Below, piece after piece: positions 1 to 64,000 of a stretch of DNA of 64,000 nucleotides. Under the pieces are notes generated by a model. It was given only the letters and a program-made list of their open reading frames with translations, was not told the origin of the DNA and ran no database searches. Position 1 is the first letter of the stretch. Every line of letters starts with the position of its first letter. A program made the translations under genes and the position numbers. Location of the stretch: contig NC_017249.1 in assembly GCF_000284375.1 (NCBI RefSeq), positions 6,875,001 to 6,939,000 of the forward strand, read 5' to 3'. Source of the stretch: Bradyrhizobium japonicum USDA 6 (lineage in GTDB: Bacteria; Pseudomonadota; Alphaproteobacteria; Rhizobiales; Xanthobacteraceae).

Positions 1-7
1 TGATCCC

Positions 8-1519
8 ATGCTCAAGACCCTCATTGAAGCGTTCGCGCTGATCTCCACCTGGGAGGTCATCATCGCGATGTTCGCAGCCTCCGTGTACGGGCTCGTCATC
101 GGCTCGCTGCCGGGCCTGTCGGCGACGATGGCGACCGCCCTGCTCGTTCCCGTCACCTTCTACCTCTCGCCGATCGCGGCGATCGCGACCATCGTCGCGG
201 CCTCCTCGATGGCGATCTTCTCGGGCGACATCCCCGGCGCACTGCTGCGCATTCCCGGCACCCCCGCTTCGGCAGCCTATGCCGACGAGGCCTACGCCAT
301 GACGCGCAAGGGCCAGGCCGAGCTGGCGCTGGGGGCCGGCGTCTGGTTCTCCGCCGTCGGCGGTATCGCCGGCGTGCTGTCGCTGATGATCCTGGCTCCG
401 CCGCTCGCCGAGATCGCGCTGTCGTTCTCGACCTTCGAATATTTCTGGCTGGCGCTGCTCGGCCTGATGTGCGCCACTTTGGTCGCGCGCTCCTCGCCGG
501 TGAAGGCGATCGCGGGCATGTTCCTCGGCCTGCTGGTGTCCTGCATCGGAATCGAGAATCCCGGCGGCGTACCGCGCTTCACCTTCGGCATCACCGATTT
601 GTTCGGTGGCATCGAGCCGATCCCGGCGCTGGTCGGCGTGTTCGCGGTGGCGCAGGTGATGCGCGCGATGCTGACGCCCGAACCGCCGCCGCTGCCGCGA
701 CGAAAATTCGGGAGCATCATGGCCGGCCAGTGGAAGCTGACCAAGAAGTATCACTGGCAGATGACGCGTGGAAACATCATCGGCATCATCATCGGCGTGC
801 TGCCGGGCGCCGGCGCCGACATGGCCGCCTGGGTCTCCTATGCGATGTCCAAACGCTTCTCCAGGGAGCCGGAGAAATTCGGCACCGGCCATGTCGAGGG
901 CCTGGTCGAGGCCGGCGCCAGCAACAATGCCAGCATCGCCTCGGGCTGGGTACCCTCGCTGCTGTTCGGCATTCCCGGCGACACCATCGCGGCGATCGCG
1001 ATCGGCGTGCTCTACATGAAGGGCCTCAATCCGGGCCCGACGCTGTTCACCGAGAAGGCGTCGAGCATGTATGCGATCTATCTGATGTTCATCATCGCGA
1101 ACATCCTGATGATCCCGCTCGGCATCGCCATGATCCGGATCGCCGCCTACATCCTGCTGGCACCGCGCTCCGCCATCATGCCGATCATCATGCTGTGCTG
1201 CGCGGTCGGCTCGTTCGCGATCGGCAACAACATGTTCGGCGTCGTCACCGTCGCCGCCTTCGGCGTGATCGGCTATGTCATGGAGGCCAATGGCTATCCG
1301 GTGGCCGCGATGGTGCTCGGCATCGTCATGGGCACCATGGTCGAGCAGGCCTTCGTCACCTCGCTGATCAAGTCGGACGGCAGCATCCTGCCGTTCTTCG
1401 AGCGGCCTGTCGCGGCGATCCTCGCCGCCATGGCAATCGGCGCGCTGCTCTGGCCGGTGATGGTGTGGGTCTGGCGCAAGCTGAAGCCGGTGCAGACGGC
1501 AGCGGCAAGATCCCGGTGA
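8..1519 (+). CDS. tctA: Tripartite tricarboxylate transporter permease, TctA family
   Basis: Large membrane subunit of a TTT-family importer, which takes up tricarboxylates or related organic acids delivered by a periplasmic TctC-type protein with help from a small TctB subunit. The 503-residue product has the usual family length and is hydrophobic throughout, with about twelve likely membrane segments. It carries the two diagnostic Gly-Pro loops, SLPGLSATMA near residue 33 and GVLPGAGADMAAW near residue 262, plus SNNASIASGW and GIPGD in the second half. The substrate cannot be read from sequence. TctB and TctC are not in the window; the first three bases read TGA and could be the stop of an upstream subunit gene. 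The ATG lies so close to the window edge that its ribosome binding site cannot be judged. Confidence 0.93.
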   Translation: MLKTLIEAFALISTWEVIIAMFAASVYGLVIGSLPGLSATMATALLVPVTFYLSPIAAIATIVAASSMAIFSGDIPGALLRIPGTPASAAYADEAYAMTRKGQAELALGAGVWFSAVGGIAGVLSLMILAPPLAEIALSFSTFEYFWLALLGLMCATLVARSSPVKAIAGMFLGLLVSCIGIENPGGVPRFTFGITDLFGGIEPIPALVGVFAVAQVMRAMLTPEPPPLPRRKFGSIMAGQWKLTKKYHWQMTRGNIIGIIIGVLPGAGADMAAWVSYAMSKRFSREPEKFGTGHVEGLVEAGASNNASIASGWVPSLLFGIPGDTIAAIAIGVLYMKGLNPGPTLFTEKASSMYAIYLMFIIANILMIPLGIAMIRIAAYILLAPRSAIMPIIMLCCAVGSFAIGNNMFGVVTVAAFGVIGYVMEANGYPVAAMVLGIVMGTMVEQAFVTSLIKSDGSILPFFERPVAAILAAMAIGALLWPVMVWVWRKLKPVQTAAARSR

Positions 1520-1613
1520 TAGGGGGCGGGCAGCCCTCGCCTACCCCGCCGGGGCGGGTCCAGCCGGCTCCGCCATGCTGGGCCAGACGGTCGCCTTGTG
1601 CTAGTGTCCGGTC

Positions 1614-1928
1614 ATGACCGACGTCGCAGACATTCCGCTCCAGACGCTTGTCAGGAAGCTCCGAGAGCTTGCTCCCGCCCTGAGGGCTGCAGGTGTCATC
1701 CGGCTTTACCTGTTCGGGTCGCGCGCGCGCGGCGACGCTCGGCCAGACAGCGACCTCGACGTGCTGGTCGAGACAACCTCGCGCGAGGAAACGCCGCGGT
1801 TCGACTACTTTAGAGCCTTGCATTTGATCGAGGACCATGTCGGCCTACGAGCGCAGATATCGATACGGGACCTGCTGAAGCCGCGCATGGCCGAGCGTAT
1901 CGCGGATGATCTGGTCGAGGTCTTCTGA
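1614..1928 (+). CDS. mntA: MntA-like minimal nucleotidyltransferase, putative antitoxin
   Basis: Small (104 aa) nucleotidyltransferase-fold protein with the minimal-NTase motif GSX10DXD: G35-S36, then D47-L48-D49. In characterised MntA/HepT modules this protein adds AMP to the HepT toxin and silences it. The next gene starts directly after this stop codon and encodes a HepT-like protein, so the pair has the layout of a type VII toxin-antitoxin operon. The third acidic residue, often seen later as V-D-h, is not evident: the matching strand reads AQISI with Q81 in that place, so full catalytic competence is uncertain. The upstream 94-base gap has no strong Shine-Dalgarno sequence. Confidence 0.8.
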   Translation: MTDVADIPLQTLVRKLRELAPALRAAGVIRLYLFGSRARGDARPDSDLDVLVETTSREETPRFDYFRALHLIEDHVGLRAQISIRDLLKPRMAERIADDLVEVF

Positions 1929-2273
1929 ATGCCGCCGACCGTGGAAGACCGGCTGCGAGATATTCTGGAAGCTATCGCTGACATCGAGAGTGTCGTGAAG
2001 GGCTTCACATTCGATCAATTCGTCTCTGAAAAAACCGCCCGGCTGGCAATCGAACGACTTCTCGAGATCATCTGCGAGGCATCAAGATTCATCCCGGATG
2101 AGATAAAACGAACCGAGCCGGCAATCGATTGGCGCAAGATGATCGACTTCGGAAATCTACTGCGTCATGCCTACCACATGACGAAGGCCGAGATCGTTTG
2201 GGACATCATTCAAATCCACCTTCCACCTTTGAGATCTTGCGCTGAAAGACACATTCGCATGTCGGGCCGCTAG
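1929..2273 (+). CDS. hepT: HepT-like (DUF86) protein, putative RNase toxin with atypical motif
   Basis: Helical 114-residue DUF86/HEPN-family protein encoded immediately downstream of the MntA-like gene with no gap. Canonical HepT toxins have an R-N-x3-H-x-Y active site, in which the Tyr is the AMPylation target. Here the aligned segment (residues 75-82) reads G-N-L-L-R-H-A-Y. The His80 and Tyr82 positions and the preceding W-R (68-69) are kept, but the catalytic Arg is replaced by Gly75 and an Arg sits next to the His. It may be a divergent subfamily, an attenuated RNase, or a protein with another role. Family assignment is good; toxicity is inferred. Confidence 0.75.
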   Translation: MPPTVEDRLRDILEAIADIESVVKGFTFDQFVSEKTARLAIERLLEIICEASRFIPDEIKRTEPAIDWRKMIDFGNLLRHAYHMTKAEIVWDIIQIHLPPLRSCAERHIRMSGR

Positions 2274-2294
2274 CGGCTGGACGCGAAGACAATC

Positions 2295-3281
2295 ATGACC
2301 GGTAGCAAATCCATCGACATCAAGACCCTCGCCCGCGACTTGCGCTCCGGCAGTCGCGCAGCCCTCGCCCGGGCGATCACCCTGGTGGAGAGCCGGCGCG
2401 GCGACCACCAGGCGCTGGCGCGCGAGCTGGTGCAGATGCTGCTGCCCGACACCGGCAAGGCGGTTCGCGTCGGCATCACCGGCTCGCCCGGCGTCGGCAA
2501 ATCCACCACCATCGACGCGCTCGGGACGTACCTGATCGAACAGGGCAACAAGGTCGCGGTGCTCGCGGTCGATCCATCCTCGGCGCGCAGCGGCGGCTCG
2601 ATCCTTGGCGACAAGACACGGATGGCGCGGCTGTCGGCCTCCGACGACGCTTTCATCCGTCCCTCGCCATCGTCAGGCACGCTCGGCGGCGTCGCCGCCA
2701 AGACGCGCGAGGCCATGCTGTTGTGCGAAGCCGCCGGCTTCGACGTCGTGCTGGTCGAGACCGTCGGCATCGGCCAGTCCGAGACCGCAGTCTGCGACAT
2801 GACCGATTTCTTCCTCGCGCTGATGCTGCCGGGTGGCGGCGACGAGCTGCAAGGCATCAAGAAGGGCCTGGTCGAGCTCGCCGACATGATCGCGATCAAC
2901 AAGGCCGACGGCGACAACCTCAAGCGCGCCAACATCACCGCCGCCGACTATCGCGGCGCACTGCACATTTTGGCGCCGCGCTCCGAGCACTGGCATCCAC
3001 CGGTCGAGACCTATTCGGCGCTGACCGGCGACGGCATCGCAAAAATTTGGCAAAAGATCCTCGATCACCGCAAGGCGATGAACGCATCCGGCGATTTCGC
3101 CGCGCGGCGGCGCGACCAACAGGTGAAGTGGATGTGGTCGATGCTGGAGCAGCGCATGCTGGCGCGGCTGCGCAGCGAGGCGTCGGTGCGGACCAAGGTC
3201 AGGAAGATCGAGGCCGAGGTGGCCGAAGGCCATCTCACGCCGGCACTCGCCGCGGAGCAGATCTTGGAGTTGCTGCAATGA
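2295..3281 (+). CDS. meaB: Methylmalonyl-CoA mutase-associated GTPase MeaB
   Basis: P-loop GTPase of the MeaB/ArgK family (328 aa, normal length) that guards and reloads the B12 cofactor of methylmalonyl-CoA mutase. Walker A is GSPGVGKST near residues 63-71, followed by VDPSS, the switch region VETVGIGQSE, and the guanine-specificity motif NKAD near residue 202. The C-terminal helical arm (KMRKIEAEVAEG-like region) is typical of the dimerisation segment. The mutase itself is not nearby. The gene overlaps the following pcp by four bases (ATGA), suggesting translational coupling although the two functions are unrelated. Confidence 0.95.
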   Translation: MTGSKSIDIKTLARDLRSGSRAALARAITLVESRRGDHQALARELVQMLLPDTGKAVRVGITGSPGVGKSTTIDALGTYLIEQGNKVAVLAVDPSSARSGGSILGDKTRMARLSASDDAFIRPSPSSGTLGGVAAKTREAMLLCEAAGFDVVLVETVGIGQSETAVCDMTDFFLALMLPGGGDELQGIKKGLVELADMIAINKADGDNLKRANITAADYRGALHILAPRSEHWHPPVETYSALTGDGIAKIWQKILDHRKAMNASGDFAARRRDQQVKWMWSMLEQRMLARLRSEASVRTKVRKIEAEVAEGHLTPALAAEQILELLQ

Positions 3282-3934
3282 GCGAAAAGCTCCGCATTCT
3301 CCTCACCGGCTTCGGACCGTTTCCCGGCGCGCCCCATAACCCGACCCAGCCGCTGGTCGCGCGGCTGGCGCAATTGCGCCGTCCGGCGCTCGACGACGTC
3401 GCGCTCGCGAGCCACATCTTCCCGGTCACCTATGCCGCGGTCGACCGGCAATTGCCGGATGTGCTCGCGAAGCAGAAGCCGGATGCGCTGCTGATGTTCG
3501 GCCTCGCCGCGCGCACACCGTACCTGCGCATCGAGACCCGCGCGCGCAATGCCGTCACCATGCTCTGGCCCGATGCCGCCAACACCCGCTCCAGCAAGCG
3601 CGGCATCGCCGGCCAAGCGGACGCGATGACGTTCGGTCCGCACACGGCAAGGCTGCTGCGCGCCGCGCGCCTCACCGGCATCGACGCGCGCGCCTCGCGC
3701 GATGCCGGCGCCTATCTCTGCAATTATCTCAGCTGGCGAGCGATCGAGAATGTGAGGGCGGGCGGACCGCGGCTTGCGGCGTTCATCCACATTCCCCTGC
3801 TCGCGCGCAGCGGCGCGGTGCGCCGCAAGGGCGCAGCCCGGATCACGCTGGAGGAGCTGGTGGACGCGGGGGAAGCGATGCTGATGGAGATGGTGGGGTT
3901 GGCAAGAAAGAGGCGGAACATACCGGCTTCGTAG
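3278..3934 (+). CDS. pcp: Pyrrolidone-carboxylate (pyroglutamyl) peptidase
   Basis: Cytosolic cysteine peptidase (family C15) that removes N-terminal pyroglutamate. The 218-residue protein has the N-terminal signature LLTGFGPFPGAPHNPT, the region containing the catalytic Glu (YLRIETRARN), the catalytic Cys in DAGAYLCNYLSW and the catalytic His in FIHIPLL, all in family order. The start is set by the ATG overlapping the meaB stop codon (ATGA); a longer reading frame upstream in the same frame is only the meaB shadow. A palindromic repeat begins five bases after the stop codon. Confidence 0.92.
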   Translation: MSEKLRILLTGFGPFPGAPHNPTQPLVARLAQLRRPALDDVALASHIFPVTYAAVDRQLPDVLAKQKPDALLMFGLAARTPYLRIETRARNAVTMLWPDAANTRSSKRGIAGQADAMTFGPHTARLLRAARLTGIDARASRDAGAYLCNYLSWRAIENVRAGGPRLAAFIHIPLLARSGAVRRKGAARITLEELVDAGEAMLMEMVGLARKRRNIPAS

Positions 3935-3938
3935 CTAC

Positions 3939-4030
3939 GTAGGGTGGGCAGAGGCGCGCAAGCGCCGTGCCCACCATGCATCCGCATCGGTTGTAACAAT
4001 GGTGGGCACGCTACGCTTTGCCCACCCTAC
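3939..4030. repeat. Palindromic intergenic repeat (GTAGGGTGGGCA family)
   Basis: An imperfect long palindrome. The outer arms GTAGGGTGGGCA (3939-3950) and TGCCCACCCTAC (4019-4030) are exact complements, and inside them GTGCCCACCAT (3967-3977) pairs exactly with ATGGTGGGCAC (3999-4009). It fills most of the gap between pcp and the next gene. Its form is that of a dispersed REP/MITE-like element of Bradyrhizobium chromosomes rather than a terminator, since no T tract follows either arm. Confidence 0.75.
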
Positions 4031-4141
4031 GGCACCGTCTTTGCGGTAAATCTTTAACCCTACCGCGAACAATCCCCGCGCCGTCGGCCACCCTGCGCTA
4101 CCTAACTCCCGCGGACCCCCGCGTCCGCCGGAGGACGCGTC

Positions 4142-5512
4142 ATGGACCTCAATCGTCGCCATCTCATCGGAGCTTCGACCGCAGGCATCGCGGGCGCGCT
4201 CGCTATGCCGGCCGATGCCGCGCGCGCGGCGCCGCTGACATCCCTGCTCGGCCGCGATGCCACGCAATACGGCGTGCGGCCCGGCAGCAGCGAGGACCAG
4301 ACCCGCGTGCTCCAGCGCGCCATCGACGACGCTGCGCGGGCGCAGATGCCGCTGGCGCTGCCGCCCGGCGTGTATCGCAGCGGATTGCTGCGGCTGCCGA
4401 ACGGTTCGCAATTGATCGGCGTGCGTGGCGCGACGAAACTCATTTTTACCGGCGGGGCCTCGGCGATCCAGAGCGACGGCTCGGACTCGATCGGCCTCAC
4501 CGGCATCAGCTTCGACGGCGGCAATATTCTGCTGCCGAGCCGGCGCGGACTGATCCACGTCCTCGGCGGGCGTGACGTCCGCATCACCGATTGCGAGATC
4601 ACCGCCTCCGGCGGCAGCGGCATCTGGCTCGAGCAGGTGTCCGGCGACATCTCCGGCAACATCTTCACCAACATCGCGGTGACGGCGGTCGTCTCGTTCG
4701 ACGCCAGGGGCCTCAGCGTCTCGCGCAACACCATCATCGGCACCAACGACAACGGCATCGAGATCCTGCGCACCGCAATCGGCGATGACGGCACGCTGGT
4801 CACTGATAACCGCATCGAGGACATCAAGGCCGGCCCCGGCGGCTCGGGCCAGTACGGCAACGCCATCAACGCGTTTCGCGCCGGCAACGTGATCGTGCGC
4901 GGCAACCGCATCAGGAACTGCGATTACTCGGCGGTGCGCGGCAATTCGGCCTCGAACATCCACATATCAGGCAACAGCGTCAGCGACGTGCGCGAGGTCG
5001 CGCTCTATTCGGAGTTCGCGTTCGAGGCCGCGATTATCGCCAACAACACGGTCGATGGTGCCGCCGTCGGCGTCTCCGTCTGCAATTTCAACGAAGGCGG
5101 CCGCATCGCGGTGGTCCAGGGCAACATCATCCGCAATCTGATCCCGAAGCGGCCGATCGGCACCGCCCCGGACGACGATGCCGGCGTGGGCATCTACATC
5201 GAGGCTGACAGCTCCGTGACCGGCAATGTGATCGAGAACGCGCCGTCCTACGGCATCGTCGCCGGTTGGGGCAAATATCTGCGCGACGTCGCGATCACGG
5301 GCAACGTGATCCGCAAGGCGCTGGCCGGCGTCGGCGTCTCCGTGGTGTCCGGCGCAGGCACCGCGCTCGTCAACAACAACATGATCTCGGAAACCCCGCG
5401 CGGCGCCGTGGTCGGGCTCGATCATGCCCATGCGGTGACGTCGGATCTGTCGGCCGACGGCGCGCAGCGCTTCGCGCAGCTGGTGGTCGGCGGCAATGCC
5501 CTGCGGCGGTAG
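4142..5512 (+). CDS. Tat-exported beta-helix repeat protein, TIGR03808 family
   Basis: A 456-residue protein beginning MDLNRRHLIGAS, a twin-arginine signal (RR at 5-6) followed by a hydrophobic stretch and an Ala-rich cleavage region ending near residue 31. The mature part is made of repeated short beta-strand units with many N-x-I/V and G-N-x-I motifs (ITGNVIRKA, VTGNVIENA, VQGNIIRNL), as in right-handed parallel beta-helix proteins such as pectate lyases and AlgG. This matches the uncharacterised family TIGR03808, known from Rhizobiales. The Tat signal means export in a folded state; substrate and catalytic residues are unknown. The facing gene encodes the TIGR03809-like partner. The ATG is preceded by GGAGGACGCGTC, a good ribosome binding site. 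Confidence 0.85.
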   Translation: MDLNRRHLIGASTAGIAGALAMPADAARAAPLTSLLGRDATQYGVRPGSSEDQTRVLQRAIDDAARAQMPLALPPGVYRSGLLRLPNGSQLIGVRGATKLIFTGGASAIQSDGSDSIGLTGISFDGGNILLPSRRGLIHVLGGRDVRITDCEITASGGSGIWLEQVSGDISGNIFTNIAVTAVVSFDARGLSVSRNTIIGTNDNGIEILRTAIGDDGTLVTDNRIEDIKAGPGGSGQYGNAINAFRAGNVIVRGNRIRNCDYSAVRGNSASNIHISGNSVSDVREVALYSEFAFEAAIIANNTVDGAAVGVSVCNFNEGGRIAVVQGNIIRNLIPKRPIGTAPDDDAGVGIYIEADSSVTGNVIENAPSYGIVAGWGKYLRDVAITGNVIRKALAGVGVSVVSGAGTALVNNNMISETPRGAVVGLDHAHAVTSDLSADGAQRFAQLVVGGNALRR

Positions 5513-5541
5513 GTGCCGCCCTCATCCCCGGCGCCCAAACG

Positions 5542-6297
5542 CTAGAACGCGTTCCTCAGCAGCGGGTACTTCGCTTGCAGGCCGTCGAGGCTGAAGGTGA
5601 ATTCGACGACGCGCTCGGGAGCGGCGACGATTTCGGCGGCAGGCGGGGCGAACTGCGGCAGGAGCGTTGCCATTGCAGCCGGCACGGCGGGCGGCGCCTT
5701 CACGGCAGGTGCGGTGAACTCCGCCATAGCCGCAGGCGGGGCGACCGGTGACCTCACAGCGGGCGCGGTGAGCGGCGCCCGCGCAGCGGGAGCCTTGAGC
5801 GGAGCGACAGCGGCAGGCGCAGTGAACAATGCCACCGCAGCGGGCGTCGCTCGCGGCGCGAGCGGGGCTTCGGTGATTTCGGCAAGGATCTCCGGCGTGG
5901 GCGCGAGCCTGACCGGCACGGCGGTCTCCGCGGCGATGTGGACAGCCTTTGGCTGCAAGGTTTTGGGCTGCAAGGTTTTGGGCTGCACGGTCTGCGCCTG
6001 TTGGTCGCGCGGCAACACGCGGGACATGGTCGCCGGCGACCAGCCGAATGCGGGCGAGACACTCGCGGCCGCCGCCGCCACGTCACCACCGGTCGCGAGC
6101 GCGCGCCAGGTCTGGACGGCGCGCTTGGCTTCCTGGATGTTTTCGAGGAATGCGATCTCGGAGTGATAGCGGCGCCAGCGTCCGGTCTCGAACATTTCGG
6201 AGAGATGTTCCAGCCGTTGCTCGGCGAGAGCGCACCAGCGTGCCGCAATGTCGCGGCCACGCGCCACGTCGCGAACAGCCTCTTGGCGATGTGTCAT
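5542..6297 (-). CDS. TIGR03809-like protein with Ala/Pro-rich tail
   Basis: A 251-residue protein of unknown function. The first ~70 residues (MTHRQEAVRDVARGR...) are charged and helical, with W-C-x-L-A-E-Q-R and W-R-R-Y-H-S motifs, resembling the conserved N-terminal region of TIGR03809. The rest is low complexity: a KTLQPKTLQPK tandem, then about 100 residues of Ala/Pro with recurring TAPA(V/A) units. It ends 30 bases from the stop of the convergent TIGR03808-type gene, a pairing I recall as recurrent in Bradyrhizobium and relatives. The ATG at 6297 is chosen over a TTG 13 codons upstream. The family name is from memory. Confidence 0.65.
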   Translation of the reverse strand: MTHRQEAVRDVARGRDIAARWCALAEQRLEHLSEMFETGRWRRYHSEIAFLENIQEAKRAVQTWRALATGGDVAAAAASVSPAFGWSPATMSRVLPRDQQAQTVQPKTLQPKTLQPKAVHIAAETAVPVRLAPTPEILAEITEAPLAPRATPAAVALFTAPAAVAPLKAPAARAPLTAPAVRSPVAPPAAMAEFTAPAVKAPPAVPAAMATLLPQFAPPAAEIVAAPERVVEFTFSLDGLQAKYPLLRNAF

Positions 6298-6579
6298 AAA
6301 CCAGCCCGTCAGGAGAAAAATACGGACGCGACGCAACGCACACGAATCAATTTAGACGCGACATGAATATTTTGTGGAAAAGTTTTGACTTGTCCAGCAA
6401 CGACACGCCGGTCGTCGTCAATCACCGTAGTCGTGCGGAGAATTGCTGTGTTTTCGAGTCAAGCTTCGCGCAAGCATAACCGGCCTGCGGGGCGACTCGC
6501 GGACGCCGACAATGGGCTCCGCCACGTTCGCTCAACCGGAAGCTGATCGCGCCGGGCGGTTCAAGAAATCAGACGCCTG
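6298..6579. other. Intergenic region upstream of the Ala/Pro-rich gene
   Basis: No convincing coding region on either strand. It holds the promoter region of the leftward Ala/Pro-rich gene and, at its right end, meets the terminator of the subtilase operon. An A/T-rich patch around 6350-6400 (ATGAATATTTTGTGG) is the likeliest promoter site, but no clear -35/-10 pair could be assigned. Confidence 0.5.
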
Positions 6580-6618
6580 AAAGGAAAAGACCCGTCCGGG
6601 GGGACAACCGGACGGGTC
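6580..6618 (-). terminator. Rho-independent terminator of the sigma/anti-sigma/subtilase operon
   Basis: A perfect 11-bp stem, GACCCGTCCGG (6589-6599) with CCGGACGGGTC (6608-6618) and an 8-base loop. Read on the minus strand it is followed by TTTTCCTTT. It lies about 160 bases after the subtilase stop codon, and no other minus-strand gene intervenes. Confidence 0.8.
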
Positions 6619-6778
6619 GAGCCATATGGGCGCTTGGGGTGGATGGGCGCTCGCGCCTGATATGACTTATGGGGAGGGATGACCGCTCCCACATAATTTG
6701 GTCGTGGCAGCCGGCTGAACGTTCAATGCAGCGTTCGATTTCTTGGCCGTCGCACCGCGCGCAAAGTTGTCGCAGCCG

Positions 6779-8494
6779 CTATCGCGTCGCCGGCCTATCC
6801 GCCTGAGAAATCGTGGATTTATCGTCTGCGCTCGATAGCGAGGGTTGTTCGATCGCGCGGATGCCAGGCTCGTCGCGACGCTTCTCGGCATCTTCACGTT
6901 TTGTTGTACCGGACGCAGCCGCAACAGGCGTCGCGCTGTCGGCGGGAACAGCCGTCACCGCGGCAAACGCGTCGGCCTCACCGTCGCCGAACAGATCATC
7001 ACGGCCGGGTGAACCGAGGTCGCGCGCGGTCTTCGCCAGCGTCATGCGCAGCGCCTCCGGCTTGAGCGTGTAATTGCGCTCGAGCAGCAGCGCGGCGACG
7101 CCCGAGACATAGGCGGCCGAGAACGAGGTCCCCGAGGTCATCTGGTACTTGCCGTCGGGCGCGGGCAGGAAGATGTCGACGCCGGGCGCCGCCAGCGCGA
7201 TGTAATTGCCGCGGTTGGACGCCGAGAACAGCTTGTCCTGCTGGTCGGTCGCGCTGACCGCGATCACGTTGGGATTGGCGGCCGGATAGAGCGGCGGCGA
7301 TTTTGCGCCGGCATTGCCGGCGGCCGCGATCAGCACCAGCCCGCGGGCGGCGGTCGCCGCGATGGCGCGCTCGATCACGGCGTCCTTCGGACCGGCAAAG
7401 CTCATATTGACGATCTGCGCGCCGTGCTCGGCGGCGTAATTCAGCGAGCGCAGGACGATGTAGGACGAGCTCTGGGCTCCACCCGTCGAGCCGCCAAAGG
7501 CGCGGATGGCGATGATGCGCGCCTCGGGCGCGCTGCCCATCAGCTTGGCATGCGCCACGATGGCGCCGGCAATGCCGGTGCCATGGACATGCGGGCCCTC
7601 GGCGCTGCCGAGCGCATCAAAGTTGTCGGCGATGGAGTGGGCGAGTTCGGGATGTTGCGCGTCGATGCCGGAATCGATCACGGCAATCGTCACATTGGCG
7701 CCGTGCGCCAGCGTATGCGCCTGCGGCAGGCGAAGCCTGGCCAGCGCATATTGCGCGGGATCGCCCTCGGTCGGCACCGACGATTTCTGATCCTGGAGCA
7801 CGTAGCGGAAGTTCGGCTGGACCGAGCGCACGCTGCCGTCGGCGGCGAACTCACGCCGCACCGTCTCGGAAGGCCTGCCGTCCGTGATGCGGAACAGGCC
7901 GAACGTCGCCCCGATCAGCGGGAAATTCTCCGATGAGACACGCGTCAAGCCGTGGCGACGCGCAAGCTCGTCGGCTTCGGTCGCCGACAGCGCGCCGTCG
8001 ATCTCGGCCACGAATTCATTGGCGAAGGTGCGCAAGTCGACGGCAGCCGGCGTGCTGCTGCCCCGCCCCTTCCCCGCGCTCTTCTTGCCCGATTTGCCCG
8101 CGCCATCGCCGCCTGCGCCCGGCTGCGCCAGGCATTCGCCGTCGGCATCGCGATAGGGGGCGGTGCAGGCGGGGTACAGGTTCGGCGAATAGCGCGCATA
8201 GGGCAGCACTGGGACCGGTCTCATCCGCGCCGTGGTGATGGTACGCGGGATGGCAGGGATAGCCCGCGGGCCTGGGGCAACGCCGACAGCCCGGGCGCCG
8301 ACACCGGGGCTGACGCGCGCGGCGATGCTGGGAGAGATGGTCGGGGTGCGCGTGGGGACGCTGATCGTCGGCGTGCGCATGATCGCCTGCGCCTGCGCAA
8401 CCTCGACGCCGAGACCGGCCGCGAGCAGGAGTGCAGCTCCGACCGATGAAGCGTAGGCCCCGGCTCGCGACTTACTCTCGGACTTGCGCGTCAT
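6779..8494 (-). CDS. Secreted S8-family serine peptidase (subtilase)
   Basis: A 571-residue subtilase. It has an N-terminal hydrophobic signal (residues 12-37, ending AQAQA), a Pro/Thr-rich linker, a propeptide-like region (about 155-235) and the catalytic domain with Asp274 in IAVIDSGID, His304 in HVHGTGIAG, oxyanion Asn394 in AAAGNAG and Ser457 in TSGTSFSA. The residues are in subtilisin order and spacing. The C-terminal ~75 residues are charged and disordered. It is the last gene of an operon with an ECF sigma factor and its membrane anti-sigma factor (15-base gap), so it probably acts in the periplasm or outside as target or effector of that system. Its substrate is unknown. Confidence 0.9.
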   Translation of the reverse strand: MTRKSESKSRAGAYASSVGAALLLAAGLGVEVAQAQAIMRTPTISVPTRTPTISPSIAARVSPGVGARAVGVAPGPRAIPAIPRTITTARMRPVPVLPYARYSPNLYPACTAPYRDADGECLAQPGAGGDGAGKSGKKSAGKGRGSSTPAAVDLRTFANEFVAEIDGALSATEADELARRHGLTRVSSENFPLIGATFGLFRITDGRPSETVRREFAADGSVRSVQPNFRYVLQDQKSSVPTEGDPAQYALARLRLPQAHTLAHGANVTIAVIDSGIDAQHPELAHSIADNFDALGSAEGPHVHGTGIAGAIVAHAKLMGSAPEARIIAIRAFGGSTGGAQSSSYIVLRSLNYAAEHGAQIVNMSFAGPKDAVIERAIAATAARGLVLIAAAGNAGAKSPPLYPAANPNVIAVSATDQQDKLFSASNRGNYIALAAPGVDIFLPAPDGKYQMTSGTSFSAAYVSGVAALLLERNYTLKPEALRMTLAKTARDLGSPGRDDLFGDGEADAFAAVTAVPADSATPVAAASGTTKREDAEKRRDEPGIRAIEQPSLSSADDKSTISQADRPATR

Positions 8495-8509
8495 CGGTGC
8501 AGCGGCGCC

Positions 8510-9199
8510 TTACGGCGCCGCGACGGCGAGGTTGACGAACTTCTCGCGCGACATCCTGCCGAGCAGCGAGGCGAGCTCGTCCCGGCTCATCGCCTTGTCG
8601 AACTGGAGACGGAACATGCCGCCCTTGGCATCGCCGATGATCGAAGCGTGGTAGCTGTCGAGCAGCGCGGTGATGTCGGCGACGCGCGCCTCGGGCGCGA
8701 AGCGCACCAGCGCGCGCGCAGGCGCAGCTCCAAGATCGCGCGTGATCGGCGCGCCGACCGACAGCGAAGCAGTCTCGAAGGTCGCGGTCTGGGTCTTCAT
8801 CAGCACGGCGCCGATGATGCCGGCCTGGAGCAGCAGCGCGATGGCACCCAGGCTCGCCGACCAGGCCAGCGTACGCGGCGACAGGCTCGAGAAGAAGGTC
8901 GCGATGCGCGCCGAGAGCGGCAGCGAACCGACCGGCCGCGCCGGCTCGGCATCGATCGCGGAAAACAGCTTCTGCATCGCCCGCGCCGACGGAGCCCCCA
9001 AGCTCTCGTTCAGATGGATGGTCTCTTCGTACTCGCCGCGGATCGCGGCATATTGCCTTGCAAGCGCCGGATCACGCGCCATCGCTTCCTCGACGCGGCG
9101 AGCGTCACGCGTGTTCAGCGTGCCGGCGGCGTGCCAGGGCAGTAGCAGTTCAATTTCACTGGGCTCTTGCTCCAGCATCTTCTTGCTCAATGCCATCAT
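8510..9199 (-). CDS. Membrane anti-sigma factor with propeptide-like periplasmic domain
   Basis: A 229-residue single-pass membrane protein. The cytoplasmic part (1-110) has the helical anti-sigma shape (ELLLPWHAAGTL, then EEAMARDPALARQY) without the zinc-binding Cys/His set; the membrane helix is at about 111-134. The periplasmic C-terminus (about 163-229) begins LVRFAPEARVADI and continues with ASIIGDAKGGMFRLQF, the pattern of an inhibitor-I9/subtilisin-propeptide fold. The ATG overlaps the sigma-factor stop codon by four bases, so the two are translationally coupled. The gene sits directly before a secreted subtilase. Its role as regulator of the neighbouring sigma factor is inferred from domain layout and position. 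Confidence 0.82.
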   Translation of the reverse strand: MMALSKKMLEQEPSEIELLLPWHAAGTLNTRDARRVEEAMARDPALARQYAAIRGEYEETIHLNESLGAPSARAMQKLFSAIDAEPARPVGSLPLSARIATFFSSLSPRTLAWSASLGAIALLLQAGIIGAVLMKTQTATFETASLSVGAPITRDLGAAPARALVRFAPEARVADITALLDSYHASIIGDAKGGMFRLQFDKAMSRDELASLLGRMSREKFVNLAVAAP

Positions 9200-9765
9200 G
9201 GCCAGCCTCGCTCAACGCCGGCTGCCTTCAGCAGTTCGGCCAGTTTCTTGCGCGCATAGAACAAGCGCGTCTTCACAGTGTTCTCCGGAATACCGACGAT
9301 TTCGGCCACCTCTTCCACGGATTTCTCGTGGTAGTAGACGAGATCGACGATTTCCCGATGGTCCGGCGAGAGGCCCGTCAGACACTCCCGCAACGCCTCA
9401 CTGGTATCCTTTTTCTGCACCGCGATTTCCGGATCGTCAGACGAATCCTCGATCGCGTTGGCAGCTTCGTCGTCCAACCCAACGTCCTTCCTGCGCCGGA
9501 GCGCAGACAGGGCCTTGAATCGGGTGATTGCCAGCAGCCAGGTGGAAACGGCGGATCGACCCTCGAACTTGCCGGCCTGACGCCAGACGTCGAGAAACAC
9601 CTCGCTGATGAGGTCTTCCGCCGCCTGCTCGTCCCGCACGAGCCTTAGCCCGAACCTGTAGACCCTGACATGGTGCCGCCCGTACAGCACCTGCATGGCG
9701 AGCCGGTCACCTTGAGCGATCCTGGCGATCAGGACCTCGTCCGAAGCCGCCTGTGTCACGCTCAA
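9196..9765 (-). CDS. ECF-type RNA polymerase sigma factor
   Basis: A 189-residue sigma-70 family ECF factor. Region 2 includes DEQAAEDLISEVFLDVWRQ and the -10 recognition segment STWLLAITRFKALSALRRR. Region 4 includes LSPDHREIVDLVYYHEKSVEEVAEI and the helix-turn-helix IPENTVKTRLFYARKKL. It opens the operon with the anti-sigma factor (four-base overlap) and the subtilase, the standard layout for an envelope-stress regulator that usually activates its own promoter. No promoter match was identified in the 434-base upstream gap. Confidence 0.92.
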   Translation of the reverse strand: MSVTQAASDEVLIARIAQGDRLAMQVLYGRHHVRVYRFGLRLVRDEQAAEDLISEVFLDVWRQAGKFEGRSAVSTWLLAITRFKALSALRRRKDVGLDDEAANAIEDSSDDPEIAVQKKDTSEALRECLTGLSPDHREIVDLVYYHEKSVEEVAEIVGIPENTVKTRLFYARKKLAELLKAAGVERGWP

Positions 9766-10199
9766 TGCCCGTCTCGCAAAGTTGGTCGGGTCGGCGCGGC
9801 GGACGGTTCGACGGGCGGGGCGAAATTCTTCAGGCTACCGCAGTCACACGGGGGTCTGTGTGATCTAGCCCACATACGCGAATTTTCCTTTTGCCACCCG
9901 CCGCGGTTGGCCGGCTCGCTCGATAACGGTAACATAGTATTGATGCATTCCCTATGCAATGCCGTCCGGCACGGACGGCCTGACATGATGGAACCTTAGC
10001 AGCCCTGCACGACGTATGTCTCACCAAGCCCTGCTTTGGCTCGACGCCGTCGCCAACGATGCCTAATCGCCGGCAAATTTCCCCGCCGGCCGCTGTCACC
10101 CTGTTGCGCGCTGCACCGTTTGGATTCGATTTCGAAGGATACCAAACCTAAAGGCTTGCCGCGTAGATTTTTGCGCTGACATCCACCCTTGGCGGGACA
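9766..10199. other. Divergent intergenic region between sigma-factor operon and GGDEF gene
   Basis: 434 bases with no credible gene. It must carry both divergent promoters. A compact inverted repeat, GCCGTCCG (9961-9968) with CGGACGGC (9972-9979), is the only clear symmetry and could be an operator or a small hairpin. AT-rich stretches lie at about 9885-9950 and 10120-10175, the latter a plausible promoter for the GGDEF gene. No hexamer pair is convincing. Confidence 0.45.
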
Positions 10200-11357
10200 A
10201 TGAGCACGGCCGCGACGACCTTACCGGAGAGGAATGCCGCTGAGGTCGCGGATCTCGTTCTCATGCCCGACGCGGCTGCGCCCGAGGTGCGAGCGCGCCG
10301 GGTCCGGCAACGCCGGCAGATGTATGTCGGCCAGGTCGCAAGCTACTCGCTCGGCGCCTTCGTGCTGCTGATCTATGCCCATGACGGTATCGTCCCGATG
10401 AACGTTCCGTCGCTGTTCTGGATCGGCGGCCTGATGATCATCGGCATCTTCGTCGTGATGTCGGAAGCCGGCGTCGGCGACAGGCACAGCGACCACTATC
10501 TCACCGTCTTCCAGATCTCGGCGCACATGGCGCTGCAGTTCATCTTCCTGGTGTCGGTGCCGATCCTCGGCATCGCCTTCATCAGCGTGCTGTTCCTGAT
10601 CTTCGCCTTCGGCACGCTGCGCATGACCTCGGCGCAGGCGATGTTCACGTGGGCGATTGCGACGACCTGCCTCGCGGCTGTCTTCCTCGCCTCCGACCTG
10701 CCGATCGGCATGCCAGTCGCCACGAGGCTCCAGCGGACCGCCTCGATGCTGTGCTTCGTCCTGGTGATCGGCCAGTGCGCCTTCCTCGGCCTGTTCGGCG
10801 CCACACTGCGAAAGGTCCTGTACCGGCGCAGCATCGAGCTGAAAGCCGCCTATCAGCGCATCGAGGAGCTCGCCGAGCTCGACGAGCTCACCGGCTCCTA
10901 CAACCGCCGCTGCATCATGCGGCTGCTCGATGCAGAGGTCGAAAAGTCGCAGCAGGCGTCCGCACCTTGCGCCATCGCGCTGATCGACCTCGACTGGTTC
11001 AAGCGCATCAACGACGCCCACGGCCACCCCGTCGGCGACGAGGTGCTGCGCACCTTCGCCATCACCATTTTTGCAAATATCCGCCCGGCCGACTTTTTCG
11101 GCCGCTATGGCGGCGAGGAATTCCTGCTGCTGCTGCCGGGCACCGACGGCGGCGCGGCGCGGCGCATGCTCGAGCGGCTGCGCGGCATCGTCGCCGATCT
11201 CGACTGGAGCGCATTTTCCCCCGGCATGCGGGTGACGATTTCCGCGGGCGTCGTGACGCTGCGCGACAACGATACTGCCGACACGTTTCTCGCACGCGCC
11301 GACAGCGCGCTTTATTCCGCCAAGGCGCAAGGGCGCAACCGTATTGCAACGAGCTGA
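10200..11357 (+). CDS. Membrane-bound diguanylate cyclase (GGDEF)
   Basis: A 385-residue protein that should make cyclic di-GMP from two GTP. Residues about 45-205 hold six hydrophobic membrane segments as a sensor module. A coiled linker (LKAAYQRIEELAELDELTG) leads into the GGDEF domain. The active-site loop reads RYGGEEF near residue 304, an active-type variant, and an RxxD inhibitory I-site (RPAD) lies five residues before it. Product binding should therefore feed back on activity. No EAL domain or other partner lies nearby. The ligand sensed by the membrane part is unknown. Confidence 0.92.
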   Translation: MSTAATTLPERNAAEVADLVLMPDAAAPEVRARRVRQRRQMYVGQVASYSLGAFVLLIYAHDGIVPMNVPSLFWIGGLMIIGIFVVMSEAGVGDRHSDHYLTVFQISAHMALQFIFLVSVPILGIAFISVLFLIFAFGTLRMTSAQAMFTWAIATTCLAAVFLASDLPIGMPVATRLQRTASMLCFVLVIGQCAFLGLFGATLRKVLYRRSIELKAAYQRIEELAELDELTGSYNRRCIMRLLDAEVEKSQQASAPCAIALIDLDWFKRINDAHGHPVGDEVLRTFAITIFANIRPADFFGRYGGEEFLLLLPGTDGGAARRMLERLRGIVADLDWSAFSPGMRVTISAGVVTLRDNDTADTFLARADSALYSAKAQGRNRIATS

Positions 11358-11420
11358 CCAATCCATTTTCTCCTGGCTGCGCAGAAGCCGCAGCCGGATC
11401 GAACGCTCCAGGACAGGGCC

Positions 11421-12524
11421 ATGAGATCGAAATCCGAAAGACCATCCGAGAACCTGCTTGAGGAATTGCAGACCGCGCTCTCGCACGGCACCGTCGCGCG
11501 CCGGGTCGAGGCCCTGCGCCGCGTCACCGATCTCTTCATCAACAATGCGGTGGATTATTCCGACGAGCACGTCAGGGTGTTCGACGACGTGTTCCAGTGC
11601 CTGATCGAGCAGATCGAGGCCTCGGCGAGAGCGCTGCTCGCCAACCGCCTCGCGCCGATCGCGGCCGCGCCGCCCAAGATCATCCGCACCCTCGCCCTCG
11701 ACGAGGTGATCGAGGTCTCCGGCCCCGTGCTCACGAAATCGGAACGGCTGGACGAGGCGACCCTGATCGAGATCGCGCGCACCAGGGGCCAGGCGCATCT
11801 CAAGGCGATCTCGCTGCGGCGTGTGTTGTCGGAAGCACTGACCGACGTGCTGGTGGCGCGCGGCAACGAGGACGTGGTGCAATCGACCGTCAGCAATCCG
11901 GGCGCGCGGCTCTCCGAGGGAAGTCTCACCGACCTCGTCACGCGCGCCGAACGCGACGATGACCTCGCCGCCTGCATCGGCCTGCGGCCCGACCTGCCGC
12001 GCCATCACTACCTGAAGCTGATCGCCAAGGCGTCCCTGAGCGTGCGCAGGAAGCTCGAGGCTGCGCATCCGGAGCTCGCGGACGAAGTGTCCAGCGTGGT
12101 CCAGGAAGCGACCCAGCGGGTCCGCGCCGCCGCCATGACCAGGCAGACCGAAATGGCGCGCGCACTGGTGAGATCGCTGCACGAGGACGGTCGTCTCAAC
12201 GAGTTCCAGGTCACCAGCTTCGCCGAGCAGGGCAAGTTCGACGAGACCAATGCAGGGCTCGCGGCGCTCGCGGGCGTGACGGTCGAGACCGCCGAGAACA
12301 TGATGATCGAGAGCCGCAACGAGGGCGTGATGGTCCTCGCCAAGGTCGCAGGCATGCAATGGACGAGCGTCCGCGCGATCATCGCCATGCGCGAAAAGCT
12401 CTCGGGCGGGTCGAAGACCGACATGCTGACGCTGCGCGATGCCTACGAGGCCCTGCGCTCATCGACTGCGCAGCAGGTGCTGCGCTTCCACCGCATGCAG
12501 CAGGGCACGACGCCGGCGGCGTGA
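11421..12524 (+). CDS. DUF2336 domain protein
   Basis: A 367-residue soluble, mainly helical protein of the DUF2336 family, common in Rhizobiales and other alphaproteobacteria and without established function. There is no signal peptide or membrane segment. It begins MRSKSERPSENLLEELQ, and HEAT-like helical pairs fill the first two thirds. Conserved-looking features are DLFINNAVDYSDEHV, SVRRKLEAAHPEL and a C-terminal MQWTSVRAIIAMREK. It follows the diguanylate cyclase by 63 bases and could share its transcript. It converges on the anti-sigma gene that follows, with 11 bases between stops. Confidence 0.8.
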   Translation: MRSKSERPSENLLEELQTALSHGTVARRVEALRRVTDLFINNAVDYSDEHVRVFDDVFQCLIEQIEASARALLANRLAPIAAAPPKIIRTLALDEVIEVSGPVLTKSERLDEATLIEIARTRGQAHLKAISLRRVLSEALTDVLVARGNEDVVQSTVSNPGARLSEGSLTDLVTRAERDDDLAACIGLRPDLPRHHYLKLIAKASLSVRRKLEAAHPELADEVSSVVQEATQRVRAAAMTRQTEMARALVRSLHEDGRLNEFQVTSFAEQGKFDETNAGLAALAGVTVETAENMMIESRNEGVMVLAKVAGMQWTSVRAIIAMREKLSGGSKTDMLTLRDAYEALRSSTAQQVLRFHRMQQGTTPAA

Positions 12525-12535
12525 GGCCGCCGTCG

Positions 12536-13174
12536 CTAGTAGCGCAAGACTTTCGAACCCGCGTAGGCACCGATCGCGGTCACGAGCGCCGTCGCGATCG
12601 TGTACCAGGTCGCGACGAACAGCGGCGAGTCGTCGGTGCAGTGCGAGGCGTAGAGCGTTGCGGCAAGGCCGGCCGACAGCAGGCCGGCGAGCGCGCCGGC
12701 GAGTGCAGGATGCGACGGCGCGCCGTGGCGCAGGCCGAACAGCGCGCCCGCAAGCAGCGGCAGCGACATCGCGGGGATCGCGAGCATGCACACCCGGGAG
12801 TTCTTGCCCACCAGCCGCATCGTCATCGGCATCGCCGGGGCCATCATGGTCTCGCTGCCGATCGCAACCGCAAGCAGGCCGACGGGGAGCAGCAGCAGCC
12901 AGCCCCAGCCGCGCATCAGGGCTTCGGGCCGCGACAGATGCAGGCTGACGATGATCGCGGGGATCGCAAGCGACAGCGTGACCGCGAACTTCGTGTCGAA
13001 GAACGGATTGTGCATCGCGGTCATCACGTCGGGCCGCACGCCAAGGAAACTGGCGAAGATCAGGATCGAGAACGGTGCCGCCACCAGCAGCGCCATCGTC
13101 AGCACGGCGCCGACGCGCGGCGCGCGATGGGCGTTGTCGGCCGCGAGCGAGCGAATGAGTTGATCGGTATCCAT
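12536..13174 (-). CDS. osrA: DUF1109 membrane anti-sigma factor (OsrA/NrsF type)
   Basis: A 212-residue integral membrane protein with six predicted helices, of the DUF1109/NrsF family. These proteins hold an ECF sigma factor at the membrane and release it under oxidative or heavy-metal stress. Only two cysteines occur, Cys129 (NSRVCMLAIP) and Cys179 (YASHCTDDSP), at the positions I recall as the redox-sensitive pair in B. japonicum OsrA (131/181 in Caulobacter NrsF). The cognate sigma gene is directly upstream, with two bases between its stop and this ATG. The ATG at 13174 (MDTDQLIRSLAADN) gives the normal length; the open frame upstream is antisense overlap with the sigma gene. Confidence 0.88.
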   Translation of the reverse strand: MDTDQLIRSLAADNAHRAPRVGAVLTMALLVAAPFSILIFASFLGVRPDVMTAMHNPFFDTKFAVTLSLAIPAIIVSLHLSRPEALMRGWGWLLLLPVGLLAVAIGSETMMAPAMPMTMRLVGKNSRVCMLAIPAMSLPLLAGALFGLRHGAPSHPALAGALAGLLSAGLAATLYASHCTDDSPLFVATWYTIATALVTAIGAYAGSKVLRY

Positions 13175-13176
13175 GA

Positions 13177-13722
13177 CTAGTGGTCCCGCAGTTTGGCAGT
13201 CAGCGCCGCAAGTCCGCGATGCAGCGCGACCCGCACCGCACCTTCGCTCATCGAAAACTTTGACGCCGTGTCCTTGATCGAAGCGCTGTCGACGGCGATC
13301 GACTGCAGCACCTCGCGCTGGCGCTGCGGCAGCGTGTCGAGCTGCGTTGCGACCTCGGCCGCCGAGGCCGTCTCCTGCGGCGCCTCGCCCGGCAGCGTTT
13401 CGGCGAAATCGTCGATGTTGACGAAGACCCGCCGGCCCCGCCGCCGGAGCGCATCGATCAGCTTGTTGCGCCCGATTGCAAACAACCACGGGGCGAAGGG
13501 GGCTTCGCTGTCCCAGGTGTGCCGCTTCAGATGCACCGCCAACAAAATCTCCTGCACGATATCCTCGGCCTGGTCGGGAGGCTGCCCGGCCCGCGCCAGA
13601 CCTCGCCTCGCGGCAGCGCGCAGCACAGGCGTGACCGCCTTCAACAGGCGATGATACGCCGCATCATCGCCTGCCATGGCCGACCGCATCAGGCCGGTCC
13701 ACTCGTCCTCACGTCCGCGCAC
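13177..13722 (-). CDS. ecfF: ECF sigma factor, EcfF/SigF-like
   Basis: About 181 residues with sigma region 2 (QAEDIVQEILLAVHLKRHTW, APFAPWLFAIGRNKLIDALR) and region 4 (LPQRQREVLQSIAVDSASIK, then MSEGAVRVALHRGLAALTAK). It is paired with a DUF1109 anti-sigma factor, matching EcfF-OsrA of Bradyrhizobium and SigF-NrsF of Caulobacter, which respond to reactive oxygen or metals. The start is uncertain: no ATG lies near the expected N-terminus. GTG at 13722 is used here; TTG at 13737 and ATG at 13689 are alternatives. A promoter-like motif at 13738-13762 would put the transcript start close to the gene, which disfavours the TTG. Confidence 0.85.
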   Translation of the reverse strand: MRGREDEWTGLMRSAMAGDDAAYHRLLKAVTPVLRAAARRGLARAGQPPDQAEDIVQEILLAVHLKRHTWDSEAPFAPWLFAIGRNKLIDALRRRGRRVFVNIDDFAETLPGEAPQETASAAEVATQLDTLPQRQREVLQSIAVDSASIKDTASKFSMSEGAVRVALHRGLAALTAKLRDH

Positions 13723-13737
13723 GCCCTCACCATGCAA

Positions 13738-13762
13738 TTCGGCAGCTCTTTCAGTTTGTTAC
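13738..13762 (-). promoter_or_regulatory. Candidate autoregulated ECF promoter (GTAAC-N16-CGAA)
   Basis: Read on the minus strand, GTAAC (13762-13758) is followed after 16 bases by CGAA (13741-13738), immediately upstream of the sigma gene. As I recall, SigF promoters in Caulobacter read GTAACC-N16-CGAA, so this is a close match with the spacing one base short. Self-activation is typical of such sigma factors. Confidence 0.4.
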
Positions 13763-14008
13763 GCCGGCACCAGAAAGATCACGACTTCGTGATCTGCGCC
13801 GTGCCTCGCCACGCGATGCGGCCGTCGAAACCCACGACGGCTCATAACACCGATCGGTCCCGTCCGCATCCGGCGGCCGGTTGCGAGGCGGCGGTTTGCC
13901 CCGCTTTTGCCCGGGATAGCCCGAAGATTCCCATTTTTTGCCCCGCTGTGGTCACGCCCCGGGGTCTCTGTTCGGTCCCGGGACGGGGGAATTGGGGAGA
14001 TCGTCAAC

Positions 14009-14644
14009 ATGATGAAAGCCAGCGGGCGCGCGGCATTGATTCTCCTTGCCGGCCTTTTCGTGCTGGTCGGAGCCGCTGCACAGGCGGCACCGAATTCAGC
14101 CGCAGGCAGCAAATCGGACAGCGCGGGCAACCAGGCCGAGGCCGTCACGCCGAGCAAGCAGCGGCGCCATGCGTCGCGCCACCGCGACAGCGGCAAGGCG
14201 GCGCAGAAATCCGACGACAAGGCCGACAAGAAGGACGGCGCGGCGAAGGCCGAAAACGACGTGCCGGCCTTGAGCCGGATGACGCCGGCGGTCGCCAACG
14301 CCAACGCGCAGATCGCCGCGGCCGATACGCCGACGGCTGCCGCGGCCTCCGCGATGACCGGACGCGCCAACGACAACGTTCAGGCTGCAGCCGATAATAC
14401 CGCCGCGCCGAATGACGAGGCTCAGGTGGTGGCGCCCGATCAGCTCAACGACATCGACCGCGCCCTGCAACAGGACCCGCCGGCACAGAAGGCGGTGATC
14501 GCCGCAACCGACGCGCGGCCGGCGCCGGTGATGGCGAGCAGCCACAGCTCGGCCTGGGACCAGAGCTCGCTGATCGGCAAGATCTTCATCGGCGTCGGCA
14601 CGCTGCTGACGCTGGCCTCTGCCGCACGCATGTTCATGGCCTGA
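14009..14644 (+). CDS. Exported Lys/Ala-rich protein with C-terminal membrane anchor
   Basis: A 211-residue hypothetical protein. It starts MMKASGRAALILLAGLFVLV, a signal peptide ending near AAAQAAP. A strongly basic stretch (KQRRHASRHRDSGKAAQK, then DDKADKK) follows, then Ala/Asn-rich low complexity, and finally a hydrophobic C-terminal segment (SSLIGKIFIGVGTLLTLASA) that may anchor it. The start is well supported by GGGGAG nine bases upstream; an open frame continues further upstream but lacks a better start. The family is not recognised. Sequence character suggests an envelope protein, possibly binding polyanions. Confidence 0.65.
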   Translation: MMKASGRAALILLAGLFVLVGAAAQAAPNSAAGSKSDSAGNQAEAVTPSKQRRHASRHRDSGKAAQKSDDKADKKDGAAKAENDVPALSRMTPAVANANAQIAAADTPTAAAASAMTGRANDNVQAAADNTAAPNDEAQVVAPDQLNDIDRALQQDPPAQKAVIAATDARPAPVMASSHSSAWDQSSLIGKIFIGVGTLLTLASAARMFMA

Positions 14645-14673
14645 TATTTGGCCTGATCTTGGGGTGGGGACCT

Positions 14674-14709
14674 CGCCCGGAACGCGCGTCTCGCCGCGCG
14701 TTCCGGGCG
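14674..14709. terminator. Strong hairpin after the Lys/Ala-rich gene
   Basis: A perfect 15-bp stem, CGCCCGGAACGCGCG (14674-14688) with CGCGCGTTCCGGGCG (14695-14709) and a 6-base loop, 30 bases after the stop codon. No T tract follows, so intrinsic termination is possible but not certain. Confidence 0.55.
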
Positions 14710-14793
14710 GCCTCGTTCCGACAGCTTTTCGGCCCTTGAAGCCCACCGCGCCAGCGGGCACATTGCCCGCCCAATCAAACGCGTGGGTGGAGC

Positions 14794-15573
14794 ATGAGCA
14801 CGTTCGAACACATCATCGTCGAGAGCAAGGGCGCGGTCGGCATCATCAAGCTGAACCGGCCGAAAATGCTCAATGCGCTCTCCTTCGGCGTCTTCCGCGA
14901 GATCGCCGCGGCCGTCGACGATCTCGAGGCGGATGACGCCATCGGCTGCATCGTCGTGACCGGCAGCGAGAAGGCCTTTGCCGCCGGCGCCGACATCAAG
15001 GAGATGCAGCCGAAAGCCTTCATCGACATGTTCTCCGAAGATTTCGCCGCGATCGGCGGCGACCGCGTCGCGCGCTGCCGCAAGCCGACCATCGCCGCGG
15101 TCGCGGGCTATGCGCTCGGCGGCGGCTGCGAGCTCGCCATGATGTGCGACTTCATCATCGCCGCCGACACCGCCAAATTCGGTCAGCCCGAAATCACGCT
15201 CGGCACCATTCCCGGCATCGGCGGCACCCAGCGCCTGACCCGCGCGATCGGCAAGTCGAAGGCGATGGACCTCTGCCTCACCGGCCGCATGATGGATGCG
15301 GCGGAAGCGGAGCGCTCAGGCCTCGTCAGCCGCATCGTGCCCGCCGACAAGCTCATGGACGAGGTCATGGAAGCCGCCGAGAAGATCGCATCGATGTCGC
15401 GGCCCGCCGTCGCCATGGCCAAGGAAGCAGTCAACCGCGCCTTCGAGACCACGCTCGCCGAAGGCATGAGCGTCGAGCGCAACCTGTTTCACGCGACCTT
15501 CGCGCTGGAGGACCGCTCCGAGGGCATGGCGGCGTTCATCGAGAAGCGCAAGCCGGTGAACAAGAACCGATAA
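14794..15573 (+). CDS. Enoyl-CoA hydratase
   Basis: A 259-residue crotonase-fold enzyme, very probably a short-chain enoyl-CoA hydratase that adds water across 2-enoyl-CoA in beta-oxidation or amino-acid catabolism. The CoA-binding/oxyanion segment AAGADIKEM, the second oxyanion loop [14 protein letters not shown], and the acid/base glutamate region [20 protein letters not shown] with PGIGG are all in place. The length is that of the mitochondrial-type hydratase, with no dehydrogenase fusion. GTGGAGC lies just upstream of the ATG. It stands alone. Confidence 0.93.
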
Positions 15574-15760
15574 TGCCCGCGAGCGGTCAGGCTGGTGTAA
15601 GGCTTCGCCGCTCTGGTGCAGAATCCCTGTGACGCACCTGCAACAAGCACGGAATAGATGGGGGTTTTCCCCGCGGCAGTTTGCCTGCGGGACCCCGGCT
15701 CGTTAAACAGTTAAGAGGCCACCGTCGGCGGGGCGGACAGCCGGGGTTTAGCGGGATTAC

Positions 15761-17191
15761 ATGATTGGGCGTGCCGCCAGAGTTGGCCGCGTGATGACGC
15801 GACATCGATCGGGCGTGGGTCCTGTGCTTGCGACATGGACCACGCTGGCGCTCTGTTGCGCCCTGCCCTCCGCCGCATGGGCGGAAGCCCTGCCTGAGGC
15901 GCTCGCCAAGGCCTACCAGACCAACCCGCAGCTCAATGCCGAGCGCGCGCGGCAACGCGCCACGGATGAAAACGTGCCGCAGGCGCTCGCCGGCTACCGG
16001 CCGCAGGTCGTGGCAAGCCTCAGCGCCGGCCTGCAATCGGTGCGCAATTTGCTTCCCGACAACACGATCCAGACCGCCAATCTGAAACCGTGGATCATCG
16101 GCGTCACCGTGACGCAGACCCTGTTCAACGGGTTCCGCACCGCCAACAGCGTCCGCGCCGCGGAACTTCAGGTGCAGTCCGGCCGCGAGGCCCTGCGCAA
16201 TGTCGGCCAGGGCGTGCTGCTCGACGCGGTCACCGCCTACACCAACGTGCTGGCCAACCAGTCACTGGTCGAGGCGCAACGCTCCAACGTCGCGTTCCTG
16301 CGCGAGACGCTCGCCGTCACCCAGCGCCGACTCAACGCCGGCGACGTCACGCCGACCGACAGCGCCCAAGCCGAGGCGCGGCTCAACCGGGGACTCGCCG
16401 ATCTCAACGCCGCGGAAGTCGCGCTGGCGGTGAGCCAGGCGGTCTACGCGCAGGTGATCGGCAATGCGCCGTCGCAGCTTCGGCCCGCCGAAGTCGTCGA
16501 CCGCTATCTGCCGAAGAGCCGCGAGGATGCGCTGACGATGGCGATCCGCCAGCACCCGGCGGTGATGGCGGCGGGCTTCGACGTCGATGTCGCCTCGACC
16601 AACATCCGCATCGCCGAGGGCGCGCTGCTGCCGAGCGCCAGTCTTCAGGGCAGCGCCAGCAAGAGCCGCAGCAACGACCCGACGCTGAGCACCACCGCCG
16701 AAGACCAGGCCTCGATCGTCGCCAACGTCACCGCGCCGATCTACGACGGCGGCCAGGCCGCCGCGCAGACCCGGCAGGCCAAGGAGATCACGGCGCAGAG
16801 CCGGCTCGTGCTCGACCAGGTCCGCAACCAGGCGCGCACGGCGGCGACCAGCGCCTGGGTCGCCAACGAGGGCGCCAAGATCACGGTCTCCGCTTCCGAG
16901 TCCGAGGTGAAGGCGGCGACCGTCGCGCTCCAGGGCGTGCAGCGCGAGGCCGCCGGCGGGCAGCGCACGACGGTGGACGTGCTGAACTCGCAGGCCGATT
17001 TGATCCAGGCCAAGGCCCGCCTGATCGGCGCGCTGCGCGACCGCGTGATCGCCTCCTACACGCTGCTCAGCGCCGTCGGCCATCTCGACGTCAAGACGCT
17101 CAGCCTCAACACGCCGGACTATCTGCCCGAGGTGCATTACCAGCAGGTCCGCGACGCCTGGCACGGCCTGCGCACGCCGTCGGGGCAGTAG
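15761..17191 (+). CDS. tolC: TolC-family outer membrane channel protein
   Basis: A 476-residue outer membrane efflux protein that would form the trimeric exit duct for RND or ABC/HlyD pumps and type I secretion. A signal peptide ends at SAAWAEA. Two homologous OEP halves follow, each with long coiled-coil helices and the usual landmarks ALAKAYQTNPQL, GVTVTQTLFNGFRT, QAEARLNRG, and in the second half APIYDGGQAAAQTRQAKE and GGQRTTVDVLNSQ. The start is taken at the ATG at 15761; MTRHRSG at 15794 is an equally reasonable start that leaves a shorter signal peptide. An RND pump without its own outer membrane protein lies 1.6 kb downstream. Confidence 0.93.
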   Translation: MIGRAARVGRVMTRHRSGVGPVLATWTTLALCCALPSAAWAEALPEALAKAYQTNPQLNAERARQRATDENVPQALAGYRPQVVASLSAGLQSVRNLLPDNTIQTANLKPWIIGVTVTQTLFNGFRTANSVRAAELQVQSGREALRNVGQGVLLDAVTAYTNVLANQSLVEAQRSNVAFLRETLAVTQRRLNAGDVTPTDSAQAEARLNRGLADLNAAEVALAVSQAVYAQVIGNAPSQLRPAEVVDRYLPKSREDALTMAIRQHPAVMAAGFDVDVASTNIRIAEGALLPSASLQGSASKSRSNDPTLSTTAEDQASIVANVTAPIYDGGQAAAQTRQAKEITAQSRLVLDQVRNQARTAATSAWVANEGAKITVSASESEVKAATVALQGVQREAAGGQRTTVDVLNSQADLIQAKARLIGALRDRVIASYTLLSAVGHLDVKTLSLNTPDYLPEVHYQQVRDAWHGLRTPSGQ

Positions 17192-17210
17192 TTTCAAATC
17201 GTCTGGCTTG

Positions 17211-17774
17211 ATGCCGATGAAGAGCCGCCGCATCCATCTGATGGGAGCTTCAGGCTCCGGCGTGACGACGATCGGCCGCGCGCTCGCCGGCCGGCTTGCG
17301 CTGCCGCATCACGACAGTGACGATTATTTCTGGCTGCCGACCGTGCCGCCCTACCAGACGACGCGCCCCGCCGCGGAGCGCCTGCGCCTGATGCGCGCGA
17401 TGTTTCTGCCGCGTCTCGACTGGGTGCTGAGCGGAACCGTCACCGGCTGGGGCGACGAGCTCGTCCCGCTCTTCGATCTTGTCGTCTTTGTGACGACGCC
17501 GCGCGAGCTTCGCTTGCAGCGCCTGCGTGGCCGCGAGGCTACGCATTTCGGAGCTGATGCCGTCGCACAGGGTGGCTGGCGTCATGAAGAGACGGAGTCG
17601 TTCGTCGAATGGGCCTCGCATTACGAAACCGGTGATCGCGAGGGCCGCAGTCTCACAAAAGATGAGGCGTGGCTCGCGGGCCTGCCCTGCCTGGTCGTGC
17701 GCATCGACGGCTCACGCGCGCTTGCGGATCTTGTCGAGCAGCTATGCAGCGAAGCGGAGCGGTTACCCGGCTGA
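17211..17774 (+). CDS. P-loop nucleotide kinase-like protein
   Basis: A 187-residue P-loop NTPase resembling adenylate kinase/FlaR-like small kinases. Walker A is GASGSGVTTIGRAL near the N-terminus, followed by HHDSDDYFW, a typical substrate-side motif of small-molecule kinases. Then come VLSGTVTGW, a Walker-B-like strand LFDLVVFVTTP, and a lid-type Arg segment (RELRLQRLRGRE). The substrate is unknown. ATG at 17211 is used; a TTG directly before it and an ATG at 17217 are alternatives. It follows tolC by 19 bases and may be co-transcribed. Confidence 0.75.
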   Translation: MPMKSRRIHLMGASGSGVTTIGRALAGRLALPHHDSDDYFWLPTVPPYQTTRPAAERLRLMRAMFLPRLDWVLSGTVTGWGDELVPLFDLVVFVTTPRELRLQRLRGREATHFGADAVAQGGWRHEETESFVEWASHYETGDREGRSLTKDEAWLAGLPCLVVRIDGSRALADLVEQLCSEAERLPG

Positions 17775-17824
17775 TGTGATACTATTCCTGTCCCACCTCC
17801 AAATAACGAAGCAGGGAGAGAACC

Positions 17825-18787
17825 ATGCTCAACCGACGCAGCGTCCTGCTTGCCTCCCTTGCCGCCGGAGTAGCCATGACCAACAAAGCTCACGCCCGTG
17901 CGGCGCAGCCCGCCACGCCGATCGATTTCGACGTTCCGGCCCAGGCCTGCGACTGCCACACGCACATCCATGGTGACGTCGAAAAGTTTCCGTTCTTCGC
18001 GGGGCGCGTCTATACGCCGGAACCGGCAAGCCCCGAGGAAATGGCGGCGCTGCACAAGGCGCTGCATGTCGAGCGCGTCGTGATCGTGACGCCGAGCGTC
18101 TATGGCACCGACAACTCCTCCACCTTGTTCGGCATGAAGGCGCGCGGCGCGACCGCACGCGGAGTGGCCGTGATCGACGACAAGACCACGGAAGCCCAGC
18201 TCGACGCGATGCAGGCGGACGGTTTTCGCGGCAGTCGCATCAATCTCGCCACCGGCGGCGTCAGCGATCCGAATGTCGGCCGCGCGCGCTTCACGGCCGC
18301 CGTCGAGCGCATGAAGGCACGCGGCTGGCACGTGCAGCTCTACACCACGCTGCCGATGATCTCGGCGATCAAGGAGCTCGTGCTGGCTTCGCCCGTTCCG
18401 GCCGTGTTCGACCATTTCGGCGGCCTCGAGGCGTCGCTCGGACTGGAGCAGCCGGGATTTTCCGACCTGATCGCGCTCGTCAAATCCGGCAAGGCCTATG
18501 TGAAGATCTCAGGAGCCTATCGCTCGTCGAACCTCGCGCCCGACTATCAGGACATGGTGCCCTATGCCCGCGCGCTGATCGCGGCGAACCCGGACCGCAT
18601 CGTCTGGGGCACCGACTGGCCGCATCCGGATTCCAGTCGCGTCGAGGGACGCAAGCCCACCGACATCGCGCCCCTCTATCAGATCGACGACGGCCGGCTG
18701 CTCAACCAGCTTCCGGTGTGGGCGCCGGATGCGGAGATGCGCAAGAAGATCCTGGTCGACAATCCCGCGCGTCTCTACGGATTCTGA
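17825..18787 (+). CDS. Exported amidohydrolase, dicarboxylate-lactonase-like
   Basis: A 320-residue TIM-barrel amidohydrolase of the Amidohydro_2 type, related to 2-pyrone-4,6-dicarboxylate lactonase and 4-sulfomuconolactone hydrolase. It starts MLNRRSVLLASLAAGVAM, a twin-arginine-like signal with cleavage after AHARA. The metal-binding entry motif is CDCHTHIHGD; later residues are the barrel His in VFDHFGG and the C-terminal Asp in VWGTDWPHPD. The N-terminal signal is unusual for this mostly cytosolic family and implies periplasmic hydrolysis. A clear GGGAGAG ribosome binding site precedes the ATG. The exact substrate is not predictable. Confidence 0.85.
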   Translation: MLNRRSVLLASLAAGVAMTNKAHARAAQPATPIDFDVPAQACDCHTHIHGDVEKFPFFAGRVYTPEPASPEEMAALHKALHVERVVIVTPSVYGTDNSSTLFGMKARGATARGVAVIDDKTTEAQLDAMQADGFRGSRINLATGGVSDPNVGRARFTAAVERMKARGWHVQLYTTLPMISAIKELVLASPVPAVFDHFGGLEASLGLEQPGFSDLIALVKSGKAYVKISGAYRSSNLAPDYQDMVPYARALIAANPDRIVWGTDWPHPDSSRVEGRKPTDIAPLYQIDDGRLLNQLPVWAPDAEMRKKILVDNPARLYGF

Positions 18788-18807
18788 GGTTCTCCCGCCG
18801 CGCGCGA

Positions 18808-21800
18808 TCAGCGCGCGCGGCGGGAGAAGAAGGAAATCAGGACCGGCAAGGTCACCAGGATCACGACCGGCGCGAGCATCATGCCGGTGACGACGACGAC
18901 GGCGAGCGGCTTCTGCACCTGGGAGCCGATGCCTTCCGACAGCGCCGCCGGCAGCAGGCCGACGCCGGCAACGACGCAGGTCATCAGCACCGGCCGGAGC
19001 TGCAATTCGCCGGTGCGTATCACCGCACTCATGCGGTCCATGCCCTCTTCGATCAGCTGGTTGAACTGCGACAGGATGATGATGCCGTCCATGACCGCGA
19101 TGCCGAACAGCGCGATGAATCCGATCGCGGCGGAGACGCTGAACGCGGTGCCGGTGATCAACAGGCCGAGCACGCCGCCGAAGATCGCCATCGGGATCAC
19201 GCTCATGGCGAGCAGCGTGTCGGTCATCGAGCCGAAATTGAACCAGAGCAGCACGCCGATCAGCGCCAGCGAGATCGGCACCACGATCGACAGCCGGCGG
19301 ATCGCGTCCTGGAGATTACCGAACTCGCCGACCCAGTCCATGTGCGCGCCGGGCGGCAGCTGCACCTGCTCGGCGATCTTCTGTTGCGCCTCGCGGATCG
19401 CGCTGCCGAGGTCGCGCTCGCGCACCGAGAACTTGATCGGCAGATAGCGTTCCTGCTGCTCTCGATAGATGTAGGCGGCACCGGAGACGAGGCTGATGGT
19501 GGCGACCTCGCTCAGGGGAATCTGCGTGACGGTGCCGTTGGGGCCGGGCGCGCCGATGCGCAAATTCTGGATCGCCTCCGCGCTCCTGCGATATTCCGGC
19601 GCGAGACGGACGATGATCGGGAAGTGACGATCGGAGCCCGGCTCGTAGAGATCGCCCGCGGTATCGCCGCCGATCGCGACCTTGATGGTGGCGTTGATGT
19701 CGCCGGGCGCGAGCCCATAGCGCGCGGCCTTGGCGCGGTCGATGTCAATCTGAATGGTCGGCTGCCCGAGCGAGGTGAACACCGCAAGGTCGGTGACGCC
19801 CTGCACTGTCGCCAGCACCGACTTGATCTTGTTGGCGGTGTCGGTGAGCGCCTGGAGATCGCTGCCGAACAGCTTGATGGAGTTCTCGCCCTTCACGCCC
19901 GAGACGGCTTCGGAGACGTTGTCCTGGAGATATTGCGAGAAGTTGAATTCGACGCCGGGGAAGCGGTCGTCGAGCTGCTTCAACAACTGCGCGGTCAACT
20001 CTTCCTTGTCGTGCGTCCCCGGCCACTGGCTCGCGGGCTTGAGGGGCGCGAAGAACTCGGCGTTGAAGAAGCCGGCCGCGTCGGTGCCGTCATCGGGGCG
20101 GCCATGCTGCGACACCACGGATTCCACCTCGGGCCGGGCACGGATCAGCTTGCGCATCTCGTTGACGTAGGTGTTGCCTTCCTGGAGCGAGATGGTCGGC
20201 GGCAGCGTGGCGCGGATCCAGAGATTGCCCTCTTCCAGCTTGGGCAGGAACTCCAGGCCGAGCAGCCGGCTGAGCGCCACCGTCATCAGCACGAGACCGA
20301 CCGCGCCCCCCAGCACGATGCCGCGATTGGCGACAGCCCAATTCAGCACCGGCATGTAGATCCGGTGCAGGATCAGCATGACCTTCGTCTCGGTCTCCTC
20401 GAGATGCGCGGGCAAGATGATCGCGGACAGCGCCGGGGTCACCGTGAACGTCGCGAGCAGCCCGCCGGCGAGCGCATAGGCATAGGTGCGCGCCATCGGC
20501 CCGAAGATGTTGCCCTCGACGCCCGAGAGTGTGAACAGCGGTATGAAGGCCGCGATGATTATCGCAGCGGCAAAGAAGATCGAGCGCGACACGTCGGCGG
20601 CGGCGCTGAGGATGGCGTGGCTCTTCATGCCGAACAGCGTCTCGGGCGACATATGCTCGGATTCCGACACCGGCGTGGTCTGCGTCAGGCGGCGGAATAT
20701 GGCTTCCACCATGATGACGGTGGCGTCGACGATGAGGCCGAAATCGATCGCGCCGACCGACAGCAAATTCGCGGACTCCCCGCGCAGCACCAGGATGATC
20801 ACGGCGAAGAACAACGCGAACGGAATGGTTGCGCCGACGATCAGCGCGCTGCGGAGATCGCCGAGGAACATCCACTGCAACAGCACGATGAGCAGGATGC
20901 CGACCACCATGTTGTGCAGCACGGTGTGGGTGGTGAGGTCGATCAGGTCCCCGCGATCGTAGATGCGCTCGATGCGCACGCCGGGCGGAAGGATGCTGGA
21001 GTTGTTGATGGTTTGAACGAGCTGGTGGACGCGCTTGATGGTTGGCGAGCTCTGCTCACCGCGTCGCATCAGAACGATGCCCTGCACGATGTCGTCGGAA
21101 TCGTCGAGGCCGGCAATGCCGAGACGGGGCTTTTGACCGACGGTGACGGTGGCGACGTCCTTGACCAACACCGGATTGCCGTTGGTCTGCGAGACCATGG
21201 TGTTGGCGAGGTCGTCGATGGAACGGATCAGGCCGACGCCGCGTACCACGGCCGATTGCTGGCCGATATTGACGGTGTTGCCGCCGACATTGACGTTGGA
21301 ATTGCTGACCGCCTGGAGCAATTGCGGCAGCGTCAGGCCGTTGGCGACGAGCTTGTTGAAGTCGACCTGGAGCTCGTAGGTCTTGCTCTTGCCGCCCCAG
21401 CCGGTGACGTCGATGACGCCGGGCACGGCGCGGAAGCGGCGTTGCAGGATCCAGTCCTGGATGGTCTTGAGGTCGAGCACGCTGTAGTTCGGAGGTCCGA
21501 CGAGGCGGTAGCGGAAGATTTCGCCGATCGGGCTGAGCGGCGAGATCTGTGGCTGCACGTTGCCCGGCAGCGGCGCTAGCTGGGCCAGGCGGTTCAAGAC
21601 CTGCTGCTGCGCCTCGTCATAGGTGTAGGCGAAGGAGAACTGCAGTTTGATGTCGGAGAGGCCGTAGAGCGAGATGGTGCGGATCGTCGTGAGGTTCTTC
21701 AGACCCGCGACCTGGGTCTCGATCGGAATCGTGATGTAGCGCTCGATCTCCTCCGCCGACAGGCCCGGACTCTGCGTCACGATGTCGACCATCGGCGGCG

Positions 21801-21924
21801 TCGGATCGGGATAGGCCTCGATGTTGAGCTGGTTGAACGCGATCAAGCCGCCGATCAGCACGGCGACGAACATCCCGACCATCAGGAAGCGCCGGTGGAC
21901 GGCAAGGGCGACGAGACGATCCAT
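18808..21924 (-). CDS. cusA: RND efflux transporter permease, CusA/CzcA (HME) family
   Basis: A 1038-residue inner membrane RND pump with the normal 12-helix, two-large-loop layout. It begins MDRLVALAVHRRFLMVGMFV. Helix 4 carries AIDFGLIVDATVIMVEAIFRR, the charged proton-relay motif (D-D-E) of heavy-metal efflux members, and the porter region has TGWGGKSKTYELQVD typical of CzcA/CusA. It should expel mono- or divalent metal cations by proton antiport with the adaptor encoded 29 bases upstream. Metal specificity cannot be read reliably. No dedicated outer membrane gene adjoins; the TolC-like protein at 15761 is the nearest candidate. Confidence 0.93.
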   Translation of the reverse strand: MDRLVALAVHRRFLMVGMFVAVLIGGLIAFNQLNIEAYPDPTPPMVDIVTQSPGLSAEEIERYITIPIETQVAGLKNLTTIRTISLYGLSDIKLQFSFAYTYDEAQQQVLNRLAQLAPLPGNVQPQISPLSPIGEIFRYRLVGPPNYSVLDLKTIQDWILQRRFRAVPGVIDVTGWGGKSKTYELQVDFNKLVANGLTLPQLLQAVSNSNVNVGGNTVNIGQQSAVVRGVGLIRSIDDLANTMVSQTNGNPVLVKDVATVTVGQKPRLGIAGLDDSDDIVQGIVLMRRGEQSSPTIKRVHQLVQTINNSSILPPGVRIERIYDRGDLIDLTTHTVLHNMVVGILLIVLLQWMFLGDLRSALIVGATIPFALFFAVIILVLRGESANLLSVGAIDFGLIVDATVIMVEAIFRRLTQTTPVSESEHMSPETLFGMKSHAILSAAADVSRSIFFAAAIIIAAFIPLFTLSGVEGNIFGPMARTYAYALAGGLLATFTVTPALSAIILPAHLEETETKVMLILHRIYMPVLNWAVANRGIVLGGAVGLVLMTVALSRLLGLEFLPKLEEGNLWIRATLPPTISLQEGNTYVNEMRKLIRARPEVESVVSQHGRPDDGTDAAGFFNAEFFAPLKPASQWPGTHDKEELTAQLLKQLDDRFPGVEFNFSQYLQDNVSEAVSGVKGENSIKLFGSDLQALTDTANKIKSVLATVQGVTDLAVFTSLGQPTIQIDIDRAKAARYGLAPGDINATIKVAIGGDTAGDLYEPGSDRHFPIIVRLAPEYRRSAEAIQNLRIGAPGPNGTVTQIPLSEVATISLVSGAAYIYREQQERYLPIKFSVRERDLGSAIREAQQKIAEQVQLPPGAHMDWVGEFGNLQDAIRRLSIVVPISLALIGVLLWFNFGSMTDTLLAMSVIPMAIFGGVLGLLITGTAFSVSAAIGFIALFGIAVMDGIIILSQFNQLIEEGMDRMSAVIRTGELQLRPVLMTCVVAGVGLLPAALSEGIGSQVQKPLAVVVVTGMMLAPVVILVTLPVLISFFSRRAR

Positions 21925-21953
21925 TCAGGTCTTCAATTTTCTTGGGTCGTCGG

Positions 21954-23198
21954 TCAGCTACCGGACGCCGCGCGGTCGATGAACAGGCTGCCCTTGGTGA
22001 CGATCTGCTCGCCCGGCTTCAGATTGCTGGTAACCTCGACGAGATTGCCATTGATGAGGCCGATCTTGATCTGGCGCAGCTCGACCGACTTGTCCTCGCG
22101 CGCGACCCAGATGCGGACCTTGTCGGCCTCGTAGATCAGCGCCTGCTTCGGCACCGCCGGCGCGGCGCGGTCGCCGGCCGAATAGATCGTGACGTTGGCG
22201 AACATTTCCGGCTTGAGCAGGCCGTCCTTGTTGTCGATGGTCGCGCGAACCAGCAGGCGGCGCGTGTTGGGATCGATGGCGGCGGCGACGTAGTTGATCT
22301 TGGCGGTCAGGGGGTGGCCCGGCAGCGCCATCACGTTGACGCTGATGTCCTGGCCGATGCACACCGCGGCCGCATCGCTCTCGCGCACGAAGGCGGTGAG
22401 CCAGACCGTGGAGAGGTCGCCGATCACGAAGACCGGATCGCTGGCGCCGGAATTGACGTATTGGCCCGGACCGATTTTGCGCTGCACGACGGTGCCGGAG
22501 ATCGGCGAGTAGATCGTGATCTCCCGATCGATGACGCCCTTCTCCTGGAATGCCTTGATGGTCTCGTCGGTGAAGCCGAGGATGCGCAGCTTGTTGCGCG
22601 CGGCTTCCAGCGCCGTCCCCGAGGAGCGCACGTCGTTCTGCGCCTGGACCTGGGTCGTTTCAGCCTGCTGATAGTCCTTCAGCGGAATGGCGCGGCCCTC
22701 ATAGAGGTCCTTGGCGCGCTTGAACTGGATGTCGGCAAGATCGATCGCAGACTTCGCCTTGTTCTGCGCGGTCATCGCCGCGATGAAATCGTTCTGGGCC
22801 TGCACGGTGTCGGCGGCCTCGATTGTGAACAGCGGTTGGCCTTGCTTCAGCATCTCGCCCGGCTTGGCGAGCAGCTTGGTCACCCGGCCCGCATAGGGCG
22901 AGAACACCGGCGTCGAGCGATCCTCATCGACCGCGACCTTGCCCTCGGTGACATATTCGGCCCGGAAGGTCTTGGCCTTGACCGGCTCGATTGTCAGCGT
23001 CGCCCATTCGGACGGCGTCGGCGTGAAATTCTGCGCATTCCTGCGCGACTGGCTGGAGATCTCGGAGTGGCTCTTCTCCTTGGCCCCCACGCGCATGAAG
23101 CCATAGGCACTGGCGCCGGCGAGTGCCAGTAAAACTACGGATGTGATCACCCGTTGTTTTGTAAACACCTGCAATCGCTTGGTATTTTCAACTACCAT
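21954..23198 (-). CDS. cusB: RND efflux periplasmic adaptor (CusB/CzcB type)
   Basis: A 414-residue membrane fusion protein linking the pump to the outer membrane channel. It has an N-terminal membrane anchor (QRVITSVVLLALAGASAYGF), then SEWATLTIEPVKAKTFRAEY opening the beta-barrel, the lipoyl half-motifs FSPYAGRVTKLLAKPGE and SPISGTVVQRKIGPGQYV, a long helical hairpin between them, and a C-terminal beta-barrel ending TSNLKPGEQIVTKG. It lacks the Met-rich N-terminal metal site of E. coli CusB. It is first in the two-gene operon. The upstream 145 bases are AT-rich and likely hold the promoter; no regulator gene adjoins. Confidence 0.9.
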   Translation of the reverse strand: MVVENTKRLQVFTKQRVITSVVLLALAGASAYGFMRVGAKEKSHSEISSQSRRNAQNFTPTPSEWATLTIEPVKAKTFRAEYVTEGKVAVDEDRSTPVFSPYAGRVTKLLAKPGEMLKQGQPLFTIEAADTVQAQNDFIAAMTAQNKAKSAIDLADIQFKRAKDLYEGRAIPLKDYQQAETTQVQAQNDVRSSGTALEAARNKLRILGFTDETIKAFQEKGVIDREITIYSPISGTVVQRKIGPGQYVNSGASDPVFVIGDLSTVWLTAFVRESDAAAVCIGQDISVNVMALPGHPLTAKINYVAAAIDPNTRRLLVRATIDNKDGLLKPEMFANVTIYSAGDRAAPAVPKQALIYEADKVRIWVAREDKSVELRQIKIGLINGNLVEVTSNLKPGEQIVTKGSLFIDRAASGS

Positions 23199-23343
23199 GG
23201 GGCCCGGTCGTGTCTGCGACGATTTCGGCAGACGCCTGCCTTATCGGTCGCGCTAATAGTGCTGAATTGGGATTTCAAACAACCTAAAAAACGCCAGCCA
23301 CCTTTCCGTTTGCGTTAAAATATTGCATCGCGTCAGCTTCACG

Positions 23344-24756
23344 TCAGTTTCGCGCCGGCCATTGCGGCGGATGACTGCCGAGCGGCATCGCCGGGCGGCT
23401 CCATCGCGCCGGCGTTGTCGACAGCAGCGAGGAATGGCGCACCGCCTTCAACGTGCCGAAGCCAGATGGCATGGCCTCGATGAATGCAGCATGTACGGCC
23501 TCCCCCGTAAGATCCGGGGTGTCCAGGCCGCCATCGAGCCGGCCGAGATTCCACAGCCAGCGTCCGGTCTGCGCCAGCGATACGCGCACGTGCCAGCTCC
23601 CGCCTTCGCGGGCCTGGCGCGCCTTGGCCATCATCGCGCCGAACGCCATCAGATAGCCGGTGGCATGATCGAGCATCTGCGCCGGCAATTCCTTCGGACC
23701 GTCGATGCCGGCGGCCTGCCCCTCGGCGTGGTTGAAGCCCGTCGTGGTCTGCACCAGTGAATCGAAACCGCGCCGCTCCGCCCAGGGGCCGGCATGGCCA
23801 TAGGCCGAGAGCGTGACATAGACGATGCCCGGATTGATGTTCGCTGCATCCTCCGGCGCGAACCCGAGGGCTGCGAGCGCTCGCGGACGATAGCCCTGCG
23901 AGAAGATGTCGGCGCCCTTCAGCAGTTCGCGCAGCTGCGCCCTGCCCGCCTCGCTCTTCAGCTCGACCAACGTGGTGAGCTTGCCGCGGCCGGTGTCGAT
24001 GGTGAGCCAGGGAATGGCCGGCAGCTCCGGCCCCGAAACGAGCAGCACATCCGCGCCGTGCGCGGCGAGCGTGCGGCCGGCAACGGGGCCTGCGATGACG
24101 CGCGAGAGATCGAGCACGCGCAGGCCGGAAAGCGGTCGATCGCCGTTCGACAATCCCTGCGGCCATGGCTTGGGCGGGGCCTCGCCGATCTTCTCGATCG
24201 AGACCAGCGGCAGTTCGGCGAGCGCGCGCGCCTGCGGCAGCGCGGACCATTCGTCGTAGGAGCGCATCAGGGCGACGACGCCGCCTGCGGCATAGGCCGC
24301 AGTTTCAAAATCCTCGCCCCTCCATTGCATCAACGCGGCCTGAACCTTGTCGCGCTCGGGCTCGCAGCCGAGCACGTTGCAGACGGCGTCGCGATGATGC
24401 GGGAAATTGGTGTGGCAGCGGACGAAGCGGTTGTCTCCGGTTTTGTAGACGCCGGCGATGGCGTCCCAGGCCGGCGGCGGCGGCTTGTCGTCGAGGCGCA
24501 AATAGCGCTCCGAACGGCATTCGGCGACGGCGTGGCGCATGTCGACGGAGACGTCCTGGGGCTCACCGCTGCGCAGTCTCCAGATTTCGGCGGCGGCAAG
24601 ACCGGCGGCGGCGATCGTCGTCTGTCCGGCGACGGCGACACGAAACGAGGACGGAATTTGCGGCTCCTCGCCGGTCAGCCGCACGCGCTCGAGCGCGGCC
24701 TTGTCGCCGCCGGTGGAGGTCCAGAGATCTTTGAGAATATCGGCGGGGCTTTGCAT
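23344..24756 (-). CDS. Family III CoA transferase (CaiB/BaiF-like), two-part
   Basis: A 470-residue protein of the formyl-CoA/carnitine CoA-transferase superfamily. The motif that normally opens these enzymes (PLSGLRVLDLSRVIAGPVAG, followed by LAAHGADVLLV) appears only near residue 225, with the later AYGHAGPWAERRGFDSLVQ and the presumed catalytic Asp in QMLDHATGYLMAFG. The first ~215 residues carry a separate CaiB-like half (VAGQTTIAAAGLAAAEIW, VDMRHAVAECRSERY). The chain is therefore a two-half or permuted arrangement. ATG at 24756 is chosen because GGGAGAG lies ten bases upstream. Substrate acyl group unknown; the neighbours do not help. Confidence 0.82.
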   Translation of the reverse strand: MQSPADILKDLWTSTGGDKAALERVRLTGEEPQIPSSFRVAVAGQTTIAAAGLAAAEIWRLRSGEPQDVSVDMRHAVAECRSERYLRLDDKPPPPAWDAIAGVYKTGDNRFVRCHTNFPHHRDAVCNVLGCEPERDKVQAALMQWRGEDFETAAYAAGGVVALMRSYDEWSALPQARALAELPLVSIEKIGEAPPKPWPQGLSNGDRPLSGLRVLDLSRVIAGPVAGRTLAAHGADVLLVSGPELPAIPWLTIDTGRGKLTTLVELKSEAGRAQLRELLKGADIFSQGYRPRALAALGFAPEDAANINPGIVYVTLSAYGHAGPWAERRGFDSLVQTTTGFNHAEGQAAGIDGPKELPAQMLDHATGYLMAFGAMMAKARQAREGGSWHVRVSLAQTGRWLWNLGRLDGGLDTPDLTGEAVHAAFIEAMPSGFGTLKAVRHSSLLSTTPARWSRPAMPLGSHPPQWPARN

Positions 24757-24869
24757 GACCGCTTCTCTCCCTTTCAGATTTGAGCATGGTCTTTTCGGAA
24801 ATCCGCTGCGCATTTTCCGGATCATGCTGTAGTTTTCGCGACCATGTCATGATCGCAGAAAGGAATGCA

Positions 24870-25157
24870 ATGGCCGCCGTAGATCCGCTCACCGCAGGCG
24901 CCGTGTTTATCGCAACGGCGGCCACCGACGCAGTCTATGTCATGTTCACCTCGGCCGTGATCGCGCGCAAGCGCGTGCCGGCGGCGAACTGGAGCGCGGT
25001 CTGGTACCTGCTCTCCTCCTACGCCGTGATCAGCTACACCGAAAACCCGTTCTATGTCGCTTTCGCGGCGATCGGCTCGTGGGCCGGCGCCTACGCCTCA
25101 CTGACCTTCCTGCACCGCCCGCCCGGCGGCCCGCCGGTGGGGGCGTCGCCGGAGTGA
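24870..25157 (+). CDS. Small integral membrane protein
   Basis: A 95-residue protein with two or three hydrophobic segments (GAVFIATAATDAVYVMFTSA, WSAVWYLLSSYAVISY, VAFAAIGSWAGAYASLTFL) and a Pro/Gly-rich tail. Family not recognised with confidence; it resembles conserved hypothetical membrane proteins of Bradyrhizobium. The start MAAVDPLTAG is favoured by AAAGGA five bases upstream of the ATG. It is divergent from the CoA transferase gene, with 113 bases between start codons. Confidence 0.6.
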   Translation: MAAVDPLTAGAVFIATAATDAVYVMFTSAVIARKRVPAANWSAVWYLLSSYAVISYTENPFYVAFAAIGSWAGAYASLTFLHRPPGGPPVGASPE

Positions 25158-25181
25158 GGGCGGCACTCTTTCGGCTCGCAC

Positions 25182-25288
25182 GGTGTCATCATCCGCGAAG
25201 GCGGACGATCCAGTATTCCAGAGGCGGTTGTGATTGAAGCGAGAGGCCGCGGCGTACTGGATACCCCGTTTTCGCGGGGTATGACACC
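25182..25288. repeat. Palindromic dispersed repeat, copy A
   Basis: About 107 bases bounded by GGTGTCAT (25182-25189) and its complement ATGACACC (25281-25288), with CGATCCAGTATTCCAGAG and GCGTACTGGATACCCCGT inside and a short CCCCGTTTTCGCGGGG hairpin. A second copy with the same blocks lies at 26137-26242, so the two flank the SDR gene in direct orientation. It appears to be a REP/MITE-like element of the host genome. Confidence 0.8.
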
Positions 25289-25357
25289 GAGAACGAATTC
25301 GACATCCTCGCTCAAACAACTAAGCTCCGCACGATCAACAAAAAGGAAAACCAAACA

Positions 25358-26128
25358 ATGGATCTCGGTCTCAAAGGCAAGAACGCCATCGTCCTCGGCG
25401 GCACGCGCGGCATCGGGCGGGCGATTGCGGCGACGCTCGCCGGCGAAGGTGCCAATGTCGCGGTGTGCGCGCGCAACGCGGATCAGGTTGCGGCGACCGT
25501 CACTGAACTCAAGGCAAGCGGTATCCGTGCCAGCGGCGGACCGGTCGACGTCACCGACGGCGCGGCGTTGAAAGTGTGGATCGAGACTGCTGCAAAGGAG
25601 CTCGGCGGCGTCGACCTGCTGTTCGCCAATGCCGGCGCGATGGCGCAAGGCGCGGATGCGGCGTCCTGGGAGCAGAACTTCCGGCTCGACGTGCTCGGCG
25701 CCGTGCATGCGTTCGACGCCGCGCGGCCGTTCCTCGAGGCCAGCGGCGAGAAAAGCGGCGATGCCGCCTTCGTCATCATCTCCTCGATCTCGGCGGCGCA
25801 GGCCGATCTCGCCAGCTCCTACGGCCCGATCAAGGCGGCGCTGATCCACATGGCCAAGGGACTGGCTCGGCAATACGCAAAGAAGAAGATCCGCGTCAAC
25901 GTGGTGTCGCCCGGCACGGTCTATTTCAAGGGCGGTGTCTGGAACATGATCGAGCAGAACATGCCGGAGCGCTACAATGATGCGATGAAGCGCAATCCGA
26001 CGGGCCGCATGGCGACGCCGCAGGAGATCGCAAGCGCGGCGGTGTTTCTGGCAAGCCCGGTATCGGGGTTCACCACGGGCTCCAATCTCGTCGTGGACGG
26101 CGCGATCTCGAACCGGGTGAACTTCTAG
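25358..26128 (+). CDS. Short-chain dehydrogenase/reductase (SDR)
   Basis: A 256-residue classical SDR oxidoreductase. The nucleotide-binding motif is GGTRGIGRAIA near the N-terminus, then LFANAG, the catalytic Ser in ISSISAAQA and the Tyr-x3-Lys pair in SSYGPIKAA, and the C-terminal SPVSGFTTGSNLVVDGA. This points to NAD(P)-dependent oxidation or reduction of a hydroxyl/keto group. Arg in CARNADQ after the second strand suggests NADP preference. Substrate unknown. AAAAGGAAAACCAAACA precedes the ATG. The gene is bracketed on both sides by copies of the same palindromic repeat. Confidence 0.92.
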   Translation: MDLGLKGKNAIVLGGTRGIGRAIAATLAGEGANVAVCARNADQVAATVTELKASGIRASGGPVDVTDGAALKVWIETAAKELGGVDLLFANAGAMAQGADAASWEQNFRLDVLGAVHAFDAARPFLEASGEKSGDAAFVIISSISAAQADLASSYGPIKAALIHMAKGLARQYAKKKIRVNVVSPGTVYFKGGVWNMIEQNMPERYNDAMKRNPTGRMATPQEIASAAVFLASPVSGFTTGSNLVVDGAISNRVNF

Positions 26129-26136
26129 AGGGCACG

Positions 26137-26242
26137 CTGTCATCGCCAGACTTGATCGGGCGATCCAGTATTCCAGAGACAGCGTGGCTAGAACCGAGAA
26201 GCCGCAGCGTACTGGATACCCCGCTTTCGCGGGGTATGACAG
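26137..26242. repeat. Palindromic dispersed repeat, copy B
   Basis: Starts nine bases after the SDR stop codon, bounded by CTGTCAT (26137-26143) and ATGACAG (26236-26242). It shares with copy A the blocks CGATCCAGTATTCCAGAG, GCGTACTGGATACCCCG and TTTCGCGGGGTATGACA. Differences are mainly in the central ~25 bases. Its internal hairpin CCCCGCTTTCGCGGGG could also help end SDR transcription. Confidence 0.8.
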
Positions 26243-26277
26243 TCGAGTGTGTCGCGTACGATCACGCCAACAAACTC

Positions 26278-26355
26278 GTCATTGCGAGCGTAGCGAAGCA
26301 ATCCAGACTGCCACCGCGGAAAGACTCTGGATTGCTTCGCTACGCTCGCAATGAC
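26278..26355. repeat. Perfect 30-bp inverted repeat (GTCATTGCGAGCGTAGCG family)
   Basis: Arms at 26278-26307 and 26326-26355 are exact reverse complements over 30 bases, with an 18-base loop. The arm begins GTCATTGCGAGCGTAGCGAA. It lies between the convergent SDR and dnaE2 genes. It is a different sequence family from the repeat next to it and probably a dispersed REP-type element, although such a stem can also block read-through from both sides. Confidence 0.8.
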
Positions 26356-26380
26356 GGTGTGGAGGCATCCTGCCACTCCT

Positions 26381-29300
26381 TCAATGAAAATCCCGCGATG
26401 GCGGCAGGATGCGGACGTTGCGGGGGTGGCGGATTTTTTGCGCCGGCATGTCCGCGTGGGCGCGGGGATCGTCGTTGAGGGGCTCGATCAGATCGGCGCC
26501 TGCCGGCACCGGATGCTTGCGGCTCAGCGCGTCGTTGGCGAGCCCGACCAGATCCTGCGAGCGATCGACCATGCGCTGGGCGATGAGATGCGTCACCTTT
26601 TCGGGGCTGCTCTGGATATAGCCCTCGACCAGGATGAGGCGCGCGCCCATCACCTCCTTGCGGTACTGCTCCATGACCTTGGGCCACACCACAACATTGG
26701 CGATGCCGGTCTCGTCCTCCAGCGTCATGAACACGACGCCGCTGGCGCTGCCCGGCCGCTGCCGCACCAGCACCACGCCGGCGCAGCGGACGCGGCGCCG
26801 CTCGTTCTCATGGCTGATGTCCCTGCAGGCCACCACACGCTCGCGCGAAAACATCTCGCGCAAAAACTCCATCGGATGGCCCTTCAGCGATAGCCGGATG
26901 GTCTGGTAGTCCGCGACCACCTGCTCGGCCCGCGGCATCTCCGGCAATGGTTTTGCGTGCTCGTCCGGCTGCTCGCGCGCGGTCGCGGCCTCGAACAGCG
27001 GCAGCGGCACGTCGTCGGGCAGCCGCCGCACCTGCCACAGCGCCTCGCGGCGGTCGAGGCCGAGCGAGCGGAACGCGTCGGCATCCGCGAGCAGGATCAG
27101 CGCACGCTTGGGCAGACCGGTGTCGCGGGCGAAGTCCTCGAGCGAGGTGAAGGGATGGCGGTTGCGGGCGGCGACGATGCGGTCGGCCCAGTCGGTTGCT
27201 CCGTCATTCCGGGGCGACGCGCCAGCGTCGAGCCCGGAATCCATAACCACCATCGGGCGTATGGATTCCGGGCTCGCGCCTTTCGGCGCGCCCCGGAATG
27301 ACGACTGGATGGCTTTCAACTTCTCCTCATCCTCGTCCAGCCAATGAAAGCCGTCGATCTGGCGGAACCCCAGACGCACGGCGCAGTATTTGCCGTCGGT
27401 ATTCTCCAACGTGTTTTGCGCAAAGCTGTAGGAGACGTCGATGTCGCGCACCTCGACGCCGTTCTTGCGGGCGTCGCCGACGATCTGCGCCGGCGCGTAA
27501 AAGCCCATCGGCTGCGAGTTCAGCAGGCCGCAACAGAACGCATCGGGGTGATGATATTTCAGCCATGACGAGATGTAGACGAGCTGCGCGAAGCTCGCGG
27601 CATGGCTCTCCGGAAAACCGTAGGAGCCAAAGCCCTTGATCTGGTCAAAGCAGCTTCTGGCGAAGTTGGCATCGTAGCCGCGCGCGACCATGTTGCCGAT
27701 CAGCTTCTCCTCGTATTGGCCGATGGTGCCGACATTGCGGAAGGTCGCCATCGAGCGGCGCAGACCGTTAGCCTCTTCGGAGGTGAATTTCGCCGCCTCG
27801 ATCGCGATGCGCATCGCCTGTTCCTGGAACAAAGGCACGCCCAGCGTTTTGTGCAGCACATTGTAAAGCTCGTCCTTGTCGCCATGGTCCGGCGACGGAG
27901 ACGGATAGCTCACTTTTTCCAGACGGTTTCGCCGTCGCAGATATGGGTGCACCATGTCGCCCTGGATCGGCCCGGGGCGTACGATCGCGACCTCGATGAC
28001 GAGATCGTAGAAGGTCCGCGGCTTCAGGCGCGGCAGCATGTTCATCTGTGCGCGGCTCTCGACCTGGAACACGCCGAGGGATTCCCCGGCACACAGCATG
28101 TCGTAAACCTTGGGATCGTCCTGAGGGACACTCGCCAGCACCCAACGCTTGCTCTTGTGGTGGTCGATCAAATCAAAACATTTCCGGATGCAGGTCAGCA
28201 TGCCCAGCGCGAGCACGTCGACCTTCATCATGTTGAGCGCGTCGACGTCGTCCTTGTCCCACTCGATGAAGGTGCGGTCGTCCATCGCGGCGTTGCCGAT
28301 CGGCACATAGGTGTCGAGCCGGTCTTGCGTCAGCACATAGCCGCCGACATGCTGGGAGAGATGGCGCGGGAATTCGATCAGCTCGGTCGCGAGCTCCACC
28401 GCGAGGTTGATCATGGGATTGCTGGGATCGAGCCCGGCCTGCCTGACCTGCATGTCGTTGAGGCCCTTGCCCCAGCTTCCCCACACGGTGTCGGCGAGCG
28501 CGGCGGTGACATCCTCGGTCAGGCCCAGCGCCTTGCCGACGTCGCGGATGGCGCTGCGCGGGCGGTAATGGATGATCGTAGCGATGATCGCGGCGCGGTG
28601 GCGGCCGTAGCGGCGATAGACATATTGCATCACCTCCTCGCGCCGCGAATGCTCGAAATCGACGTCGATATCAGGCGGCTCCAGCCGCTCCTTGGAGATG
28701 AAGCGCTCGAACAGCAGATCGACCTTGGTCGGGTCGACCGAGGTGATGCCGAGCACGTAGCAGACGGCCGAGTTCGCCGCCGACCCCCGCCCCTGGCACA
28801 GGATGTTCTGGCTGCGCGCGTAGTGCACGATGTCGTGCACGGTGAGGAAGTAGTGCGCATATTTCAGCTCGGCGATCAGCGCGAGCTCCTTCTTCAGGGT
28901 CGCGCGCAGCTTGTCATCGATCTTGCCGCCGAAATATTTGTCGACGCCCGCCCAGGTCAGATCTTCCAGATGCCCCTGTGCGGTCTTGCCTCGCGGCACA
29001 GGTTCGTCCGGATACTGGTATTTGAGCTGGTCGAGCGTGAAATCGATCTTGCCCGCAAAGCGCATGGTCTCCGCGATCGCCTCGGGAAAATCGCGGAACA
29101 GCCGCGACATTTCGCGCGGCGTCTTCAGGAAGCGCTCGGCATTGGCTTCGAGCTTCCGTCCGACCGACTCGATCGTGGTTTTTTCCCGGATGCAGGTCAG
29201 CACGTCCTGGAGAGGACGGCGGCCGGGATGGTGATAGAGCACCTCGTTGGTCGCGAGCAGTGGCACGTTTGCTTTGGCGGCGAGATCATCGAGCCGCGCC

Positions 29301-29830
29301 AGCCGGCGGCGGTCGTCGCCGCGATAGACCAGGCTCGCCGCCAGCCACACACCCTCGGCGCGGCTGTCCTTAAGCTTGGCGAGAACATCCAGCGCCTGCG
29401 CGGGCTCGAAGCGATGCGGCAACGTCAGGATCAGGAGCTGGCCTTCCGCAAACTCAAGAAGATCACCGAAGGTAAGATGGCATTCGCCTTTCTCGATCCG
29501 CGTGATGTCGTCGCCGCGCTTGCCCCTGGTGAGGAGCTGGCACAGCCGGCCATAGGCGGCGCGGTCGCGCGGATAGACAAAAATGTCGGGCGTGCCGTCG
29601 ATGAAGACGATGCGCGCGCCGATCAGCAATTTCGGCTTGTGCAGCACCTTGTCATTGTCGAGCTCCTTGTAGGCGCGCACCACGCCGGCGAGCGTGTTGT
29701 GATCGGCGATGCCGATCGCGGGAATGCCGAGGAGGCTCGCTTGATGCACATAGGCGCGCGGATCCGAGCCGCCGCGCAGGAAGGAGAAATTGGTGGTGAT
29801 GCCGATCTCGGCATAAGCTGATGTCGTCAT
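26381..29830 (-). CDS. dnaE2: Error-prone DNA polymerase DnaE2 (ImuC)
   Basis: A 1149-residue C-family polymerase that extends past DNA lesions together with ImuA and ImuB. The PHP domain opens the protein (AEIGITTNFSFLRGGSDP, IADHNTLAG). The polymerase core includes GRGSAANSAVCYVLGIT, the catalytic-acid segment PPDIDVDFEHSRREEV, and EWDKDDVDALNMMKVDVLAL. Tandem HhH and OB regions follow (KHPVPAGADLIEP at the end). It overlaps imuB by four bases at its start. The start MTTSAYAEIG at 29830 removes an N-terminal extension that only reads imuB in another frame. Residues ~843-876 are encoded by a palindromic repeat, listed separately. Likely LexA-controlled with imuA/imuB. Confidence 0.94.
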   Translation of the reverse strand: MTTSAYAEIGITTNFSFLRGGSDPRAYVHQASLLGIPAIGIADHNTLAGVVRAYKELDNDKVLHKPKLLIGARIVFIDGTPDIFVYPRDRAAYGRLCQLLTRGKRGDDITRIEKGECHLTFGDLLEFAEGQLLILTLPHRFEPAQALDVLAKLKDSRAEGVWLAASLVYRGDDRRRLARLDDLAAKANVPLLATNEVLYHHPGRRPLQDVLTCIREKTTIESVGRKLEANAERFLKTPREMSRLFRDFPEAIAETMRFAGKIDFTLDQLKYQYPDEPVPRGKTAQGHLEDLTWAGVDKYFGGKIDDKLRATLKKELALIAELKYAHYFLTVHDIVHYARSQNILCQGRGSAANSAVCYVLGITSVDPTKVDLLFERFISKERLEPPDIDVDFEHSRREEVMQYVYRRYGRHRAAIIATIIHYRPRSAIRDVGKALGLTEDVTAALADTVWGSWGKGLNDMQVRQAGLDPSNPMINLAVELATELIEFPRHLSQHVGGYVLTQDRLDTYVPIGNAAMDDRTFIEWDKDDVDALNMMKVDVLALGMLTCIRKCFDLIDHHKSKRWVLASVPQDDPKVYDMLCAGESLGVFQVESRAQMNMLPRLKPRTFYDLVIEVAIVRPGPIQGDMVHPYLRRRNRLEKVSYPSPSPDHGDKDELYNVLHKTLGVPLFQEQAMRIAIEAAKFTSEEANGLRRSMATFRNVGTIGQYEEKLIGNMVARGYDANFARSCFDQIKGFGSYGFPESHAASFAQLVYISSWLKYHHPDAFCCGLLNSQPMGFYAPAQIVGDARKNGVEVRDIDVSYSFAQNTLENTDGKYCAVRLGFRQIDGFHWLDEDEEKLKAIQSSFRGAPKGASPESIRPMVVMDSGLDAGASPRNDGATDWADRIVAARNRHPFTSLEDFARDTGLPKRALILLADADAFRSLGLDRREALWQVRRLPDDVPLPLFEAATAREQPDEHAKPLPEMPRAEQVVADYQTIRLSLKGHPMEFLREMFSRERVVACRDISHENERRRVRCAGVVLVRQRPGSASGVVFMTLEDETGIANVVVWPKVMEQYRKEVMGARLILVEGYIQSSPEKVTHLIAQRMVDRSQDLVGLANDALSRKHPVPAGADLIEPLNDDPRAHADMPAQKIRHPRNVRILPPSRDFH
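27203..27302. repeat. Palindromic repeat element embedded in frame inside dnaE2
   Basis: Outer arms GTCATTCCGGGGCG (27203-27216) and CGCCCCGGAATGAC (27289-27302) are exact complements; inner arms AGCCCGGAATCCAT (27231-27244) and ATGGATTCCGGGCT (27261-27274) are too. The 100-base element is read through by dnaE2 without a stop, giving a segment that begins SSFRGAPKGASPES and ends DAGASPRND, between LDEDEEKLKAIQ and GATDWADRIV. It resembles intergenic repeats of related genomes and the coding palindromic elements (RPE) of Rickettsia. Confidence 0.8.
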
Positions 29831-31413
29831 GCGAAGAGACCGTGCACATACCAGTTGGGGGGAATGGGTTTGCCTTCGTCGTCGAACACCTCTCCTTCGT
29901 AAAGGCCGTCGCGAAAGATCCAGAAGCGCAGGCCTTCGGCGTCCTCGATGCGGAAATAATCCCGCGTCAGTTGCTTGCCGTCCTGCCGCCACCATTCCAT
30001 CGCGATGCGCTCGGGCCCTTCCACCCGCACCACCGCATGCAGCGCGCGGCGCCAGGTGAACTGATGCGGCGGGCCGTCGGGCACGGTCGCGAACGGCACC
30101 TTGATCGGCTCCGGTCTGTCGAACAGCCGCAGGGGGCGCAGCGGCGGCTCGCTCTCGGTGCGCGCCGGCCATTCGGCCTGCATGGCCACGGCGAGATGGT
30201 GCTGGGCAGGCGCGGCCAGTACCGCACATTCCGGGATATGGGTATCCTCAGGCAAATGCACGACGACGCGCTTCCCGCCGATGCGCGCGGCGATGCGGTC
30301 GATCAGCGCGGCGAGTTCGTCATTGTCGTGGACATGGGCGTCGAGATCGCGCTGCTCCTGCACAACGATCTCGGTGCGGCTCGCCGACAGCCGCACCATG
30401 TCGAAGCCGAAGCCGGGATCCAGCGGATCGGCGAGCGCATCGAGGCGTTCGCGAAATAGCCGGTCGATGACTTTGCTTTGCGTCACCGGCCGCCCGGTCT
30501 CGACCATGATCGCGCGCACCACGCCGTCGGTGCGAAAGAAGGCGGCTTCCAGGCGCCGCGCGCCCTTGCCCTGCTTCTCCATCGACGCGATCAGCGTGTC
30601 GGCGAGCCGCGACAGCGTCATCGCGATCATGGTGTCGGTGGCGATCGGTTCGGCAAAGCGCTTCTCCACGATGTAATCCGGCAACGGTTTGCGCGGATTG
30701 ATGGGGGCATCGCCATGTCCCTGCGCATGCGCGAGCAGCGTGGAGAACCGCGCGCCGAATCGCGCCGTGATCTCATGCGGCTCGCGCGAGGCGACATCGC
30801 CGATGGTTTTCAGGCCGGCGCGGCGCAGACCAGTGGTGATGGCCTCGCCCGCACCGAGCGTGGACACCGGCAGCCGTCTGATCGCCACCGCCTCCCCGCC
30901 ATCGGCGACGATGGTGCCGGAGGCCTGCCGCGTCAGCGTGCGCGCGCAGACCGAGGTGCCGGCGATCGCCGCGCTGACGGCAAAACCCTGACGGGCGAGC
31001 GCGCGCACCAGCGTCTGCAACAGCGCGGCCTCGCCGCCGAACAGATGCGCGCAGCCGGTGATGTCCAGAAACAGCCCGTGCGGCGGGTCGAGCGCCACCA
31101 GCGGCGTGAAGCGGTCGCACCAGTCGGCGACGTCGCTGAGCGTCTTCGCATCGGCCACGACATCGGCGTCGAACACTTTCAAGTCCGGACACATCGCCCG
31201 CGCATTCGCGAGCGGCTGACCGATATACAAGCCGAGGCGCTCGGCGGCCTCGTCCAGCGCATGGATCACCAGCGCATTGTTGTCCTTGATGACAACGATG
31301 CTCGGATCATTGGCCTTACCCAGCGCGCCGAAGAACCGCTGAATCCGATCGATGGGCAGGCGTGGCAGCCACAGGCTGAGGATACGTCGACGGTTCAGAG
31401 AACTGGCACTCAT
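29827..31413 (-). CDS. imuB: ImuB, Y-family polymerase-like mutasome scaffold
   Basis: A 528-residue Y-family polymerase homologue that has lost polymerase activity and bridges DnaE2, ImuA and the beta clamp during lesion bypass. It starts MSASSLNRRRILSLWLPRLP, the usual ImuB opening. It lacks the acidic catalytic motif expected in that strand of active Y-family polymerases and keeps the palm/finger landmark DITGCAHLFGGE and the HhH region (GLRRAGLKTIGDVA). The clamp-contact type motif PLRLFDRPEPI is near residue 430. Its 3' end overlaps dnaE2 by four bases and its 5' end overlaps imuA by 98 bases. The ATG at 31413 is chosen because upstream in-frame codons fall within imuA. Confidence 0.92.
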   Translation of the reverse strand: MSASSLNRRRILSLWLPRLPIDRIQRFFGALGKANDPSIVVIKDNNALVIHALDEAAERLGLYIGQPLANARAMCPDLKVFDADVVADAKTLSDVADWCDRFTPLVALDPPHGLFLDITGCAHLFGGEAALLQTLVRALARQGFAVSAAIAGTSVCARTLTRQASGTIVADGGEAVAIRRLPVSTLGAGEAITTGLRRAGLKTIGDVASREPHEITARFGARFSTLLAHAQGHGDAPINPRKPLPDYIVEKRFAEPIATDTMIAMTLSRLADTLIASMEKQGKGARRLEAAFFRTDGVVRAIMVETGRPVTQSKVIDRLFRERLDALADPLDPGFGFDMVRLSASRTEIVVQEQRDLDAHVHDNDELAALIDRIAARIGGKRVVVHLPEDTHIPECAVLAAPAQHHLAVAMQAEWPARTESEPPLRPLRLFDRPEPIKVPFATVPDGPPHQFTWRRALHAVVRVEGPERIAMEWWRQDGKQLTRDYFRIEDAEGLRFWIFRDGLYEGEVFDDEGKPIPPNWYVHGLFA

Positions 31414-32116
31414 CACATTTCCATTCGATGATCCACCGGCCGCACGGGCCATGACGATTGCGTAAGAGCTCCGCATCGAAGCGCGGCGCGCCCCAGGCAC
31501 TCCAAGGCGCCGCAGGCATTGAAGCCGGGCCCGGCGGCGAATGCGCCGCGCGCAGCATCCACCGCGTCTCCGCGGTCGAGGGCAGCGGCTGCGCCGCCAT
31601 CCGCAGCATCAGGCCGGTGACACCGGACGATTGCGCGACCAGCGTCAGCTTGCGGCTCGCCACCAGATCGAACTGCCTGACATCGCCCCAGAGCTCGAGC
31701 ACGACGGCGCCCAGCGCATCGCAGGCGAGCGCATCGGCCGAGGTGCGCAGCGCGCTCTCGACATCGGCGGCGCGCACCATCACCACGCGGCGCGGATCGA
31801 GACCGATTTCGGCAAGCCCGCTCATCGACAGTGCGCCGGTCTCGAGTTCCGAAAAATCTTGCCGCACCCACAGCAGCGGCCGGCGAGCGGTCACGCGCCC
31901 GGCGAGGCCCATGACAAAGCCGGTCGCGGCCGCGCCCTGGCGCCCCTCGCAAAACACCTCATGGATCACCGCGCGCGCGAGCCCGCCCTTCAGCGCGCTG
32001 TCGACCTCGCCGTGGCCGAGCGCGACGCGATCGTGCTGATGCACGACCTCCGCCGTCTCGATGCGCTCGATCTGGCCGCGCAAGGTCGCAAGCGCATTCA
32101 TCCGTGCGCCGCTCAT
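31316..32116 (-). CDS. imuA: ImuA, RecA/SulA-like mutasome protein
   Basis: A 266-residue RecA-fold protein, first gene of the imuA-imuB-dnaE2 cassette. Visible family features are the N-terminal LATLRGQIERIE, VIHEVFCEGRQGAAATGFVMGLA (a loop at the P-loop position without a standard GKT), PLLWVRQDFSE and VVLELWGDVRQFDLVASRKL. It binds RecA/ImuB in characterised systems. Start: ATG at 32116 with GAAGGAG eight bases upstream; MNALATL at 32101 is the alternative. Its last 98 bases overlap the beginning of imuB in another frame, unusually long. A LexA box lies 66 bases upstream. Confidence 0.9.
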   Translation of the reverse strand: MSGARMNALATLRGQIERIETAEVVHQHDRVALGHGEVDSALKGGLARAVIHEVFCEGRQGAAATGFVMGLAGRVTARRPLLWVRQDFSELETGALSMSGLAEIGLDPRRVVMVRAADVESALRTSADALACDALGAVVLELWGDVRQFDLVASRKLTLVAQSSGVTGLMLRMAAQPLPSTAETRWMLRAAHSPPGPASMPAAPWSAWGAPRFDAELLRNRHGPCGRWIIEWKCDECQFSEPSTYPQPVAATPAHRSDSAVLRRAG

Positions 32117-32145
32117 ATACGCCGCTCCTTCAGAGGTGATTGCCG

Positions 32146-32167
32146 AGGTTCTCAAAAATAAGAACCT
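32146..32167. promoter_or_regulatory. Small inverted repeat in the imuA leader
   Basis: AGGTTCT (32146-32152) and AGAACCT (32161-32167) form a 7-bp inverted repeat around CAAAAATA, 29 bases upstream of the imuA start and next to the LexA box. It could be a 5' leader hairpin or an operator. It does not fit the direct-repeat LexA consensus. Confidence 0.4.
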
Positions 32168-32182
32168 GCGGCTGGCTCATTT

Positions 32183-32197
32183 GTTCACGATATGTTC
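32183..32197. promoter_or_regulatory. LexA (SOS) box GTTC-N7-GTTC
   Basis: GTTC (32183-32186), seven bases ACGATAT, GTTC (32194-32197): an exact match to the direct-repeat LexA operator of alphaproteobacteria. It lies between divergent start codons, 66 bases from imuA and 82 bases from the radical SAM gene, inside an AT-rich stretch that includes TATAAAG at 32201. LexA control of imuA-imuB-dnaE2 is known from relatives; control of the rightward operon is inferred from position. Confidence 0.85.
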
Positions 32198-32279
32198 TAA
32201 TATAAAGCTAACAGCGGCCCGGGAGTCAATCGAATTGGTGCTCATCCGGATTCGTAAGCTGAATCAAAGGGATTCCACG

Positions 32280-33515
32280 ATGGACGTACAACGCAAGCTG
32301 GAGATTCTGGCCGATGCCGCCAAATACGATGCGTCGTGCGCCTCCAGCGGCACCGAGAAGCGGGATTCCAGCGATGGCAAGGGCATGGGCTCGACCGCGC
32401 CGGGCATGGGCATCTGCCATTCCTACGCGCCGGACGGACGCTGCATCTCGCTGCTCAAAGTGCTCCTGACCAACGCCTGCAATTACGACTGCCTTTATTG
32501 CGTCAATCGCGCCTCTTCCAACGTGCCGCGTGCCCGCTTCACCATCGACGAAGTGGTCAAGCTCACGCTCGACTTCTACCGGCGCAATTACATCGAGGGC
32601 CTGTTCCTCTCCTCCGGCATCATCCGCAGCCCCGACTACACCATGGAGCAGGTGGTCAGCGTCGCGCGCAAACTGCGCGAGGAGCACCACTTCCGCGGCT
32701 ACATCCATCTCAAGACCATTCCCGAGGCCGACGACGCGCTGATCGCCGAAGCCGGCAAATATGCAGATCGCCTCTCCATCAACATCGAGATGCCTGAGGA
32801 GACGAGCCTGCAGCGATACGCGCCGGAGAAGGATGTGCGTGCGATCCGCCGCACCATGGGCCGGCTGCGGCTGAAGCTCGACGAGGCCGCGGAAAACCGC
32901 AGCACAAAGACGAAGGCGAGGCCGCAGCGCTTCGCGCCCGCCGGTCAGAGCACGCAGATGATCGTCGGCGCCGACGCGGCCTCCGATCACACCATTCTCC
33001 ACACCAGCGCCAATCTCTATGGCTCCTACAGGCTGCGGCGCGTCTACTACTCCGCCTTCAGCCCGATCCCCGATGCCAGCCGCGCTTTGCCTCTGGTACA
33101 GCCGCCGCTGTTGCGCGAGCACCGGCTCTACCAGGCCGACTGGCTGATGCGGTTCTACGGTTTCGATGTTGCGGAGATCGTTGACGACAGCGCGATGCTG
33201 CCGCTCGACATCGATCCGAAGCTCGCCTGGGCGCTGCGCCATCGCGACCGCTTCCCGCTCGACGTCAACCGCGCCAGCCGCGAGGAGCTGTTGCGCGTGC
33301 CCGGCTTCGGCACCAAGGCGGTCGAACGCATCATCGCGACACGGCGCACCACCACGATCCGCCTCTCCGATCTCGCGCGGCTGCACGTGCCCCGCAACAA
33401 GGCGCTGCCGTTCATCATCCTCAGCGATCACCGGCCCGCCCCGCATCGCCTCGACGAGGCGCGGCTGATCGAACGGTTCAAGCCGAAGGCAACACAACTG
33501 GGGTTTGGCTTCTGA
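32280..33515 (+). CDS. Putative DNA modification/repair radical SAM protein (TIGR03916 type)
   Basis: A 411-residue radical SAM protein. The 4Fe-4S motif is C67-x3-C71-x2-C74 in TNACNYDCLYCVNR. Further cysteines at 20, 46 and 55 precede it and could bind another cluster or metal. The radical SAM barrel continues with LFLSSGI and HLKTIPEAD. The C-terminus holds a helix-hairpin-helix DNA-binding motif (about residues 328-356, RVPGFGTKAVERII). The domain set fits TIGR03916, a family linked by gene neighbourhood to uracil-DNA glycosylase-like proteins but of unknown chemistry. The next gene starts within its stop codon (TGATG). The start MDVQRKLEIL agrees with the family. Divergent from imuA across a LexA box. 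Confidence 0.88.
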   Translation: MDVQRKLEILADAAKYDASCASSGTEKRDSSDGKGMGSTAPGMGICHSYAPDGRCISLLKVLLTNACNYDCLYCVNRASSNVPRARFTIDEVVKLTLDFYRRNYIEGLFLSSGIIRSPDYTMEQVVSVARKLREEHHFRGYIHLKTIPEADDALIAEAGKYADRLSINIEMPEETSLQRYAPEKDVRAIRRTMGRLRLKLDEAAENRSTKTKARPQRFAPAGQSTQMIVGADAASDHTILHTSANLYGSYRLRRVYYSAFSPIPDASRALPLVQPPLLREHRLYQADWLMRFYGFDVAEIVDDSAMLPLDIDPKLAWALRHRDRFPLDVNRASREELLRVPGFGTKAVERIIATRRTTTIRLSDLARLHVPRNKALPFIILSDHRPAPHRLDEARLIERFKPKATQLGFGF

Positions 33516-34957
33516 TGCAGTACATCTCCCTCGACACCGAAACCGATTTCGACGGCTGGCGCAAAGCCGCGCGGTCGCTCGTGCTGCATCATGTGCAGCC
33601 AGCCGATGTCACCTGGACCGTACAAGGCGGCGAAGCCGAGTTGTTCGCACCGCCCGCGCCGTCTCCGATACTTGAGGTGAACGACGGCACCTTCAATGTG
33701 TCGGCAAAATTCGTCGATCTCGCCAAGGCCGCGATCCTGCATCGCGACGGCGAGCGCTTTGCGATCCTCTATCGCCTGCTCTGGCGCTTGAAGGACAATC
33801 ACGATCTCATCGAGGTCGCGACCGATCCCGATGTCGCGCAAGTCACCGCAATGGCAAGAGCAGTCCATCGCGACGAGCACAAGATGCATGCCTTCGTGCG
33901 CTTCCGCGAGATCGGACGCGAACGCGCGGCGCATTACGTCGCCTGGTTCGAACCGGAGCATCACATCGTCGAGCTAGCCGCACCGTTCTTCGCCAAGCGC
34001 TTCGCCGACATGCCCTGGTCGATCCTGACACCCGATCTGTGTGCGCATTGGGATGGCCACGCGCTCTCGTTCACGTCGGGCGTGAGCAAGAGCGAAGCAC
34101 CCGGCGAAGACCGGCTGGAGGAAACCTGGCGGCGCTACTACGCCAGCATCTTCAACCCGGCGCGGCTGAAGGTGAAGGCGATGCAGACGGAGATGCCGAA
34201 GAAATACTGGAGGAACCTGCCCGAGGCGTCGATCATTAAGCCCTTGATCGAGGACGCCGAGCGCATGACCGGCGCCATGATCGCCAATGCCGCAACCGAT
34301 CCGCACAAGCCCCAGAAGCGGCCGGAGGCTCCGATGCCACGCAAGCTGACTGCCGACGATCTCGAAGCGCTCCGCCAGGAGGCCGCCCATTGCCGCGCCT
34401 GCCCGCTCTACAAGGACGCGACGCAGACCGTATTCGGCGAGGGCCCGAAAGACGCCACCATCATGCTGGTCGGCGAGCAGCCCGGCGACAAGGAAGACCT
34501 CGCCGGCCACCCCTTCGTCGGCCCGGCCGGCCAGATGCTCGATCGCGCGCTTCAGGAAGCCGGCGTCGACCGCAACAAGGTCTATGTCACCAACGCGGTG
34601 AAGCACTTCAAATTCGTGCCGCGGGGAAAGATTCGTCTGCACCAGAAGCCGGCGACGCCGGAGATCCGGGCGTGCCGGCAATGGTACGAGCGGGAAGTTT
34701 CGGCAATCCAGCCCGAACTCATCGTGGCGATGGGCGCCACCGCCGCGCAGAGCGTGTTCGGCAAGATCACCCCGATCGGCAAGACCCGTGGCCGGCTCAT
34801 AGATCTGCCCGAGGGGCGCAAGGCACTGGTGACGGTGCATCCGTCCTATCTGCTGCGGCTGCCTGATCCGGAAGCGAAGGTGCTGGAATATCAGCGCTTT
34901 GTCGAAGACCTGAAGATTGCCGCCGGCTTGCAGAAGAAAGCCCCGCGCGCCGCCTAA
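33515..34957 (+). CDS. udgX: DUF4130 - UdgX-type uracil-DNA glycosylase fusion
   Basis: A 480-residue two-domain protein. Residues 1 to ~245 are a DUF4130 (TIGR03915-like) domain; ~283-475 are a family-4/UdgX uracil-DNA glycosylase (TIGR03914-like). The C-terminal domain has C293-x2-C296 (CRACPLY) and C387 for the iron-sulfur cluster, the catalytic loop GEQPGDKED (320-328), VGPAG, the loop GKIRLHQ (371-377) and HPSYLLR (442-448). In mycobacterial UdgX the KRRIH loop supplies the His that becomes covalently linked to the abasic sugar after uracil excision; here the equivalent is KIRLH with His376. Coupled to the radical SAM gene by a one-base overlap, it is probably the second half of a DNA-repair module. 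Confidence 0.9.
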   Translation: MQYISLDTETDFDGWRKAARSLVLHHVQPADVTWTVQGGEAELFAPPAPSPILEVNDGTFNVSAKFVDLAKAAILHRDGERFAILYRLLWRLKDNHDLIEVATDPDVAQVTAMARAVHRDEHKMHAFVRFREIGRERAAHYVAWFEPEHHIVELAAPFFAKRFADMPWSILTPDLCAHWDGHALSFTSGVSKSEAPGEDRLEETWRRYYASIFNPARLKVKAMQTEMPKKYWRNLPEASIIKPLIEDAERMTGAMIANAATDPHKPQKRPEAPMPRKLTADDLEALRQEAAHCRACPLYKDATQTVFGEGPKDATIMLVGEQPGDKEDLAGHPFVGPAGQMLDRALQEAGVDRNKVYVTNAVKHFKFVPRGKIRLHQKPATPEIRACRQWYEREVSAIQPELIVAMGATAAQSVFGKITPIGKTRGRLIDLPEGRKALVTVHPSYLLRLPDPEAKVLEYQRFVEDLKIAAGLQKKAPRAA

Positions 34958-34997
34958 ATGCTGGCAAATACTGGAGGGAAGCGACTTTACGACGCAG

Positions 34998-35015
34998 CTG
35001 TCATCCAGCCTTCAA
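34998..35015 (+). promoter_or_regulatory. Candidate Pho box upstream of the phosphate transporter
   Basis: CTGTCAT (34998-35004), four bases, then CCTTCAA (35009-35015). The first half is a perfect match and the second a 4/7 match to the CTGTCAT-N4-CTGTCAT PhoB box. It lies 49 bases before the pit start codon. PhoB represses pit in Sinorhizobium meliloti, so the position makes sense. Confidence 0.45.
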
Positions 35016-35064
35016 ATCCATCGCGGACAATAGCCCTTTCAAATTAGTTAAGGGGCGTCCAAAA

Positions 35065-36693
35065 ATGACAGATGTTGCATTCGACCGTGCGGTAGGCGAT
35101 CCGACGCCTGTCCAGCCGGCTTCCAGGCCCAATCTCGACAAGGGATTTAACCCGCTCACGATGATCCTGTTCTTCGGCATCCTTGCCGCGGGCCTGCTGT
35201 TCGTTGCCTACAGCATCTATGTCGACGTCAACGCGACCGGCACGAAGGTGACGACCTTCCTGCCCTACATCCTCCTGTTCGTTGCGCTGCTGATCGCGCT
35301 CGGCTTCGAATTCGTCAACGGCTTCCACGACACCGCCAACGCGGTGGCGACCGTGATCTACACCCATTCGCTGCCGGCCGAATTCGCGGTGATGTGGTCG
35401 GGCTTCTTCAACTTCCTCGGCGTGCTGCTGTCCTCCGGTGCCGTCGCCTTCGGCATCGTCTCGCTGCTGCCGGTCGAGCTGATCCTCCAGGTCGGCTCCA
35501 GCGCCGGCTTCGCCATGGTGTTCGCACTCTTGATCGCCGCGATCATCTGGAACCTCGGTACCTGGTATTTCGGCCTGCCCGCCTCCTCCTCGCACACGCT
35601 GATCGGCTCGATCATCGGCGTCGGCATTGCCAACGCCGTCATGCGCGGCCGCGACGGCACCTCGGGCGTTGACTGGAGCAAGGCCACCGAGATCGGCTAC
35701 GCGCTCCTGCTGTCGCCGCTGTTCGGTTTCATCTGCGCCGCCGTGCTGCTGCTGCTGCTCAAGTTCATCGTGCGCAACCCGGCGCTCTATGCCGCGCCCG
35801 AAGGCAACAAGGCGCCGCCGCTCTGGATCCGCGGCCTGCTGATCGCGACCTGCACCGGCGTCAGCTTCGCCCACGGCTCGAACGACGGCCAGAAGGGCAT
35901 GGGCCTGATCATGCTCATCCTGATCGGCACCGTGCCGACGGCCTACGCGCTCAACCGCACGCTGCCGGAGAGCCAGGTCGCCCAGTTCCAGAAGGTCTCG
36001 GAGGCCGCCTCCAAGGTGATCGCGGCCAAGGGCGCTGGTCACTCGATCATCGGCGATCCCCGTCCTGCGGTGACGCAGTACATCACCTCGCACCACATCA
36101 GCGAAGGCACTTACCCCTCGCTGTCGGTGCTGGTGAAGGATGTCGGCGACCAGGTCGCGAAGTACGGCTCGCTCAACAAGGTACCGGCGGAAGTGGTCGG
36201 CAACACCCGTAACGACATGTACCTGACCTCGGAAGCGATCCGCTTCCTGATGAAGGACAAGGAAAACGACCTCAACAAGGAAGAGGTCGCGACCTTGAAC
36301 GCCTACAAGGGCGGGCTCGATAGCGCCACCAAGTTCATCCCGCTCTGGGTGAAGGTCGCGGTGGCAATCGCACTCGGCCTCGGCACCATGGTCGGATGGA
36401 AGCGCATCGTCGTCACCGTCGGTGAGAAGATCGGCAAGACCCATCTCACCTACGCGCAGGGCGCCTCCGCCGAGCTGGTCGCCGCCGCCACGATCGGTGC
36501 CGCCGACGTGTTCGGCCTCCCGGTCTCGACCACCCACGTGCTGTCGTCCGGCGTCGCCGGCACCATGGCCGCGAACGGCTCGGGCCTGCAGATGGCGACC
36601 ATCCGCAACCTGCTGATGGCCTGGGTGCTGACGCTGCCCTGCGCGATCGCGCTGTCGGCCACGCTGTATGTGATCTTCTCGCGGATCTTCTGA
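35065..36693 (+). CDS. pitA: Low-affinity inorganic phosphate transporter (Pit)
   Basis: A 542-residue PHO4-family inner membrane symporter for metal-phosphate and protons. The two inverted PHO4 signatures are visible: GFEFVNGFHDTANAVATVIY near residue 77 and GVSFAHGSNDGQKGMGLIM near residue 267. The last third (ASAELVAAATIGAADVFGLP, STTHVLSSGV) completes the fold. A hydrophilic loop of ~120 residues between the halves fits the long bacterial subgroup. It begins MTDVAFDRAVGDPTPVQP, a soluble N-terminal tail before the first helix. It stands alone, and a candidate Pho box is upstream. Confidence 0.94.
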   Translation: MTDVAFDRAVGDPTPVQPASRPNLDKGFNPLTMILFFGILAAGLLFVAYSIYVDVNATGTKVTTFLPYILLFVALLIALGFEFVNGFHDTANAVATVIYTHSLPAEFAVMWSGFFNFLGVLLSSGAVAFGIVSLLPVELILQVGSSAGFAMVFALLIAAIIWNLGTWYFGLPASSSHTLIGSIIGVGIANAVMRGRDGTSGVDWSKATEIGYALLLSPLFGFICAAVLLLLLKFIVRNPALYAAPEGNKAPPLWIRGLLIATCTGVSFAHGSNDGQKGMGLIMLILIGTVPTAYALNRTLPESQVAQFQKVSEAASKVIAAKGAGHSIIGDPRPAVTQYITSHHISEGTYPSLSVLVKDVGDQVAKYGSLNKVPAEVVGNTRNDMYLTSEAIRFLMKDKENDLNKEEVATLNAYKGGLDSATKFIPLWVKVAVAIALGLGTMVGWKRIVVTVGEKIGKTHLTYAQGASAELVAAATIGAADVFGLPVSTTHVLSSGVAGTMAANGSGLQMATIRNLLMAWVLTLPCAIALSATLYVIFSRIF

Positions 36694-36701
36694 GCTTCTT
36701 T

Positions 36702-36845
36702 CCCTCTCCCCGTTCTTACGGGGAGAGGGTTAGGGTGAGGGGCTGCCTCCGCGATCACGGTGAGAGACGGACTCGCGGAGAGCCCCCCTCACCCGATCGC
36801 TTGCGCGATCGACCTCTCCCCGCAAGCGGGGCGAGGTGAACAAGA
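36702..36845. repeat. Palindromic intergenic repeat (CCCTCTCCCC family)
   Basis: The gap after pitA is almost wholly a folded repeat. A stem CCCTCTCCCC (36702-36711) with GGGGAGAGGG (36720-36729) comes first. Blocks GGTGAGGGGC and GCCCCCCTCACC then pair around a centre with TCCGCGA and TCGCGGA, followed by CGATCGCTTGCGCGATCG and a CTCCCCGCAAGCGGGG hairpin. The form is that of a dispersed Bradyrhizobium element. The first stem also sits where a pitA terminator would be expected, between convergent genes. Confidence 0.7.
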
Positions 36846-36849
36846 AGCG

Positions 36850-38022
36850 TTAAGACGCCGCGAGCGATTCCTCGACCAGCTTGACCCAATAGGACGTGCC
36901 GAACACGATCGCCTCGTCGTTGAAATTGTAGGCGGGGTGATGCAGGCCGGCGCTGTCGCCGTTGCCGCAGAAGATGAAGGCGCCGGGCCGCGCTTCCAGC
37001 ATGTAGGCGAAATCCTCGCCGCCCATCAGCGGCGGCATCTCGTGCACATTGGCTTCGCCGGCGACGTTCCTGGCGATTCGCCGCGCCACCTCGGTCTCCG
37101 CGGCGTGGTTGTTCACGACAGGGTAGTTGCGCTTGTAGTGCAGGTCGATCTTGGCGCCGGTGATCTGCGCCACGCCCGCCACCACTTCGTGCACGCGCTT
37201 CTCGACCAGCTTGCGCACCTCCGGCGACAACGTGCGGATGGTGCCCCTCAACGTCGCAGTCTGCGGAATGACGTTGCGGGCATTGCCGGCGTGGAATTCG
37301 CAGATCGAGATCACGGCCGATTCCAGGGGATCGACGCTGCGGGCGACGATCGACTGCAGCGCGGTGATCACCTGCGCGCCGACCAGCACGGAATCGACGC
37401 ATTTGTGCGGACGCGCGGCGTGGCCCCCGAGGCCCTCGATCATGATGTCGACCTCGTCGGTCGCCGCCATGATCGGGCCCGGCCGGATCGCGAACGAGCC
37501 GATCGGAATGCCCGGGCCGTTGTGCATGCCGTAGACCTGCTCGATGCCGAAACGCTCCATCAGGCCGTCCTTGACCATGGCCGCGCCGCCGGCACCGCCC
37601 TCCTCGGCAGGCTGGAAGATCACGACAGCATCGCCGGCGAAGTTACGCGTCTCGGCGAGGTAGCGGGCCGCACCGAGCAGCATCGCGGTGTGGCCGTCAT
37701 GGCCACAGGCGTGCATCTTGCCCGGAGTCTTGGAGGCGTAAGGCAGGTTGGTCTGCTCGTCGACAGGCAGCGCGTCCATGTCGGCACGCATGCCGATCAC
37801 CTTGAGCCCCTCGCCGGCCGGCTTGCTGCCCTTGATCACGCCAACCACGCCGGTCTGCCCGAGGCCGGTCACGACCTCGTCACAGCCGAACTCGCGCAGC
37901 CGGTCCGCAACGAATGCTGCGGTGCGGTGGACGTCGTACAGCAGCTCCGGATGCTGGTGGATGTCCCGGCGCCAGGCCTGAATATCGGGTTGAAGGTCGG
38001 CGACGCGGTTCACGATGGGCAT
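36850..38022 (-). CDS. M20-family amidohydrolase (aminoacylase/hippurate hydrolase-like)
   Basis: A 390-residue metallopeptidase-fold hydrolase that cleaves N-acyl amino acids or similar amides. The start MPIVNRVADLQP leads to WRRDIHQHPELLYD. Metal-binding motifs follow: GKMHACGHDGHTAMLLGAA, then FQPAEEGGAGGAAM with the acidic catalytic pair, and MGGEDFAYML plus GDSAGLHHPAYNFND at the C-terminus. The dimerisation domain (GLGGHAARPHKCVDSV) is present. ATG at 38022 is preferred to a TTG four codons upstream. No neighbouring pathway identifies the substrate. Confidence 0.9.
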   Translation of the reverse strand: MPIVNRVADLQPDIQAWRRDIHQHPELLYDVHRTAAFVADRLREFGCDEVVTGLGQTGVVGVIKGSKPAGEGLKVIGMRADMDALPVDEQTNLPYASKTPGKMHACGHDGHTAMLLGAARYLAETRNFAGDAVVIFQPAEEGGAGGAAMVKDGLMERFGIEQVYGMHNGPGIPIGSFAIRPGPIMAATDEVDIMIEGLGGHAARPHKCVDSVLVGAQVITALQSIVARSVDPLESAVISICEFHAGNARNVIPQTATLRGTIRTLSPEVRKLVEKRVHEVVAGVAQITGAKIDLHYKRNYPVVNNHAAETEVARRIARNVAGEANVHEMPPLMGGEDFAYMLEARPGAFIFCGNGDSAGLHHPAYNFNDEAIVFGTSYWVKLVEESLAAS

Positions 38023-38116
38023 GGAGGGTCTCAAGCTTTGTTGGGAATACAGGACTGTCTACCATGCAAGCACGAGTCCACCTAACTCCGGCGGATCGAG
38101 GGTCCCCTGTGCTCTC

Positions 38117-38213
38117 GTCATGGCCGGGGGTTGCCACCAGCTTGTCTTGGCCATCCACGTCTGACTATTAGGACGGAAAGCGCGTGGATGCCCCGGACAA
38201 GCCCGGGCATGAC
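38117..38213. repeat. Palindromic repeat before the GMC oxidoreductase gene
   Basis: An imperfect palindrome. GTCATGGCCGGG (38117-38128) pairs with CCCGGGCATGAC (38202-38213) with one mismatch, and the inner block CTTGTCTTGGCCATCCACG (38141-38159) pairs with CGTGGATGCCCCGGACAAG (38182-38200) with a few mismatches. It ends 22 bases before the ATG, so it forms part of the gene's leader or promoter region. Confidence 0.7.
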
Positions 38214-38234
38214 GCCTGTTTGGGTGGAAGCAGA

Positions 38235-39854
38235 ATGCCGAGGCGCCTCGAAGGTGAGTTTGACTACATTGTCGTCGGAGCCGGCACGGCCGGCTGTATC
38301 ATTGCCAACCGGCTCTCGGCCGAGCCAGGGAATCGCGTCCTCATTCTCGAAGCCGGCGGCGACGACAACTGGATCTGGTTCCACATTCCGGTCGGCTATC
38401 TCTTCGCGATCGGCAATCCGCGTTCGGACTGGATGTTCAAGACCGAGGCCGAGCCGGGCCTGAACGGCCGCTCGCTGGCCTATCCCCGCGGCAAGGTGAT
38501 CGGCGGCTCTTCGGCGATCAACGCCATGATCTCGATGCGCGGACAGGCCGCCGATTACGACCACTGGCGCCAGCTCGGCATGACCGGCTGGGGCTATGAC
38601 GACGTGCTGCCGCTGTTCAGGAAACTCGAAGATCACTTCCTCGGCGCGAGCGAACATCACGGCGTCGGCGGCGGCTGGCGCATCGAGGCGCCGCGGCTGT
38701 CATGGGCCGTTCTCGACGCCGTCGGCGATGCCGCCGAGGAGATGGGCATCAAGCGCATCCCGGATTTCAACACCGGTGACAACGAAGGCACCAGCTATTT
38801 CCACGTCAACCAGAAGCGCGGCCGGCGCTGGTCGTCGGCGCGCGGCTTCCTCAAGCCCGCACTGAACCGTCCCAACCTGCGGCTCGAGAAGAACGTGCTG
38901 GTCGATCGTCTCATCATCGAGCAGGGCCGCGCCGCCGGCGTACGCTTCATCCAGAATGGCGAGGTCATCGAGGCGCGTGCCAAGCGCGAAGTGATCCTCT
39001 CGGCAGGCTCCATCGGCTCGGTGCAGGTGCTGCATCGTTCCGGCATCGGGCCTGCCGACTGGCTGTCGCCGCTCGGCATCGACATCGTGATGGACAAGCC
39101 CGGAATCGGCCGCAACCTCCAGGACCACCTCCAGCAGCGCGCGATCTACAAGGTCGAGGGCGTGCGCACGCTGAACGAGACCTACTACAATCTGTTCCGC
39201 CGTGGCCTGATGGGGCTCGACTACGCCTTCCGCCGCCGCGGACCCCTGACCATGGCGCCGTCGCAGCTCGGCATCTTCACGCGCTCCGATGCGACGCGCG
39301 CCCGCGCCAACATCCAGTTCCACGTGCAGCCGTTGTCGCTCGACAAGTTCGGCGATCCCCTGCACCGCTTCCCCGCGATCACGGTGAGCGCCTGCAATCT
39401 GCAGCCGACCTCGCGCGGCACGGTGCGGCTGCGCTCGGCGAGCCCGGACGAGAAGCCGATCATCGCGCCGAACTATCTGTCGACCGACGACGACCGCCAG
39501 GTCGGCGCCGACGCCATCCGCACCACGCGGCGGCTGATGCAGCAGAAAGCGCTCGCGAAATATCGCCCGAGCGAATATCTGCCCGGTCCTACCGTCGGCG
39601 ACGACGATGCCTCGCTCGCCAAGGCCGCCGGCGACATCGGCACCACCATCTTCCATCCCGTCGGCACCGCGAAGATGGGCGCGGCGAATGATCCGATGGC
39701 GGTGGTGGACGAGCGGCTGCGTTTCTACGGCCTGAGCGGCCTGCGCATTATCGACGCGTCGGTCATGCCGACGATCACCTCCGGCAATACCAACACGCCG
39801 ACCGCGATGATCGCCGAGAAGGGTGCGACGATGATTTTGGAGGACGCGAAGTAG
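38235..39854 (+). CDS. GMC family FAD-dependent oxidoreductase (choline dehydrogenase-like)
   Basis: A 539-residue flavoenzyme that oxidises an alcohol. The FAD motif FDYIVVGAGTAGCIIANRLS comes at the N-terminus, then LILEAGG, the PROSITE-type signature GGSSAINAMISMRGQAADYD and second signature SAGSIGSVQVLHRSGIG, and the active-site His in FHPVGTAKMG with the C-terminal Asn-rich SGNTNTPTAMIAEK. Relatives include choline and long-chain alcohol dehydrogenases; the substrate is not fixed. The start MPRRLEGEFDY at 38235 (GGAAG upstream) is chosen over an upstream ATG lying in the palindromic repeat. Confidence 0.93.
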   Translation: MPRRLEGEFDYIVVGAGTAGCIIANRLSAEPGNRVLILEAGGDDNWIWFHIPVGYLFAIGNPRSDWMFKTEAEPGLNGRSLAYPRGKVIGGSSAINAMISMRGQAADYDHWRQLGMTGWGYDDVLPLFRKLEDHFLGASEHHGVGGGWRIEAPRLSWAVLDAVGDAAEEMGIKRIPDFNTGDNEGTSYFHVNQKRGRRWSSARGFLKPALNRPNLRLEKNVLVDRLIIEQGRAAGVRFIQNGEVIEARAKREVILSAGSIGSVQVLHRSGIGPADWLSPLGIDIVMDKPGIGRNLQDHLQQRAIYKVEGVRTLNETYYNLFRRGLMGLDYAFRRRGPLTMAPSQLGIFTRSDATRARANIQFHVQPLSLDKFGDPLHRFPAITVSACNLQPTSRGTVRLRSASPDEKPIIAPNYLSTDDDRQVGADAIRTTRRLMQQKALAKYRPSEYLPGPTVGDDDASLAKAAGDIGTTIFHPVGTAKMGAANDPMAVVDERLRFYGLSGLRIIDASVMPTITSGNTNTPTAMIAEKGATMILEDAK

Positions 39855-39866
39855 CGTCCCGTCCCC

Positions 39867-40748
39867 ATGATCAATCCACATCGCTTCTCCATCGGCCCCA
39901 TTGACGCGCAGATCGCGATGCTGCGATGGGGCGAGAGCGGGAGGCCGCCCGCCCTGCTCGTGCACGGCACCGGTTTCGTCGCCGACGTCTGGGACGAGGT
40001 CGCGCGCCAGCTTGCATCGACCTACACGGTTTACGCGCTCGATCGCCGTGGCCACGGAGCGAGCCACAAGCCCGATGCCTATCATTTCCTTGATTATGCC
40101 GAGGATGTCTGCCGGGTGATCGATGCGCTCGATCTGTGCGACGTCTACGGCATCGGCCACAGCGCCGGCGCGACCGATCTCCTGCTCGCGACGAAACTTC
40201 GGCCAGGACGCTTCACGCGCCTGTTCGTGATGGAGCCGACCGTGATGGACCCGCGCGCGGCACGGCCCAGGGGCTTGAGCGAAGACTCACTCACCCGCGT
40301 CCAGGGCACGCTGCGCCGGCGGGCCGAATTCGACAGTGCCGACACCGTGTTCGAGCGCTACCGCACAGCGCCGGCATTTGCCGATTGGACCGAACCATCG
40401 CTGCGGGCCTATGTGCGCCACGGCTTCGTGCCGCTGGAGAATGGCGGGGTTCGGCTTTGCTGCACGCCCGAGATCGAATTCGCAATCCTGCGTCCGATCT
40501 ACGAGGCGATGGAGCAAGTCTATGTCGGCGATGCCCGCGGCAATCCATTTGCCTCGCTCACCGAGATCGACTGCCCGGTACGCGTCACCACCGCCGCGAA
40601 GTCGGGACCGATCTACAAGGAGATGGCGTCACGCGCCGTGTCGCTGATTCCGCGCGTCAGCACGCTGGTCTTTGAGGGCGCCGGGCACTGTGTAGCGCAG
40701 GAAGTGCCAGAACGCGTGGTGGACGCCGTGCGCGAGTTCGCAGAGTAG
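39867..40748 (+). CDS. Alpha/beta hydrolase
   Basis: A 293-residue alpha/beta-hydrolase fold protein. The oxyanion strand is LLVHGTGFVADVW, the nucleophile elbow GHSAGATDLL, and the catalytic His lies in FEGAGHCVAQEVP near the end; the acid is probably in the EIDCPVRV strand region. It starts 12 bases after the GMC oxidoreductase stop codon and is almost certainly co-transcribed, so an ester or lactone made by the oxidoreductase is a plausible substrate. This link is inferred from position only. Confidence 0.88.
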   Translation: MINPHRFSIGPIDAQIAMLRWGESGRPPALLVHGTGFVADVWDEVARQLASTYTVYALDRRGHGASHKPDAYHFLDYAEDVCRVIDALDLCDVYGIGHSAGATDLLLATKLRPGRFTRLFVMEPTVMDPRAARPRGLSEDSLTRVQGTLRRRAEFDSADTVFERYRTAPAFADWTEPSLRAYVRHGFVPLENGGVRLCCTPEIEFAILRPIYEAMEQVYVGDARGNPFASLTEIDCPVRVTTAAKSGPIYKEMASRAVSLIPRVSTLVFEGAGHCVAQEVPERVVDAVREFAE

Positions 40749-40757
40749 GTGTCGTGC

Positions 40758-40773
40758 CCCGGACGCGTCCGGG
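40758..40773. terminator. Palindromic hairpin after the hydrolase gene
   Basis: CCCGGACGCGTCCGGG is a perfect 16-base palindrome starting ten bases after the hydrolase stop codon. It may form a short GC hairpin or a cruciform, but it lacks a T tract, so it is only a weak terminator candidate. Confidence 0.35.
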
Positions 40774-40879
40774 ACACGAGATCCGCCACCTCACGAAAAC
40801 GTCATCGCATCCGGGAATAAGTCTCCCCTCCCCCAATCACCTCCCCGAAGCCCAATTCCGGGCGATGTGGAGACGTGCG

Positions 40880-41821
40880 ATGAGCGGACACGATCACGGG
40901 GACGGCGTCAGCCGCCGCAAGGTGCTGGAATGCATGACCTGGGCCGGCACCGGGGTGCTCTGGACCATCACGGGCGGCGTGCCGCGCTCGCTCGGCATCA
41001 TCGATTCCGCGCAGGCCGCCACGGCAGCCGCGCCCGGCATGACCTTCCTCCAGATCAGCGACAGCCATGTCGGCTTCGACAAGCCGGCGAACCCCAACGC
41101 GCTCGGCACGCTGGAGGAAGCCGTCAACAAGATCAACGCAATGCCGGCCAAACCCTCCTTCATGATCCACACCGGCGACATCACGCATCTGTCGAAGGCC
41201 GCCGAGTTCGACAATGCCGACCGCATCATCTCGCAGAGCAAGCTCGACGTGCACTACGTGCCGGGCGAGCATGACTTCCTCGACGAGGAGGTGAAGTTCT
41301 ATCGCGAGCGTTACGGCCGCGGCACCAAGGGTGCAGGCTGGTATTCGTTCGACGCCGGCGGCGTGCACTTCATCGGCCTCGTCAACGTCGTCGACCTCAA
41401 GGCCGGCGGCCTCGGCAATCTCGGCGCCGAGCAGCTTGCCTGGCTCCAGGACGACCTGCGCGGTAAGTCGAAATCGACGCCGATCGTGCTGTTCGCGCAC
41501 ATCCCGCTCTGGACGGTCTATCCCGAATGGGGCTGGGGCACCGAGGACGGTGGCCGCGCGCTGGAACAGGTGAAAGGTTTCGGCTCCGTCACCGTGCTGA
41601 ACGGCCATATCCATCAGGTGATGCAGAAGGTCGAGGGCAACGTCACCTTCCACACCGCGCGCTCGACGGCGTTCCCGCAGCCGGCGCCGGGGTCCGCGCC
41701 CTCGCCCGGACCGATGAAGGTCGAGGACGCAAAGCTGCGCGGTATGCTCGGCGTCGCCAGCATCAACTTCAAGCAGAACGAGCAGCGGCTCGCGATCATC
41801 GACACGCCGCTGCAGGGTTGA
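40880..41821 (+). CDS. Tat-exported metallophosphoesterase
   Basis: A 313-residue calcineurin-like phosphoesterase with an N-terminal twin-arginine signal (VSRRKVLECMTWAG, cleavage near AQAATAAA). All metal-binding motifs are present in order: QISDSHVGFD, HTGDITH, the GEHD variant of GN(H/D), FAHIPLWTVYP and NGHIHQ. It should hydrolyse phosphomono- or diesters in the periplasm. GGAG eight bases upstream supports the ATG at 40880; an in-frame ATG at 40865 is less good. It heads a same-strand cluster with a cupredoxin, an ECF sigma factor and its anti-sigma factor. Confidence 0.9.
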   Translation: MSGHDHGDGVSRRKVLECMTWAGTGVLWTITGGVPRSLGIIDSAQAATAAAPGMTFLQISDSHVGFDKPANPNALGTLEEAVNKINAMPAKPSFMIHTGDITHLSKAAEFDNADRIISQSKLDVHYVPGEHDFLDEEVKFYRERYGRGTKGAGWYSFDAGGVHFIGLVNVVDLKAGGLGNLGAEQLAWLQDDLRGKSKSTPIVLFAHIPLWTVYPEWGWGTEDGGRALEQVKGFGSVTVLNGHIHQVMQKVEGNVTFHTARSTAFPQPAPGSAPSPGPMKVEDAKLRGMLGVASINFKQNEQRLAIIDTPLQG

Positions 41822-41845
41822 TCCGGGGCTGAACGGAATCTGACA

Positions 41846-42181
41846 ATGAAAACACTCAATCGCCGCGACTTCGGTGTCGACTTCGGTCTCGCTTTGGTCG
41901 CGGCCATCCTGTTGCCCGCAACGACGGCCCGTGCCGACGACATGGAAGTGCATATCGACAATTTCGTTTTCCAGCCGGCCGAGTTGAAGATCAAGCTCGG
42001 CACCACCGTGACCTGGACCAACCGGGACGACATCCCCCACACCGTGGTGTCGGCCGGCAAGTTCAGGTCCAAGGCCCTGGACACCGACGACAAGTTCTCG
42101 TTCACCTTCACCAATGCGGGCGACTACAAATATTTTTGTTCGTTGCACCCGCACATGACGGGGATGATCAAGGTTGAGTAA
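41846..42181 (+). CDS. Periplasmic cupredoxin (amicyanin-like blue copper protein)
   Basis: A 111-residue type-1 copper protein with a twin-arginine-like signal (MKTLNRRDFG, cleavage after ARA). Copper ligands are evident: His65 in IPHTVV and Cys98-x2-His101-x2-Met104 in FCSLHPHMTGM, the spacing of amicyanin and plastocyanin-like proteins. It would carry electrons in the periplasm, or bind copper. It follows the metallophosphoesterase by 24 bases, so the two are probably one transcript, and is followed by a hairpin and a sigma/anti-sigma pair. Confidence 0.9.
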   Translation: MKTLNRRDFGVDFGLALVAAILLPATTARADDMEVHIDNFVFQPAELKIKLGTTVTWTNRDDIPHTVVSAGKFRSKALDTDDKFSFTFTNAGDYKYFCSLHPHMTGMIKVE

Positions 42182-42208
42182 CGCCTCGAACCAAGGCATC
42201 AACGTCTT

Positions 42209-42238
42209 GCCCGGCCGGTGGTCCCACGCCGGCCGGGC
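42209..42238. terminator. Hairpin between cupredoxin and sigma-factor genes
   Basis: A perfect 10-bp stem, GCCCGGCCGG (42209-42218) with CCGGCCGGGC (42229-42238) and a 10-base loop, 27 bases after the cupredoxin stop codon. No T tract follows, so it may end or only reduce read-through into the sigma gene. Confidence 0.5.
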
Positions 42239-42323
42239 TCGTGTGCCTTCCGTCACACACCGGGACGAAACGAACAAGGACGAAACAACGCGACGCGCAG
42301 AACAAGAGGCAAAGCGAGGAGCG

Positions 42324-42872
42324 ATGCCCGCCAACGACGATTTGCAGAAGGCGCAGCGCTTCCGCGAAGCCGCGCTGCCCTATCTCGACGACGTCTACAC
42401 GCTCGCGCGCTATCTGCTGCGCGATGCCTCCGACGCCGAGGATGCGGTGCAGGAGTGCTATCTGCGCGCGCTGAAGCACTTCGACAGCTATCGCGGGCCG
42501 GCGATGAAGCCCTGGCTGTTCGCGATCCTGCGCAACGTCTGCAACGCCGAATATGCGCGGCGCGCGCACAGGCCCAGCGCGATCGAGGATACGCCCGGCG
42601 CCGCCGAGCAGACGCCGATCTGGCAGGAGAGCGAGGCGAGCCCGGAAACCGAAGTGCTGCGCAGCCGCGATGCCAGCGCCATCCGCAAGCTGATCGACGC
42701 GCTCGCCGAACCGTTCAAGGAAACATTCGTGCTGCGGGAGATCAACAACCTGTCCTATCGTGAAATCGCCGAGGCCGTCGGCGCCCCCGTCGGCACCGTG
42801 ATGTCCCGCCTCGCCCGCGCCCGCGCCATGCTGCGCGCGGCCTGGACGGCGGAAGAGGAGCACTCGAGATGA
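42324..42872 (+). CDS. ECF-type RNA polymerase sigma factor
   Basis: A 182-residue ECF sigma factor. Region 2 is visible in LLRDASDAEDAVQECYLRAL and KPWLFAILRNVCNAEYARR; region 4 in ALAEPFKETFVLREINNLSY and the helix-turn-helix REIAEAVGAPVGTVMSRLARAR. The ATG at 42324 follows a GAGGAG ribosome binding site by three bases, close but usable. It is coupled to the zinc-binding anti-sigma gene by a four-base overlap. A candidate for its regulon is the metallophosphoesterase-cupredoxin operon directly upstream. Confidence 0.92.
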   Translation: MPANDDLQKAQRFREAALPYLDDVYTLARYLLRDASDAEDAVQECYLRALKHFDSYRGPAMKPWLFAILRNVCNAEYARRAHRPSAIEDTPGAAEQTPIWQESEASPETEVLRSRDASAIRKLIDALAEPFKETFVLREINNLSYREIAEAVGAPVGTVMSRLARARAMLRAAWTAEEEHSR

Positions 42873-43636
42873 CCTGCGACGAAGCAAAAATCCTGCTTCA
42901 CGCGCTGCTCGATAACGAGCTCGATGCCGGCCACGCGCGCGAGGTCGAAGCCCACATTGCCGGCTGCCCCGACTGCGCCGCGGAGTTTGCCGCACAACGC
43001 GAGATGCAGCGCGTGCTCGCCGACACCGATTTGCGCTATGCCGCGCCCGCCAGCCTGCGGACCCGGATTGAAGCCGCGCTGCCGCAGCCGCAGCGCCGGC
43101 AACCGACCCGCCGCTCGGTGCTGCGCGGCTTTGCGATGGGCTCTGCCGTCTCCGCGCTCGCCGCCTCCGGCGTCGTCGCCGTGGTGCTGCGCCAGGACGA
43201 CCAGCAGCGCATCCTGTCGGAGGTCGTCTCCGCGCATCTGCGCTCGCTGCAGGCCGGCCATCTCATCGACGTGGTCTCCACCGACCAGCACACCGTGAAG
43301 CCATGGTTCAACGGCAAGCTCGACGTCGCCCCGCCCGTGATCGATCTCACCGCGCAAGGCTTCACCCTGGTCGGCGGCCGGCTCGACTATATCGACGCCC
43401 GCGCCATCGGTGCCGTCATCTACAAGCGCCGGCAGCACGTGATCAATTTGTTCGTATCGCAGACATCGAACGCGGAATATCGCGCGCCGAAGACCGAGAC
43501 CATGCAGGGCTTCAACTGCCGCCGCTGGGGCAATCGCGGCCTGAACTTCTGGGCCGTCAGCGATATCGGCGCCGACGAGCTCGCCGAATTCGTCGACAAG
43601 TTCGAGGCGGCGATGAAGGCGAACGTTGAGGGGTAA
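42869..43636 (+). CDS. Membrane anti-sigma factor with zinc-binding (ZAS) domain
   Basis: A 255-residue transmembrane anti-sigma factor. The N-terminus has the ZAS signature H29-x3-C33-x2-C36 (HIAGCPDC) with Cys3 upstream. A membrane helix lies near residues 90-112 (GFAMGSAVSALAASGVVAVV). The periplasmic C-terminal ~140 residues contain AGHLIDVVSTDQHTVKPWFN and YIDARAIGAVIYKRRQHVIN, typical of the RsiW-like/DUF3379-type group. It probably holds the preceding sigma factor until a periplasmic or redox signal. Its ATG overlaps the sigma stop codon (four bases). Confidence 0.9.
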   Translation: MTCDEAKILLHALLDNELDAGHAREVEAHIAGCPDCAAEFAAQREMQRVLADTDLRYAAPASLRTRIEAALPQPQRRQPTRRSVLRGFAMGSAVSALAASGVVAVVLRQDDQQRILSEVVSAHLRSLQAGHLIDVVSTDQHTVKPWFNGKLDVAPPVIDLTAQGFTLVGGRLDYIDARAIGAVIYKRRQHVINLFVSQTSNAEYRAPKTETMQGFNCRRWGNRGLNFWAVSDIGADELAEFVDKFEAAMKANVEG

Positions 43637-43710
43637 CGGGCACCACCGTCATTGCGTCGCGGCCCCTGTCATTGGGCCGCGGGTTCGGCCGCTTGGCTCG
43701 CAATAGCGAT

Positions 43711-44091
43711 CTAGAACATTCCGTTGCTATGCACCGCCGTGTCGGGCACGGGCTGGCGCACCTCCCAATGCTCGACGAGCTTGCCGCCCTCGAGGCGGAA
43801 GATGTCGACGATGGCAAGACCGGGATCCGCGGGCGTGCGCTGCGCGTGGACATGCGCGATGACGAGATCGCCATCGGCTGCGATCCGCTTGACCTCGGCG
43901 CGCAGCTCCGGAAACTGCCGGTGCAGCTCGGACAGGTGCTTTCGAATGCCCTCGACGCCATCCGCGATCATGGGGTTGTGCTGGACGTAGCACGGACCGA
44001 GATGGATCGCGGCCGCATCGAAATCTCCCCGGTTGATCGCCGTTTCCAGAAATTCGCGCACGATCGCCTTGTTGGCCGACATTTCGCTCAT
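43711..44091 (-). CDS. NTF2-like / SnoaL-like domain protein
   Basis: A 126-residue protein with the cone-shaped NTF2-like fold used by SnoaL polyketide cyclases and many small hydrolases or isomerases. Visible features are NKAIVREFLETAINRGDFDA, YVQHNPMIADGVEGIRKHL and FRLEGGKLVEHWEVRQPVPD. Function is not fixed by the fold. The ATG at 44091 is supported by GGGAGAAC upstream; a GTG seven codons earlier is less likely. It is divergent from the AraC-family gene, which may regulate it. Confidence 0.85.
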   Translation of the reverse strand: MSEMSANKAIVREFLETAINRGDFDAAAIHLGPCYVQHNPMIADGVEGIRKHLSELHRQFPELRAEVKRIAADGDLVIAHVHAQRTPADPGLAIVDIFRLEGGKLVEHWEVRQPVPDTAVHSNGMF

Positions 44092-44217
44092 CAGCTTGTT
44101 CTCCCATGACACGTCACGCGTTCTGGAACGGCGCGGCAGCGGCGTCGATGTGCGAGGCTTGCAAAGTCATGTCCGATCGTCTCAAAAAGCGACCGTCGGC
44201 ACGCGGGAGCGGACGTG

Positions 44218-45126
44218 ATGGATGCAAGGTCGGAGGTGTTGGCGGCGTATCGCACCGGCGGCGCGTTCCTTGGCACGGCCCTACTGCGCCGTCCCTGGGG
44301 GATCGGCGTCGAGCCGCAGCGGAACTCTGCGCTTCACGTCGTGCTCGCGGGCAGTTGCTGGCTGAAGCTGACGGGCCGTGACGAGCCCATTCGTCTTTCA
44401 CCCGGCGACGTGGTCCTGGTCGCGAGTGGCGTCGGCCATGCGCTGAGCGATCCGCCGGATGCCGAGATCATTCCCATTCGTGACGCGCTGTCCGCCGTAT
44501 CAGCCCCGGAGGCGGCCTCGGCGTCCGATGCAACGAGGCTGCTATGCGCGAAATACCAGCTCGACGAGGCTGGGCCTCATCCGATGGTGTCGCTGATGCC
44601 GCCCTTGGTTCACCTCACCGCAAAGCAGGTCGAGGCCAACGAGCCGTTGCGACTGGCGTTACAGTTGCTCCGTGTCGAAGCGCAGGGCCGCCGCAGCGAG
44701 GCCGAAATCATCGCATCGCGCCTGCTCGACAGCGCATTGGTCCTGCTGTTGCGCGCGTGGATGGACAATCAGCCCGCGGGCAGCGGCAACTGGTTCGGCG
44801 CATTGAGCGATCCCGCGATTGCGCGCGCCTTGCGCCTCATCCATGAGCAGCCGCAGGACGACTGGACGGTCGCAGCCCTGGCGGATCACGCCCTGCTCTC
44901 CCGCGCCACCTTCGCGCGCCGTTTCACGCAACTGGTCGGAGAGCCGCCGCTCGCCTATGTCACGCGCTGGCGGATGAGCCTGGCGGCGAAAGCGCTGCGT
45001 GAAACCGGCCGCTCCATCGACGAGATCGCACGGGCCGTAGGCTACGAGTCCGCGCCGTCGTTCTCGAAGGCCTTCAGTCGCATGTTTGGACGATCACCAG
45101 GACGCTATCGAAACGGCAGCTCGTGA
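44218..45126 (+). CDS. AraC-family transcriptional regulator (cupin sensor)
   Basis: A 302-residue regulator. The N-terminal cupin-type sensor (RRPWGIGVEPQRNSALHVVL, then RLSPGDVVLVASGVGHAL) resembles the AraC Cupin_6 group. The C-terminal double helix-turn-helix is clear: DDWTVAALADHALLSRATF and SIDEIARAVGYESAPSFSKA, ending FGRSPGRYR. ATG at 44218 has GGGAG nine bases upstream; a GTG directly before it is an alternative. It lies divergent from the NTF2-like gene across ~126 bases, the usual position for its operator. Confidence 0.92.
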   Translation: MDARSEVLAAYRTGGAFLGTALLRRPWGIGVEPQRNSALHVVLAGSCWLKLTGRDEPIRLSPGDVVLVASGVGHALSDPPDAEIIPIRDALSAVSAPEAASASDATRLLCAKYQLDEAGPHPMVSLMPPLVHLTAKQVEANEPLRLALQLLRVEAQGRRSEAEIIASRLLDSALVLLLRAWMDNQPAGSGNWFGALSDPAIARALRLIHEQPQDDWTVAALADHALLSRATFARRFTQLVGEPPLAYVTRWRMSLAAKALRETGRSIDEIARAVGYESAPSFSKAFSRMFGRSPGRYRNGSS

Positions 45127-45147
45127 ATGTATATTTGGCGACGGTAG

Positions 45148-45454
45148 GAGAAGGCCAAGAAACTCAAGCCCCTGCATCCTGGCGAGGTTCTGCTGGAGGA
45201 ATTCCTTGTTCCGCCGAACATGTCTCCCCGCTCTCGCCAAGACATGCGGCCTGCCCCGCACGCGGATCGGGCGGATTGCGAATGAGCAGACCGGGATCAC
45301 CGCCGACACCGCACTTCGGCTGGCCAAGGCGCTCGGCACGACCGCCGAGCTTAGGCTCAATCTTCAGAATGATTACGACATCCAGATCGCCAGACGCGAT
45401 CTCGGCAAGGCACTCGACCGCATCAAGACCGTGAACAAGCCGAAAGCGGCCTGA
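45148..45454 (+). pseudogene. higA: Decayed higA-type antitoxin gene
   Basis: The HigA pattern can be read in two frames. EKAKKLKPLHPGEVLLEEFL with VPPNMSP comes in one frame up to about 45225, and ALAKTCGLPRTRIGRIANEQ then TGITADTALRLAKALGTTAE and NLQNDYDIQIARR in another from about 45229. A short indel in a run of C at 45224-45229 breaks the frame, and a TAG at 45145-45147 with no start codon sits where the gene should begin. The HigB toxin is missing. This is either a relic of a HigBA system or, less likely, two sequencing errors. It was probably an XRE-family DNA-binding antitoxin. Confidence 0.75.
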
Positions 45455-45467
45455 GCGATCGGTGACC

Positions 45468-46859
45468 TTACGCCGACCGCCGCACCGCGTTGTCCACCAG
45501 CGTCTTGCCGAGCGACCAGATCGCGCCGGGGACCTTGTGGCTGCCGGCGATGACGTCGTCGAAGGCGCGCTCGATCCAGCCGCAATCTTCCTCGGTGATG
45601 GTGAGCGGCGGCAACAACTTGATGGTGTGGCTGCCGTGACCGGCGACTTGCGTGAGGATCTTGTGATCCTTGAACAGCGGCACGGTGATGAGCTGGCAGA
45701 ACAGGCCCTTGTTGGCTGCTTCCAGCACGTTCCAGGACGCCCGCAGCCGCAGCGACTTCGGCGGGCCGAACTCGACGCCGATCATCAGGCCCTTGCCGCG
45801 CACTTCCTTCATCAACTCGTAGCCGGGCACCATGCGCGTCAGCGCGAGGCGCAGCTCGGCGCCACGCTTGGCGGCGGACTCGATCAGCTTCTCGGACTCC
45901 ATGACGTCGAGCGTCGCGATGCCCGCGGCCATCGCCAGATCGTTCTTGGAGAAGGTGGAGCCGTGCACCACCGCACGGTCCATCTGGTTGAATATCTTGT
46001 CGAAGATGCTCTTGCGCGTCAGCACGGCGCCGACCGGCACGTGGCCGCCGGACAGCGACTTCGACAGCAGGACCATGTCGGGCTCGACGTTCCAGTGCTC
46101 GACCGCCAGGAAGCGGCCGGTGCGGCCCATGCCGGTCTGGATCTCGTCGGCGACGAACAGCGTGCCGTATTTCTTGCAGAGCGCGGCAGCACCCGGCAGG
46201 AACTCGTCGGTGGGCATGTTGACGCCCTTGCCCTGGATCGGCTCGACAACGAAGGCCGCAACCTCGCGCGAGGCCAGCGCCTTTTCGAGCGCGGCGAGGT
46301 CGTTGAACGGGATAGAGGTGCAACCGGGCAGCAGCGGCTCGAAGCCGGTGCGGAAGTTCGAATCACCCGTCAGCGACAGCGCGCCATAGGTCAGGCCATG
46401 ATACCCGTGGGCGCAATAGACGATGCCGGGACGGCCGGTGGCGCCGCGCGCGAATTTGATCGCCGCTTCGACGCATTCGGCGCCGGAATTGGCGAAGAAC
46501 GCCTTGTCGAGATAGGGGACGTATTTCAGCAGCCGCTCGGCGAGGACGCCGGCGAGCACCGAGACGTCGAACTGGACGAGATTGGGCAGGTCGGCATCGA
46601 GCACGCTCTTCAGCGCCTCGCGCATGACCGGGTGATTGCGCCCGATCGCGAACACGCCAAAGCCGGACAACAGGTCGAGATAGCGCGCGCCCTCGCGATC
46701 GTAGAGGTACTGCCCCTGCCCCTTCTGGAAGCCGACGTCGTAGCCGATGGTCTTGAGAACCCGAACGAACTGCTCGTTCAGATGCCGATTATGCAGGGTG
46801 CTGCGCTGGGCCTGACGGTCCGCGAATAGCTGAGACATGTCTGGATTTGGGCTGTGCAT
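45468..46859 (-). CDS. hpnO: Hopanoid-associated aminotransferase HpnO
   Basis: A 463-residue class III (ornithine-type) PLP aminotransferase. In Rhodopseudomonas and Bradyrhizobium HpnO converts a ribosyl-hopane-derived intermediate to aminobacteriohopanetriol. Fold markers are GVFAIGRNHPVM, the cofactor-phosphate loop FFANSGAECVEAAIKFAR, the metal/substrate side VADEIQTGMGRTG, and the PLP lysine in LLSKSLSGGHVPVGA. The function assignment rests on its place beside hpnN, ispH, hpnH and hpnCDE-shc-hpnG; without that context it would be called only an aspartate-aminotransferase-family protein. Confidence 0.88.
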   Translation of the reverse strand: MHSPNPDMSQLFADRQAQRSTLHNRHLNEQFVRVLKTIGYDVGFQKGQGQYLYDREGARYLDLLSGFGVFAIGRNHPVMREALKSVLDADLPNLVQFDVSVLAGVLAERLLKYVPYLDKAFFANSGAECVEAAIKFARGATGRPGIVYCAHGYHGLTYGALSLTGDSNFRTGFEPLLPGCTSIPFNDLAALEKALASREVAAFVVEPIQGKGVNMPTDEFLPGAAALCKKYGTLFVADEIQTGMGRTGRFLAVEHWNVEPDMVLLSKSLSGGHVPVGAVLTRKSIFDKIFNQMDRAVVHGSTFSKNDLAMAAGIATLDVMESEKLIESAAKRGAELRLALTRMVPGYELMKEVRGKGLMIGVEFGPPKSLRLRASWNVLEAANKGLFCQLITVPLFKDHKILTQVAGHGSHTIKLLPPLTITEEDCGWIERAFDDVIAGSHKVPGAIWSLGKTLVDNAVRRSA

Positions 46860-47000
46860 CCGCTACATACTTCGCTTGAGGGCCGGCTCGTCAACTGAAA
46901 AGGGACCGTTACCGAAAACGGTCTGTGCGGCCTTTTGCCCTTTTTCGGACCATCTTCGCAAGCACAGCTTTAAACCATGTTGCACTGCCAAGGAACTATC

Positions 47001-47651
47001 ATGCGTTTAGCCCTTTACACCGGACTAATACTGGCTGGCGGCTTCACCGGCCTGACCCCGGCGCTCGCCGCCGATCCGACCGGCGACTGGCGGGTTGCCG
47101 ATGCTGTCGCCAACATTCGTGTCGCCCAATGCAATGGCAGCATGTGGGGCGCGGTTTCCTGGGAAAAGCAGCCCGGCGGCCGCGATGAATACAATCCGGA
47201 TCCGTCGAAAAAGACCAGGCCGACGCTGGGCATGGCGACCCTGATCGACATGAAGAAGAAGCCCGGCGTCGATCAGTGGGAAGGGCAGGTCTACAACGCC
47301 AAGGACGGCCAGCTCTACAGCGCAACCATCACGCCCGTCGGCACCGACCAGCTCGAAATCAAGGGCTGCGTGATGGGCTTCCTCTGCGGCGGCGAGACCT
47401 GGACCCGCGTCGCCCCGCCGATTCCCTTGAGCACCGCCAACGCCATGGCTAAGGGCGCGCCGAAGCCTACCGGCGCGGCGCCGAAAGCCCAAGGCACCAC
47501 AGGCGGCGGCACGACCGGCGCCAGCGCCACAGCGCCGGCCCCCGCCGCGGCCCCGAAGACCGCCACCACCGCCAAGCCCGGTCAGAAGAACGCCGCCGAC
47601 TCGATCGGCGACATCTGCCTACTCCCTGAGATTGCGGGGTTTGCCCATTAG
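47001..47651 (+). CDS. DUF2147 exported protein with Ala/Thr/Pro-rich tail
   Basis: A 216-residue periplasmic protein. A signal peptide (MRLALYTGLILAGG, cleavage after ALAA) precedes a DUF2147 beta-barrel-like domain (DPTGDWRVADAVANIRVAQC, GQVYNAKDGQLYSATI, KGCVMGFLCGGETWTR). A low-complexity tail rich in Ala, Thr, Gly and Pro follows (PAPAAAPKTATTAKP). AAGGAAC upstream supports the ATG at 47001. The last 33 bases overlap the 3' end of the convergent hpnN gene. Function unknown. Confidence 0.82.
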   Translation: MRLALYTGLILAGGFTGLTPALAADPTGDWRVADAVANIRVAQCNGSMWGAVSWEKQPGGRDEYNPDPSKKTRPTLGMATLIDMKKKPGVDQWEGQVYNAKDGQLYSATITPVGTDQLEIKGCVMGFLCGGETWTRVAPPIPLSTANAMAKGAPKPTGAAPKAQGTTGGGTTGASATAPAPAAAPKTATTAKPGQKNAADSIGDICLLPEIAGFAH

Positions 47652-50207
47652 GGCCGGCTGGAACAGCAGCACTGCGGCAAGCGTCGTCACCAGCGAGAGT
47701 GCGAGCAGCTTGCCCATGCTGGATGTTCCGGGGTGGCTCGACAGCCACAGGCTGCCGAATGCGGTCGCCGTCGTCAGCGCGCTGAAAAAGATTGCGCGCG
47801 TCAAGCTGGTCTGGAGCAGGTTTGTCCTGCCAGAGCGCCAGGCCACGACATAATAGATCTTGAAGGCAACGCCGACGCCGAGCAGCAGCGGGAACGCGAC
47901 GATGTTGGCGAAGTTGAGCGGCAGGCCGATCAACACGCAGATTTCGAGCGTCACCGCGCCGGCGACCAGCAGCGGCACCAGCGTCATCAGCACGTCGACG
48001 AACCGCCGCAGCGTGATCCAAAGCAACAGGCCGATCACCAGCAGCGCGTAGATGCCGGCGTGGATGAACGCCTTCACCACGGTGTCACCGGATTTCAGGA
48101 TCGAGACCGGCCCGCCGATCGCGGTCGGCTCGGCCGCGAGCACCGCTGCTGCAAATTTGCGCAGCGTGTCGTTGTCGTTGGGATCGCCTTTCGGCAACGC
48201 CTCGACGCGGATGATGCCGTCCTTGCTCTTCCAGGCGTTGACGAGATCGGGCGGCAGTGAGTTCAGGGTGACCGGCCCGGCCTGCATCGCGTTCCTGAGC
48301 TGGCCGAACGCGATCTTCAGCGGCGTGACGAACACGTCCTGCGCCTTGTTCCGCGTGGCCTCGTCGCCATTGGCGAGCTTCTCGAGCGCGTCCGCAAGCC
48401 GGCGCGAGGCGACCGCACCCGGGCCCTTCGCGTCACCGGCGGTCCGGCGCAGATTGTCGACCGAGGATTTCAGCGAATCGACGTTCTCCTTGTCGGTCGG
48501 CGCCGCGTCGATCTGGTCGGGATTGAGCGCGGGATTCAGCACCTTGGCGCCCTGCGCGAGCAGCTTCAGCTTCGGCGCCTGGTCTTGCGGCACGAAGCTG
48601 TCGAGCGACATCACGCGCAGCACCTCAGGCACCTTCTCCAGCTTCGCCTCGACCTGCCTCGCCTGCTCCTCGGACGTGGTCATCACGTTGATGGCATTGG
48701 CGCCGGTGTTCGGATCCTTGCGCAAATCGAGGAAGGTCGCGATCGACTCCGCGTGCGGGTTGCGCAGGTTCATCGGGTTGAAATCGAACTTCATGAAGTA
48801 GAGCAGCGGCAGACCGGCGAGCGCCAGCAGCAGCGTGCCGCCGACGACCAGCACACGGTGCTTCTCCAGGAAGTGATCGAGCGGCGCCAGGAATGCGTAG
48901 CCGACCGGCTCCTTCTCGCCGGGCGGGTTGAGCAGCTTCAGCATTGCCGGCAGGACGGTGATCGAGGAGAGGAACGCGACCAGCATGCCGACACCGGCGA
49001 TCTGGCCGAGCTCGGCGATGCCCTTGTAGTCGGTCGGCATGAAGCAGAGGAAGCCGGCCGCGGTCGCCATCGCCGCGAGCGACAGCGGCACCGCCGAGCG
49101 TTTCGCAGCCCGCACCAGCGCCGCCGAAAGGTCGTTGTGCTTGTAGCGCTCCGAGCGGTAGCGAACGCTGTACTGGATGCCGAAATCGACGCCGAGGCCG
49201 ACGAACAGCACCGCGAACGCGATCGACAGCAAGTTGAACGAGCCAACCATCATCAGGCCGGCGGCGGTCGTGATCGCAAGCCCGACGAAGAGATTGATGA
49301 ACACGGCGAAGATGATCTTCGCCGAATGCAGCGCGAGCCACAGGATGAGCAGCACGACGAGGACCGTGCCGACGCCGTTGACGACGGCGCCCTCCTGGAC
49401 GGTGGCGTATTCCTCGTTGGCGATCGGCACCGGACCGGTCAGCCGCACCCGCGCCTGGTATTTGGTCGGAAAATCCAGTTCCGCCGCGGCCTTGCGGATC
49501 GCATCGGTGGCGCCCTTGCCGGGCTCCAGCGCGTTGTAGTCGAGGATCGGCTTGAACTCGATGAAGGCGCGCTTGTCGGAATCCGACAGCGGCTCGTCGC
49601 TGACGAGTTCGCGCCATGAGAAGCTGGCGTTGCCCTTGTTGAGCACGGTCTCGACGGTCTGCGCGATCTGGTTGAAGGGCCGCGCGGTGTTGTCGAGCTT
49701 GACCTGGCCGCGCTTGACGCCGGCAAGCCCGGTCTCCAGCGCGCCGGTCAGGCCGCGGATCGAGGGGTCGCCCGCCATGATCTCGACGAGGGGCGCTGCG
49801 GACTCGAACTGGCTGGTGATCTTGGCGACTTCCTCGGTCGGCAGGAACAAGAGGCCGTTCTTCTCGAAGAACTCGCCGGTGCCGAGTTGCTGCATCGACT
49901 GGAAGTTGGTCTTGTCGTCCTTCAGCTTGGCAAACAGCGCGTCCGAAGCCGCGGTCGCCATCTCCGGCGTCTTCGCCTCGACGACCGCCGTGATCGTGGC
50001 ATCGCGGTCGAAGGCGCGGTCGAACTGCTGATCCCGTTGGCGCCAGTCCAAATTCTGGGCAATCAGCGAATTGATGTCGGTGTTGATGGCGAAGTGCTGG
50101 GACGCGTAGTAGCCCGCCCCTACCGCCAGCAGGAGCCCGAGAACGACGACGAGGGAGGCAAACCGGGTGCAGGCCCTGACGATGGCAACGACTACGCTTT
50201 GCAGCAT
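47619..50207 (-). CDS. hpnN: Hopanoid transporter HpnN (MMPL/RND family)
   Basis: An 862-residue inner membrane RND-superfamily protein that moves hopanoids to the outer membrane. The first helix (FASLVVVLGLLLAVGAGYYA) is followed by a ~240-residue periplasmic loop and five helices including FVGLGVDFGIQYSVRYRSER, the MMPL landmark. The second half repeats this with GLLLWITLRRFVDVLMTLVP and LLLGVGVAFKIYYVVAWRSG. It is divergent from ispH-hpnH across a 462-base gap and overlaps the DUF2147 gene by 33 bases at its 3' end. Confidence 0.92.
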   Translation of the reverse strand: MLQSVVVAIVRACTRFASLVVVLGLLLAVGAGYYASQHFAINTDINSLIAQNLDWRQRDQQFDRAFDRDATITAVVEAKTPEMATAASDALFAKLKDDKTNFQSMQQLGTGEFFEKNGLLFLPTEEVAKITSQFESAAPLVEIMAGDPSIRGLTGALETGLAGVKRGQVKLDNTARPFNQIAQTVETVLNKGNASFSWRELVSDEPLSDSDKRAFIEFKPILDYNALEPGKGATDAIRKAAAELDFPTKYQARVRLTGPVPIANEEYATVQEGAVVNGVGTVLVVLLILWLALHSAKIIFAVFINLFVGLAITTAAGLMMVGSFNLLSIAFAVLFVGLGVDFGIQYSVRYRSERYKHNDLSAALVRAAKRSAVPLSLAAMATAAGFLCFMPTDYKGIAELGQIAGVGMLVAFLSSITVLPAMLKLLNPPGEKEPVGYAFLAPLDHFLEKHRVLVVGGTLLLALAGLPLLYFMKFDFNPMNLRNPHAESIATFLDLRKDPNTGANAINVMTTSEEQARQVEAKLEKVPEVLRVMSLDSFVPQDQAPKLKLLAQGAKVLNPALNPDQIDAAPTDKENVDSLKSSVDNLRRTAGDAKGPGAVASRRLADALEKLANGDEATRNKAQDVFVTPLKIAFGQLRNAMQAGPVTLNSLPPDLVNAWKSKDGIIRVEALPKGDPNDNDTLRKFAAAVLAAEPTAIGGPVSILKSGDTVVKAFIHAGIYALLVIGLLLWITLRRFVDVLMTLVPLLVAGAVTLEICVLIGLPLNFANIVAFPLLLGVGVAFKIYYVVAWRSGRTNLLQTSLTRAIFFSALTTATAFGSLWLSSHPGTSSMGKLLALSLVTTLAAVLLFQPALMGKPRNLRE

Positions 50208-50669
50208 CTTTTCTTTCTGCGGTTAACAGCTTGCCGGAAACGCCCGCTGTTTATCGGAGTTCCCCGGCGAAACCTATTGCTGTTTTGAGTGGTTCTCGCC
50301 GCACGAAGGTTCGAGGTAAACGGCGACAGACCGTGGCAAAATCATGCGGGGCGGTCGGTATAGCCGGTGACTTGAGGCGGGAAAGTGGCGAAGAGGTGAG
50401 CACAAATGTCGCCATTTTGCTCAGAACGAATTCGCTATTATAATACCGCAGATGCGCACGGTAACGGAACCAGGGTTTCATCCGGTCTTTCCTTTTTGCC
50501 GATTTTTTGACACAAAGTGCTGTGCCTCCATGCGCCGGGGCCCAGCTAGGGTGGGTGGTTACCGCGTGCGCGAAACCAATGGTGCGGTTATTGCAACTCA
50601 TTGGGCAGTACCGAGGTGCCGCCGGGGACTTGAGAAGCGGATTGGTGCAACTTGCGTGATGGGCGTCCG
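50208..50669. other. Divergent regulatory region between hpnN and ispH
   Basis: 462 bases without a credible gene. It must hold the promoters for hpnN (leftward) and ispH-hpnH (rightward). A sigma70-like promoter pointing right is listed separately. The ~225 bases between it and the ispH ATG would be a long untranslated leader in which no riboswitch fold was recognised. Confidence 0.5.
50417..50444 (+). promoter_or_regulatory. Candidate sigma70 promoter for ispH-hpnH
   Basis: TTGCTC (50417-50422) and a perfect TATAAT (50439-50444) separated by 16 bases, in the most AT-rich part of the gap. The -10 is exact and the -35 keeps only TTG of the consensus. Transcription would start near 50451, about 220 bases before the ispH ATG. 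Confidence 0.45.
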
Positions 50670-51596
50670 ATGGAAGTTTATCTAGCGCAGCCGCGCGGCT
50701 TTTGCGCCGGCGTGGTGCGTGCGATCGAGATCGTGGAACGGGCGCTGGAGAAGTACGGCCCGCCCGTCTACGTGCGCCATGAGATCGTGCACAACAAGTA
50801 CGTGGTCGAGAGCCTGAAGAACAAGGGCGCGATCTTCGTCGAGGAACTGTCCGAGGTTCCGCCGAAGGCCGTGACCGTTTTCAGTGCCCATGGCGTCGCC
50901 CGCAGCGTCGAGGAAGAGGCGGCCGCGCGCGACCTTCCGGTGCTCAATGCCACCTGCCCGCTGGTCACGAAAGTTCACAATCAGGGGAAGCGCTACATCG
51001 CCAGGGGCCGCACCCTGATCCTGATCGGCCATGCCGGCCACCCCGAGGTCGAGGGCACGATGGGCCAGGTTCCGGCCCCGGTGCTGCTCGTCCAAAGCGT
51101 TGAAGAGGTTAAGGCCTTGACGCTGCAGGCGGATACGCCAGTGGCCTACATCACCCAGACCACCCTGTCAGTCGATGACACCAAGGACATTATTGCGGCC
51201 CTCCAGGCCCGCTTTAAAGATATTCAAGGTCCGGATATCCGGGATATCTGCTATGCGACACAGAACCGCCAATCTGCGGTAAGGGACTTGAGCAAGCTGG
51301 TCGACGTGATCTTGGTGGTGGGCGCTTCCAATAGCTCGAACTCAAACCGGCTCCGCGAAATCGGCACTGAGGCCGGCGTCGCGAGTTATTTGATTGCCGA
51401 CGGCAGCGCGCTCAATCCGGAGTGGTTGAAAGATGCCAAGACCGTCGGCGTCACGGCCGGCGCCTCGGCGCCTGAGGTACTCGTGGATGACGTGATCGAA
51501 GCGATGCGGCGGATCGGACCAGTCAAGGTCTCGGTGCTGCCGGGCCGCGAGGAAAACATCGAATTCCGGCTTCCGGCCGAACTGGCTGCGAGCTGA
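50670..51596 (+). CDS. ispH: 4-hydroxy-3-methylbut-2-enyl diphosphate reductase IspH
   Basis: A 308-residue iron-sulfur enzyme, the last step of the MEP pathway, making IPP and DMAPP. The three cluster cysteines are seen in [12 protein letters not shown] (Cys12), [11 protein letters not shown] (about 96) and [13 protein letters not shown] (about 197). [18 protein letters not shown] and [11 protein letters not shown] are the substrate-binding landmarks. ATG at 50670 ([10 protein letters not shown]) is chosen over upstream TTG/GTG codons. It sits 35 bases before hpnH; the pairing supplies isoprenoid units to the hopanoid pathway, and in this genus ispH commonly lies here. Confidence 0.95.
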
Positions 51597-51631
51597 CCCA
51601 CCCGAATTCCAAGCCCAGAAAGAAACCTGTA

Positions 51632-52792
51632 ATGGCTATCCCCTTCTTCAAGGAAATGCGCATCGGCGGCTATTTGCTCAAGCAGAAACTGCTTGGCCGC
51701 AAGCGCTATCCGCTCGTGCTGATGCTGGAGCCGCTGTTCCGCTGCAACCTCGCCTGCGTCGGCTGCGGCAAGATCGATTATCCGGATGCGATCCTCAACC
51801 GCCGCATGACCGCCCAGGAGTGCTGGGACGCGGCCGACGAGTGCGGCGCGCCGATGGTCGCCATTCCCGGCGGCGAGCCGCTGATCCACAAGGAGATCGG
51901 CGAGATCGTGCGTGGCCTGGTCGAACGCAAGAAGTTCGTCTCGCTCTGCACCAACGCACTGCTGCTCGAGAAGAAGCTCGACCTGTTCACGCCCTCCCCG
52001 TATTTGTTCTTCTCCGTGCATCTCGACGGCCTGAAGGACCATCACGACAAGGCCGTGTCGCAGAAGGGCGTATTCGACCGCGCCGTCTCCGCGATCAAGG
52101 CGGCCAAGGCGCGCGGCTTCACCGTCAACGTCAACGCCACCATCTTCGACGGCCATCCGGCCGAGGAGATCGCGAAATTCCTCGACCTCACCGTCGAGCT
52201 CGGTGTCGGCGTCTCGATGTCGCCGGGCTACGCCTATGAGCGTGCGCCGGACCAGGAGCACTTCCTCAACCGCACCAAGACCAAGAAGCTGTTCCGCGAC
52301 GTCTTCGCGATGGGCAAGGGTAAGAAGTGGAACTTCATGCATTCCGGCTTGTTCCTGGACTTCCTCGCCGGCAACCAGGAATACGAGTGCACGCCGTGGG
52401 GCATGCCCGCGCGCAACATCTTCGGCTGGCAGAAGCCCTGCTATCTGCTCGGTGAAGGCTATGCCAAGACCTTCAAGGAGCTGATGGACACCACCGATTG
52501 GGAGACCTACGGCACCGGCAAGTACGAGAAGTGCGCCGACTGTATGGCCCATTGCGGCTACGAGCCGACGGCGGCGACCGCAGCTCTCAACAACCCGCTG
52601 AAGGCGATGTGGGTGTCGCTGCGCGGCATCAGGACCTCCGGTCCGATGGCGCCGGAGATCGACATGAGCAAGCAGCGTCCCGCGCAGTACATCTTCTCGG
52701 CGGAAGTGCAGAAGCGCCTGTCGGAGATCCGCAAGGACGAGGCCGCCGCTGCGCAGGAGAAGGCCGCTCGGAAGGCTTCGACTGCCGCGTAA
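51632..52792 (+). CDS. hpnH: Adenosyl-hopene transferase HpnH (radical SAM)
   Basis: A 386-residue radical SAM enzyme that joins the 5'-deoxyadenosyl radical to diploptene, the first step of extended (C35) hopanoid synthesis. The cluster motif is C-x3-C-x2-C in LFRCNLACVGCGKIDYP near residue 34. Then come AIPGGEPLIH, the SPASM-like C-terminal cysteines around KCADCMAHCGYEPTAA, and MPARNIFGWQKPCYLLGEGY. It follows ispH closely and ends in a strong terminator. Confidence 0.94.
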   Translation: MAIPFFKEMRIGGYLLKQKLLGRKRYPLVLMLEPLFRCNLACVGCGKIDYPDAILNRRMTAQECWDAADECGAPMVAIPGGEPLIHKEIGEIVRGLVERKKFVSLCTNALLLEKKLDLFTPSPYLFFSVHLDGLKDHHDKAVSQKGVFDRAVSAIKAAKARGFTVNVNATIFDGHPAEEIAKFLDLTVELGVGVSMSPGYAYERAPDQEHFLNRTKTKKLFRDVFAMGKGKKWNFMHSGLFLDFLAGNQEYECTPWGMPARNIFGWQKPCYLLGEGYAKTFKELMDTTDWETYGTGKYEKCADCMAHCGYEPTAATAALNNPLKAMWVSLRGIRTSGPMAPEIDMSKQRPAQYIFSAEVQKRLSEIRKDEAAAAQEKAARKASTAA

Positions 52793-52818
52793 GCACGCTA
52801 CTCGGTACGAACGAAAAA

Positions 52819-52854
52819 GGCCCGGTCGCTATCGCGACCGGGCCTCTTCTTTTG
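52819..52854 (+). terminator. Rho-independent terminator of ispH-hpnH
   Basis: An 11-bp perfect stem, GGCCCGGTCGC (52819-52829) with GCGACCGGGCC (52834-52844) and a 4-base loop, followed by TCTTCTTTTG and preceded by AAAAA on the other side. It is 26 bases after the hpnH stop codon. A near copy lies at 53246. Confidence 0.88.
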
Positions 52855-52938
52855 TTCAGCTCACGCGCGAGGGGGGAAGACCGGAGCGATGCGCGGGGCT
52901 ACGCTCCGCCCTCATGCATCAGACGGGCTGGCGTCACA

Positions 52939-53109
52939 TCAGAAGTGAACCTCGGTGCGCATGCCGAGAACCACGGCATTGTCGGTCTTCACGCCCACGG
53001 CGTTATAGCCGCGCCCGCCGGGATTGATCACGTATTGCGCGTCGAACTTGAGGTTCAGCCAGCCGGTTGCCTGCCATCCGTACCAGACTTCGAGCGGAAC
53101 TTCGTTGCC
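52939..53109 (-). pseudogene. Remnant of an OprB-type porin (C-terminal end)
   Basis: The minus-strand product from about residue 44 of an open frame reads EVWYGWQATGWLNLKFDAQY, continues VINPGGRGYNAVGVKTDNAV and ends GMRTEVHF. This is the closing strand pattern of carbohydrate-selective OprB porins, with the terminal Phe that marks outer membrane barrels. About fifty residues survive out of the ~400-450 expected. The upstream part of the same open frame is unrelated sequence. It is a broken gene, not expressed as a porin. Confidence 0.7.
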
Positions 53110-53122
53110 GCATGCGTTGGGG

Positions 53123-53229
53123 CTGAGGAAAGAACTCGGTCTCGGCTTGCTGCTCTTGGTGATTTCCGCCGTCACGGGCGCGATCAATCCGGCCTTCCTG
53201 TCGCTGGTGAACTTGCTGAACATGGCCAA
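53123..53229 (+). pseudogene. Remnant of a sugar ABC transporter permease (N-terminal end)
   Basis: On the plus strand the sequence translates to LRKELGLGLLLLVISAVTGA followed by INPAFLSLVNLLNMANH, the characteristic first membrane segment of RbsC/XylH-type sugar permeases (E-L-G-L-L, then N-P-x-F-L-S and N-L-L-N). It breaks off at the terminator at 53246. Only ~36 codons remain. Together with the porin piece this marks a deleted carbohydrate-uptake locus. Confidence 0.6.
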
Positions 53230-53245
53230 TCACCAAAACGCAAAA

Positions 53246-53280
53246 GGCCCGGTCGCCAATGGCGACCGGGCCTTTGTTTT
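53246..53280. terminator. Bidirectional terminator after hpnG
   Basis: A perfect 12-bp stem, GGCCCGGTCGCC (53246-53257) with GGCGACCGGGCC (53261-53272) and an AAT loop. It is followed by TTTGTTTT on the plus strand and, read leftward, by TTTTGCGTTTTG. It starts 14 bases beyond the hpnG stop and closes the hpnC-G operon. Its stem is nearly the same as that of the hpnH terminator. Confidence 0.85.
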
Positions 53281-53293
53281 GTCGCATCAAGAA

Positions 53294-54043
53294 TCAGGCC
53301 GCCTTGGAGACCAGGGCCTCGCTCTCGACGAGCTCGGTGCCGATCAAATAGTCGCGGCAGCCGCGCAAGCTGCGCAGCGCGCGGTTGAAGTCGATGCCGG
53401 TCGAGACCAGCGCATGCAGCGTGGCCGGATTGCGCACGATGCCACGGAGCACGGCGGCGAGATCGATCTGGCCGTTCGGCTTGATGGCGGCGCGGGCGAG
53501 CGCCGGCAGCGCGCGATGGGCGGGATCGCTGATGACGCGGACCGCGGCAAAGGGCAGCCCCGCTTCGGCGGCGTAGGCGGCCGCGATATGGCTCTCCATG
53601 TCGACGGCAGAGGCGCCCGTCTCCGAGTGCAGTGCCGCCTTGCAGGAGCTCTTGGTGACCACCTCCTCGGCGCCGGCAAGGCTGCCGCGCACCACGCGGC
53701 GGCGCCCGGACGTCAGGCGGTCGATCAGGTCGTCGCCGAGCGACAGGCCTGCGGCCCAGCGGGTATCGCCGGAGAGCACCTCGGTCGCCAGCACGACGTC
53801 GCCGGAGCGCAGCGTCGGGTCGAGCCCGCCCGCCACGCCGAACGAGATCACGCCGCGAATCGTCTCGGGATCCACCACCGTCAGCAGCGCCCGCAACTGG
53901 GTCGGGCTGCTCGACGAGCAAATGACCGCCATTCCGGGCCCAGCCGCGATACGGGCCTCCTGAACCAGTCCAGTCACGATCAATATCGGCCGCGGGTCGA
54001 TGGCATTACCCGCGGCAAGATAGTCCCCCGTCCCCAAAGTCAC
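53294..54043 (-). CDS. hpnG: Hopanoid-associated phosphorylase HpnG
   Basis: A 249-residue nucleoside phosphorylase-like enzyme that removes adenine from adenosylhopane. Fold features are LIVTGLVQEARIA, GVISFGVAGGLDPTLRSGDV, ETGASAVDMESHIAAAYA and RVISDPAHRALP. The start is a GTG at 54043 overlapping the shc stop (ATGTGA), giving MTLGTGDYLAAGN; the open frame extending into shc is a shadow. It is last in the hpnC-D-E-shc-G operon and ends just before a strong terminator. Confidence 0.92.
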   Translation of the reverse strand: MTLGTGDYLAAGNAIDPRPILIVTGLVQEARIAAGPGMAVICSSSSPTQLRALLTVVDPETIRGVISFGVAGGLDPTLRSGDVVLATEVLSGDTRWAAGLSLGDDLIDRLTSGRRRVVRGSLAGAEEVVTKSSCKAALHSETGASAVDMESHIAAAYAAEAGLPFAAVRVISDPAHRALPALARAAIKPNGQIDLAAVLRGIVRNPATLHALVSTGIDFNRALRSLRGCRDYLIGTELVESEALVSKAA

Positions 54044-56028
54044 ATCCCGACCCCTACCACCCTGCTGTTGGTGTTCCGCAAGTTCCGATACCGCGCCAAC
54101 GCCCACAGCGGGAAGAACTTCGGGTAACCGTGATAACGCAGATAGAATACACGAGGAAAGCCTGTGGCGGTGTACCGCTGCTCGTCCCACAGTCCTTTTT
54201 TGTTCTGTGTTGCAATCAGGTACTCCACCCCCCGGGCGACGGCCGGGTGATCAACCTCGCCGGCAGCCATCAGGGCAAGCAAGGCCCATGCCGTTTGCGA
54301 GGCAGTCGAGGGAGCGGCCTCCCAGCCCTTGTAGTCGAGACGGTAGCTGACGGCGTCCTCGCCCCAGCCGCCGTCCTTGTTCTGGATCGAGGCCAGCCAG
54401 TCGGCGGCCTTCCGAATCATCGGGTCGTCATGGCGGACGCCGGCCATGTTGAGGGCACAGAGCACCGACCAGGTTCCGTAAATGAAGTTCATGCCCCAGC
54501 GGCCGTACCAGGACCCTTCCGGGTGCTGGGTCTTCCTGAGATAGGCGACCCCGTCGGCCACATGCTTGCTGGTCGTCTCGGTCTCGCCGAGCTGGGCCAG
54601 CATGGAGATGCAGCGCGCGGTGACGTCCTCGGTCGGCGGATCGAGCAGCGCGCCATGGTCCGAGAACGGGATGTTGTTCAGATAATATTCGAGGTTGTTG
54701 ACGTCGAAGGCGGCCCAGCCGCCGTCGTCGCTCTGCATGCCCTCGATCCACTCCCGGCCGCGGTCGATCGCGGCGTCATAGCCGGTCGCACCGTGCTCCC
54801 GTCGCATGCGGTCCATCGACATCACCACCACCGCGGTGTCGTCGAGATCGGGATAATAGGCATTGTTGTACTGGAAGGCCCAGCCGCCCGGGCGCACGTC
54901 GGGCCGCTTCACCGCCCAGTCGCCCTTCACCTCGAGCTCCTGCTTCGGGATCAGCCAGTCGAGGCCCTGCTTGGCCGCAGGCACGGCCGTGTCACCGCCG
55001 GCTTCCAGCAGCGCGTGGGCGGTCAGCGTCGTGTCCCACACTGGCGAAACGCAGGGCTGGCAATAGGCCTCGTCGCCGTTGAACACCAGCAGCTTGTCGA
55101 TGCCCCGGCGCGTGACCGCGCGCGGCGGATAATTCTCGTCCTTGCCGAGCGCGTCATACATCATGACGATGTTGGCCATCGGCGGATAGATCGCGCCCAT
55201 GCCGTCCTCGCCGTTGAGCCGCTCCTCGATGAAAGCGAGCGCCGCATCGATCGCGCGCTGGCGCAGGCTCTTCGGAAACATCGGCTCGATCACGCGCAAA
55301 ATGCCGTCGAGCGCGCGGAACAGCACGAACCAGGCCCTGCTCTGGTGCGGCGCCTTCGCGGTCATGCCGATCGAGCGCGGATCCTGGAGGAACAGCTCGT
55401 CGATCCCGACGCCCTTCGGATTCTTCGCCAGCGGCTTCAGCGCGGCGAGAACCATCAGCGGCACCATGGTGGTGCGCGCCCAGTAGGAGATCTTGTTGAG
55501 GTGGAACGGCGACCAGAACGGCAGCAGCACGATCTCGATCGGCAGCACCGGCACCGCGCGCCAGGTCATCACGCCGAACATCGCAAGCAGGAAGCGCGTG
55601 AAGACGTTGCTGTTGATCGCGCCGCCGCGGGCATGGATCGCCTCGCGCGCACGCACCATGTGCGGGGCGTCGACGGAATCGCCGATCATCTTGAGCGCGA
55701 AGTAGGACTTCACGCTCGCGCTCATGTCGAACTCGCCGTCATGCACGAGCGGCCAGCCGCCATGGGCGCCCTGCACGCGGCGGAGATAATTGCCGAGCTT
55801 GGCCTCGAGCACGGCGTCCACGGGCTCTGCGAGATAATGGCGCAGCAGGATGTATTCGGCCGGAATCGTGCAGTCGGCCTCGAGCTCGAACACCCAATGG
55901 CCGTCGGACTGCTGGAAGCCGAGAACGCCTTGCGTCGCCGACGCAATGCTCGATTCCAGGACGCCCGATTCCAGGATCCTCGCCCTGGATTCTTGGGCTT
56001 CGCGGCTGGTCGCGTTCACGGAATCCAT
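54040..56028 (-). CDS. shc: Squalene-hopene cyclase
   Basis: A 662-residue membrane-associated cyclase that folds squalene into hopene and hopanol. The catalytic acid motif DXDD is D394-L-D-D397 in YYPDLDDTAVVV. QW repeats recur through the sequence (GWPLVHDG, GGWAFQYNNA, SDDGGWAAFDVNN, HPEGSWYGRWG, QNKDGGWGEDAVSYR). The length is normal. It follows hpnE by 51 bases and overlaps hpnG by four at its end. The ATG at 56028 is preceded by AGCGACATG context with a weak ribosome binding site. Confidence 0.97.
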   Translation of the reverse strand: MDSVNATSREAQESRARILESGVLESSIASATQGVLGFQQSDGHWVFELEADCTIPAEYILLRHYLAEPVDAVLEAKLGNYLRRVQGAHGGWPLVHDGEFDMSASVKSYFALKMIGDSVDAPHMVRAREAIHARGGAINSNVFTRFLLAMFGVMTWRAVPVLPIEIVLLPFWSPFHLNKISYWARTTMVPLMVLAALKPLAKNPKGVGIDELFLQDPRSIGMTAKAPHQSRAWFVLFRALDGILRVIEPMFPKSLRQRAIDAALAFIEERLNGEDGMGAIYPPMANIVMMYDALGKDENYPPRAVTRRGIDKLLVFNGDEAYCQPCVSPVWDTTLTAHALLEAGGDTAVPAAKQGLDWLIPKQELEVKGDWAVKRPDVRPGGWAFQYNNAYYPDLDDTAVVVMSMDRMRREHGATGYDAAIDRGREWIEGMQSDDGGWAAFDVNNLEYYLNNIPFSDHGALLDPPTEDVTARCISMLAQLGETETTSKHVADGVAYLRKTQHPEGSWYGRWGMNFIYGTWSVLCALNMAGVRHDDPMIRKAADWLASIQNKDGGWGEDAVSYRLDYKGWEAAPSTASQTAWALLALMAAGEVDHPAVARGVEYLIATQNKKGLWDEQRYTATGFPRVFYLRYHGYPKFFPLWALARYRNLRNTNSRVVGVGM

Positions 56029-56079
56029 GTCGCTCGATTGCTCCGATAGTCGATTGAAAATTGACCGGGACTTTGCCCG

Positions 56080-57336
56080 TCAGGGCCGCTTTGCGGCCAA
56101 AACCAGATCGGCGGCGCGGTCACCGGACCGTACCGATCCCTCGATGGTTGCAGGCAATCCCGTAGCAGTCCAGTCGCCGGCAAGAAACAGGTTTTTCAGC
56201 GCAGTCGCCGGCCCCGGACGCAGGGCATTCTGGGCCGGTGTGGCCGCAAATGTGGCACGGCGCTCGCGAACGATCTGCCAGGGGGGCAGCTCGCCGGACA
56301 CGCCGCCCGCTTCGCAGACGTCGTTCCAGATCGCCTGCGCGAGTTCCTCGCGCGGCATGTCGACCAGGCGGTCGCCGTTGCTGATGGTCACGGACAGCCG
56401 GTTCGGGAACGCGAACAGCCATTCCACGACGCCGCCGATCACGCCCAGGATCGGCGCCGAACCGGGCGGCGGTTCAAAGCGGAAATGCGCATTCACGATG
56501 GCGCGGAATTCGGTCGGCGTCTTCAGCCCCGGCAGCAGGCTCGCGGCGGCACGCGGCGGCACCGCCATCACGACGACGTCGCCCTCACCGAGCTGGATCA
56601 CATCCTCGCCGCCGAAATGCAGCGCGCTGGCCTTGCCGTCACCGGTCGTAAACGAACGCAGCTCATGGCCGAGCTGAACGGTGTGGCCGCGCTCCTGCAA
56701 GAACTTCACGGCAGGCTCGATCAGCACGGCGCTCAAGCCGTCGCGCGCGATCAGCGGGCGGCACGCCTGTCCGCCGGCAAGCAGCGTCTCGCGCACGATC
56801 GCGCCGGCAAGCCCGGCAGAGCCCTCGGGCGGATCGACGTTGAGCGCCGCAAGCAGCAGCGGCTGCACCAGCCGCTGATAGAGGATGCCTTCGCAGGGGA
56901 TCGACTTGCCGACCAGCGTGTCCTCCGACGCCCAGATCAGCGGCGCCAGCTTGAGATAATCGCTGAGCCCGGTGTCGGGAACGCGGCGGCTCTCGTCGAG
57001 CACCCAGGTCGGCAGCCGGCCATCGCCGAGATCGATCTGCCAGCGCTGCCCGGTCTTGATGTCGACGAACGGAAACTGCGCGCGTTCGGGGCCGACGAGG
57101 CCCGCCTCGGTGCCGATCGAGCGGGCATAGGCGCGCGCATGGCTGTTGCCCGACAGCAGCAGATGATTGCCGTTGTCGATGGTGAGATTGGTGGCGCCGT
57201 CGAAATAGGAACGGCAGCGACCGCCGGCCTGGTGCGTCGCCTCGTGCACGGCGACCTTGAAGCCGGCATTGGCGAGCCGCACGGCGGCGGAGAGGCCGGA
57301 AATTCCAGCACCGATGATGTGAGCTGTCTTTTGCAT
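56080..57336 (-). CDS. hpnE: Hydroxysqualene dehydroxylase HpnE
   Basis: A 418-residue FAD-dependent amine-oxidase-fold protein, third step of the HpnC-D-E route, reducing hydroxysqualene to squalene. The dinucleotide motif HIIGAGISGLSAAVRLANAG and HQAGGRCRSY open the protein; the C-terminal FAD motif is LFLAGDWTATGLPATIEGS. It overlaps the hpnD stop codon by one base (TGATG-type junction) and is followed by shc. Confidence 0.94.
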   Translation of the reverse strand: MQKTAHIIGAGISGLSAAVRLANAGFKVAVHEATHQAGGRCRSYFDGATNLTIDNGNHLLLSGNSHARAYARSIGTEAGLVGPERAQFPFVDIKTGQRWQIDLGDGRLPTWVLDESRRVPDTGLSDYLKLAPLIWASEDTLVGKSIPCEGILYQRLVQPLLLAALNVDPPEGSAGLAGAIVRETLLAGGQACRPLIARDGLSAVLIEPAVKFLQERGHTVQLGHELRSFTTGDGKASALHFGGEDVIQLGEGDVVVMAVPPRAAASLLPGLKTPTEFRAIVNAHFRFEPPPGSAPILGVIGGVVEWLFAFPNRLSVTISNGDRLVDMPREELAQAIWNDVCEAGGVSGELPPWQIVRERRATFAATPAQNALRPGPATALKNLFLAGDWTATGLPATIEGSVRSGDRAADLVLAAKRP

Positions 57337-58175
57337 CAGATGAAAGCGTAACGGAGCAGGATCAGGATGCGAGTGACCTTCGACACACGCACCGGCTCGC
57401 GCGGCGCGTTGAAGCCGCGCGCGATCAGGAGGTCCAGAATGGAATGGTAGTATTTCGACATGATCCGCGGCGCGCGCACGGCGCGGCGCTTGTTGCGGTT
57501 CATGATCTCGTCAGACTTCTCGAAATGCGCCTTCGCACGCTGCGTCAGCGGCTGGCAGACCTTCGGCAGCGCGCGCTCGGTGATCACGCGGTTCGGGTCG
57601 TTGGAGGTGATGCCGGCATGCAGCAGCGCCTCACGCGGCAGGTAGAGCCGGCCGAGGCCAGCATCCTCGTCGATGTCGCGCAGGATGTTGGTGAGCTGGA
57701 GCGCGCGGCCGAGATGGTAGGCGAGCTGGATGCCGTCTTCCTCGGGCAGGCCGAACACCCGTACCGACAATCGTCCCACGGCGCTGGCGACGCGATCGCA
57801 GTAGAGATCGAGCGTCGCCATGTCGGGCGCGCGGATGTCCTGCGGCACGTCCATCTCCATGCCGTCGACGATCGCGAGGAAATCCTCGCGCTTGAGCCCG
57901 AAGGTCTTCACCGAGGCGACGTAGTCCTTCAGCCGCGGCGGCGGATGGCCCTGATAGAGCGCGTCGATGTCGTTGCGCCACTCCTGAAGCGCGGCGAGCC
58001 GCTCGTCGCGCGGACCGTCGGAATCGGCGATGTCGTCGACCTGGCGGCAGAAGCTGTAGATCTGGAACATCGCTTCGCGCTGGTCATGCGGCAGGATGCG
58101 CATCGCAGCGTAGAAGGAGCTGTTCGATGCGGTCGAGCCGTAATTGGCGCTGGGCGAGGTCGCCTCAAGCGTCAT
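57336..58175 (-). CDS. hpnD: Presqualene diphosphate synthase HpnD
   Basis: A 279-residue trans-isoprenyl diphosphate synthase-like enzyme that joins two farnesyl diphosphates into presqualene diphosphate. The two Asp-rich motifs are visible: CRQVDDIADSDGPRDE and NILRDIDEDAGLGRLYLP. The start overlaps the end of hpnC by 11 bases. Order and sequence fit the hpnC-hpnD-hpnE route that replaces a single squalene synthase in these bacteria. Confidence 0.94.
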   Translation of the reverse strand: MTLEATSPSANYGSTASNSSFYAAMRILPHDQREAMFQIYSFCRQVDDIADSDGPRDERLAALQEWRNDIDALYQGHPPPRLKDYVASVKTFGLKREDFLAIVDGMEMDVPQDIRAPDMATLDLYCDRVASAVGRLSVRVFGLPEEDGIQLAYHLGRALQLTNILRDIDEDAGLGRLYLPREALLHAGITSNDPNRVITERALPKVCQPLTQRAKAHFEKSDEIMNRNKRRAVRAPRIMSKYYHSILDLLIARGFNAPREPVRVSKVTRILILLRYAFI

Positions 58176-59049
58176 GTGCAGTCCCCGGTCTGGAAATGGC
58201 CTTGCGTCCGATCGCGCGGCGGCCGACTTCGCCGATCATGCCGGCGAGGCTGAAAGTGAGAAGCTCGAACTTGTTCAGATGCACGCGCTCGCGCAGGGGA
58301 TCGCGCACCTTCAACAGGCGCACGATGCGATCGGCATAGGCCTGGATCACCGCGACGTCGACGCCGAGGCGGAAATCGCGGATCTCCGCGCTGAGCGACC
58401 TGCCCTCGTCGAGCAAGGCTGCGTTGCGCACGGCGAGCGCCTGAAGGCAGGCCAGCATCGCCGGCGGCGACTGCGTCAGCCCGAGCTGCTCGACCGAGGC
58501 GCCACTCGCGGCCAGCGCGTCGCGCGGCAGATAGACACGATTGAGCTCGCGAAAATCCTTGCCGCAATCCTGGAGGTGGTTGTTGATCTGGAGGCCTGCG
58601 CAGAGCGCGTCCGAGGCCGCCCAGGTTGACGTGCTCTCGCCGTGGACGTCGAGCATGAAACGGCCGACCGGCATCGCCGAGTAGCGGCAATAGTGGATGA
58701 CCTCGTCCCAGTTCTCGTAGCGCAGCTTGGTCACGTCCATGCGGAACGCGATGAGCACGTCGAGCGCGTGGCGCGGCGCCATGCCTCGCTCGGCCAGCGC
58801 CCGCCGCAGAATGACGGCTTCGGCCTGGGTGTCGCCCTCGCCGAGCAGCTCCGCCTCGAGCAGGTCGAGATAAGCGAGCTTCTGGTCGGGCGGCAGCGTC
58901 GCGTGATCGGCGATGTCGTCGGCGGTGCGGACGAAATTGTAGTACGCCAGGATCAGCGCGCGATGGCGTGGATGAATGATCCAGGACGCGACGGGAAAAT
59001 TCTCGTCGCGGTCACCCTTGCCGGATCGCAATTCGCTCGCAGAGGTCAT
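58165..59049 (-). CDS. hpnC: Hydroxysqualene synthase HpnC
   Basis: A 294-residue homologue of HpnD that converts presqualene diphosphate to hydroxysqualene. Asp-rich motifs are RTADDIADHATLPPDQKL and LQDCGKDFRELNRVYLPRDA. It is the first gene of the five-gene operon; the next gene starts 11 bases before its stop codon. ATG at 59049 gives MTSASELRSG. The upstream 192-base gap is GC-rich and has no obvious promoter. Confidence 0.94.
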   Translation of the reverse strand: MTSASELRSGKGDRDENFPVASWIIHPRHRALILAYYNFVRTADDIADHATLPPDQKLAYLDLLEAELLGEGDTQAEAVILRRALAERGMAPRHALDVLIAFRMDVTKLRYENWDEVIHYCRYSAMPVGRFMLDVHGESTSTWAASDALCAGLQINNHLQDCGKDFRELNRVYLPRDALAASGASVEQLGLTQSPPAMLACLQALAVRNAALLDEGRSLSAEIRDFRLGVDVAVIQAYADRIVRLLKVRDPLRERVHLNKFELLTFSLAGMIGEVGRRAIGRKAISRPGTAHDA

Positions 59050-59241
59050 CGAGGGCTGGTTTACAATCGTTTGGACAGGAAGGGCTTTTTCGCTCGCGCG
59101 GGCTCATGCCGGCGATGCCGCCGCGGCCCCCATATAGGGGAATACGGCCGCAAAACCAATCCTGTCTCTCGATGGCTGCCCTTCCGGATCCGGCCCGAAA
59201 AGGCGGCCCCGGGGCCGCCCTTGGTAGGCCAGTGGCCGAGC

Positions 59242-59475
59242 TTATTGGTTGTGGTTCTTCAGGACCTGGTCGCAGGCCTGCGAGATCTTGGCCCGATTCT
59301 CCTTGAGGCAGGCCAGGATGGTGAAATCGCCCTGGTCGATGACCGGGCGGCAGAACTTCTGCACATCGCGCGTGCAGGCCTTCTGTTCGGCGTCCGTGCC
59401 GCGTCCTGCCTGGGCGAATGCCGCCGTCGAAAGGGAGGCCGACAGCAGGGTGAGAGCGACGAGAAGCTTACGCAT
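59242..59475 (-). CDS. Small exported cysteine-rich protein
   Basis: A 77-residue protein with a signal peptide (MRKLLVALTLLSASLSTAAF, cleavage after FAQA). The mature part is about 55 residues with four cysteines at regular intervals (KACTRDVQKFC, then LACLKEN and SQACDQVL). This resembles the Cys-rich GLG1-type repeat found in small periplasmic proteins of rhizobia; disulfide bonding is likely. Function unknown. It lies downstream of nothing on its strand, so it is probably monocistronic. Confidence 0.78.
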   Translation of the reverse strand: MRKLLVALTLLSASLSTAAFAQAGRGTDAEQKACTRDVQKFCRPVIDQGDFTILACLKENRAKISQACDQVLKNHNQ

Positions 59476-59933
59476 TGTATTCCTTCATTCTGACGGCAGA
59501 ACCGCACCTATCCCGGACAGCACAGGGCGGACGACCGGAACGGATTGTTCTGATGGCAAGTCGCCGCGGAAAGTGCGGCCTTGGAGAAGCCACAAGCACT
59601 GGCAAATGCGGCCAAATTGGCGCCACATCCACCAAATCGGGTCTTCCCTCACTCTTCATTGGCAGATGTAAGAGATTGATACTACGTCATAATTCTGGCA
59701 CACCGCGTTTTGATGCGTACCTGTTGCAGAGCTGCATCTCTCGGCCCTGCTTTTGCCGCCAGAAACACACCGAAACAGAGAGAATCGCGCAGGCCGACCT
59801 GGCGCGAGGGCGTCGTGAACCACCATCCCTGGCTGTCAGGCTTTGAACCAGACACAGGCTCGGAACACTAAACTTTCGATGTGGCGAGACGTTCATCATA
59901 AGCGAACGTCGTTCGAAAACGGGATATTCAAAA
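59476..59933. other. Divergent intergenic region upstream of two exported proteins
   Basis: 458 bases between divergent starts. Short open frames on both strands lack ribosome binding sites and coding character. AT-rich patches near 59665-59700 and 59860-59930 are likely promoter positions. No repeat, terminator or recognised operator was seen. Confidence 0.45.
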
Positions 59934-60431
59934 ATGCAATTCTTTGGGCGATCTGGACAGGCAATCAAGGCGGCCGGCATCGGGGCTGCGCTGCTCTTCT
60001 CAGTCTCGGCAAGCCATGCTCAGTCGTCCGGACCGTTTGCAGGTTTCGACGGTGCGTGGACCGGCACCGGCACGGTGTCGCTGTCCGATGGCAGCACCGA
60101 GCGCATCCGCTGCAAGGCCGACTACAAGGTCGCCGGCACCGGTCTTAGCCTCAAGCAGGCCCTGCACTGCGCGTCCGACAGCTACAAATTCGACCTCACC
60201 AGCGACGTGACGAGCCAAGGCGAGCGAATCTCCGGCAACTGGAGCGAGACCAACCGCAACATCTTCGGCAATCTCCAGGGTACCGCCGGCGGCGGCCAGA
60301 TCGAGGTGTTCGTCGAGGCCAACGGCTTCGCCGCCAACTTGTCGCTGCGCACCAACGGCACCAAGCAGACGGTGCAGATCTCTTCCAAGGGCGAGATCCG
60401 CGGCGTCAACATCACGATGACGAAGGGCTGA
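59934..60431 (+). CDS. Exported beta-rich hypothetical protein
   Basis: A 165-residue protein with a signal peptide (AGIGAALLFSVSASHAQ). The mature chain is mostly beta strands with repeated Gly (FAGFDGAWTGTGTVSLSDG, ISGNWSETNRNIFGNLQG), consistent with a small lipocalin-like barrel. Two Cys (IRCKADYK, LHCASDSY) may form a disulfide. No clear Shine-Dalgarno sequence. Conserved hypothetical in Bradyrhizobium as far as I recall; function unknown. It is followed by its own terminator. Confidence 0.7.
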   Translation: MQFFGRSGQAIKAAGIGAALLFSVSASHAQSSGPFAGFDGAWTGTGTVSLSDGSTERIRCKADYKVAGTGLSLKQALHCASDSYKFDLTSDVTSQGERISGNWSETNRNIFGNLQGTAGGGQIEVFVEANGFAANLSLRTNGTKQTVQISSKGEIRGVNITMTKG

Positions 60432-60457
60432 CGCCCTTCCCGCATCGAGAGGAACAC

Positions 60458-60488
60458 GCCCCCGGTTCTTACGAGCCGGGGGCTTTTT
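60458..60488 (+). terminator. Rho-independent terminator
   Basis: An 8-bp GC stem, GCCCCCGG (60458-60465) with CCGGGGGC (60476-60483), a 10-base loop and TTTTT (60484-60488). It closes the beta-rich exported protein gene. Its T tract ends only 12 bases before the next ATG. Confidence 0.88.
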
Positions 60489-60500
60489 GCTGACGCGGAC

Positions 60501-61334
60501 ATGGACCCAATTCGCAGACATCTGCTCAAGGCCGCCGGGCTCTTCGTAGCCAGCCGCGCCTTCGCCGATGACCAGCAGGGAACGAGCATGCAGCCTTCGT
60601 CGGTGAAACCGCGTCACGTGCTCTGCTTCCTCGGTAAGGACGAGAGCCTGCTGCATCCGCCGCAGGCGGTGGCCAAGACGATCGCGGATTTCAACTTCGA
60701 GATCGACCGCACCTATTCGCAAGCCAAGCCCGATCCGCACATGGAGCGGTCGTTCGGCGTGTGCTGGGATCGCGTCTTCCCGAAAGCCTGGTCTACCGCC
60801 GACGAAGCGGCCGTGCTCAACCACAAGGCGGTGCTCTATTTGCTGAGCCCGCCGCTGGAGCAGCAGAAGGCAGTCGCCTTTTCGGCGGCGGCCCTGCGCA
60901 TCGTCGAGGAGATGATCGAGGCCGGCGCCACCGCCGTGAAGGGCGAAAGCTCAGGCGTTGCCCACGGCCTCGAGCGGTGGCGCAGTCTCGGCGATCAGGC
61001 GCGCAAGGGCGCAAAGACCAGTCAGGGCCTTGGCATGACCCTCGCCGTCGCCAAGGCGTGTCGTCTTGCTTTCGCCAAGCGTCCGCTCGAAGGCGATCGC
61101 TATTACGAGACCGTCGGCTATCACTTCGTCGGCTTGCCGGAGATCTATGTCGCGAAATCGCGCGGCAACGAGTGGTCGGCAGTGATGCTCATGGAGGAGC
61201 TTGCCAACGCCATGGCCGACCGTGGCATCGAAGCGACGCTACGCGATCGCAAGCTCACGCTCTCGCGGGAGCAGGGCTACGCCGAGGACGATTTCAAGTT
61301 CAATCCGTACGGCGTCATCCGCGTCGAGGCATAA
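60501..61334 (+). CDS. Hypothetical protein with twin-arginine-like N-terminus
   Basis: A 277-residue protein of unknown family. From the ATG at 60501 it begins MDPIRRHLLKAAGLFVASRA, which looks like a Tat signal. However, this start falls 12 bases after a terminator T tract and has no ribosome binding site. An in-frame ATG at 60588 (MQPSSVKPRHV) has AGGGA upstream and would give a 248-residue cytosolic protein. The body has VLCFLGKDESLLHPPQAV, FNFEIDRTYSQAKPDPHMER and VGYHFVGLPEIYVAKSRGNE. No function is assigned. Confidence 0.6.
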   Translation: MDPIRRHLLKAAGLFVASRAFADDQQGTSMQPSSVKPRHVLCFLGKDESLLHPPQAVAKTIADFNFEIDRTYSQAKPDPHMERSFGVCWDRVFPKAWSTADEAAVLNHKAVLYLLSPPLEQQKAVAFSAAALRIVEEMIEAGATAVKGESSGVAHGLERWRSLGDQARKGAKTSQGLGMTLAVAKACRLAFAKRPLEGDRYYETVGYHFVGLPEIYVAKSRGNEWSAVMLMEELANAMADRGIEATLRDRKLTLSREQGYAEDDFKFNPYGVIRVEA

Positions 61335-61338
61335 TCAA

Positions 61339-61361
61339 CGGGCGGCGTATGCCGCCGCCCG
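61339..61361. terminator. Hairpin between convergent genes
   Basis: CGGGCGGC (61339-61346) pairs with GCCGCCCG (61354-61361) around a 7-base loop, exactly in the 28-base gap between the convergent stop codons. No T tract, so it is a weak terminator candidate for both sides. Confidence 0.4.
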
Positions 61362-61362
61362 C

Positions 61363-63729
61363 TCAGATCGCCGGCTTGTCGGGGCCCTGAAGCCTGGCGT
61401 GCAGGTTGATCAGCCACATCGCCGTCGGCCGCAGGATGAAGAGGTCGGCGACGAGGGCCATCACCATCGAGAAGGCGCTGAGCCAGCCGAACAGCCGCAG
61501 CGACGGCAGATCGGAGAACACGGTGACGACGAGGCCGCAGGCCAGCACCACCGTGGTCAGGATCAGCGCCGGGCCGACCAGCACGGTTGCGCGCTCCACT
61601 GCAAGCGCCGCGCCGACGCCCGGCTTGCTCTCGAGCCTCAAGCGGTTGAGGAAGTGGATGGTGGCGCTCAAGCCCAGGCCGAACGAGACGGTGAGCGCCA
61701 CGACGCTGGCGAATTGCAGCCCCTCGCCCATCGCCCACAGCACCGTTCCCGACATCACCACGGGGAAGATGCCCGGCAGAATACAGGCGAACATCACCAC
61801 CCAGGAGCGGAAGGCGAGCCCGATGAAGATCGCGACCAGCGCGAACTCGACGGTGAGGCCGCGGTTCAGCTTCTCGATCATGCTGGCCGAGTTGCGCGCA
61901 GCAATCGCGGCAAGGCCCGTCACCGCAATCTCGTAGCCGGGATGCTTCTTGCGAACGGCGTCGAGCTCGGAATCGAGCTTGTCGACGATCGGCAGCAGCT
62001 GGCTGGAATCCTTGTCCGGCACGCGGCCCGCGACCACGACGGCGTCCTGTTCGGCGTCGATGAAGCGCCGCACCAGATGCTCGGGGATGACGCTGACATA
62101 TTCCTTCAGCGTCGCGACGTCGGCGCTGCCGGCCTTTTCCGCAAGCCAGCGGCGCAGGGTCTCGAGCGACCAGACGTTGCCGACACCGGCCGTCTTCTCG
62201 ACGGTCGCATGCACGTCGGCGATGGTCTGGAGCGTCTCCGGCGAATAGAGCGTTTCACCCTTGGGGAACTGGATCAGCACGTTGACGGGGTTGGCACCGG
62301 TGAGCTTGGCATCGAGCCGGTCGCTGGCGGCAACCGCCTGGCGCTTGTCCGGCACCTGGTCGGCGAGCCGATAGCGCGGCTCCAGATTGGCATAGATCAC
62401 GCCGAGGCCGGCAACAAACAGCACCGCGATCAGGCTGAACAGGCCGGGACGGCCCACCATGCGCACCGCGATCCAGTAGCAGAAATTGCGCAGCGCCTGG
62501 ACGCCGGCATCCGCGCTCTGGAACTTGACCGCGAACAGCTTCTCGTTGCGCACGAGCAGCACGCCGAACACCGGCACCAGCGACAGCACCGCGACCAGCG
62601 CGATGATGGTGGCGGCGAGGCCCGCCTCGCCGAACTTGCGGATCAGGTCGGAGTCCGAGAATTGCAACGCAATGAAGGAAATGCCGGCGGTGCCGTGCGT
62701 CAGCACGCAGGCCGGTCCCACCACCAGCACCGCGTTCTTGAACGCGGTGAACTTGTCCTGGCCCGCGATCAGCCGGTCACGCGCGGCGAAGGTGAGCTGC
62801 ATCGAGTCGGAGAAGCTGATGACCATGATGAGCGGCGTCATCACGTTCAGGAACATGTTGAGATTGAAATTGGCCCAGCCGAGCGCACCGAGCGCCAGCA
62901 GGATCGCGATCATCGGCGGGAACGCCGCCGCCACCATGAACGAGATCTTGCGGAAGAAGATGATGGCGATGATACAGCCGGCGAGAATGCCGAGAATGTT
63001 GTAGGTGAGCCCGTCGCGCTCGACCGCGTTGCGGATCTCGAGCTGCATCACCGGCACGCCGGAGAGCTGCACGTTGAGGCCGGTATCGCCGAGGTCTTCC
63101 TTCATCAGCGCCCGGATGCCGCCGATGGTCTTGGTCAGCTTGCTGGAGGCGACCACCTGCGGATCGAGCGACAGCACGATCAGCGCCAGCGTGCCGTCCT
63201 CCGACAACAGCTTGCCGCGGATGATCTCGTTGTTCTTGACGGTCTCGATGAACTTGTCATAGGCCGCGCCCTCAGGCAGCTCGGGCGGGAACAGCGCCGC
63301 CGGCAGCTTGCCCGGCGCCGGCGCTTGCCGCGCCGAGAACAGCGAGACCAGGCCGCGCGTGCCGTCGACCAGCTGCAGGTCGGTGACGAAGTCGCGCAGC
63401 TTCTCGAGGTTGTTTCGCGCCAGGAGGTTCTTGCCTTCGACCACGACGAGGACGTCGAACTCCTCGGCCGGGAACTTCTTGGTCACCTCTTCATACTGCT
63501 TGAATTCGCGGGTGTCGGAGCGGAACAGCTGCGACAGCGAATCATCGATCTTGATCCGGTGGATACCGAACACGGCGCCGACGATAAGCGCGAGCAGGAC
63601 GATGCAGGAAAGGATCGGCGCCCGGACCGCGATCAGCCCGATGCGCTCGAGCCCGAAGGCGATCGAGGACGTCGGTCCCTGCTCGACCTTGTCGACATGA
63701 ACCTCATTCTCGCGGTGCTTTTCGAGCAT
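61363..63729 (-). CDS. MMPL/RND-family transporter
   Basis: A 788-residue RND-superfamily membrane protein related to HpnN and other MMPL lipid transporters. Twelve hydrophobic helices lie around two periplasmic loops. Landmarks are SCIVLLALIVGAVFGIHRIK (helix 1), TPLIMVISFSDSMQLTFAAR, HGTAGISFIALQFSDSDLIR and, near the C-terminus, VSFGLGLSATIHFLNRLRL. The start MLEKHRENEVHV at 63729 has GGACAAGG upstream; the longer frame is rejected. It sits 2.3 kb beyond the hopanoid operon and may export a lipid or hydrophobic compound; the substrate is unknown. Confidence 0.88.
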   Translation of the reverse strand: MLEKHRENEVHVDKVEQGPTSSIAFGLERIGLIAVRAPILSCIVLLALIVGAVFGIHRIKIDDSLSQLFRSDTREFKQYEEVTKKFPAEEFDVLVVVEGKNLLARNNLEKLRDFVTDLQLVDGTRGLVSLFSARQAPAPGKLPAALFPPELPEGAAYDKFIETVKNNEIIRGKLLSEDGTLALIVLSLDPQVVASSKLTKTIGGIRALMKEDLGDTGLNVQLSGVPVMQLEIRNAVERDGLTYNILGILAGCIIAIIFFRKISFMVAAAFPPMIAILLALGALGWANFNLNMFLNVMTPLIMVISFSDSMQLTFAARDRLIAGQDKFTAFKNAVLVVGPACVLTHGTAGISFIALQFSDSDLIRKFGEAGLAATIIALVAVLSLVPVFGVLLVRNEKLFAVKFQSADAGVQALRNFCYWIAVRMVGRPGLFSLIAVLFVAGLGVIYANLEPRYRLADQVPDKRQAVAASDRLDAKLTGANPVNVLIQFPKGETLYSPETLQTIADVHATVEKTAGVGNVWSLETLRRWLAEKAGSADVATLKEYVSVIPEHLVRRFIDAEQDAVVVAGRVPDKDSSQLLPIVDKLDSELDAVRKKHPGYEIAVTGLAAIAARNSASMIEKLNRGLTVEFALVAIFIGLAFRSWVVMFACILPGIFPVVMSGTVLWAMGEGLQFASVVALTVSFGLGLSATIHFLNRLRLESKPGVGAALAVERATVLVGPALILTTVVLACGLVVTVFSDLPSLRLFGWLSAFSMVMALVADLFILRPTAMWLINLHARLQGPDKPAI

Positions 63730-64000
63730 GCCTTGTCCAGTTCCTAAATCGGCTCGGGTCTGTGAGCTTATTGCGTCCCGCGAACGGCTTGAAAATGCCA
63801 TACCAATGGGAGGCTTGCCCTTTGAAAATGCGCGGAAAATCGCCGCGAGGGGTTTAGCAGGTCAATAGCCCGACTCGCAAGCAGGCGAAGTGTGGCCGAA
63901 TCGATCAAGATGTGGCGATTTTGCCAGAACGCCCGTCATTCGGGCAAAGCCGTGCCAATTCGACGCGGCGCACGGTCCGCGCTTTCGTCTTTCAGCGCCA

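Follow-up and report, generated by a model that had tools for sequence, protein, structure and literature searches.

Between the SOS mutasome genes imuA-imuB-dnaE2 and a gene pair for a radical SAM (rSAM) protein and a DUF4130-UdgX fusion, the genome of Bradyrhizobium japonicum USDA 6 holds a single LexA-like box. Does this box serve both directions, and do the rightward genes form one unit? The locus was analyzed within a window of 64,000 nucleotides, to which all positions refer, and was compared with its relatives. The explanation that is favored here, and that we consider probable, is one operator for two back-to-back promoters, with two units on the rightward side and a UdgX that would act by capping during gap filling.

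Relation to known SOS gene pairs

UDG/rSAM pairs under SOS control are already known and are not new here: parts of PMC8565304 describe COG1573-COG4277 under SOS control in Alphaproteobacteria, Verrucomicrobia, and Bacteroidetes. The pair in the window is of the same kind, with predicted LexA-type control, and differs in that its one box is common with imuA-imuB-dnaE2. According to its legend, a figure on SOS neighborhoods in PMC3765255 links DUF4130, an SplB-like rSAM, and UDG, so these families are tied to SOS and mutagenesis genes in that network as well. The methods of the same paper describe a search for bidirectional promoter sharing; unlike here, neither a LexA box nor a loss of rSAM is mentioned in the available parts of its text. 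No report of a shared operator was found in the open-licence literature. In Caulobacter, CC2333 is presumably the UDG of the COG1573-COG4277 pair. The locus numbers CC2333 (UDG) and CC3211 (dnaE2), as given in parts of PMC1839093, suggest separate places for the two genes. With the ImuA-ImuB-DnaE2 mutasome the locus has the gene order, the families, and the LexA box in common, whereas here a divergent gene with a UdgX domain lies on the other side of the box.

Architecture of the locus

As the preliminary description had proposed, imuA-imuB-dnaE2 lies leftward of the box on the minus strand, with dnaE2 falling outside the interval that it covered. The error-prone DNA polymerase alpha subunit gene dnaE2 (26402..29830) matches NCBIfam PRK05672 with 1561 bits (cut-off 939). 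Its start is overlapped by four bases by imuB (29827..31413, with the ATG at 31413 chosen by us as the start), which encodes a Y-family-like mutasome subunit with Pfam IMS and IMS_C matches over cut-off. The gene at 31316..32116 is named imuA because of gene order and E-value alone, as its match to NF033429 (E 4e-9, 36.5 bits) lies below the cut-off of 150. The assignment as an ImuABC mutasome is thus carried by order and families, with dnaE2 and the ImuB IMS domains over cut-off and ImuA weak.

On the plus strand, the rSAM gene (32280..33515) belongs to rSAM_link_UDG, as seen from its score of 567 bits against TIGR03916 (curated cut-off 343.5) and from the one-base overlap with the gene of the UDG/DUF4130 fusion. 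Base 33515 is common to the rSAM stop and the fusion ATG, as described before. The fusion, likewise described correctly, combines a DUF4130 domain (33515..34234, plus strand; TIGR03915, PF13566) and a UdgX domain (34358..34930, plus strand; TIGR03914, alignment with 6ajo, Foldseek match to 6l5b with E 7.5e-22), with TIGR03915 and TIGR03914 both over cut-off within one protein.

The predicted LexA box

The box, GTTCACGATATGTTC, occupies 32183..32197 and reads GTTC-N7-GTTC on the plus strand (GAAC-N7-GAAC in the imuA sense). It lies 66 bases from the imuA start at 32116 and 82 bases from the rSAM ATG at 32280, exactly where it had been placed. The genome of USDA 6 encodes lexA and recA, each with an upstream box. 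The bare pattern occurs three times in the window versus 1.57 times in shuffles, 23 of 100 of which reach three, and the 9.2 Mb genome holds 91 + 105 copies (196 sites) compared to 106 + 105 (211) for a reversed-pattern control. As this is the chance level in both, the motif by itself proves nothing, and conservation was used instead. In the stretch that begins 150 bp ahead of the rSAM start and ends 25 bp downstream of it, a box is present in 53 of 57 named loci that are alphaproteobacterial by their record titles, versus 10 of 3051 control tiles of equal size. Distance to both starts and conservation beyond chance in relatives fit the alphaproteobacterial LexA regulon, and the site is probably, together with the rest of the favored explanation, a LexA operator common to both gene sets.

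Conservation as measured across the intergenic region is highest at the box (mean 0.98), followed by the block of the imuA −35 at 32225-32234 (0.92), and the spacer reaches 0.61. Promoter elements can be read by conservation for imuA only: a predicted −35 TTGACT (32224..32229, minus strand) and a predicted −10 TTTATA (32201..32206, minus strand) were recognized by eye in aligned regions from the spacing TTGACT-N17-TTTATW-A-box. The −35 motif stands at the same distance in 66/67 rSAM-positive and 20/20 rSAM-less regions of the genus. The box would sit on the predicted transcription start of imuA-imuB-dnaE2. To its left, the conserved block GGCTGGCTCATTT (32170..32182; mean conservation 0.81 versus 0.62 for 32117-32168) is a candidate for the rightward −35 region, and a lone GAAC half-site (32162..32165, 17 bp left of the box) is kept in 27/29 non-redundant regions. 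A scan of 32090-32320 on both strands found no consensus sigma-70 promoter.

Several further candidates were rejected. On the rSAM side, a degenerate second operator was sought, and even the recurring offset that scored best reached 6/8 letters in only 5/29 regions. An attenuator, with a terminator-like minus-strand hairpin and an inverted repeat at 32147-32166 as its candidates, is too weak, as the consensus fold of 29 leaders yields only −1.0 kcal/mol with negligible covariation; 0/100 column shuffles were equally low. Rfam at gathering cut-offs gave no match in 26000-36000. The block left of the box was also considered as a possible indicator of an rSAM promoter, with TGGC kept in 64/67 regions with rSAM and 18/20 without it, a comparison that is silent because rSAM-less regions still have UdgX on their right.

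Divergent layout and orientation of the operator

The layout is not specific to this strain. Divergent genes with a box in the imuA sense occur in 67 of 68 rSAM-positive species of a genus sample of 117 Bradyrhizobium species, and the divergent layout is found in 18/29 of the family sample (a set of 29 with four members from the genus Bradyrhizobium). It becomes rare among the rSAM-positive genomes of the order sample (5/28) and the class sample (1/12). In 66/67 divergent rSAM-positive Bradyrhizobium species the box is the only complete one within 190 bp before rSAM, a second being present in L032 alone.

Non-divergent rSAM genes have a GAAC-N7-GAAC box in their own sense (23/23 in the order sample and 11/11 in the family sample, with one locus common to both sets). 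The same holds for 41/47 named non-divergent loci, while L189, L196, and L229 carry the box in the opposite orientation, that of the shared box. Among the order's 30 best-scoring imuA loci, 26 have a box in the sense of imuA, so by orientation the shared box belongs to imuA. Since non-divergent rSAM genes own an oppositely oriented box, the Bradyrhizobium clade (Nitrobacteraceae, judged by named members) seems to have merged two LexA operators into one, a likely case of such a fusion of control sites. Two SOS operons may have come head to head, after which the rSAM side would have lost its own operator. Methylopila and Henriciella are divergent too, but kept separate boxes. Although many species share the identical layout, they belong to one clade and count as one event. 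On the rSAM tree, layout changes four times, at least three of them forced, after removal of L049 (DNA of foreign appearance in place of the expected box and imuA) and L181 (contig begins 126 bp before rSAM); with both included, there are five changes, at least four forced.

In other groups a different motif precedes rSAM: CTGT-N8-NCAG in 9/10 Betaproteobacteria and GTTC-N4-GAAC in 4/6 Verrucomicrobia, with such a motif in just 1/7 Gammaproteobacteria. SOS control of the rSAM gene thus seems to have been kept through changes of motif.

With LexA bound to the one operator of the Bradyrhizobium clade, both head-to-head promoters would be silent, and RecA-driven cleavage of LexA would let both gene sets be made together. 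For the rSAM and DUF4130-UdgX genes, it would act as the sole complete LexA box upstream. Rightward repression is not guaranteed, as the box lies 82 bp from the rSAM ATG in an orientation opposite to that of most stand-alone rSAM boxes.

The radical SAM protein

The rSAM protein shares the CX3CX2C core (C67, C71, and C74) with SplB and has three further invariant cysteines near its N terminus (C20, C46, and C55), which fall in a region of low confidence in the predicted model (pLDDT below 50 at residues 19-27 and 38-53). The helix-hairpin-helix that had been described along with the radical SAM family is a weak Pfam match below cut-off; the family itself stands. In spore photoproduct lyase, a hydrogen-donor cysteine, which we take to be C141 in Bacillus subtilis, lies downstream of CX3CX2C. 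Unlike SplB, none of 205 orthologues has a cysteine at +40 to +48 after the cluster motif, and the window protein is devoid of any after C74. Spore photoproduct lyase is also absent from the best 50 of 91 Foldseek matches of the model (E 0.001 or better). The chemistry is probably not spore-photoproduct-lyase-like.

The DUF4130-UdgX fusion

Foldseek matches of the fusion fall on the UDG part, judged by titles and lengths (best 50 of 68 with E 0.001 or better). With Mycobacterium smegmatis UdgX (6ajo, 6iod, and 6l6s) the predicted domain has motif A GEQPG with its glutamine and the cross-linking histidine in common, and among the first 30 matches it reaches TM 0.85-0.93 over the target; here, by contrast, it is fused to DUF4130 near a LexA box. 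H376 (codon 34640-34642), the histidine of the KRRIH loop, aligns with the cross-linking H109 of 6ajo, which together with GEQPG fits UdgX. Q322 and H376 are invariant in 55/55 proteins and in 39/39 proteins longer than 380 residues of the rSAM-less set (L316 included). Motif B reads HPSYLLR, with a tyrosine at the S/A position of HPS(S/A)(L/V)(L/V)R as given in the consulted part of PMC10359453; its H442, P443, L447, and R448 are invariant in 55/55 proteins. DUF4130 without a UdgX match occurs in 12/80 named loci (some on short contigs), which makes rSAM and DUF4130 the wider unit.

Loss of rSAM and retention of UdgX

What is new here is that the rSAM/UdgX "module" splits. The genes adjoin, as had been described, but they are not one unit, as many species have lost rSAM and retained UdgX. 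No full rSAM match is present in 49/117 Bradyrhizobium species. All 20 rSAM-less species that were taken regardless of UdgX keep a UdgX domain next to the box, in which each of the 28 residues checked is present, and so do 21 more that were chosen for DUF4130 and are unable to reveal DUF4130 loss (28/28 residues). In these 41 loci, L303 among them, UdgX and imuA point away from each other on either side of the box; four rSAM-less genomes (G201, G221, G243, and G247) were left out. In 13 rSAM-less species the distance from the box to the UdgX start is 84-85 bp, close to that of the rSAM start (82 bp in the window). L143 (genus) and L082 (family) gave no UdgX match within the stretch examined, and L029 retains just a 50-residue remnant.

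The two domains differ in their fate. In 38 full-length rSAM-less proteins, DUF4130 keeps 13-28 of 28 residues (median 22) compared to 24-28 (median 28) in 32 rSAM-positive controls of other genera, a contrast favored by the choice of residues as invariant in rSAM-bearing proteins, with the controls lying outside the alignment used for that choice. UdgX keeps 28/28 in all 38. The DUF4130 residues most often lost are F127, M223, Y208, and H122. Median dN/dS of DUF4130 is 0.21-0.25 without and 0.13 with rSAM, so the domain is still under purifying selection; UdgX shows 0.07-0.16 (0.16, 0.11, and 0.07 in three groups) and 0.09, respectively. The three groups were drawn by eye from 36 of 42 rSAM-less sequences (L293, L299, L303, L306, L316, and L317 excluded). 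L316 (G237), whose rSAM C terminus is at a contig edge, was not counted as rSAM-less in the residue comparison or the UdgX-domain tree and was included in the 28-residue UdgX check and among the 42 sequences from which the dN/dS groups were drawn. On the UdgX-domain tree, rSAM absence changes ten times, at least five of them forced.

Loss of rSAM, erosion of DUF4130, and an intact UdgX suggest two units rightward of the box: rSAM with DUF4130, which would be a dispensable unit of DNA chemistry, and a mostly retained SOS-type UdgX next to the mutasome. One genus thereby offers a natural experiment, with rSAM lost several times, DUF4130 drifting, and UdgX mostly intact at the box shared with the mutasome. 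It makes the role of UdgX testable in species that are naturally with or without rSAM, and it provides a set of residues with which to study the rSAM-DUF4130 partnership.

Alternative explanations

The box might control imuA-imuB-dnaE2 only, with the rightward genes being mere neighbors, constitutive or under another promoter, whose SOS control was lost with their own box. Its orientation and spacing fit imuA, no rightward promoter emerged from the consensus scan, and the GAAC left of the box is a lone half-site. We nevertheless regard this as unlikely, given the box before rSAM in 53/57 alphaproteobacterial loci and the 13 rSAM-less species in which UdgX starts at about the place of rSAM. Other motifs replace the box in Betaproteobacteria and Verrucomicrobia, although in only one of seven Gammaproteobacteria, and with SOS control seemingly kept across such changes, a loss in just this clade is less likely. 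Even less probable is a single repair pathway of rSAM, DUF4130, and UdgX in which UdgX is an optional part, and in which UdgX without rSAM is a slowly decaying remainder. The wider occurrence of rSAM with DUF4130 (12/80 loci without a UdgX match), the additional absence of UdgX in L143 and L082, and the dN/dS of 0.16 in one rSAM-less group versus 0.09 with rSAM are in line with such a pathway. It is DUF4130, however, and not UdgX, that loses conserved residues after rSAM loss, and the other two groups show 0.11 and 0.07.

The head-to-head placement could also be a chance clustering of SOS genes that means nothing beyond co-regulation, to which we give serious but less than even weight. The rarity of divergent genes in the order and class samples and the mere four layout changes on the rSAM tree (two contig-cut loci removed) speak for it, while their placement in clades as distant as the Bradyrhizobium clade, Methylopila, and Henriciella, and a UdgX-imuA neighborhood that outlives rSAM within the genus, speak against it.

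Possible role of UdgX

Under the favored explanation of a shared operator, UdgX would most likely excise uracil from single-stranded DNA and cap the abasic site covalently as the mutasome fills gaps. Proteins of the SRAP/HMCES (YedK) type protect abasic sites covalently, which they have in common with UdgX. They are a separate protein family, whereas UdgX generates its own abasic site from uracil. SRAP genes are also found beside imu genes, according to parts of PMC3765255, and the precise cellular role of UdgX is called largely unknown in the consulted part of PMC10359453.

A more specific and rather doubtful proposal is that UdgX takes an active part in the SOS mutasome response, being produced together with ImuA-ImuB-DnaE2 from the one operator, and that in this response uracils are trapped as protein-capped abasic sites that steer or protect DnaE2 gap filling. 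rSAM and DUF4130 would then be a separate, detachable chemistry on the same intermediates, probably with a second iron–sulfur cluster, and the DUF4130 residues lost without rSAM would mark an rSAM-dependent site. The uracil could in this case stem from deamination or from dUTP use in long single-stranded gaps.

A conserved, predicted LexA box between two gene sets

In the 9.2 Mb, single-contig genome of Bradyrhizobium japonicum USDA 6, a predicted LexA box, GTTCACGATATGTTC, lies at 32183–32197. Profile matches place imuA, imuB, and dnaE2 leftward of it and, rightward, a radical SAM gene (rSAM, TIGR03916) followed by a DUF4130-UdgX fusion (TIGR03915-TIGR03914). The distances given in the preliminary description, 66 bases to imuA and 82 to the rSAM ATG, were borne out, as was the one-base overlap of the rightward genes, since base 33515 is common to the rSAM stop and the fusion start. 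Tight coupling of these two genes is common (script-chosen starts overlap by 1 base in 55/87 pairs and by 4 bases in 11/87). Among the matches listed, Bradyrhizobium supplies the closest named proteins and loci.

The bare pattern is worthless as evidence, because GTTC-N7-GTTC occurs no more often in the whole genome (91 + 105 sites) than the reversed pattern (106 + 105); conservation is decisive. TIGR03916 scores over cut-off in 28/150 order, 68/117 genus, 29/119 family, and 12/240 class genomes, samples that have some members in common. Of these, 28/28, 67/68, 29/29, and 11/12, respectively, have a box in the 500 bp upstream of rSAM. One conserved box stands between two SOS-type gene sets. 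Among the named loci, for which the best 80 of 588 relatives were taken and classes assigned from record titles, the box is found in 53/57 from Alphaproteobacteria (10/3051 control tiles). At its place, 9/10 of these named loci from Betaproteobacteria carry CTGT-N8-NCAG (control 4/593) and 4/6 from Verrucomicrobia carry GTTC-N4-GAAC (control 0/267), both of which we take to be LexA sites; just 1/7 from Gammaproteobacteria has a motif of these kinds. Outside Alphaproteobacteria, rSAM is thus often preceded by one of these other LexA-type motifs (loci L190, L192, L193, L197, L205, L208, L237, L245, and others), and in the xanthomonad loci L198, L212, L219, and L233 an inverted repeat, GTCTCA...TGAGAC, replaces the tested motifs there.

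The intergenic footprint was derived from 29 non-redundant regions of 80, each of the rest matching a retained region at 85% identity or above. Conservation averages 0.98 over the box and 0.92 in the imuA -35 block, 0.89 immediately right and 0.81 immediately left of the box, 0.76 adjoining rSAM, 0.72 at the imuA start, and 0.56–0.62 across spacer, imuA leader, and 32235–32252. A predicted imuA promoter, TTGACT-N17-TTTATW-A-box, is visible by eye in most aligned regions, and the box likely sits at the transcription start of imuA. A consensus promoter scan of the intergenic region gave no match on either strand, rightward promoter included. A lone GAAC half-site (32162–32165), found 17 bp to the left of the box, recurs in 27/29 non-redundant regions; its counterpart at the relative's locus L032 belongs to a second complete box.

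Probable origin of the proposed shared operator

Non-divergent rSAM genes have their own GAAC-N7-GAAC in the gene's sense at 23/23 order and 11/11 family loci. At the non-divergent named loci (from the best 80 of 588), the rSAM box has the gene's sense in 41/47 and the opposite sense in three (L189, L196, and L229), and three have none. For imuA, a gene-sense box is present at 26 of the best-scoring 30 order loci, drawn from 110 genomes with a match. At the genus loci, the box sits about -97 from rSAM, in imuA's sense, and 66/67 regions have no second complete box within 190 bp, L032 having one. Because of this orientation and the lack of another complete box, unlike at non-divergent loci, the shared box appears to be imuA's and rSAM's own box to be gone.

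On an rSAM tree of 124 proteins, from which near-copies and two contig-cut rows were taken out, the divergent layout needs four changes, at least three of them forced by well-supported branches (shuffled mean 23.2). Alternatively, the head-to-head placement may reflect chance clustering of SOS genes, an explanation we hold somewhat less probable than even. It gains from the small number of independent placements: with four changes on the tree, not five, chance clustering becomes more likely. Imu cassettes also stand head to head with rSAM in Methylopila capsulata (L183) and L021, a member of its clade, with three boxes, and in Henriciella pelagia (L223), with two. In L257, another genome of L021's family, ~5.9 kb separate cassette and rSAM, and each has a box of its own. 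L061, in the family, is a doubtful case, with low ImuA identity and a gap of 71 bases. At L049 and L259 (G183:C236), both from one species, the place beside rSAM expected for the box and imuA is taken by foreign-looking DNA that may be an insertion element.

Loss of rSAM and retention of UdgX

In the genus sample, TIGR03915 scores over cut-off in 110/117 genomes and TIGR03916 in 68/117; 49 species are without a full rSAM match. The first 20 listed were checked at imuA, and 20/20 carry the gene and this box, with UdgX matched on the opposite side. A further 22 loci were chosen through their TIGR03915 hit, for a total of 42, from which L316 was dropped because a contig end cuts it; the survey leaves out genomes G201, G221, G243, and G247. 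In 41/41 remaining loci (L303 included), the box separates imuA from a divergent UdgX; this also holds in L293 and L299, although DUF4130 is wholly lost there. The radical SAM/UdgX module of the preliminary description is thus upheld in its conserved box but not in its unity, as rSAM is often absent while UdgX stays.

Mapped onto a tree of the UdgX domain (95 rows), the absence of rSAM takes 10 changes, at least five of which are forced; the short domain and possible recombination leave the exact number unsure. DUF4130 adjoins rSAM without a UdgX match in L187, L192, L193, L199, L211, L228, L232, L234, L237, and L253, some on short contigs, and rSAM with DUF4130 is therefore taken as the wider pair. 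The gene content points to two units, rSAM with DUF4130 and UdgX, of which the latter is the mostly kept part. The locus is of interest as a natural experiment in which these come apart within one genus. rSAM deletion scars, with or without udgX and with a box still upstream, are seen in L029, L082, L141, L142, and L143. Three of these are remnants in further rSAM-less species of the genus: UdgX is kept in L141 and L142, and L143 has no UdgX match within the fetched stretch. Outside the genus, L082 likewise has no UdgX match in the stretch fetched, and in L029 UdgX is reduced to 50 residues.

Loss of conserved DUF4130 residues

The two domains were checked at 28 UdgX and 28 DUF4130 residues that are invariant in an alignment of 55 diverse proteins. 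All 38 full-length rSAM-less fusions keep 28/28 UdgX residues and 13–28 of the 28 DUF4130 residues (median 22; all 28 in three). The 32 rSAM-positive control fusions from other genera, none of them in the 55-protein alignment and with UdgX identity down to 0.49, keep 24–28 DUF4130 residues (median 28); 54 rSAM-positive genus fusions keep a mean of 27.9. For rSAM-less fusions versus other-genus controls, the Mann-Whitney p is 2e-10, which is indicative only, as rows are related. L308 is the clearest case, with UdgX 96% identical to the window's and DUF4130 63% identical with 13/28 residues. Without rSAM, F127, M223, Y208, H122, A126, and M227 are lost most often, and D104, F130, W144, P147, F159, R162, and W205 never, as if the DUF4130 fold stayed and one surface went. 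Median dN/dS of DUF4130 moves from 0.13 with rSAM to 0.21–0.25 without, still purifying; UdgX has 0.07–0.16 without rSAM versus 0.09 with it.

Proposed mechanism and relation to known systems

LexA at the shared box would block both gene sets, and DNA damage would free both. UdgX would then excise uracil and cap the resulting abasic sites. Among the matches listed, UdgX structures are the best matches to the fusion's UdgX domain, and H376 falls on the cross-linking H109 of Mycobacterium smegmatis UdgX. Abasic-site capping is the function of the SRAP family, with two matches in this genome (G000:C1:7471604-7472230 and 2061350-2061712); no GTTC-N7-GTTC lies within 1.5 kb of the first.

Passages of PMC10359453 propose that UdgX protects abasic sites under stress and call its precise role largely unknown; the term SOS is absent from the text of that paper. 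SOS control of the UDG/rSAM pair is already known in other groups: excerpts of PMC8565304 report it in Alphaproteobacteria, Verrucomicrobia, and Bacteroidetes. A legend in PMC3765255 ties DUF4130, an SplB-like rSAM, and UDG together in an SOS neighborhood figure, and a part of its methods considers bidirectional promoter sharing; that figure may already show the divergent link. The open-licence literature searched held no report of the shared operator or of the split between rSAM with DUF4130 and UdgX.

A PDB sequence search with rSAM (E 0.1) found no relative. Its predicted model (pLDDT 83.6) resembles HydE, viperin, lipoyl synthase, and others at TM 0.31–0.44 of the query, among the matches listed. 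Exactly three cysteines precede CX3CX2C in 205/205 orthologues, and a cysteine at +40 to +48 past it, presumably the spore photoproduct lyase arrangement, occurs in 0/205, by which rSAM appears to differ from that enzyme. The three extra cysteines are compatible with a possible second iron–sulfur cluster, in an N-terminus of low confidence in the model. In this N-terminus (32280–32503), C20, C46, C55, and H47, all preceding the radical SAM motif, are invariant in 57/57. The rSAM gene evidently travels, as orthologues occur on 158/72,556 plasmid records (H1–H15), with Phaeobacter accounting for 58 of the 158.
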